Below, in pieces: positions 1-24,667 of a stretch of 24,667 nt of DNA (positions are counted from its first letter, which is position 1; the number at the start of each line of letters is the position of its first letter). Where the stretch lies: positions 1 to 24,667 of the IMG/VR virus record IMGVR_UViG_3300005581_000126; one strand, written 5' to 3'. The notes beneath the pieces are model-generated. The model saw only the letters and a list, made by a program, of their open reading frames with translations. It was not told the DNA's origin and ran no database searches. This DNA comes from a virus. The translations under genes were made by a program, and so were the position numbers.

Positions 1-3000
1 ATCACGAATCATGCGGTATGTTTTACGCACATCGGGGGGTAACTTGTTGTAGATATTTGATAGCTTTTTATACTCACTACGTTGCTTATCAGTTAATCCG
101 GGTTTATCTAAGAACTTACCATCCAACGGATCTACTTGTTCCAACCGTGCGTCATACGCCATGTTCTCCATGGCTCTAAATTGCGCAGGGTGAGTCTTTT
201 GTACTTTTTCAAAAAACTTATAGTTGTCGTTTATTACCTTAACCATCTTCTCTTCCATACCATGACGAAGCTCAAGAGAAGATAATAATTTTTGTATGGA
301 CGGAAGCTCTTTTTTATATATGGTATTTAGGTTGTCTAAACGCAGAAGCCCTGAGCCAAGTGATACTAGATTACGAGGTAGATTAGATATGTAATTTTTT
401 GCGCCTTCTATTGCCCGTCCTGTCAGACTAGGCATTTCCTGACCAATCCTACCTACTATATCGAGTCCTTCCCTAGCCGTATTAGGCGTTCCTAAAAACA
501 GCATATCTGATAAGGAAGGTTCTACATCTGCTGATATATCAATCGCATCGTTAATCAGTTTCAGCCCCGCGTCATAAGCATTAGTACCTTTACGGAAACC
601 AAAGAACTCTGCTAATACTCGCATGAAGCGTTGAAACATATTCTCACTTCTAGGAGCTTTGATGGTCTTAAGCAATGCTTGGAACTGCGGGTTACTTACT
701 AACTCAGCAGCAAATTCCTGCATATTTTGACCACCATAGAACCCGCCTAATTGATTTTGTAGTTGGTGGAACAACTCGCTTAGCTGTTTGGTGACTGGCA
801 AATTAGGACTATTCAGCACATGAGATATAGCCGCGTGTATCGTTTCATGCAGCACTGTGTGCTCATTCAACCCATGTTCTGGGCTAAGCGTAATCGTATC
901 GGTTATAGGATCGTATGAACCCGCTTGATCGTTTTCTACCTGACCAATTTTAACTTTAGTCTTAAGCCCCAGCCCTGCTATTTTGTTTAGTATTCTTTGT
1001 ACATTTGGGTTGTCTGATACATGCTTTAAATGCTGCACAAGACCTTTGAAGTTGCCACTTTTAGCCAAAGCTTTACCCATCTCAGTCAAATTAGGACCTT
1101 GATGTTTTGGAAGGTGGAATACACCTTTACCTGCTATTTTTTCAACATTACGGAAAAACTCTTCTTCCGATAGTTTTGGTTTACCAGCAGTGGTTTGACT
1201 TGCTTTAGCCTTAGGTTTCTTTTTAGCTTTAACTTTAGCGTCTTTAATACGCTGCCCCATAACAGAATCAAATTCATCTAAAGCTTCTTTATTAACCCCT
1301 GTCACAAAATCTTCACGGGTTTCAGTTGGTGCAGCAGCCAACCTATCCAATATTGGTTCTAATTTAGGCTCTAGCTGTAAGATTGCTTTACGTGATGCGC
1401 TAAGGTCTACTTTATTTTTCTCTACGCGGTCTTTTACCCCTTTACCTTTATCCGGTGCATTTGCTACATCATAGGCAGTAAAGTATTTATTAAGCAGGGT
1501 AGGTAATTTTAAGTAGTTGTGCGCAGGGGTATCTTCTAAACCCTCATACGATACTAAATTTGGATCGACCCCAGCATCTTCAGCAGCGGTGCGCAGTCTG
1601 TTTTTGAGCAGCTCAGTAACCCGCCGGTCAGCTTTGGTTGTAGGTTTAGGTGTTGGTTCTGGTTGTTCCTCTAGTGAAGTATCGACTCCTCTTTCTCCTG
1701 CATTAGAGACGTCAACATCATATCCAGTTGGTCCCAATCCGCCGATGTCAGGTGCTCGAGAGCCTCCGGTATCCTCACGTTCAGACTCTGCGCTTCCGAT
1801 AGTAGCTCCAGGGCTAGGTTCAAATCCTCCGGTTTCAGTTTGTGTAGTTGGCTCATTCTGAGTCTCCATTTCTCTAATTTGAAATAAAGGGTCGCTTAAC
1901 AGTTTTTCTATTTTTGTCGCCGCCCCTGCAGGTGCATCTTTACTGTTAGCAAGTGCTGTCAGCATATCCACTACTTCTTTTGACTGCTCAGGATTTGACA
2001 AATCTTTACCGGCAAATGGTCCTTCAGGTCGTAATATTTTGGCAGTATTACCGACACCAATAGCTTTACCAAAAGCTTTTAATTCATCTTTAGTGGAGCC
2101 GATAACAGTTCCGTTTACACCTATTTTTTTATAACGGTTTAACCGTTCTTGTTCTTGCGTAGCCTTTATACGCGCTTCCGCTTCTTTGTTTATGGATTCG
2201 TCAAAAAGGTCTTGCTGTCCAGTCTCCAATACATCTTTTACAGCAGCTTCCCTTTCTTGATCTTGTTTTTGAAGGCCCTCATCAAACTGTTCCGTCCATG
2301 AGCCTTGCACAGCATTTTTATATTTCTCGAACTCTTCTTGTCTAGTGGTTGTTTGCCGTTCACGCAGTAGTTCATTTACACGAGCTTGTACTTCTGGATC
2401 CAATGATCCTTGACCAGTTTGTATTACTTCTTGCGCTTGCGCCTCTATATCGGCATCTGTTTGTTCTTGCTTTTGAATATCCTCATCAAACTGATCGAAC
2501 AGAGTGCCTTGATTTATTTTTTTATCAGCTTCAGCAGCAGCTTTTTGTCTAGCGCCCGCTTGTTGTTCACGTAGTATTTCGTTTGCACGAGCTTGTACTC
2601 TTGGATCTAACGACCCCTGGCCTGTTTGTACTACTTCTTGCGCCTGTGCTTCTATATCGGCATCTGTTTGTCCTTGCTCTTGCCTTTGGACGTCCTCATC
2701 AAATTGTTCTGCCCAGGAACCTTGTGTTGCATTTTTATATCTTTCAAATTCTTCTTGTTTTGCTTGCTCAGCCGCAGCCGCTTCTTCTTGTTGTGCTTGC
2801 TCAGCCGCAGCAGCTTCTCGCTGTTTAGCAGCCTCATCCGATAACGTTCTACCACGCTCAGCCGCACCGCCTACTGCTCCGAACCCACCGCCCGCAATAG
2901 CTCCACGGACACTGGACTCCATGATTCTGTCCCATTCCTTGCTTTTAAATATCTGTGGGTGGTTAGCGACAAACTTCTCTGCGGCTATACTAATAGCCTC

Positions 3001-3894
3001 TTGTGCACCTTCAGTAAGCCCTTCACCAACGGAGCCTTTTAAAATACCTGCTGATACGCTACGCAATAGGCTTTTATCCATACCAGATTTCTCTAGTATT
3101 TTTTCCACTACGCCTACTTTAAGAGGCCCAGAAATTTGCTTAGCTAATTGTGCAGGGAGAATGGAATCTAACGCAGCGGAGCCAGCACCAAAAAGTAAAG
3201 ATACGCCTACATCTAACTGACCTGTTTTCTCATAGATATTTTGGAATATCTCTGGGGCGTTTTGTGCGTAAGACCCTAAGAATACACCTACATTTGTACC
3301 TAACGTTTGTTTAGCAGCAATTTGTGGTGCGGCACGTTTCATGCCTTCCGTAACAAAAGCTTGTGCAGCTTCTCCAGCCAACCCTTTTTCAGCGGCTTCA
3401 GACGCGAGTGACTTACCTACTGAAGCTAAAGCGGCACGCTTAGCAACTTGCCCAGCACCCAGTCCGGGTATAAGCGAAGTAGCTATGTTTGGTAATTGCT
3501 CACCTATTACTTCAGAACCAAACTGAAGCGCATGATAGGGTGTCTCTACTTCTTTATATGATTTGAAATACGCAGGGTTAGTAGCCTCTATCTCTTGTTG
3601 AGTCTGCTCCGCTTCCCCCATCTGACGTTTTGCATACTCTTCAAAGCCTAGTTTTTTTCCTACCATAGCAGGAATTACATCACCGAATGTCACACCCAGT
3701 TGTTGTGCACCACGTTTGATACCTTGTCCAGCAACTCCTAAAAGCCCAGGCCCATAATCCTTGCGCAACCGTTGCATCTCATCCCTATCATGAAGCTGTT
3801 GCGCTGTTTGAAGTATGGTATTTTCATCCGCGCCTTCAGGACCTTCGATGTTATAAACTTTACCGTTAGGAGCTTGTACTTTATAGATAGGCAT
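1..3894 (-). CDS. Giant internal (ejection) virion protein with HExxH zinc-protease motif, 3' end missing
   Basis: The frame is open from ATG at 3894 to base 1, so at least 1298 codons are present and the C-terminus lies outside the window. Residues about 1-25 form a short domain (PNGKVYNIEGPEG) common at the start of phage internal proteins. Residues about 350-550 are Gln/Glu/Ala-rich with internal repeats, and residues 883-903 are Lys-rich. A zincin motif HETIH lies at H1016-H1020. A downstream EFAAE (E1060, E1064) probably supplies the third zinc ligand. The part after about 1100 looks helical. Size, position after two other internal proteins and the zincin suggest a polyvalent protein ejected with the DNA, comparable in place to T7 gp16. 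The start is 6 nt after the previous stop, with no strong Shine-Dalgarno, so translation is probably coupled. The protease role is inferred. Confidence 0.85.
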   Translation of the reverse strand, partial: MPIYKVQAPNGKVYNIEGPEGADENTILQTAQQLHDRDEMQRLRKDYGPGLLGVAGQGIKRGAQQLGVTFGDVIPAMVGKKLGFEEYAKRQMGEAEQTQQEIEATNPAYFKSYKEVETPYHALQFGSEVIGEQLPNIATSLIPGLGAGQVAKRAALASVGKSLASEAAEKGLAGEAAQAFVTEGMKRAAPQIAAKQTLGTNVGVFLGSYAQNAPEIFQNIYEKTGQLDVGVSLLFGAGSAALDSILPAQLAKQISGPLKVGVVEKILEKSGMDKSLLRSVSAGILKGSVGEGLTEGAQEAISIAAEKFVANHPQIFKSKEWDRIMESSVRGAIAGGGFGAVGGAAERGRTLSDEAAKQREAAAAEQAQQEEAAAAEQAKQEEFERYKNATQGSWAEQFDEDVQRQEQGQTDADIEAQAQEVVQTGQGSLDPRVQARANEILREQQAGARQKAAAEADKKINQGTLFDQFDEDIQKQEQTDADIEAQAQEVIQTGQGSLDPEVQARVNELLRERQTTTRQEEFEKYKNAVQGSWTEQFDEGLQKQDQEREAAVKDVLETGQQDLFDESINKEAEARIKATQEQERLNRYKKIGVNGTVIGSTKDELKAFGKAIGVGNTAKILRPEGPFAGKDLSNPEQSKEVVDMLTALANSKDAPAGAATKIEKLLSDPLFQIREMETQNEPTTQTETGGFEPSPGATIGSAESEREDTGGSRAPDIGGLGPTGYDVDVSNAGERGVDTSLEEQPEPTPKPTTKADRRVTELLKNRLRTAAEDAGVDPNLVSYEGLEDTPAHNYLKLPTLLNKYFTAYDVANAPDKGKGVKDRVEKNKVDLSASRKAILQLEPKLEPILDRLAAAPTETREDFVTGVNKEALDEFDSVMGQRIKDAKVKAKKKPKAKASQTTAGKPKLSEEEFFRNVEKIAGKGVFHLPKHQGPNLTEMGKALAKSGNFKGLVQHLKHVSDNPNVQRILNKIAGLGLKTKVKIGQVENDQAGSYDPITDTITLSPEHGLNEHTVLHETIHAAISHVLNSPNLPVTKQLSELFHQLQNQLGGFYGGQNMQEFAAELVSNPQFQALLKTIKAPRSENMFQRFMRVLAEFFGFRKGTNAYDAGLKLINDAIDISADVEPSLSDMLFLGTPNTAREGLDIVGRIGQEMPSLTGRAIEGAKNYISNLPRNLVSLGSGLLRLDNLNTIYKKELPSIQKLLSSLELRHGMEEKMVKVINDNYKFFEKVQKTHPAQFRAMENMAYDARLEQVDPLDGKFLDKPGLTDKQRSEYKKLSNIYNKLPPDVRKTYRMIRD
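2359..2703 (-). repeat. Internal direct repeat within the giant virion gene
   Basis: Two diverged copies lie at 2359-2490 and 2566-2703, offset by 207 bp and then 213 bp after a 6-bp indel. Each encodes a segment with TDADIEAQAQEV, QTGQGSLDP and VQAR. A third partial copy of the flanking QGSWxEQFDE segment lies around 2277-2345. The repeats are in frame and encode a hydrophilic, probably helical, stretch. Confidence 0.85.
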
Positions 3895-3900
3895 ATTTAT

Positions 3901-5481
3901 TTATTTATCTTGAGGTAGTATTCGATAACCTGGAGCGATAGGAGTTTGTGTATTAGGAGTCATAGCGCCAAATACCCCAGTCTGTTGATCTTCGTACCTA
4001 TCCCTAGACACTGATTCGATATAATTAAGATAGGCCGCCCGCGCTTGTCTGTCAAATGCTGGATTGGCACCAACTTCTGGGGTTCTGCTATAATTTGATT
4101 TTTTTGCATACTGAGCTTTAAAAGCCTCATAAGGCATCTCTTTTCGTACTTCATCAGCAATAGCAGTTAAGCCTTTTAAAGATGCCGTTCCTTGTTTACT
4201 GGCCGTTGTTGCAGCAGCTCTCGTTTGGGCAGCTTGAAGTTGTATACTACCAGCAAGAAAGGTTTTAGCTAAATCTGCAGCATTATTTACATCGGCTACA
4301 CCACCTTGAATAAGCGCACTAGCCACAACATCGCTTCGTTTTTGGCCTATTTCAAATGCTTTCATAAGTAGACTATCTCTGCGATCTACATCATTTTTAG
4401 CCTCTGCGCGGCGAGCTTGTTCGATAAGTGCAAATTCTTTAGTGCGTTGACGGTCTGCTTGTTTTAGTTTTTCATACGCGTTTTGGTAATCTTCAGCCCC
4501 AACCATAGCACCCTGCCCAATATTCACCAAAGCGTTAGGGTGGGTTCCTGCCATCATAGCAAGACCCGCTTTAAAAATTGCCATAGACTTAGCTTTTTCT
4601 TTATCTACACCCGCTTCTTCAGCTTCTTTGCGCAACATTGATTCGTACTCGTGGAAGGCTTTACCTCCCAATTGGTTCCCTTTAAGTCCTTCCATTAAGG
4701 TCTTTTCTCGCGCCTCAGAGTCCTTTGTATAGTCTCCTAAGACACCCTTAACCATTTTCATTGCAGATGGCACTGATGTTGAACCTATACCATACCCCAT
4801 AGCGCCAAACCCACCACCTTGTCCTGGCGATACTGGCGGAGCTGGCGGAGCTGGTGGTGCAGCCCCTACCTGAGCGTGTGCTTTATCTTCTTCGGGGGGT
4901 TCTTGGTTGCCCCCTCCAGGTAAAGACAGGCTAGTAAAATCCTCTAATGATTTTAAATGACCAGATCGTGGGGTTAACATACCTTTTTCATTAGAATAAG
5001 CACCTGACGGTATAGGTATATCATAGCCAAGTGCACTTCCAATAGCCGCTGCGGGTCTACCTGCAGCATCCATAACCCATCGTGTGGGCGCACTAATCAC
5101 ATCCTCCCCTACAGCCCCCGTATATTTTAGTGCTTCCCATAACTTGTTTAACTCCGCAGCATCATATTTTTTCCTTACGTCGCCACCATTATCAAACGCA
5201 ACAATCCCACCCCCCGCCATACCTGCAGGAGGTAAGCTAGTAGGTAGTTGGTCAATACCCCCTTCCGTATCTACTCTCTGCATAACTTGTTGAGCGATGG
5301 GTGGTTGCTGTTGTTGCGCTTGCTGCATAGCCATCATACCTTTCATGCGGCTTTGCATGTCCATTTTCTCTTCAATTAATGGAATCGCAATATACGCTGG
5401 AAGCGTTTTGCCCTGCATAGCTTCTTTAAGCTGATCTACAGATAGTTTTTCCGCATCAGAAATTCGGCTAAACGGATTCAT
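3901..5481 (-). CDS. Internal virion protein with MAGGGIVAF motif
   Basis: A 526-residue protein. The N-terminus has LPAYIAIPLIEEKM (27-40), then a Met/Gln-rich helix (44-68) and the sequence MAGGGIVAFDNGGD (88-101). This combination is a hallmark of many uncultured aquatic phage genomes (family memory, not searched). A Pro/Gly linker follows near 195-225. The rest is mostly charged Ala/Lys/Glu helix (about 250-440). There is no signal peptide or convincing membrane segment. It starts 2 nt after the stop of the upstream gene with only a weak ribosome site, suggesting coupled translation. Its place between two other large internal-type proteins suggests an ejection or core component, comparable in order to T7 gp15. 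The biochemical function is unknown. Confidence 0.8.
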   Translation of the reverse strand: MNPFSRISDAEKLSVDQLKEAMQGKTLPAYIAIPLIEEKMDMQSRMKGMMAMQQAQQQQPPIAQQVMQRVDTEGGIDQLPTSLPPAGMAGGGIVAFDNGGDVRKKYDAAELNKLWEALKYTGAVGEDVISAPTRWVMDAAGRPAAAIGSALGYDIPIPSGAYSNEKGMLTPRSGHLKSLEDFTSLSLPGGGNQEPPEEDKAHAQVGAAPPAPPAPPVSPGQGGGFGAMGYGIGSTSVPSAMKMVKGVLGDYTKDSEAREKTLMEGLKGNQLGGKAFHEYESMLRKEAEEAGVDKEKAKSMAIFKAGLAMMAGTHPNALVNIGQGAMVGAEDYQNAYEKLKQADRQRTKEFALIEQARRAEAKNDVDRRDSLLMKAFEIGQKRSDVVASALIQGGVADVNNAADLAKTFLAGSIQLQAAQTRAAATTASKQGTASLKGLTAIADEVRKEMPYEAFKAQYAKKSNYSRTPEVGANPAFDRQARAAYLNYIESVSRDRYEDQQTGVFGAMTPNTQTPIAPGYRILPQDK

Positions 5482-5483
5482 AG

Positions 5484-6893
5484 TTATCTACGCGCCTTTT
5501 TCAATGTTTTACGAATCATTAAGTCATCAATGCCTTGAGCATCCTCAATCTTACCACCAGCTTTATTGTCAACCGCCTGTGACGCTGCTGTAACAAACCC
5601 AGCGGCTTGAGACACTGGATTAATATTTTGATAATAACTTGTTGTTTGTTCAGGTGTATAATACCCATGAAGCAGCGCACTATATTTTGCCATCAAATCC
5701 GTTGGGTAATCCCTTGCTTGGTAATACTGTTTAACAGCTTGGTCTATTTTTGCCTGTTCCAAAGCTTGTTGCTCCGCACCTATATTTTTTTGGAACCCCA
5801 TTCGCTCAAGATCAGCTTGTTGTTGTTGGGCACCGATATTAGCTAGATTCACACCAGACCGTCCTAATAAGTCATATCCCGCCTGCGCCCCGGACACACC
5901 TTGTAGACCAAGACCCGCTCCTTGCATACCCAGTTGGGCTCCTTCCATACCTTGTTGCGTTCCTGCTAATTGTGTCCTAACCCCTTCTAAGCCAAGCTGC
6001 GCACCCTGCATACCACGTCCATACAACTCACCGGCTGCACCCAAACCTTGTAGTCCAGTTTGAAGCCCCTGTAGTCGTGCGCCAATACCAAACTGCTGGG
6101 CTTGTTGTGCGTCTTCGTATGCCTTTTGTAAGCCAGTAGCTTGCAAACCTTGCATTTGTTGAGTAAGCGCACGTTGAGCCATAGCACGTTGAACAGCATC
6201 TCTTGACCCACCAAACGCTCCGCTTTTAATAGCCTGTGCCTGTATCTCAGGCATTATGTTTTGCTGGTAATCTTGAATAGCTTGTTGTTTCTGCACGTCT
6301 ACTACATTTTGCATATACGGAGACATATACGCGGCAATATCGCCAGGATTAGTAGCCATACGTCTATATAGGTCGCCTGTCATCGCCGCCTGTTGCCCAT
6401 ACCCAACAGCTCCAGGGGCTAACCTAGCTGCGCCCGCACCGTATGTTGCCCCCATGCCGCCATATTGTCCACCACCAGCAACTCCTAACTGCTGTCCTAA
6501 AGCCCCCGCCTGTTGCCCAGTTTGCCCGTATCTAACACCCATATTGCCATAGCCAAGTGCCTGTTCTGCGGTTTGTGCACCCCCCAAACCTGCTTGTGAA
6601 GCCGCCCATGTAGCCGATCCAAACTGCCCAGGCCGTTGCATATTTGCAGCCTCATATTGCACTTGCTGCTGTATAGGACTAAAGCCAGCGAAATAATCTT
6701 CTGGTTTAACGCTATACGGTGTAAATGGTTTTAATCCAGTTATTTGTAACTTACCATCTGGGCCTTTTTCTGTTTGAAAATACTCTTGAGTAGCAGCTCC
6801 TATAAGAGCTTCGGATTGTGGTCGCAAATGCTCAGGTATATTGTTTATTGTTTGTACACTGGATGTATTACTCCCTCCACCTTTATCACTCAT
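5484..6893 (-). CDS. Gln/Gly/Ala-rich internal virion protein
   Basis: A 469-residue protein. A conserved-looking core at about 185-260 contains AYMSPYMQNVVDVQKQQ and then IKSGAFGGSRDAV, a pair I recognise from virion proteins of uncultured aquatic phages. Two flanking stretches (about 95-170 and 265-345) are degenerate repeats rich in Gly, Gln, Leu and Ala (GLQGLGAAGELYGRG, MEGAQLGMQGAGLGLQG). They probably form long helices or a flexible assembly. The C-terminus is basic (IRKTLKKARR). The start overlaps the stop of the upstream acetyltransferase-like gene as ATGA. The position matches the internal core or ejection proteins of podoviruses (T7 gp14 slot), and a pore- or core-forming role is inferred. 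Confidence 0.8.
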   Translation of the reverse strand: MSDKGGGSNTSSVQTINNIPEHLRPQSEALIGAATQEYFQTEKGPDGKLQITGLKPFTPYSVKPEDYFAGFSPIQQQVQYEAANMQRPGQFGSATWAASQAGLGGAQTAEQALGYGNMGVRYGQTGQQAGALGQQLGVAGGGQYGGMGATYGAGAARLAPGAVGYGQQAAMTGDLYRRMATNPGDIAAYMSPYMQNVVDVQKQQAIQDYQQNIMPEIQAQAIKSGAFGGSRDAVQRAMAQRALTQQMQGLQATGLQKAYEDAQQAQQFGIGARLQGLQTGLQGLGAAGELYGRGMQGAQLGLEGVRTQLAGTQQGMEGAQLGMQGAGLGLQGVSGAQAGYDLLGRSGVNLANIGAQQQQADLERMGFQKNIGAEQQALEQAKIDQAVKQYYQARDYPTDLMAKYSALLHGYYTPEQTTSYYQNINPVSQAAGFVTAASQAVDNKAGGKIEDAQGIDDLMIRKTLKKARR

Positions 6894-7318
6894 AAATCTA
6901 CTCCTATTAAAGTGGTATGTTTCTTAAACCCCGTTTTTTCCCATAGCCTCAATCTAGATCCATTGGCATAGGCTTGCAACTTTGTTGCACCATACATTCT
7001 ACAAATATCACTTAACTGCTTGAGTACGTCTTTATTAGCTATGGACTTACCACCACATAACGTAACAAAAGCAACCCGCTGATTTGGATAATTAACAAAA
7101 GATACAGTAATTGCCCCTTGTATTTTACTGTCTTTATCAACAATAACCGTTAATAACCATTGCTCATTCGTAATAAACGCTTGTACATGATGTATATTGT
7201 AGCAATGTGTGTCCTCTGGTGCGTCTATTGTAGCTAAAGCAGCGGCAAGAAATTCCTTTACTAATGGCCAAGTTTGCGCTAAATAATTTACATCGACTGG
7301 TCTAACAATTAGCTCCAT
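6890..7318 (-). CDS. GNAT-like acetyltransferase-fold protein in the virion module
   Basis: A 142-residue protein with a GNAT-like layout: an N-terminal strand and helix (1-30), a central pair of strands (53-60 and 67-75, LLTVIVD and GAITVSF), a helix (95-110), and the typical final LWEKTGFKKHTTLIGVDL (125-142). No clear acetyl-CoA-binding Q/RxxGxG/A loop is visible at the usual place; the nearest is CGGKSIANK (88-96), so catalysis is uncertain. GAGG upstream gives a good ribosome site. The start overlaps the previous gene by 10 nt and the end overlaps the next start as ATGA. By order it sits where T7-like phages carry gp13. It may act on host or virion proteins or be purely structural. Confidence 0.65.
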   Translation of the reverse strand: MELIVRPVDVNYLAQTWPLVKEFLAAALATIDAPEDTHCYNIHHVQAFITNEQWLLTVIVDKDSKIQGAITVSFVNYPNQRVAFVTLCGGKSIANKDVLKQLSDICRMYGATKLQAYANGSRLRLWEKTGFKKHTTLIGVDL

Positions 7319-8055
7319 CTTGTCCTCAATTCTGTAATACCACCACTGCTATGCCCTTCACCCCCACCACCTTTCCCACCCTTACCACCACTGGGGGCTG
7401 CTTGTTGTGGTCCTAATCCATTTGCTACTACATTCTCAATATGCGCGATTAAGTCTTGTGAAGGAGCATAAGAGCTATAGGAAGGACTATAAGGAGCTGT
7501 AGGGGCTGCGTAGTTACCATAGCTGGGCATATAAATTGGTTGTTGGTACTGTCCACTAGGGGAAAACTCCTGATACCCTGGTCGATATGCTGTGGTGTAT
7601 GCCCTTTGATAATCTTGCATCCTTTGTACTTCAGGAGCTGTAGCCCCCATAATTACAGCCCCATAACCAGTTAAGCCTTTTTCTAACTCTCCCATCAAAG
7701 GTTGAATCTCTTGTTGGGTTATTGGATGCCCTATTAACTGCTGATAGGCGTCTTTTAAAAACTGCGTATTGGATGCTAATGGTCTAGCAAAATAAGCATC
7801 ATACATCGGCACACCAGAAGGTATGTTACGCCCTAAAAATCCTTGCGACGAAGGACCATTAACTGAAGTACCTGATGGCTTGTACCCCGTAGCCGTTTTT
7901 GAGTTTACACCTAATGCGCTATTGTTTGAGCTACCAGCGAAATTCCCATACATATCCCTAGTAAGTTCTGGATATACCGTATACGTATCTTGTGCGTATT
8001 CTGGGGGGCTACCATCTGCAAACCTACCAAGTACCGGATCGTAGTAATAATCCAT
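7309..8055 (-). CDS. Tyr/Pro/Ser/Gly-rich virion-associated protein
   Basis: A 248-residue protein of unknown function. The first 90 residues are polar and low in complexity, starting MDYYYDPVLGRFADG. A short helical middle (about 98-135) contains FLKDAYQQLIGHPITQQE. The stretch 150-200 is rich in Tyr, Pro, Ser and Gln. Residues about 222-240 are almost all Gly/Lys/Ser (GGKGGKGGGGEGHSSGG). AGGAG sits 6 nt before ATG and overlaps the stop of the upstream gene. Location among internal proteins and the disorder-prone composition suggest a virion or scaffold-like protein, but nothing identifies its role. Confidence 0.7.
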   Translation of the reverse strand: MDYYYDPVLGRFADGSPPEYAQDTYTVYPELTRDMYGNFAGSSNNSALGVNSKTATGYKPSGTSVNGPSSQGFLGRNIPSGVPMYDAYFARPLASNTQFLKDAYQQLIGHPITQQEIQPLMGELEKGLTGYGAVIMGATAPEVQRMQDYQRAYTTAYRPGYQEFSPSGQYQQPIYMPSYGNYAAPTAPYSPSYSSYAPSQDLIAHIENVVANGLGPQQAAPSGGKGGKGGGGEGHSSGGITELRTRWS

Positions 8056-8066
8056 AATTATCTCCT

Positions 8067-9053
8067 TTATGCAGGCAACATTTTGCGAGCATTTATTTCT
8101 CTACCTTGTTTCTTGTTACCAGTTCTCGCTTTACGGACTTTGCTCATCATGTCGTATAGTTGTTTAGCCCCTGCATCAGTAGACCCGTTACCAAGATGTG
8201 ACACAACATCAGCAGGAATAACAAATTCTCCATCTGCTAATCTAGCAGGTTGCCGTGCGCCAATCTTTGCGGGTATAGAGTCAGACATCCCATCACCAGG
8301 GCCTTTCAAAAGTCTACCGCCGTCTGAGTAACCTCCTAAACGCCCACCCCCCATGTATCTTAGACTGGATGGTAATGAGGTAATACTTCCATCTGCCACA
8401 TCTTCTGATCTAACTATTTCAGCACCAATAGGCATTTGTCTAGGCACAGCGTACTCAGAACGACTTATTTGAGATTGTGGGTACATATTTGGTTGAAACG
8501 CATCTGCAATTCCACCTTCAGCTAACGTAGCCACATTGTATCTACTAGGTTCATAATTAAATCTACTAAGAGAACCTGTATACGGCTCCGACCCAGGCAT
8601 TTCTGTATTTGGCCTATTGGCCATTGTATTAATCAATCCACTGCTTATTGCAGCCGATGTAAGTGGGTTCTGCACCATATAATTACCTAGCCGTTCTGGG
8701 AACTTTAGACCGCCAGGAGTCGATTTAAACACATCCATAAGACCTGTTTCTGGGGCTATTCTAGCCACATTTGTGGCTGATCTTGCCATATTAACTGTTG
8801 GCCAAAGTGACTGACCAAATCTAGAGCCACCAAGCGCAGCAGTCTCACCTGCCGCAGCCCCACCAAGCCCTCTAGCAGCGCCCATAGCAGCTCCAGCTTC
8901 CGCACCGCCTAAAAGACCTCCAGCCCCAGGCATAATAGCCCCACCAAGTGCCCCCATAAGTGCGCCTTTAAGTGGGTCGCCTCCAGTTAATGCTGCTGTA
9001 CCAGCCCCCATCCCTGCACCTAAAAGTGCCCCAATGGCTAATGCTTGACCCAT
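8067..9053 (-). CDS. Gly/Ala-rich virion protein with conserved GPGDGMSDSIPA...GEFVIPADVV C-terminal domain
   Basis: A 328-residue protein. ATG at 9053 is chosen because GGAGG lies 5 nt upstream; an in-frame TTG four codons earlier overlaps that site. The N-terminal 75 residues are a hydrophobic Gly/Ala run (IGALLGAGMGAGTAALTGG) that could insert in membranes or pack as glycine-zipper helices. A middle linker has LAEGGIADAF, then MGGGRLGGYSDGGR (about 234-247). The C-terminal domain (251-312) contains GPGDGMSDSIPA, PARLADGEFVIPADVVSHLG and AGAKQLYDMM. I recognise this domain as recurring in many aquatic phage virion proteins, often fused to different N-termini. It may be a membrane-active internal protein. 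A tape-measure role is unlikely given its length. Confidence 0.8.
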   Translation of the reverse strand: MGQALAIGALLGAGMGAGTAALTGGDPLKGALMGALGGAIMPGAGGLLGGAEAGAAMGAARGLGGAAAGETAALGGSRFGQSLWPTVNMARSATNVARIAPETGLMDVFKSTPGGLKFPERLGNYMVQNPLTSAAISSGLINTMANRPNTEMPGSEPYTGSLSRFNYEPSRYNVATLAEGGIADAFQPNMYPQSQISRSEYAVPRQMPIGAEIVRSEDVADGSITSLPSSLRYMGGGRLGGYSDGGRLLKGPGDGMSDSIPAKIGARQPARLADGEFVIPADVVSHLGNGSTDAGAKQLYDMMSKVRKARTGNKKQGREINARKMLPA

Positions 9054-9058
9054 AATAA

Positions 9059-9063
9059 CCTCC
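9059..9063 (-). promoter_or_regulatory. Shine-Dalgarno deciding the start at 9053
   Basis: The minus strand reads GGAGG followed by 5 nt and ATG. This spacing supports the ATG at 9053 rather than the in-frame TTG at 9065, which would place the ribosome site inside the coding sequence. Confidence 0.8.
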
Positions 9064-9079
9064 AAAATAAATTAAACAT

Positions 9080-9108
9080 ATTATTAATCATTTACCTAAT
9101 ATTGTCAT
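9080..9108 (-). promoter_or_regulatory. Candidate sigma70-type promoter before the internal-protein block
   Basis: In the AT-rich 51-nt gap between genes the minus strand reads ATGACA (9103-9108), 17 nt, then AATAAT (9080-9085). Each matches the consensus in 5 of 6 positions, but the -10 box lacks the important first T. It would drive the internal-protein genes below 9053. AT-richness alone could produce this match. Confidence 0.3.
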
Positions 9109-9779
9109 GTAGTTTTTCTTGCTAAATATACAATAGATCCTACAGCAGATGGGATTGATGGATGGGCGAATGGGGTCGTTTGTACAGCTTCATACAACAT
9201 ATAAACGCCATCAACAGGACCTGTTGTGCTGTAACCTTTGTCTGTAGCCCAATACACCTCAACTTCATCATCGGTATTACCCACAAAAGATACTTCAGAA
9301 TACGCACACACAAACCCTTCTTCACCAGGAGTCGCACTTTTACGAGATGGTATCGCAAACTTTGTTGCAGAACCCGCTAGATTCGCCCCATTTACTTTTA
9401 GCCATGCGGTAACATAATGAATAGCATTATCCGTATTCACAAATTGAAGACTGTAGGTAAGCTTATAAACTGCAGCGTAAGTCGCAACAAAAATACCCGG
9501 TGCTGTTAATGTCCAACCGTTTGCGGTATCTAATTGCCCCCACTTCACTGCTGTAGGTGTGTTATCTGCGGCGTATTGATTAGTAAGGTCTGAAGCAGAG
9601 ATATGCGCAAAGTTAAACGCTTGATTAGGATTTGGTCCTAATAGTGCCCCTGTGATATTGTCGATTTGATTGAAATACAACCGCAATATGCTATTAAGTT
9701 GGTCTTGATAACGTTGCGCATATTCAACAGGACCTAACGGTAGATTGGGTGTTTTTGAGCCTTTAATATTTGTTTTCAT
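9105..9779 (-). CDS. Virion protein with C1q/TNF-like jelly-roll domain
   Basis: A 224-residue protein. Residues 15-45 form a helix (VEYAQRYQDQLNSILRLYF). Residues about 55-205 read as a beta sandwich with features of C1q/TNF-like phage domains: GWTLTAPGIFVATYAAVYKL, a strand pair around LQFVNTDNAIHYVTAWLKVN, KFAIPSRKSA, and VEVYWATDKGYS. I know this pattern from virion proteins of uncultured marine phages, where the jelly roll is thought to decorate tails or bind receptors. The start overlaps the stop of the nozzle gene as TAATG, with AAGGGG upstream. Both its place after the nozzle and the fold fit a tail-tip or fibre component. The receptor role is inferred. Confidence 0.72.
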   Translation of the reverse strand: MKTNIKGSKTPNLPLGPVEYAQRYQDQLNSILRLYFNQIDNITGALLGPNPNQAFNFAHISASDLTNQYAADNTPTAVKWGQLDTANGWTLTAPGIFVATYAAVYKLTYSLQFVNTDNAIHYVTAWLKVNGANLAGSATKFAIPSRKSATPGEEGFVCAYSEVSFVGNTDDEVEVYWATDKGYSTTGPVDGVYMLYEAVQTTPFAHPSIPSAVGSIVYLARKTT

Positions 9780-12268
9780 TAGCTGCCCCTTCTACCATCA
9801 GGTCTTATATCAATACGTGGACTTCCTAACTGCCATGTAACTCCTAATTGCCCACCAGAGCTGATCTTAAATGCTATCTGACGTCCACGAACTCTTGTAT
9901 AAACTTGTGGGGTAAACTGTTCAACTGTATATTGTTTAACAGGCCCATACGCTTGACTACTCGTAACTGTGTCTTCTTCCGTAGGACCATAACCCGTTCC
10001 AGGAAATGCACGAGGTCGAACTTCCATTACCACTGACGGGTATACATTATTCTCATTACCCCCTGAGCCTGCAAAGGAGATGTCTGGGATAATCCTCCAT
10101 ACAAAGCCAAAATTATGTCCGTCGTTAATATCAAAATCCGAAGACTGGATATAAGCAGTAAAAGGCAACGCGGAGGTTGTCGAGAGATCATCTACCCCCG
10201 TTTCGTGAAACAGCAAGGTACCTGTTTCCGTATCTCCATACGCAGCTAATGGATTACTTTGTATTGGTGTATCCAACCAGAATGTGCGAGATAATGATCC
10301 GTAATACCAAATCTGCTCTAAATGATTATAAATCACATACTTATCTATAGTAGGTACACGGCTTTCTTGGGCAGCTAAGGCTACTTCTGTATTAGATACG
10401 TAGTACCACCAGACTTCGTTATACCCTTCATTAACACCAGCAACAATTTGAAACCTTTGGTCGAAGTTAAGATCATTGAAAATATACTGCCGAACAGCGC
10501 AAGGGAGTGTTTCTACACGACCTGTATAAGTATAAAACTTATCAGTGCCCAACCAATACGCCACATTATTAACTACCGTTGCGGCATTAGGAGACATGAT
10601 TGAAAGGTTATCCCCCAATAACGTAAAGCCAAACACATACGGAGGGCCTAAAAACTGCATTGAATATAACGCGGCATCTGTCCAAATCAAGATTTCTTGA
10701 CGAGTTTTCTTACTGGTCATAATGAATGAGCCATTTGTCAAACGCGCGTCACCTGCTTGTGATCCAGGTATAGTTGGATCCCATACATCATATTCTTCTT
10801 GATCTGACCATCGAACAACTAAAGGATCGAAATCACTACTACCATACGAATTACACCCCATAGCGATTACAAAACGCGTTACATCTGATACAACAACTTG
10901 ATTTGTTCCTACTATAGGCACATCAGGAACTAAAGGTTCTGCAGCGGGGTATGTCGCTGTGTTGTTACTCCAATAGTAAATCTTACCCCCACGAGGGTTA
11001 AGTAAAAGATCTTCGCCGTAGTTGTCATTAGACCACAACCGCATCTGTTGCCCAATCCCAGACCCAAACTCAATATTAGAGGCTTCCCCCCAACCTGTCG
11101 TACCAAGAGCATTAGTTACTTGATAGACTTTGATTGCTGGTGGGGTAGTCGCCCCGGTTGTAGGATCCAGTCCATGCTGTACCCCCGCGTACTCCACTAT
11201 AGCTGCCCCGGTGCTATGAGATGCTGCGGTAGTCCCCATGATTCCGCGCGTGCAACCTGTGAGTGTTTTTGATGCCGAATTTACTCCAGTGTAGCTAATA
11301 ATTTCATTACCTATTTTAACAACAGCATACGCCCCAGTTATTCCAAATGTAGTAGGTACAGTAAACCCAGTCACACTCGTTAAAGTAATTGTAGTTACTG
11401 AAGCGTTGATACCGCCGTTAATAGTAGTGCTTGCAAGAGTTTCGTCTGATTGCGCACCTCGTGTGCAACCTGTAAATGAAGTTGATGTTACACCGCTATA
11501 AGTTATACGTTCACTATTAATTACAATCACACCAGAAGCAGCGAATCCTGTTGTATCTGTTACGTTTATTGTAGTTGAAAGTGCGTCTAATAAAATATTA
11601 CCCGATCCAGAGGTATATGTAAGATCGGTATAAAGACTAGTATTAAGACCGTTCCAAACACCCGCACCAAAACCATTACCAATTGTATAAGCCGCTAGAC
11701 CAATATTTATTTGGTATTTAGCTATGACCGCGTTACCCCCACCTGATGTTGTGGATGTAGCATTACTAGGTACTTCTATCTGGTACGTATTAGCATCAAT
11801 GATGTTTATTATTTTAAACTCAGCGTTTATTTCTGCCGCTGGTATACCTGCAAAAGCTGTGGCCCCTGAAAAAATAACATAGTCACCTACTTGAGCACCG
11901 TGGGTTGTGTCGGTAACAGTAACAACCACCGAAGTATTGGTAGCCGCAAAAGGATTATTTCCCATTGGGTTAGTTGTTTTACGAAGTGGGGTAATATCAC
12001 GATACTCAGTTAACCCATTATTAACGTAGTATTTAAGGTGCGTACCAATACCTATTAAATTATTATTGCTTAAATCCACCCAATTTATAAGCATCCGGCA
12101 TACACCTTTATAGGTGTATCCTGAAGTAGCTCGTACCCAACCACCTATCTTTTGCGGGTATCCAGAACGAAATCGTATCTTGTCGCAGTCATACCAACCA
12201 CCCTCATTAGAGTAATTAGTACCTTCACGGTTAATACCTGGGCGAAATTGTATTTTTTGTAATGGCAT
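9779..12268 (-). CDS. Tail nozzle / DNA-stabilisation-like protein
   Basis: An 829-residue protein opening with MPLQKIQFRPGINREGTN, then GGWYDCDKIRFRSGYPQKIG (23-42). The end contains YTRVRGRQIAFKI and WQLGSPRIDIRPDGRR. These ends match the large nozzle or stabilisation protein of many podo-like aquatic phages, similar in role to P22 gp10 or T7 gp12 (family memory). The middle is beta-rich, fitting a propeller-like tube tip. Two insertions interrupt it. One at about 100-188 contains HGAQVGDYVIFSGAT; the other, about 208-390, carries two copies of a GxExIxY...GCTRG domain. It follows the endolysin gene by 2 nt without a clear ribosome site and overlaps the jelly-roll gene as TAATG. The assignment to tail nozzle is strong; exact homology is untested. 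Confidence 0.8.
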   Translation of the reverse strand: MPLQKIQFRPGINREGTNYSNEGGWYDCDKIRFRSGYPQKIGGWVRATSGYTYKGVCRMLINWVDLSNNNLIGIGTHLKYYVNNGLTEYRDITPLRKTTNPMGNNPFAATNTSVVVTVTDTTHGAQVGDYVIFSGATAFAGIPAAEINAEFKIINIIDANTYQIEVPSNATSTTSGGGNAVIAKYQINIGLAAYTIGNGFGAGVWNGLNTSLYTDLTYTSGSGNILLDALSTTINVTDTTGFAASGVIVINSERITYSGVTSTSFTGCTRGAQSDETLASTTINGGINASVTTITLTSVTGFTVPTTFGITGAYAVVKIGNEIISYTGVNSASKTLTGCTRGIMGTTAASHSTGAAIVEYAGVQHGLDPTTGATTPPAIKVYQVTNALGTTGWGEASNIEFGSGIGQQMRLWSNDNYGEDLLLNPRGGKIYYWSNNTATYPAAEPLVPDVPIVGTNQVVVSDVTRFVIAMGCNSYGSSDFDPLVVRWSDQEEYDVWDPTIPGSQAGDARLTNGSFIMTSKKTRQEILIWTDAALYSMQFLGPPYVFGFTLLGDNLSIMSPNAATVVNNVAYWLGTDKFYTYTGRVETLPCAVRQYIFNDLNFDQRFQIVAGVNEGYNEVWWYYVSNTEVALAAQESRVPTIDKYVIYNHLEQIWYYGSLSRTFWLDTPIQSNPLAAYGDTETGTLLFHETGVDDLSTTSALPFTAYIQSSDFDINDGHNFGFVWRIIPDISFAGSGGNENNVYPSVVMEVRPRAFPGTGYGPTEEDTVTSSQAYGPVKQYTVEQFTPQVYTRVRGRQIAFKISSGGQLGVTWQLGSPRIDIRPDGRRGS
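11189..11602 (-). repeat. Two tandem GxExIxY/GCTRG beta domains inside the nozzle gene
   Basis: Residues about 223-280 and 285-360 of the nozzle protein share the pattern TTIxVTxxTGF, then I(N/G)xExIxYxGV, then TGCTRG. The second copy also has GTTAASHSTGA. A third copy of the same domain lies in the connector gene at 20382-20576. They read as small beta modules inserted in the parent protein. Confidence 0.75.
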
Positions 12269-12270
12269 AA

Positions 12271-12708
12271 TTATGAGTAGAGTCTAACGCCAGTTTTATC
12301 GATAACCAACTTATTCCTACGAGGAGGTTTGTCGGGCGTGTTAGGCACACTTATATGTACCCATGAATTAAATTCTAAAATGATTTGATCGAAAGGTAAA
12401 TCCCTATCTAAACAAATGTCTATTACCTGTTTGGGGGTTAAACCAGTAACATAAAAATCCGCAGCACATCCTGTTATATGCTGGCTTGTATCCTTAGACC
12501 CCACTGCATCGTTTACTTGTTTTAAACGCAGCCCCGAAGTAACTATCACCGGTCGCATATCGACCGCAGCTTTGACCATCTCTAATAAATGCGACAACCG
12601 TTTTAGGTTTTCAGTTTCCGCTATATTAGGTGTATTGATAAGCCCAAGCCTTGCCGCAGTATCAGATCGTATTAGCTCTTCAAGTGTGAAGTGGGGTGAT
12701 AAATTCAC
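12271..12708 (-). CDS. Endolysin, M15-family zinc peptidase
   Basis: A 145-residue protein matching the Peptidase_M15_3 type of peptidoglycan endopeptidase or carboxypeptidase. The opening LSPHFTLEELIRSD is the usual N-terminus. SGLR (58-61) precedes SQHITGCAADF, giving zinc ligands H77 and D84. E112 and WVHIS (116-120) give the catalytic acid and third ligand H118. Length is normal for a single-domain enzyme with no separate wall-binding domain and no signal peptide, so it needs the holin to reach the wall. The start is GTG, overlapping the holin stop as GTGA, with AAGGA upstream. The next in-frame ATG would remove the start of the domain. It would cut the cell-wall peptide at lysis. Confidence 0.92.
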   Translation of the reverse strand: MNLSPHFTLEELIRSDTAARLGLINTPNIAETENLKRLSHLLEMVKAAVDMRPVIVTSGLRLKQVNDAVGSKDTSQHITGCAADFYVTGLTPKQVIDICLDRDLPFDQIILEFNSWVHISVPNTPDKPPRRNKLVIDKTGVRLYS

Positions 12709-13124
12709 TTATCAGTGTCCTTATCAGTTTTTTTGGATGCCATCTCCATGATCTTCTCAAGTGTGCGTCCACCAAAGTAAAAAGACATGATAAGCATACC
12801 CCACTGCCCAAGAAGCTCTACATAATTCTGATTAACGTTTACATTAAAAGCAGAGCCAGTAGCAAAAATAGCGTAAGCAGTGAGGATATAAATAAGCGTC
12901 ATAGGACGAATATTTTTAGATAACCAAGAATCAGACCTCATATCAGCTTGAAGCCTCTTAGTTAACTCAGCTTGCTCCGACATATCTGCTTGAATTTGAG
13001 CTAACTCACCTTTTTGACTAGCCTCCATCAAAGCTACTTTGGCAGCGGCTTTAGCGGCAGGGTCAGGTAAAATTCTATCAATCAGTTTTAGTCCTACATC
13101 AATTATGCTGCCTATTGGGAACAT
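12705..13124 (-). CDS. Holin, 3TM-type family (GTA_holin_3TM-like)
   Basis: A 139-residue membrane protein. An N-terminal amphipathic helix (1-18) is followed by an Ala/Gln/Glu-rich helix (22-62), then SDSWLSKNIRPMTLIYILTA, which starts the first clear membrane segment (75-93). A second spans about 103-118. The pattern 'S-WL-k-iRP---' before the first segment is typical of the holin family first named from gene transfer agents. The C-terminus is short, Lys/Asp-rich and cytoplasmic by prediction. It sits directly before the endolysin and overlaps it by 4 nt, which supports a lysis-timing role. GAGGGG lies some 8-13 nt upstream of ATG. Confidence 0.85.
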   Translation of the reverse strand: MFPIGSIIDVGLKLIDRILPDPAAKAAAKVALMEASQKGELAQIQADMSEQAELTKRLQADMRSDSWLSKNIRPMTLIYILTAYAIFATGSAFNVNVNQNYVELLGQWGMLIMSFYFGGRTLEKIMEMASKKTDKDTDK

Positions 13125-13139
13125 CTCACACCCCTCAAG

Positions 13140-13316
13140 TTATTTGTTAAGCGTTTTCAACGTCTTTGCTAGTCTGGCTCGTCGCCCTAGCGTTCCAGGG
13201 GCTTTAGCAGCTTTAGCTAATGTCGTAGCAGGGATTGGTTTATTACCAGTTATCTTTAGTTGTTTGCGTAAAGCACCAGGTTTTTTGATAGCGTTTTGAA
13301 TCCATTTTTCAGCCAT
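13140..13316 (-). CDS. Small basic conserved phage protein (58 aa)
   Basis: A 58-residue gene, ATG at 13316 with AGGAG 7 nt upstream, TAA at 13140-13142. It opens MAEKWIQNAIKKPGALRKQL, continues with IPATTLAKAAKAPG, and ends in a very basic helix with RRARLAKTLKTLNK. I recognise this pattern (KKPGALRKQL...IPA...RRARLA.TL) as a small protein found in many marine phages, function unknown. It has no cysteines and no membrane segment. The fit between the tail fibre and holin genes, with short gaps and a good ribosome site, makes it a real gene. A nucleic-acid-binding or chaperone role is possible but not shown. Confidence 0.85.
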   Translation of the reverse strand: MAEKWIQNAIKKPGALRKQLKITGNKPIPATTLAKAAKAPGTLGRRARLAKTLKTLNK

Positions 13317-13318
13317 TT

Positions 13319-14941
13319 TTACTCTCCTTTTAAAGTAGCAATTTCAGCTTTTAACGTTTCTACTTGTGCAGCCAACTCTTTAACTGCGTTGATTAAAGCA
13401 TAGGTAAGCTCAGACGAATCAATAAATTTATATCCATCACTACCCGTATCTACAATTGAGTTAAACGCCGTTTTTTCGGTTTCTTGTGCTACCAACCCAG
13501 TAAATTTCTTATAGCTTGTAGCACGTCCTAGCTTAGTCACATCGTTATAATTAAAGTTAACTGGGCGAAGTGTTTTAAGAGCCTCTAACCCTTTAGTGTA
13601 ATCAACTACATTTTCTTTAACTTGAATATCAGATGAAGCGGTAAATGAGCCCCCTCCAGGTTTCTTTACTGTACCTGCTGAAAATTCAGCATAACCTGTA
13701 GAGGTAGAGGAGGTGTAAAACCCTAAAGCGTTACCCCCACTAAAACCTATACCTACTGTAGTACCAGTATGATCATATGACATCCCACTGGTACTAGTAC
13801 CTACACGAACTTCACTAAAACCAGACCCAAGATTAACCAGTACATTTGAAGAAAAAGTCTTAGAACCTGATATAGTCTGTGTACCCGTTTTTGTGACGAT
13901 TCCCGCGCCATCAAGTGTGGTACTACCGGTGCCCCCCGCCGCTACTGGAAGTGTACCCGCCGTTAAAGCACTAGAAGAAGTTGAATAAATCGCACGATTA
14001 GATGCACCGAAAGTTGTTAACCCAGTACCTCCGTTACCGGTACTTAATGTGCCCGCGAGAGTAACAGCACCTGTAGCAGCCGTTGATGGGGTAAACCCAG
14101 TCGTACCTGCACTGAAAGAAGCTACACCAGCCGCAGCAGCCGCTGACGCTATCCACGCCGTTCCATTCCAAGTAGCAACTTGACCATTGGATGTACCCAC
14201 AAGAGAAGTCACTGCCGACGTACCATTACCAACCACTAACCCGTTAGATGTGAGCGTAGTTTTACCCGTACCTCCAGAAGCTACTGGTAGTGTGCCAGTA
14301 GTAAGCGCACTAGTTGACGTTGCGTAAACAGCTCCACCAGAAGTGAATGTTGTGAGGTTTGTACCTCCATTTGTAGTTCCTAATGTACCTGTAACCTCAG
14401 TCCCTAAATTTACGTTAGCCGAAGAAGTTAATGCCCCTGTGCCGCCAGGAGATTTTACAAAACCTGCTGTGAATGTAGTAGACCCAGTACCACCACCTGA
14501 TACAGTCAAAGTACCAACCGCCGCAGTTTCTATCCCAGATACTGCATCAGTTCCATCACAAAATACTAAGGTAGACTCGCCATCCTTAATCTCTATCCCA
14601 CCTGTTTGAGCGACTGTCTTAACGTATATTATTTGCCCGCAATCATTACGAACTACATACAATTTTGTTTGTGTTGGAATAATTAAGTTGATGGAGCCAG
14701 TTGCTGGAACTACTTTATAAATACATTGAAGCACTGCACTACGAGCTTGGTCAGAGGTACCATCAAGAGCTGTAATCGTATAGTTCCCAGAGATTCCATC
14801 CAACTCAATAATGGATACACCAGCAATCGCCTGTTCAAGTAACTGCCCGACATTCTTATTTGTGGTTGTGCCCCATAGACCTGCTTGCTCACCAGCACCA
14901 ATAAGTTCGAGCCTTAATTTTGGAGAATATGTCGAAGCCAT
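13319..14941 (-). CDS. Tail fibre with C-terminal peptidase S74 chaperone domain
   Basis: A 540-residue fibre. The N-terminal 1-140 is the virion-anchoring type common in aquatic phages (MASTYSPKLRLELIGAGEQA, later TLVFCDGT). The shaft, about 140-430, is Gly/Thr/Ser-rich with repeated SGGTGxTT motifs typical of trimeric fibre shafts. The C-terminus from S436 is a peptidase S74 intramolecular chaperone: SSDIQVKEN gives the Ser437-Lys442 dyad with the five-residue spacing seen in endosialidase fibres. It is followed by LRPVNFNY, FTGLVAQE, and a terminal coiled coil (about 512-538). In this family the chaperone drives trimer folding, then cuts itself off just before the catalytic Ser. AGAGGG provides a good ribosome site. 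The shaft tip just before 436 would face the receptor. Confidence 0.92.
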   Translation of the reverse strand: MASTYSPKLRLELIGAGEQAGLWGTTTNKNVGQLLEQAIAGVSIIELDGISGNYTITALDGTSDQARSAVLQCIYKVVPATGSINLIIPTQTKLYVVRNDCGQIIYVKTVAQTGGIEIKDGESTLVFCDGTDAVSGIETAAVGTLTVSGGGTGSTTFTAGFVKSPGGTGALTSSANVNLGTEVTGTLGTTNGGTNLTTFTSGGAVYATSTSALTTGTLPVASGGTGKTTLTSNGLVVGNGTSAVTSLVGTSNGQVATWNGTAWIASAAAAAGVASFSAGTTGFTPSTAATGAVTLAGTLSTGNGGTGLTTFGASNRAIYSTSSSALTAGTLPVAAGGTGSTTLDGAGIVTKTGTQTISGSKTFSSNVLVNLGSGFSEVRVGTSTSGMSYDHTGTTVGIGFSGGNALGFYTSSTSTGYAEFSAGTVKKPGGGSFTASSDIQVKENVVDYTKGLEALKTLRPVNFNYNDVTKLGRATSYKKFTGLVAQETEKTAFNSIVDTGSDGYKFIDSSELTYALINAVKELAAQVETLKAEIATLKGE

Positions 14942-14950
14942 TTTTACCCT

Positions 14951-15214
14951 CTACAACAAATAAATTGTTATCAATAATCCGCAGCCGATTCCTAGCGCCC
15001 AAAATGCTAAATCAAGTCTACACCCCCAGCTACATCCATACCATACATCGTTGCGGTCTAGTCTTTGTTTAATCTCTCGCAGTATAGCAAATACCATAGT
15101 CGCCACAGCCGCATATAGACCCCCTATCACCAGACCGATTGATACTGTAGCTATTAACCCAGCAGCAAAATGTGCGGTTTGGTCAATAAGTTCTTTTTTT
15201 AATCCCGCTTCCAT
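14951..15214 (-). CDS. Small membrane protein, possible second holin
   Basis: An 87-residue protein with a hydrophobic stretch at 15-44 (HFAAGLIATVSIGLVIGGLY then AAVATMVFAI), long enough for a membrane hairpin or one long helix. A basic loop REIKQRLDRND (46-56) and a Cys-containing patch YGCSWGCRLD follow. A last membrane helix spans 67-87. GAGG is 6 nt before ATG. It lies between adhesin and fibre genes and is separated from the holin-endolysin pair by two genes. Size and topology would suit a holin or antiholin-like protein. They would equally suit another membrane protein of unknown role. I do not recognise a named family with confidence. Confidence 0.75.
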   Translation of the reverse strand: MEAGLKKELIDQTAHFAAGLIATVSIGLVIGGLYAAVATMVFAILREIKQRLDRNDVWYGCSWGCRLDLAFWALGIGCGLLITIYLL

Positions 15215-15231
15215 AGATACCTCGCCTATAA

Positions 15232-17349
15232 TTAAGTCGGTATGTCAGTCCATGTTACAGTATTTTGGTTGTCTACGGCTACCCAATCTGGATTTTGGTT
15301 GTCATCAATTTGCCCCCAAACCAACACGTTACCTACAACTCCGTACCCAACTACACCTGTAGGATAAACATTAGCCCCTCCGGTTACAGTTACAGTACCA
15401 ACATCACCAGTACCCGCTACCCCAATAGGGTACACATTAGCCCCTGCGCTAACTGTTACATCCCCAACCTCACCAGTACCTTCTACACCTGTAAGATCAA
15501 CATTAGCCCCTGCGCTAACTGTTACATCCCCAACCTCACCAGTACCTTCTACGCCATCTACACTAATATTCTGATCTGTCTCAACTGATACTGTGCCAAC
15601 TTCACCAGTACCCTCTACACCTGTAAGATCAACATTAGCCCCTGCGGTAACTGTTACGTCACCAACTTCACCAGTACCTTCTACACCATCTACACTAATA
15701 TTTTGATCGGTTTCTACCGATACTGTGCCAACTTCACCAGTACCCTCTACACCTGTAACCGGAATATAGTTATTGGTTTGTGTAGTTACATCACCAACCT
15801 CACCCGTACCTTCTACACCATCTAAATGAACTAATATTCCACTTATGACGGTTATGGTACCTAGCTCAGTAGTACCTTCTACACCTGTAAGATCAACATT
15901 AGCTTTACCAGTTACGGTTACATCACCAACTTCACCAGTACCTTCTACACCTGTAAGATCAACATTAGCCGTACCAGTTACAGTTACGTCACCAACTTCA
16001 CCAGTACCTTCTACACCTGTAACTGGGATGTAGTTACTTGTTTGTGTAGTTACAGTACCAACTTCACCAGTACCTTCTACGCCTGTAAGATCAACATTAG
16101 CCGTACCAGTTACAGTTACATCACCAACTTCACCAGTACCTTCTACACCAGTTGGATAGGCATTAGCCCCTGCAGTTACAGTTACAGTCCCAGCAGCACC
16201 AGTACCTTCTACACCAGTTAAGGTAATATTAGCCTTACCCGTTACAGTTACGGTCCCAGCAGCACCCGTACCTTCTACACCAGTTGGAGTAGTGTTAGCC
16301 TTACCTGTTACCGTTACGCTACCAGCCGATCCAGTGCCTTCTACACCAGTAACACTGACACTTACATTATCAACTGTTGTGTAGGTGATAATAATAGCGC
16401 CTGGAGCACCAGCACCACCATTAGCACCTGTTGCAGGATCTGCACCTGTACCGCCACCACCGCCACCATAATCACCACCCGCACCACCTGCACCAGACGC
16501 ACTACTGTCTGACGAACCAGACCCACCGCCACCGCCACCAGCACCTGCTGTGCCACCTGCAGTTATAGTAAACTCGGTACCCGCACCACCCTGACCACCG
16601 GCACCTGATGTAGTAGTTACACTCTCGCCACCACCACCGCCACCACCACCGTTAGTACCTGCGGTACCGGCATTTTCGGCTGAACCACCCGCACCACCCG
16701 CACCACCACCGAATTGAAGACCACCCGCACCACCAGTACCAGTGGTTCCTTGAGCTCCTGCGCCGCCTGTACCACCGCCACCACCGCCACCTCTATCAGC
16801 TCTATTATTGGAATCTCCACCAGCCCCGCCTGTGCCTAATGACGACCCTGCTGCGCCACCACCACCTCCTGGCCCACTACCATTACCCCCACCGTTTCCG
16901 CCAACTCCGCCAGCCCTTTCAGTAGTAGCAAAACCACTACTGGTGCTACCACCGTTACCACCCGTTTGTGAATTACTACCAGCTTTACCGCCAGCCGCTG
17001 AAACACCAGTAGTTGTAGAGGTCGGCGCAGTATTAGATGAAACTTTTGTGGAGGTATTCCAATTTAACCAAGTATCCCCACCGGATGTTCCCACAGTGCC
17101 CGCAGTAGTTCCGCCTGTTCCTTTAGCGCCAACTGATACATAAACTGTTGAACCAACAGTAAAATTAAGATTGGTACTTTGCCCCCATGCGCCACCACCA
17201 CCACCACCTGCGCAGCTAGATGAAGACCCTTTACTACCACCGCCACCACCACCTATACAAGTTACTGTGGCGTTAGAATTAGGAAGATAGTCCGACGGTA
17301 CCGTCCAGGTAGTCGTGCCAGTTGTGATGAGGATCGTTTTTGTAGTCAT
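15232..17349 (-). CDS. Glycine-rich repetitive adhesin / tail fibre protein
   Basis: A 705-residue protein in two parts. Residues 1-325 start with a short anchoring-type domain (WTVPSDYLPNSNATVTCIG) and become extremely Gly-rich (GGGGGG runs). This resembles polyglycine-sandwich adhesin domains, such as those described for T4-like gp38 adhesins. Residues 334-685 are exactly sixteen 22-residue repeats of the form TGVEGTGEVGDVTVTxxANVDL, probably a beta-solenoid or stalk. The last 20 residues (from NPDWVAVDNQ) are not repeats. No strong Shine-Dalgarno precedes the ATG, and a terminator hairpin ends just upstream, which may limit expression. The composition and position beside the tail fibre suggest receptor binding (inferred). 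Confidence 0.8.
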   Translation of the reverse strand: MTTKTILITTGTTTWTVPSDYLPNSNATVTCIGGGGGGSKGSSSSCAGGGGGGAWGQSTNLNFTVGSTVYVSVGAKGTGGTTAGTVGTSGGDTWLNWNTSTKVSSNTAPTSTTTGVSAAGGKAGSNSQTGGNGGSTSSGFATTERAGGVGGNGGGNGSGPGGGGGAAGSSLGTGGAGGDSNNRADRGGGGGGGTGGAGAQGTTGTGGAGGLQFGGGAGGAGGSAENAGTAGTNGGGGGGGGESVTTTSGAGGQGGAGTEFTITAGGTAGAGGGGGGSGSSDSSASGAGGAGGDYGGGGGGTGADPATGANGGAGAPGAIIITYTTVDNVSVSVTGVEGTGSAGSVTVTGKANTTPTGVEGTGAAGTVTVTGKANITLTGVEGTGAAGTVTVTAGANAYPTGVEGTGEVGDVTVTGTANVDLTGVEGTGEVGTVTTQTSNYIPVTGVEGTGEVGDVTVTGTANVDLTGVEGTGEVGDVTVTGKANVDLTGVEGTTELGTITVISGILVHLDGVEGTGEVGDVTTQTNNYIPVTGVEGTGEVGTVSVETDQNISVDGVEGTGEVGDVTVTAGANVDLTGVEGTGEVGTVSVETDQNISVDGVEGTGEVGDVTVSAGANVDLTGVEGTGEVGDVTVSAGANVYPIGVAGTGDVGTVTVTGGANVYPTGVVGYGVVGNVLVWGQIDDNQNPDWVAVDNQNTVTWTDIPT
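15295..16350 (-). repeat. Array of sixteen 66-bp coding repeats
   Basis: Sixteen in-frame units of exactly 66 bp each, with no indels between the first (ends at 16350) and the last (15295-15360). The GVEGTGEVG half is nearly invariant in the middle units. The other half alternates among types ending in TANVDL/GANVDL, SNYIPV/NNYIPV and DQNISV. The two edge units on the low-coordinate side are the most diverged. Confidence 0.93.
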
Positions 17350-17360
17350 GTCTACACGCT

Positions 17361-17394
17361 AAAACAAAAAGGAGCGCAAAGAACGCCCCTTTTC
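17361..17394 (-). terminator. Intrinsic terminator between virion block and adhesin gene
   Basis: The minus-strand RNA reads AAAAGGGGCG, a 7-nt loop, then CGCUCCUUUU: a 10-bp stem with one G-U pair. It is followed by U, G and four more U. On the plus strand the same site would contain an A-C mismatch, so the signal favours minus-strand transcripts. It lies in the 69-nt gap after the 143-residue gene and just before the adhesin start. Confidence 0.75.
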
Positions 17395-17418
17395 GTAATA
17401 TGCAAGGTTATACTCCGC

Positions 17419-17850
17419 TTAAGCAATACGGATAATAGCGTTTGAAGCGTCTGCTGTTGGGAATATAATTGCAAAATCCCCTGACGTTGATGTTTTATCA
17501 CTTCCAAAAGCTAATGATGCTACAGCTCTATCTGAGTTAGTGCTGTTGTAAATTAATGCTCCGTTAGCCGTAATCGTTGCATTTGACCAAGTAGTATCTG
17601 AAAAGTCTGTATACGCTGTAGTACCGGATGTTGTGGGAGTCACGTTAGTAAGCGTGTTACCACCAGTCGTATATCCATTGCCGTTAGCTACCTCATTGGT
17701 TGATGAGTATGCGGTAGTTGATGCACCTAAAGTAGCTGATGACGTGTATAACGCAATCTTAAAGGTGTTACCCGTACCGTTTGTAAAGTTATGATATGCT
17801 TGCATCAATTCTGACTTGAAAGATGTGCACATTGCATTGGTTATAGCCAT
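17419..17850 (-). CDS. Conserved beta-rich virion protein (paralogue A)
   Basis: A 143-residue protein with FKSELMQAYHNF (11-22), FKIALYTSSATLG, the signature GALIYNSTNSDRAVASLAFG and the end IIFPTADASNAIIRIA. This family is very common in marine phage structural regions, with no established function that I know of. Ser/Thr/Gly-rich strands suggest a beta sandwich. It is clearly paralogous to the gene at 18144-18560, with the same block order and nearly the same length. AGGAG sits 6 nt before ATG. It is the last gene before the mid-operon terminator. Roles such as head completion, tail decoration or fibre attachment remain open. Confidence 0.82.
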   Translation of the reverse strand: MAITNAMCTSFKSELMQAYHNFTNGTGNTFKIALYTSSATLGASTTAYSSTNEVANGNGYTTGGNTLTNVTPTTSGTTAYTDFSDTTWSNATITANGALIYNSTNSDRAVASLAFGSDKTSTSGDFAIIFPTADASNAIIRIA

Positions 17851-17859
17851 TTGATTCTC

Positions 17860-18144
17860 CTAATCTAAAAGTTTAATTAATTCGGGATGCCCTGCTTCCC
17901 TAAGTTTATTTGCTAATGTCGTTTTGTTAGATGAAATTGCTTCATACATATAGAACACTAAGATGTCCCGTATATGCTCTTTAAAAGCTAGTGCTTGGTC
18001 TTTAATTAATGGGTGACTATTACCCCCCACATATATAATTTTATCAACCGCTCGATCCACAATTTCTTCGGGTGTAAACCCACGATTTACTGAGGTAAGC
18101 ACTTTTACACTACCAACATCGCCAAAACTTTCTACAGATAACAT
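17860..18144 (-). CDS. Small helical conserved phage protein (94 aa)
   Basis: A 94-residue protein starting MLSVESFGDVGSVKVLTS. A strand-like start is followed by mostly helix: TPEEIVDRAVDKIIYVG (24-40), IKDQALAFKEHIRDILVFYM (47-66) and a C-terminal helix to LIKLLD. The pattern EEIxxRAxDKI...QAxAFK recurs in small proteins of marine phages near structural genes, to my memory. No catalytic or metal motif is visible. Its start overlaps the previous stop as TAATG with AAGGA upstream. It lies between the two paralogous beta proteins, suggesting a shared complex. Function is unknown. Confidence 0.8.
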   Translation of the reverse strand: MLSVESFGDVGSVKVLTSVNRGFTPEEIVDRAVDKIIYVGGNSHPLIKDQALAFKEHIRDILVFYMYEAISSNKTTLANKLREAGHPELIKLLD

Positions 18145-18560
18145 TATGACATCCTTATTATTGCGCTATTAGCTGAATTTGTTGGGAATTGTACCGTAAA
18201 TGCCTTATCGTCGACAATCTTATCACTACCAAAATTTAATATGGCGATAGATCTGTTTGCTTTGCTTGCGTTGTAAATTAAAGCCCCACGACAAGTAAAT
18301 GACGCTGACGCCCAAGTAGTATCATCAAAGCTCACATATACCACAGAACCTGATGAACGCACCGTAGCTCCAGTAAGCACATTACCACCAGCAGTATACC
18401 CTGCCCCATCAACCTCATCGGTTATTGTATAAACAGTGGTGTCAGCGCCCAAATCCGCATTAGCGGTATATAGAGCTATCTGAATCGTGTCTATAAGAAG
18501 ATCGTGTACACCTTCATACAACTCTTTTTTAAATGACGTGGTTTGAGTTTGCGTAATCAT
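18144..18560 (-). CDS. Conserved beta-rich virion protein (paralogue B)
   Basis: A 138-residue protein with the same layout as the gene at 17419-17850: FKKELYEGVHDL, IALYTANADLG, GYTAGGNVLTGA, CRGALIYNASKANRSIAIL, FTVQFPTNSANSAIIRMS. It is more acidic in the middle than paralogue A and lacks its GTGNT loop near residue 27. The start overlaps the stop of the connector gene as ATGA, and it has no good ribosome site, so it is probably translated by coupling. Its stop overlaps the next start as TAATG. It is likely a virion protein with a beta sandwich fold; the specific role is not known. Confidence 0.8.
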   Translation of the reverse strand: MITQTQTTSFKKELYEGVHDLLIDTIQIALYTANADLGADTTVYTITDEVDGAGYTAGGNVLTGATVRSSGSVVYVSFDDTTWASASFTCRGALIYNASKANRSIAILNFGSDKIVDDKAFTVQFPTNSANSAIIRMS

Positions 18561-19210
18561 TTAACTGGATACCTAACCTGACCATTACGATAAGCGTCTT
18601 GACGGTTTCTACCATCACCAAGTTGTTTAAGCAACAACATAGCTTCTTCATACCTTTGCTGATAATAGCTCATCATATCCTGCTCGCCTTTCATAAACAC
18701 GTAGGCTTCTAATAGCGACCCATATAATAATGCTGAGTAGAAATTATCACCTAACCAAGACGTACCCGCGTCTACAATACTTTCTGGATAGTAGAAATAA
18801 TGAAGTTCTGCTTCATAATTATCATCTGGTGTTGGCCCTAATATGAAAGACAGCTCATCTGGGTTGCCTTGTCTAGGACCAAATATCGCGTAATACTCAG
18901 GAACACCTTGGGCAGTAGCTGAAGTTGGATATGACTGCCGTATAAAATTTACATCTTTATCAAGCAAATAATGGTATTCGTCATCACCATCAATCACAGC
19001 TAATGAAAAAACAGACAAGAAATCACTTGGGGCCGCTAAGTATTTATTTCCAGCCGATAGGGTACCTGTCACATTCTTACGCAATGCTGGTAACTGCACT
19101 ACGTTATAGATACGCTGCTCAGCGTTTTTTACAAATGTGGCAAGCTCATCGGCTGTAAATACATTTTCAGTATAATCCTGAATAGCTGCAGTGAGTTCCG
19201 TATAATTCAT
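18557..19210 (-). CDS. Head-tail adaptor-like protein
   Basis: A 217-residue protein. A helical N-terminus with MNYTELTAAIQDYTEN and TFVKNAEQRIYNVVQLPALR (25-44) leads to a strand region (YLAAPSDFLSVFSLAVIDGD). A conserved middle has YYAIFGPRQG, LILGPTP-like FILGPTPDDNY and LHYFYYPESI. A C-terminal helical bundle contains FYSALLYGSLLEAYVFMKGE. This N-helical, beta, C-helical plan is that of gp4/gp11-type adaptor proteins joining portal to tail in podoviruses. I recall close relatives annotated as phage adaptor. It overlaps neighbours on both sides (TAATG at the start, ATGA at the end). Being downstream of the capsid and upstream of the nozzle fits this role. Confidence 0.78.
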   Translation of the reverse strand: MNYTELTAAIQDYTENVFTADELATFVKNAEQRIYNVVQLPALRKNVTGTLSAGNKYLAAPSDFLSVFSLAVIDGDDEYHYLLDKDVNFIRQSYPTSATAQGVPEYYAIFGPRQGNPDELSFILGPTPDDNYEAELHYFYYPESIVDAGTSWLGDNFYSALLYGSLLEAYVFMKGEQDMMSYYQQRYEEAMLLLKQLGDGRNRQDAYRNGQVRYPVK

Positions 19211-19452
19211 TAACCCATTTTCCCACTAGTTTTACGACCTTTGATGGCAGCTCCATACCCACGCATCTCCCCAACACCACAAGGATTTTCTGGAGGGTAC
19301 TTACCTTTGCTGATGCCGCCCACTGATATGTTCATCTCATTCATACATTCAGCGCCTGTACCATACTTTGAATAGGTTTCTACATTAGTAGTTTTACCTT
19401 CCATCGTATGCGGCTGAGCGTATTCGGTTGCTGGTTTGCTGTTCTTAGCCAT
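19210..19452 (-). CDS. Small protein with RGxGAAxKGxKxxGKM tail motif (80 aa)
   Basis: An 80-residue hydrophilic protein. The body contains VETYSKYGTGAECMNEMNIS and a Gly/Pro loop with two cysteines (C36 and C58). The C-terminus MRGYGAAIKGRKTSGKMG resembles a short basic tail (RGxGAAxKGxKxxGxM) found at the end of many small phage proteins (from memory). No fold or activity can be assigned. The start overlaps the upstream stop as TAATG with AAGGGG in reach, and the stop overlaps the adaptor start as TAATG. It therefore belongs to a tightly coupled connector cluster. Confidence 0.78.
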   Translation of the reverse strand: MAKNSKPATEYAQPHTMEGKTTNVETYSKYGTGAECMNEMNISVGGISKGKYPPENPCGVGEMRGYGAAIKGRKTSGKMG

Positions 19453-19616
19453 TATTTACCCCTTGAAGTCCCACGTTGGTTCATAGCACGCGCCATGTTA
19501 CGTCCGTATTTTTTCATAGCTTCAGACGTTACGCCACCCTTTTTCATACCGTGCATACGGGATTCGTGCGCCTTAACTTCTTCTTTAGCAATTTTTTTCA
19601 TCGTATCGTTAGCCAT
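19452..19616 (-). CDS. Small KKGG protein (54 aa)
   Basis: A 54-residue gene, ATG at 19616 with AGGAG 5 nt upstream. TAA at 19452-19454 overlaps the next ATG as TAATG. The protein opens with a Lys/Glu-rich helix (MANDTMKKIAKEEVKAHESR). It continues MHGMKKGGVTSEAMKKYG and ends in RNMARAMNQRGTSRGK. The HGMKKGGVTSxxMKKYGRNMA pattern is familiar from small marine phage proteins. It is strongly basic, with no cysteine and no membrane segment. It shares the (K/R)KGGV element with genes at 21115-21558 and 20996-21103. Function is unknown. A DNA-contacting or assembly role in the head is possible. Confidence 0.88.
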   Translation of the reverse strand: MANDTMKKIAKEEVKAHESRMHGMKKGGVTSEAMKKYGRNMARAMNQRGTSRGK

Positions 19617-19625
19617 GTTTATCTC

Positions 19626-20054
19626 CTAAATTATTGATATTACCACATCACCTACATAGGTTTTAGCCACAAGATCATTTGGTGTCAACCCAGCATCATT
19701 AGCCCTGGATCCTCCAACTGGTGCCCACCCCCACTGAAATATTCGACTACCTTCTTCAGGAAACCCAAACCCAAGAGGTGATGTGCTATTTGTTACTAAA
19801 TCTTGTAAACCTGATTGACCTGATTGTACATAACTAACGTCTGGTCTTGGTTCTCTAACTGCTTGTGGATCATTTACAGGATACATACCAATCATCAACT
19901 GTGGATGATCTGGATCCCAACATGTCTTACATACCTTAACGCGATAAGGTTTAGTCTTAAGTGTTTGTGTGCGAAGCTCTTTAAGCTTATACCTTTGCCC
20001 GCACCTATCACATTCGGCAATCGCATACTTACCAGACGCAAATCTGTTAGGCAT
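19626..20054 (-). CDS. Zinc-ribbon virion-region protein
   Basis: A 142-residue protein. The N-terminal half is a treble-clef or ribbon-like zinc site: C15-x2-C18 (CDRCG) and C42-x2-C45 (CKTCW), 23 residues apart, within MPNRFASGKYAIAECDRCGQ and DPDHPQLMIGMYPVNDPQAV. This N-terminal half is highly recognisable from marine phage genomes. The C-terminal half (from about 95) is Gly/Pro/Ser-rich with FQWGWAPVGG and ends in a hydrophobic strand VGDVVISII. The start lies 3 nt after the previous stop with a weak ribosome site. It may bind nucleic acid or stabilise the connector. Zinc binding is predicted from the four cysteines only. Confidence 0.82.
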   Translation of the reverse strand: MPNRFASGKYAIAECDRCGQRYKLKELRTQTLKTKPYRVKVCKTCWDPDHPQLMIGMYPVNDPQAVREPRPDVSYVQSGQSGLQDLVTNSTSPLGFGFPEEGSRIFQWGWAPVGGSRANDAGLTPNDLVAKTYVGDVVISII

Positions 20055-20057
20055 ATG

Positions 20058-20999
20058 TTACCCGTAATAAAACATATTCCGTGGCACAATCCGCAGTGGG
20101 GACGTATCCCGATCTTCTTCTGCCGCTAACTGCCACTGTTCTTCGTATTCTTGTTTAAGGAACGCTATCCTATTAGTATCTACTTCAGGTAATTTAACAC
20201 TTAAATAATAGGCAAGACCTGCTACTAAGGCGGGTAATAATCTAAATGGTATGTCCTGCTCGTATGTGCCATTAGAGCCAGCGTCTTGAAGGCGCTTCAT
20301 TCTCCAATACACAAACAAGTATTGATTCCCTGGAGGGTTTGGAGTAGGCCAAATATTGATACAAGGTAAGTTTTGCACAGTGACGTATGTCGTTGGTCCT
20401 GCTGTATGTGAGGCCGCCGAAGTACCGTTTTGCCCACGAGCGCAATTCAACAACGTGTTATTAGCTATGTCTACGTTAGGATAACTAATAGTCTCTGAGC
20501 CAATCTTTATGAACCCAGCCGCAGGTAGATTTGTTACTGAAGTTAGAGCTATAGTTGTCTCAGTCAAACCAATACTTGTGTCTAACGTAACAGTGGTTGT
20601 GTATTCTTTACCTGTTTGACGATTAAACCACATTTGGATTGGCCGCCCTTGGGTGAGCTTATTAGGAATAGTTGAGTAGGTAGGCTCTGCGATTCTACTA
20701 ATATTTATGTCGGTTTGATTAGTAGTACCGTTATTCTGGCGAACAACATGATCTAATAAATCAATAGTATCCGACGCTATAGGATATATTGCCTGCCCAG
20801 TCACCAACGGTATGACACCTTGCTCTACCGTCCATAAGTTCAACCCTCGATTAGCCCATTCAATGGTTAACAGGTTAAGACTTCTTCTAGCCGTACGCCA
20901 ATCATAGCCACTACGCAACTCTTTACCGCAACGCTCAAAACTTTCTTCAATCAAGCTATTGAGGTCTAGATTAAAGCTTGTAGCACCAGATGTACTCAT
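20058..20999 (-). CDS. Head-tail connector-like protein with inserted beta domain
   Basis: A 313-residue protein. The N-terminal helical part (FNLDLNSLIEESFERCGKEL, then RTARRSLNLLTIEWANRGLN) is followed by a strand region (IYPIASDTIDLLDHVV). The C-terminus has INIWPTPNPPG, YLFVYWRMKRLQDAG, IPFRLLPALVAGLAYYLSVK and LKQEYEEQWQLAAEEDRD. I recognise this as a conserved connector or adaptor-type protein of aquatic phages, near relatives of which lack residues about 140-206. That segment is a beta domain with IGSETISY and NCARGQNGTSAASHTAG. The start overlaps the 35-residue gene as ATGA. It probably joins portal to tail together with the 217-residue adaptor-like protein, though which is proximal is unclear. 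Confidence 0.78.
   Translation of the reverse strand: MSTSGATSFNLDLNSLIEESFERCGKELRSGYDWRTARRSLNLLTIEWANRGLNLWTVEQGVIPLVTGQAIYPIASDTIDLLDHVVRQNNGTTNQTDINISRIAEPTYSTIPNKLTQGRPIQMWFNRQTGKEYTTTVTLDTSIGLTETTIALTSVTNLPAAGFIKIGSETISYPNVDIANNTLLNCARGQNGTSAASHTAGPTTYVTVQNLPCINIWPTPNPPGNQYLFVYWRMKRLQDAGSNGTYEQDIPFRLLPALVAGLAYYLSVKLPEVDTNRIAFLKQEYEEQWQLAAEEDRDTSPLRIVPRNMFYYG
20382..20576 (-). repeat. Inserted GxExIxY/CxRG beta domain in the connector gene
   Basis: Residues about 142-206 of the 313-residue protein read TTIALTSVTNL, IKIGSETISYPNV and CARGQNGTSAASHTAG. This is the same pattern as the two domains in the nozzle gene at 11189-11602, about 9 kb away. Confidence 0.72.
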
Positions 21000-21103
21000 T
21001 TTTTAACTTTTCCGCCTCGTTTGTACATAGTAACCTTATTAGGATTATCCTTACGGGTAATCTTTTTAGGCTTTGGCATTTTGGATGGGCTTATAGCCCC
21101 CAT
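20996..21103 (-). CDS. Very small basic protein (35 aa)
   Basis: A 35-codon gene. ATG at 21103 gives MGAISPSKMPKPKK, then ITRKDNPNKVTMYKRGGKVKK. TGA at 20996-20998 overlaps the connector start as ATGA. I prefer 21103 over the in-frame ATG at 21079 because MGAxSPSKMP is a recurring start of small phage proteins in my memory. The ribosome site GAGG lies only 1 nt before this ATG, so 21079 (27 residues) remains possible, though it has no site at all. Twelve of 35 residues are Lys or Arg. It ends in the KRGGKVKK tag seen in its neighbours. Function is unknown. Confidence 0.75.
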   Translation of the reverse strand: MGAISPSKMPKPKKITRKDNPNKVTMYKRGGKVKK

Positions 21104-21104
21104 A

Positions 21105-21108
21105 CCTC
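21105..21108 (-). promoter_or_regulatory. Unusually close Shine-Dalgarno for the 35-aa gene
   Basis: The minus strand reads GAGG, one nucleotide, then ATG at 21103. This spacing is shorter than the usual 5-9 nt and suggests weak or coupled initiation. Confidence 0.45.
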
Positions 21109-21114
21109 TACTAG

Positions 21115-21558
21115 CTAGCACTTGCCGCCTTTTTTCATGGTGACTTGTTTAGCTCTTGTTTTACCTTTAGAAGCCACACCGTCAGCCGATTTGTGTCCAG
21201 CAGCTAAACCACCAGCAGCCATTTTTTTAGTTACTCCACCTTTTCTCATAACAGCAGATGTAATTGGAGGTGCTTTTCTTTGTGCAGCCGCAGGAAGGGG
21301 TTTTCTTGCCGCTACAGGAAGTGGCTTTTTCTCTTCCATTTCTCTTTGCTCATGCTTAATCATAGCTTTAGGAGCGCCTTTTCCTTTCATAAAAGCCACT
21401 TCTCTTTGCATCATTCCTTTAGGTTCTTTCATTTCTCCACCTTCCTTTTTAGAAAATTCACGGCCTACACTCTGTGGTACACCCACTTTTTTAGCAAAAT
21501 CTTTGCTATGGGCAACCGCTCTCATAAACTTTTCCTGCTTCTTTGATGTGGCAGGCAT
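21115..21558 (-). CDS. Modular basic protein with KGG and ADGVASKGKTR motifs (147 aa)
   Basis: A 147-residue, strongly basic protein built of three recognisable blocks. First, MPATSKKQEKFMRAVAHSK then KKVGVPQSVGREF (1-35) resembles small phage proteins starting MPAxSKxQxxFM, including DUF3008-like ones. Second, MKEPKGMMQREVAFMKGKGA then MIKHEQREME (43-74). Third, after a Pro/Ala linker, MRKGGVTKKMAAGG (104-117), ADGVASKGKTR (125-135) and a terminal MKKGGKC. It starts in a TAATG overlap with the upstream gene, which carries a near-identical ADG motif. No enzyme motif is visible. An assembly-associated or DNA-condensing role is a guess. Confidence 0.8.
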   Translation of the reverse strand: MPATSKKQEKFMRAVAHSKDFAKKVGVPQSVGREFSKKEGGEMKEPKGMMQREVAFMKGKGAPKAMIKHEQREMEEKKPLPVAARKPLPAAAQRKAPPITSAVMRKGGVTKKMAAGGLAAGHKSADGVASKGKTRAKQVTMKKGGKC

Positions 21559-21968
21559 TACACAAACCGCCCTCTAGTCTTACCTTTTTGCGCTATACCG
21601 TCAGCCCTACGAGATGCTGAAGAGCTAACTGAACCGCCTTTAGCATACTTCTTAGTTTTTACCTTACCGCCTTTTTTCATGTTATACGGGTTTTGATTAT
21701 ATGGGTTTTGAGCGTATGGGTTTATCGCTTGTTGCCCAATCATCGACCCAATTGAGTCGCGCATCCATGAGGGTACTGTTGATACGCTACTACCAGTAGT
21801 AGTACGTGGAGGTAAGGCTACTGGTGGCTGCGGTTGTACTTGCGGTTGTGGTCTTGCAGGCATTGGTCTTCCAATTATTGGCTTTCCAGGCGTTCTACCC
21901 CTTAAAACTGAAGGTATCTCCTGTGCTGAGCCAATCCCACCAAACGCCATTTTTTTAACTTTTTTCAT
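21558..21968 (-). CDS. Proline-rich basic protein ending in KGG and ADGIAQKGKTR motifs (136 aa)
   Basis: A 136-residue protein. The start MKKVKKMAFGGIGSAQ is basic. Residues 25-60 are Pro-rich (ARPQPQVQPQPPVALPP), and 83-96 hold an Asn-Pro-Tyr repeat (NPYAQNPYNQNPYN). The end has MKKGGKVKTKKYAKGG (97-112), then SASRRADGIAQKGKTRGRFV (117-136). The last block is one I know from many uncultured phage proteins and is shared with the next gene. The protein is probably disordered over most of its length. AAGGG lies about 9 nt upstream of ATG. Function is unknown; the shared tail suggests a common binding partner or maturation step. Confidence 0.8.
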   Translation of the reverse strand: MKKVKKMAFGGIGSAQEIPSVLRGRTPGKPIIGRPMPARPQPQVQPQPPVALPPRTTTGSSVSTVPSWMRDSIGSMIGQQAINPYAQNPYNQNPYNMKKGGKVKTKKYAKGGSVSSSASRRADGIAQKGKTRGRFV

Positions 21969-21973
21969 GGTAA

Positions 21974-22225
21974 TTAACCCTTATAGGAACCACTCAGTTT
22001 ATCTAATTTAGCTTCTAATCTTAAGAACCCATCATCAAAATGTTCTCTAAGAGCGTCAATATCCGACTTAACCTCAGCGCGTGTTATATGCTCTCTGGCA
22101 ACTTCTTCTCTAGTCCTATTTAATAGGATACTAATTCTTTGAAGCTCCTCAAATTTTTCTTTAAGCATAAAACCTAGTATCCCCACAAAAATTGTTAGGG
22201 CTATATTCCAATACAATATATCCAT
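21974..22225 (-). CDS. Membrane-anchored coiled-coil protein (83 aa)
   Basis: An 83-residue protein from ATG 22225, chosen because AGGGAG lies 8 nt upstream. An in-frame GTG three codons earlier overlaps that site. Residues 3-22 (ILYWNIALTIFVGILGFMLK) form one membrane helix. The rest is a charged helix with heptad spacing (EKFEELQRISILLNRTREEV, then SDIDALREHFDDGFLRLEAK). An N-terminal anchor followed by a coiled coil fits an i-spanin-like or holin-accessory protein. It is far from the lysis pair, and no embedded outer-membrane partner was found. I would call it a small membrane protein with possible lysis or ejection role. Confidence 0.75.
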   Translation of the reverse strand: MDILYWNIALTIFVGILGFMLKEKFEELQRISILLNRTREEVAREHITRAEVKSDIDALREHFDDGFLRLEAKLDKLSGSYKG

Positions 22226-22233
22226 ATGGCCCA

Positions 22234-22239
22234 CTCCCT
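22234..22239 (-). promoter_or_regulatory. Shine-Dalgarno deciding the start at 22225
   Basis: The minus strand reads AGGGAG, then 8 nt and ATG at 22225. The upstream GTG at 22232-22234 touches the site, so it cannot use it. Confidence 0.7.
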
Positions 22240-22519
22240 AACATTTCCATCGCTTACGCGCCTGACGTAGCCTGCTATTAGGATCATTTGCTGCTTCTGT
22301 AAACTGCTTCATTTGTCCCGCACTCCTTGCACAAAATGACTTTCTTCTTTTTGCTCGTGCCTCACTAGGATTACTTTCTGTTACAGCGGTCTTTAGCTTG
22401 GAACCGGGATTGGCCCGACGATAGGCTGCAACACCTTTTTGCGTCATGCCAGCACCTTGTTTAGTCGGACGGAAATTGCCCGACTTAACAGATGTTTTTA
22501 TCCCCATTCCTTTAGCCAT
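22238..22519 (-). CDS. Small highly basic protein with RRKSFCARSAG...RKRWKC pattern (93 aa)
   Basis: A 93-residue protein rich in Lys and Arg. It contains GMTQKGVAAYRRANPGSKLK (24-43), TAVTE, then RRKSFCARSAGQM (58-70) and the C-terminal RLRQARKRWKC. This set is the signature of a small protein common in aquatic phages that I associate with DUF6321 (from memory, unverified). The two cysteines (C63, C93) and high charge could allow DNA binding, but no defined DNA-binding fold is evident. It starts 2 nt after the previous stop with no good ribosome site. It heads a run of basic small proteins reaching to 20996. Confidence 0.82.
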   Translation of the reverse strand: MAKGMGIKTSVKSGNFRPTKQGAGMTQKGVAAYRRANPGSKLKTAVTESNPSEARAKRRKSFCARSAGQMKQFTEAANDPNSRLRQARKRWKC

Positions 22520-22521
22520 AC

Positions 22522-23400
22522 TTAAGCTTTAACCGCGCCATATAAAGCTAAAATCGCCCAACCTGTTCCAATAAATTGCAGAGTTGCGCTATCACCAATA
22601 GCATTAAAAGTGATCGTGGCGTAACCAACACGGTTTGCTGGAGTCAATACACCCGTGTCACCACCCGCTGCTTCTCCTGTGTACACAATGGTCTTAATTT
22701 GACCCGCCGCACCATCAGCCAACGTCAGTGCATCACCTGTACCTGTTGAAACAAACGCCGTGGTAGTGGTTGTTATACTGACCGCGCCCGCGCCTGTACG
22801 TGTGTCAGGAGTCGTAATTACTGCGCCGCCGATAGTTTGATTTCCCGTAAACGAATTAGCCGCATCAGTACGAGCAATAGTTGCGCTAGTACCGGGGAAT
22901 GTCATCGTTGTGCTATCAGTACCAGCAAAAGTAATACTGTTATTTACCGTTGCGGTTTTGCCGTCAGCAATAGTTAACGTAGACCCGGTGTTAGGGGCCG
23001 TAATTGCAACCTTATTGACTGTTGTAGCTGTCGCTACTCCTAACGTTGGGGTAACAAATGTTGGGCTAGTCGTTAACGATATAGCACCAGAGCCATTTAC
23101 GTTCTGACTTAAAGCCGTCGCTACACCTGTACCAAATGCTGTGATACCGGTGCCGCCTCTTGCCACGCTCAACGTACCCGTTGTACCATTTACAATCGGT
23201 AAACCAGTACAGTTAGTTAACGTGCCAGAGTCCGGTGTGCCTAACTGAGGGGTAGTCAGTGTTGGATTTGCTAGGGTACGATCTGTAAACAGATCATCTA
23301 CCGTAGTTTGGGACGTTACATTGTCCTGAACCACAACCGCCAGAGCTGTACCATCAATTGCTACTTCTGCAGGCAGTTGGGAGATTTTTGCATTAGCCAT
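22522..23400 (-). CDS. Fibre-like virion protein with GGTG motif
   Basis: A 292-residue Thr/Ala/Gly-rich protein. The N-terminus MANAKISQLPAEVAIDGTAL is a common virion-anchoring start. TPQLGTPDSGTLTNCTGLPI then LSVARGGTGITAFG (78-91) is the joint seen in many phage fibre and tail-spike-associated proteins. The C-terminus has ADGAAGQIKTIVYTGEA, a final strand segment and GTGWAILALYG. It is all beta by composition, with no enzyme motif and no S74 domain, unlike the fibre at 13319-14941. AGGAG is 6 nt before ATG. Location close to the capsid gene suggests a head fibre or decoration as much as a tail fibre. Confidence 0.75.
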   Translation of the reverse strand: MANAKISQLPAEVAIDGTALAVVVQDNVTSQTTVDDLFTDRTLANPTLTTPQLGTPDSGTLTNCTGLPIVNGTTGTLSVARGGTGITAFGTGVATALSQNVNGSGAISLTTSPTFVTPTLGVATATTVNKVAITAPNTGSTLTIADGKTATVNNSITFAGTDSTTMTFPGTSATIARTDAANSFTGNQTIGGAVITTPDTRTGAGAVSITTTTTAFVSTGTGDALTLADGAAGQIKTIVYTGEAAGGDTGVLTPANRVGYATITFNAIGDSATLQFIGTGWAILALYGAVKA

Positions 23401-23416
23401 TTAATTCTCCTAAAAA

Positions 23417-23803
23417 TTATCGTCCGGGCATACCCGCTTGCAGTACAGTCATAGTCACTGTGCCACCATTAGCAAGGGTATTGAGCCGAACTGCTGAAAC
23501 TGGGAAATCAATATAGTGAGTAAAATTTTCATCCCCAGTAAGAAGGTAATACCCATCTTCTTGCAAAATAGCGTCGCCATTTTCCTGCAATAAGAAGCCC
23601 TCGTCAGCCAAAGATGCCTTACTAATATACCAAGTCGGTGTAATCGCTGGGTCCAGCACATTATCGTAGGTGTGCTGAATCGTAACTTCTGACCCAGACG
23701 ACATTTGAACCCCCATACTTACCTGGAAAGGCGCAATATAAGGGTCTAATACGACTGGGGCACTTGTTCCGATTGTGGTTGTTGAAACGACTATTTGGCG
23801 CAT
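23417..23803 (-). CDS. Beta-rich virion protein with inserted LLQE-type repeat (128 aa)
   Basis: A 128-residue protein. VLDPYIAPFQVSMGVQMSSG (18-37) and IQHTYDNVLDP (42-52) lead into PTWYISKASL. It ends HYIDFPVSAVRLNTLANGG then VTMTVLQAGMPGR. The outer parts look like a small beta-sandwich family of marine phages in which PTW joins a loop before the FPVxAxRLN strand. Between them residues about 67-90 are a two-unit motif (FLLQENGDAILQEDGYYLL) that seems to be an insertion. AGGAGG lies 5 nt before ATG. It is likely a head or tail decoration component (inferred from place and composition). Confidence 0.78.
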   Translation of the reverse strand: MRQIVVSTTTIGTSAPVVLDPYIAPFQVSMGVQMSSGSEVTIQHTYDNVLDPAITPTWYISKASLADEGFLLQENGDAILQEDGYYLLTGDENFTHYIDFPVSAVRLNTLANGGTVTMTVLQAGMPGR

Positions 23804-23815
23804 TTTCGCCTCCTA

Positions 23816-24280
23816 TTAGACGTTTTGTTGGCCAGCCAGCGGATCTTTAACGAAGTAAGTGATATAGCCACTAACTGCACCCGTTCCATCAGAGTTCTTA
23901 ACTGCCGTTACATACGACATTTCCGTAAGAGCATCGCCAATTACAACAGTACCTACGCTAGTCGTACCAGCAGCGATACTTAGATTATCAGCTAAAGAAT
24001 TAGTATCAGCAGTGGCAGTGGTGTATCCAATAGTGCCCAGATCGACGTGACCTGTGCTATCGGTAGCCCCAGGGATCGACACTGATAAAACCACAGCACC
24101 GTACGGGAGAATTAAATTAGCTGCGCCTGCAGCAGAAGAAACTTTTACTTTAGCGGCGGAAGTAACAGATGCGTCAGCAATATAAAACTGAGCAGCCATT
24201 ACACCAGAACCACAATAAGCGGTGCGCGTTGTATCGCCGCCGCCTGAACGCCAAATACTTTGGGTAGTTGAGAGAGCCAT
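23816..24280 (-). CDS. Ala/Thr/Gly-rich virion protein directly after the capsid gene (154 aa)
   Basis: A 154-residue protein. ATG at 24280 is chosen because GAGGAT lies 3-8 nt upstream; an in-frame GTG seven codons earlier has no site. It opens MALSTTQSIWRSGGGDTTRT, then AAQFYIADASVTSAAKVKVS. Strand-like segments follow around LILPYGAVVLSVSIPG, HVDLGTIGYTTA and TSVGTVVIGDAL. It closes with SGYITYFVKDPLAGQQNV. The all-beta composition, absence of enzyme motifs and position right after the capsid gene suggest a capsid decoration or cement protein. I do not recognise a named family. It would be the first gene transcribed from the candidate promoter at 24372-24400. Confidence 0.75.
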   Translation of the reverse strand: MALSTTQSIWRSGGGDTTRTAYCGSGVMAAQFYIADASVTSAAKVKVSSAAGAANLILPYGAVVLSVSIPGATDSTGHVDLGTIGYTTATADTNSLADNLSIAAGTTSVGTVVIGDALTEMSYVTAVKNSDGTGAVSGYITYFVKDPLAGQQNV

Positions 24281-24283
24281 GTT

Positions 24284-24289
24284 ATCCTC
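24284..24289 (-). promoter_or_regulatory. Shine-Dalgarno deciding the start at 24280
   Basis: The minus strand reads GAGGAT, then AAC and ATG. The purine core lies 3-8 nt upstream of ATG, which supports MALSTTQ as the start. Confidence 0.7.
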
Positions 24290-24304
24290 GTGTAGTAGCA
24301 CGTC

Positions 24305-24347
24305 ACCTTGAAATCTCTACTAAGTCTGCTGGGTCAGTTTTCAAGGT
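24305..24347 (-). promoter_or_regulatory. Leader hairpin upstream of the 154-aa gene
   Basis: ACCTTGAAA (24305-24313) and its perfect complement TTTCAAGGT (24339-24347) flank a 25-nt loop. The 9-bp stem lies 25 nt before the start codon and downstream of the candidate promoter. No U-run follows on either side, so it is not a terminator. It may act in mRNA stability or translation. Confidence 0.45.
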
Positions 24348-24371
24348 TTTATATTCCCAGACCTATCTTGT

Positions 24372-24400
24372 TTTTTACTCTTATTTATGTGTAGTGTCAA
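24372..24400 (-). promoter_or_regulatory. Candidate sigma70-type promoter for the post-capsid operon
   Basis: The minus strand reads a perfect TTGACA (24395-24400), a 17-nt spacer, then TAAAAA (24372-24377, 4 of 6 to the -10 consensus). It sits just after the capsid terminator and about 90 nt before the next start, a logical place to restart transcription of the structural operon. Confidence 0.45.
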
Positions 24401-24457
24401 GGACTTTTAAAAACAAAGGGAGCCGAAGCTCCCTTTGCAAACCCTTATAAATAAGAG
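24378..24457. repeat. 11-bp perfect inverted repeat around the capsid terminator
   Basis: CTCTTATTTAT (24378-24388) is the exact reverse complement of ATAAATAAGAG (24447-24457). The 58-nt centre contains the terminator hairpin and the -35 box. The arms could pair in the transcript and enlarge the terminator structure, or bind a protein. Confidence 0.5.
24409..24437 (-). terminator. Intrinsic terminator after the major capsid gene
   Basis: The minus-strand RNA forms a perfect 10-bp stem CAAAGGGAGC / GCUCCCUUUG closed by a cUUCGg tetraloop (plus-strand arms 24414-24423 and 24428-24437). Five U and then AAAA follow. It lies 23 nt after the capsid stop. This is a textbook strong terminator and would let the capsid mRNA end separately from the genes below. 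Confidence 0.9.
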
Positions 24458-24460
24458 ATT

Positions 24461-24667
24461 TTAGCCTTGTGAACCGTACATCCCGAGAGGGTCACTCCAC
24501 CCAAACGAGTACCGTTCTCTTGATTTGTAACGTACGTTACCGGTATCGAAGTCACCATCCATCGAGTTCTGTAAAGGAACACGGATAAAGTGCTTCATAC
24601 CGTTAGGTACGTCGGTCGTCAAGAACCACGCATTAGTGTCAGTCAAGAAGTGGTTAATGGTGTAGCC
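24461..24667 (-). CDS. Major capsid protein, C-terminal fragment
   Basis: The frame is open to the window edge, leaving 68 residues of the C-terminus; the start lies outside. The visible part begins GYTINHFLTDTNAWFL, then GMKHFIRVPLQNSMDGDFD, and ends with ERYSFGWSDPLGMYGSQG. The pattern TDTNAWFLxTD...GxxHF.R...GDFDTGN.R...ERYSxGWxDP is typical of the end of HK97-fold major capsid proteins in podo-like aquatic phages (family memory). A strong terminator directly after the stop fits a highly expressed capsid gene. An in-frame TTG at 24646 is not a start. Portal, protease or scaffold genes would be expected upstream, off the window. Confidence 0.87.
   Translation of the reverse strand, partial: GYTINHFLTDTNAWFLTTDVPNGMKHFIRVPLQNSMDGDFDTGNVRYKSRERYSFGWSDPLGMYGSQG

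Follow-up and report, generated by a model that had tools for sequence, protein, structure and literature searches.

A conserved C-terminal tag on many unrelated small charged phage proteins and its possible role as a virion-loading label

The window analysed here is the whole 24,667-nt stretch of the viral record IMGVR_UViG_3300005581_000126, and all features given with coordinates below lie on its (-) strand. The gene order of the region is head protein, DUF6321 protein, tag cassette, adaptor, Zn protein, 54-aa protein, 80-aa protein and a second adaptor. The conserved upstream flank of the cassette is a 93-aa DUF6321 protein (22238..22519; PF19846, E 8.4e-15), and an 86-aa protein with a hydrophobic stretch near its N-terminus (21974..22234) also flanks the cassette. 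The conserved downstream flank is a 313-aa SU10-adaptor-like protein (20058..20999; PF24175, E 7.7e-10). The second adaptor is a 217-aa protein of the SU10 type (18557..19210; PF24175, E 4.1e-26).

Two proteins of the cassette carry a tag that we term type 1. In the 136-aa protein (21558..21968), whose Pro/Gln-rich body is variable, the tag ADGIAQKGKTRGRFV (21561..21605) is located at the very C-terminus, with ADGIAQKGKTR at 21605-21573, and is preceded by a K-G-G/Ser linker, MKKGGKVKTKKYAKGGSVSSSASRR (21606..21680). The final 30-40 residues are the sole part of this protein matched by most of its relatives. In the 147-aa protein (21115..21558) the core ADGVASKGKTR (21154..21186) is followed by AKQVTMKKGGKC; as 12 residues come after the tag, it is not at the very end, and in this family it mostly lies 11-26 residues ahead of the C-terminus. 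Residues 1-41 of the 147-aa protein form an N-terminal SKKQxxFM module, residues 1-39 matching phrog_16759 (E 1.1e-17). The tag is absent from the stand-alone copies of this module (58 aa and 46 aa) in the phages KTN4 and SXP01. AlphaFold predicts three helices for residues 1-40 (pLDDT 72-95, block means), the rest of the model not being confident, and no structure for the tag region (pLDDT 50-58).

The two type-1 copies in the window conform to ADG[IV]Ax[KR]GKTR, and K-G-G stretches are close to both. MKKGG is found in the 136-aa protein, the 147-aa protein (C-terminus ...TMKKGGKC) and the 54-aa protein (19452..19616), MRKGG in the 147-aa protein, and YKRGG in a 41-aa ORF with a GTG start (20996..21121), which ends in ...YKRGGKVKK and whose homologues occur in 17 of the 101 loci that are 9 kb or longer. 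The 54-aa protein has, as MKKGGV, the KGG part only and no full tag; in some relatives the type-1 tag is found at its N-terminus instead. A preliminary description of this DNA had located both tags and named all these KGG elements correctly, including MKKGGV in the gene at 19452. It had also drawn a cluster of tag-sharing genes across 20996-22519, which is right for the 136-aa, 147-aa and 41-aa genes but not for the 93-aa and 86-aa genes, both of which have neither tag. The set reaches beyond that span as well, since the 80-aa protein (19210..19452) carries at its C-terminus a sister (type-2) tag, RGYGAAIKGRKTSGKMG (19213..19263), the third and divergent copy of the tag in the window (MRGYGAAIKGRKTSGKMG).

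Among 11 window proteins, the best shared 11-residue stretch has 9 identities, against a maximum of 8 in 200 shuffled sets, and six small window proteins hold 6 [KR]GG motifs, whereas 2000 shuffles gave 1.4 on average and reached this count in a fraction of 0.0015. In related viral contigs, 741 distinct tagged ORFs were found in 290 loci, the loci being selected by similarity to window proteins and the tag set by a regular expression; a profile search added 33 matches beyond the regular expression, 26 with E values not above 0.04. The stop comes exactly four residues past the core in 468 of the 741 ORFs. This C-terminal form reads GG-(~9 aa, SASxR[AG])-DG[IC]Ax[KR]GKT[KR]G[KR]hh-COOH, the usual last pair being a hydrophobic residue and then V, C, I or L. 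The linker is 9 aa long in 273/468 C-terminally tagged ORFs, and a GG lies at most 24 aa ahead of the tag in 382 of 384. Tagged ORFs are present in 20/20 loci of at least 9 kb picked by the 80-aa query and in 27/27 picked by the 54-aa query, both without using the type-1 tag. Rows dropped ahead of the counts were L001 (for the 741-ORF count), L160 and L161 (copies of the window) and L325, a GTDB contig with the tag that was discarded as an assembly chimera, its GC content going from 0.75 to 0.37 along the contig. Scans covered 119 of 262 representatives, the tag profile 40 of 126 sequences, one homologue set the window and 52 of 80 homologues, and the survey of named and long contigs 39 hand-picked records.

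Of six named relatives whose adaptors are similar, five are without the type-1 tag. Synechococcus phage MinM2 (= Planktothrix phage Pag-Yong1) has a tagged protein, WEV89192.1, with the end GRDGCAKRGRTKGRFI. A tblastn search of phages and plasmids with a typed 28-aa tag consensus gave no match; this null is possibly an effect of the low-complexity filter, which may mask the tag, because MinM2 does carry it. The tag strings are absent from the searched literature, the one match being an unrelated paper on endometriosis; general wording on such tags returned a T4 review only, and the 8 of 77 matches listed for Pag-Yong1, MinM2 and Pra-JY27 were all clinical. Nor did virion proteomics of any tagged phage turn up.

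The tagged genes form a single hypervariable cassette with head genes on one side and the tail adaptor on the other; the head protein of one relative matches phrog_371 (major head protein). In 33/33 long contigs chosen by hand, all tag matches lie within 4.3 kb; in four of these contigs there is one match only. Among partner loci with an adaptor identity of 75-90%, most flanking genes recur in 80-100% and one membrane gene in 44%, and the tagged bodies in 20%, the pairs in this and in the junction and conservation comparisons below not being independent. In 25/27 loci the adaptor-like gene lies 0-1258 bases from the stop of the last tagged ORF, and sister tags occur also past the first adaptor-like gene. 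Both observations would suit a neck assembly handle, docking the proteins on the portal or the adaptor, either externally or within the channel, instead of labelling head cargo. We regard such a handle as rather unlikely, because neck parts are few and conserved, whereas no genes of the region vary more than the tagged bodies, which are also highly charged.

What kind of proteins, then, carry the tag? The bodies under the type-1 tag are many and mutually unrelated or strongly diverged. They are net basic, with 32% charged and 21% hydrophobic residues, and the mean net charge per tagged protein is about +16 (262 representatives). Single-linkage clustering gave 97, 108 or 64 body clusters depending on the run; these counts are approximate, each clustering having one or two very large clusters that are probably partly joined by KGG repeats. 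Among the 119 tagged proteins scanned, no Pfam or PHROG family common to them covers the tag, and one of the 119 weakly matches the internal virion protein family phrog_5745 (E 0.0014), no other recognised internal-virion function being found. The PDB profile search with the tag reached E 1.7 at best, those with the 80-aa, 93-aa, head and 313-aa adaptor-like proteins gave nothing convincing, and the 217-aa adaptor matched a protein named adaptor (7z47) at E 0.36 only. Foldseek against the PDB with the AlphaFold model of the 147-aa protein gave no match at E below 2, and two structure predictions yielded no fold for a tagged body or for the tag. The sequence of one 203-aa tagged body may resemble ADP-ribosyltransferases; with a mean AlphaFold pLDDT of 40, we make no such claim.

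The high charge, together with K or R at five tag positions, might suggest a protamine-like basic tail that binds, condenses or escorts packaged DNA and needs no protein partner. This is improbable in our view: a generic tail could do without an identity of about 80%, a hydrophobic terminus and the invariant residues D, G, G and T. K and R replace each other freely at several positions of the tag profile, whereas no such exchange is seen for D, G and T; in the pattern-based profile these three residues were already imposed by the search expression.

In 36 pairs of loci the body is common and the downstream DNA different, and in 120 pairs the downstream DNA is common and the body different, with identity changing over at the linker and tag. 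Recombination junctions therefore coincide with the tag. The tag might accordingly be conceived as mainly a junction, a short homology for gene swapping whose protein sequence is incidental. Its pairwise nucleotide differences by codon position are 0.28/0.26/0.62; with 62% of third positions differing from locus to locus, it is not the DNA that is maintained, and selection on the tag acts at the protein level. We thus give the junction idea little credence, and gene swapping at the tag is better seen as a consequence.

The preliminary description had expected the tags to be better conserved than the bodies. This proved true of diverged bodies: across 39 pairs whose homologous bodies share 20-35% of residues, identity of the 16-aa tag is 80%; it stays near 80% where bodies diverge to 32%, and it is 71% between non-homologous bodies. 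Where bodies are more than about 80% identical, this advantage of the tag over the body is gone. Amino acid likeness of tags is 0.695 within a locus and 0.690 between loci; as tags of one locus are no more alike, the partner of the tag looks common to the phage group rather than genome-specific. That the tag is a signal for degradation or processing, whether a C-degron or a protease site, is very improbable. It is C-terminal with a non-polar end, as are some ClpXP signals, but a conserved stretch of 20-25 aa plus a linker exceeds what a degron needs. Prohead proteases of the T4 and phiKZ types usually cut after glutamate; this residue occurs from -8 to the end in just 12/468 tags, which speaks against a T4-type prohead protease site. 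The protease or maturation signal proposed earlier is likewise unsupported, and cleavage at Gly-Gly has no support.

The tag is real, protein-constrained, and located C-terminally behind a Gly-Gly/Ser linker on many unrelated bodies. We favour, with moderate confidence, its being a C-terminal virion-loading label for variable small charged proteins, probably internal or ejected, because it is shared by unrelated bodies and because of the gene order, the hypervariability, the charge and the T4 precedent. Proteins bearing such a label, which are small, charged and for the most part probably unfolded, would be brought by it into the virion, most likely packaged in its head, and then probably ejected into the host. 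The common partner suggested earlier gains from one tag being found on many unrelated bodies. It may be a head part that is itself conserved: the scaffold, the portal or the inside of the shell. The capsid interior fits gene order, charge and hypervariability; packaged DNA is another possible partner because the tag is basic. The bodies may be host-directed effectors, their diversity kept by an arms race.

According to the cited part of PMC9026906, the T4 internal proteins IPI, IPII and IPIII are small and basic, with a short conserved tag (CTS) and divergent bodies; the CTS, of about 10 aa, is located at the N-terminus, is cut off by the prohead protease and is described as a possible route for placing different proteins inside the head. 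Here too a single short tag recurs on several proteins that are small and basic and whose bodies diverge, and, as in T4, bodies vary between related phages. Unlike the CTS, the tag is C-terminal in the 468 of 741 ORFs that end 4 aa after the core, the Glu-type prohead-protease site is lacking (12/468), no sequence similarity to what that part gives of the CTS was seen, and packaging, proven in T4, is putative here. Encapsulin targeting peptides sit behind a flexible linker, and the phage tag is likewise a C-terminal peptide after a linker. As far as the cited part of PMC8346489 goes, Family 1 encapsulin cargo bears a C-terminal targeting (cargo-loading) peptide with the consensus SDGSLGIGSLKRS, short like the tag, by which unrelated proteins are directed to a shell of the HK97 fold. 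By eye, the tag profile does not match SDGSLGIGSLKRS as given there, and encapsulins are described as cell compartments, unlike phage heads, shell binding of the phage tag being putative only. The best reading is that the tag would act like the T4 CTS and encapsulin cargo peptides without being homologous to the T4 CTS.

More tentatively, an uncultured phage lineage might use an undescribed C-terminal address tag, independent of T4 and encapsulins, with which any body could be loaded and injected, recombination at the tag continually exchanging bodies, so that the cassette would be a large pool of anti-host and anti-defence proteins. If loading is indeed its function, the tag flags by sequence alone unknown proteins that enter the particle and probably the host, marks about a hundred (approximately) unannotated body clusters, provides a transferable signal by which proteins could be loaded into phage heads, and adds to T4 an independent second example of variable cargo carrying a conserved tag.

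DUF6321, for which no literature was found, adjoins the cassette. Like the tag, PF19846 is a short shared C-terminal module, common to PHROGs of different length, but its sequence is unrelated to that of the tag, and it is sometimes itself followed by a type-1 tag.

The minus strand of the window, a virus record of 24,667 bases, codes virion genes and carries both ADG tags of the preliminary description at the coordinates reported there, ADGIAQKGKTR at 21605-21573 in the 136-aa protein and ADGVASKGKTR at 21186-21154 in the 147-aa protein. The best 11-residue match among eleven window proteins is 9/11, which was never equalled in 200 shuffles, and [KR]GG is enriched (6 seen versus a shuffled mean of 1.4). 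In IMG/VR, 279 related stretches were recovered with the 136-aa protein as query and 131 with the 147-aa protein, and 80 of each were retained; the majority of those for the 136-aa protein align to its final 30-40 residues alone. The tag alone retrieved at least 480 related stretches. With all loci pooled, the core is present in 741 distinct ORFs from 290 loci once copies of the window itself (L001, L160 and L161) are excluded, along with L325, a GTDB contig with a tagged ORF that is an assembly chimera with a GC jump at the contig end. The ORF ends exactly four residues past the core in 468 of the 741 and one residue past it in 45. The tag profile reads GG, a linker, SASxR[AG], then D-G-[ICV]-A-x-[KR]-G-K-T-[KR]-G-[KR]-hydrophobic-[VCIL], with nine residues from GG to the core Asp in 273/468. 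Of 384 ORFs tagged at the C-terminus, 382 have GG at most 24 residues upstream of the tag; together with the common profile, this means that the Lys-Gly-Gly and ADG elements of the preliminary description form two parts of one tag.

As a control for selection bias, loci were retrieved via genes without this type-1 tag. Tagged ORFs were found in 20/20 loci of at least 9 kb from the 80-aa query (mean 2.3) and in 27/27 from the 54-aa query (mean 3.0). Among 10,877 ORFs from 153 control loci of any length, the core pattern occurs in 257 on the gene strand and in none on the opposite strand; a distinct tagged ORF is present in 87 of these 153 loci, many of which are short fragments.

The gene order across 101 loci at least 9 kb long (homologue counts and minus-strand window coordinates in brackets) is head protein (64), DUF6321 (84; 22238-22519), often the 86-aa gene (44; 21974-22234), the tag cassette, the 313-aa adaptor-like gene (99; 20058-20999), a Zn-type gene (95), the 54-aa gene (81; 19452-19616), the 80-aa gene (66; 19210-19452) and the SU10-type adaptor (100; 18557-19210). 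All 27 loci that were selected by the tag and are at least 9 kb long contain the DUF6321, Zn-type and 313-aa genes, and tag matches are confined to 4.3 kb in 33/33 hand-chosen contigs of 40-68 kb. MinM2 is the sole tag match among six named records and the sole cultured phage in which the type-1 tag was found; MinM2, Pag-Yong1 and Pra-JY27 are identical across the tagged protein.

Among 471 pairs with homologous bodies, body identity spans 32% to 87%, with tag identity holding at 74-80%; the tags are 88% identical where the bodies are 98% identical, and 71% identical between unrelated bodies. The expectation that the tag is better conserved than the body thus holds for diverged bodies (down to 32%) but not above about 80% body identity, where tag conservation does not exceed that of the body. 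Within the tag the core is kept and the remainder varies, and the nucleotide difference is 0.28, 0.26 and 0.62 at the first, second and third codon positions, respectively. The tags are neither recent copies of each other nor tuned genome by genome, since likeness within a locus is no higher than between loci (amino acids, 0.695 versus 0.690; codons, 0.445 versus 0.436).

Turnover was assessed in locus pairs with SU10-type adaptors 75-90% identical, by asking if a gene recurs in the partner. Recurrence is 97-100% for the Zn-type, 313-aa, 54-aa, 80-aa and SKKQ-tagged genes, 96% for a 138-aa gene, 85% for DUF6321, 80% for the head protein and 44% for the 86-aa gene. Variable tagged bodies recur in 20% of 1,084 cases. 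Some misses reflect cut loci, and BLAST matches short disordered bodies less readily; however, recurrence reaches 97% for the SKKQ-tagged gene, which belongs to this cassette, and 99% for the 54-aa gene, which is short too. Bodies are common with different downstream DNA in 36 pairs, and downstream DNA is common with different bodies in 120; identity switches at the linker and tag. For instance, L090:1462 and L259:3251 are identical in body but differ in tag, and their downstream DNA is unrelated. Such switches are recombination junctions at the tag. Charged residues make up 32% of the bodies and hydrophobic residues 21%, against 18% and 33%, respectively, in six neighbours; 3/378 bodies contain a strongly hydrophobic 19-mer.

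The analysis establishes the anatomy of the tag, its constraint, its genomic context and the turnover around it. The best explanation for a single tag on numerous unrelated, charged and rapidly changing proteins, encoded next to head genes, is a conserved virion partner that they have in common. This partner would recognise the tag, and the tagged proteins would be packaged and ejected. Neck docking by the tag remains the leading rival, followed by DNA binding and then by a role in recombination; the tag as a degron ranks last of the four. T4 offers the closest parallel: its small basic internal proteins have divergent bodies but share a short conserved sequence that directs them to the head, and IPI inhibits a host restriction enzyme (PMC9026906); this targeting sequence is not similar to the tag. 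An HK97-type shell can likewise accept cargo through a C-terminal peptide in encapsulins (PMC8346489), again dissimilar in sequence. No family in Pfam or PHROGs covers the tag, PDB chains gave no convincing match, and none of the tag strings turned up in the literature searched, which omits most subscription papers.

The 80-aa family ends in RG[YT]GAA[IT]KG...[SR]G[KP]M[GA], close to the type-1 core; a Pelagibacter phage HTVC023P protein ends YSRGGGAAVRGMGFKGVF, and a head-region protein of phage DSL-LC04 ends YAKGGLVTSKGQGRVIRSKKTRIC. We infer from these motifs that all three and the type-1 tag form one superfamily. In certain relatives of the 54-aa protein, 61-64 aa long (e.g. L072:4912-5097 and L323:3607-3792), the type-1 tag is N-terminal. 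The PHROGs whose C-terminal ends match DUF6321 differ widely in length (99 to 928 aa), so that DUF6321, too, appears to be a mobile C-terminal module; the type-1 tag follows it in L030, L081 and other loci. Residues 1-41 of the 147-aa protein (21436-21558, minus) closely match sequences in 100 phage records, and in both records inspected they form a stand-alone small protein. A tagged body in L322:4606-5217 and L099:6583-7275 has a conserved enzyme-like stretch, HAYRNMSQAEY; a likeness to ADP-ribosyltransferases is unsupported, and structure prediction gave no fold.

Three other minus-strand proteins of the window deserve mention. A repetitive stretch of the 1298-aa open protein (1-3894) hits phrog_2206 (virion RNA polymerase; E 3.9e-15), possibly as a composition effect only. 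The 332-aa protein (8067-9065), for which neither Pfam nor PHROGs gave a family above noise, has the C-terminal stretch GDGMSDSIPA...LADGEFVIPADVVSHLGNG, which may be another recurring C-terminal module. The 705-aa protein (15232-17349) has a Gly-rich half followed by many GVEGTGEVGTVTV-type repeats.
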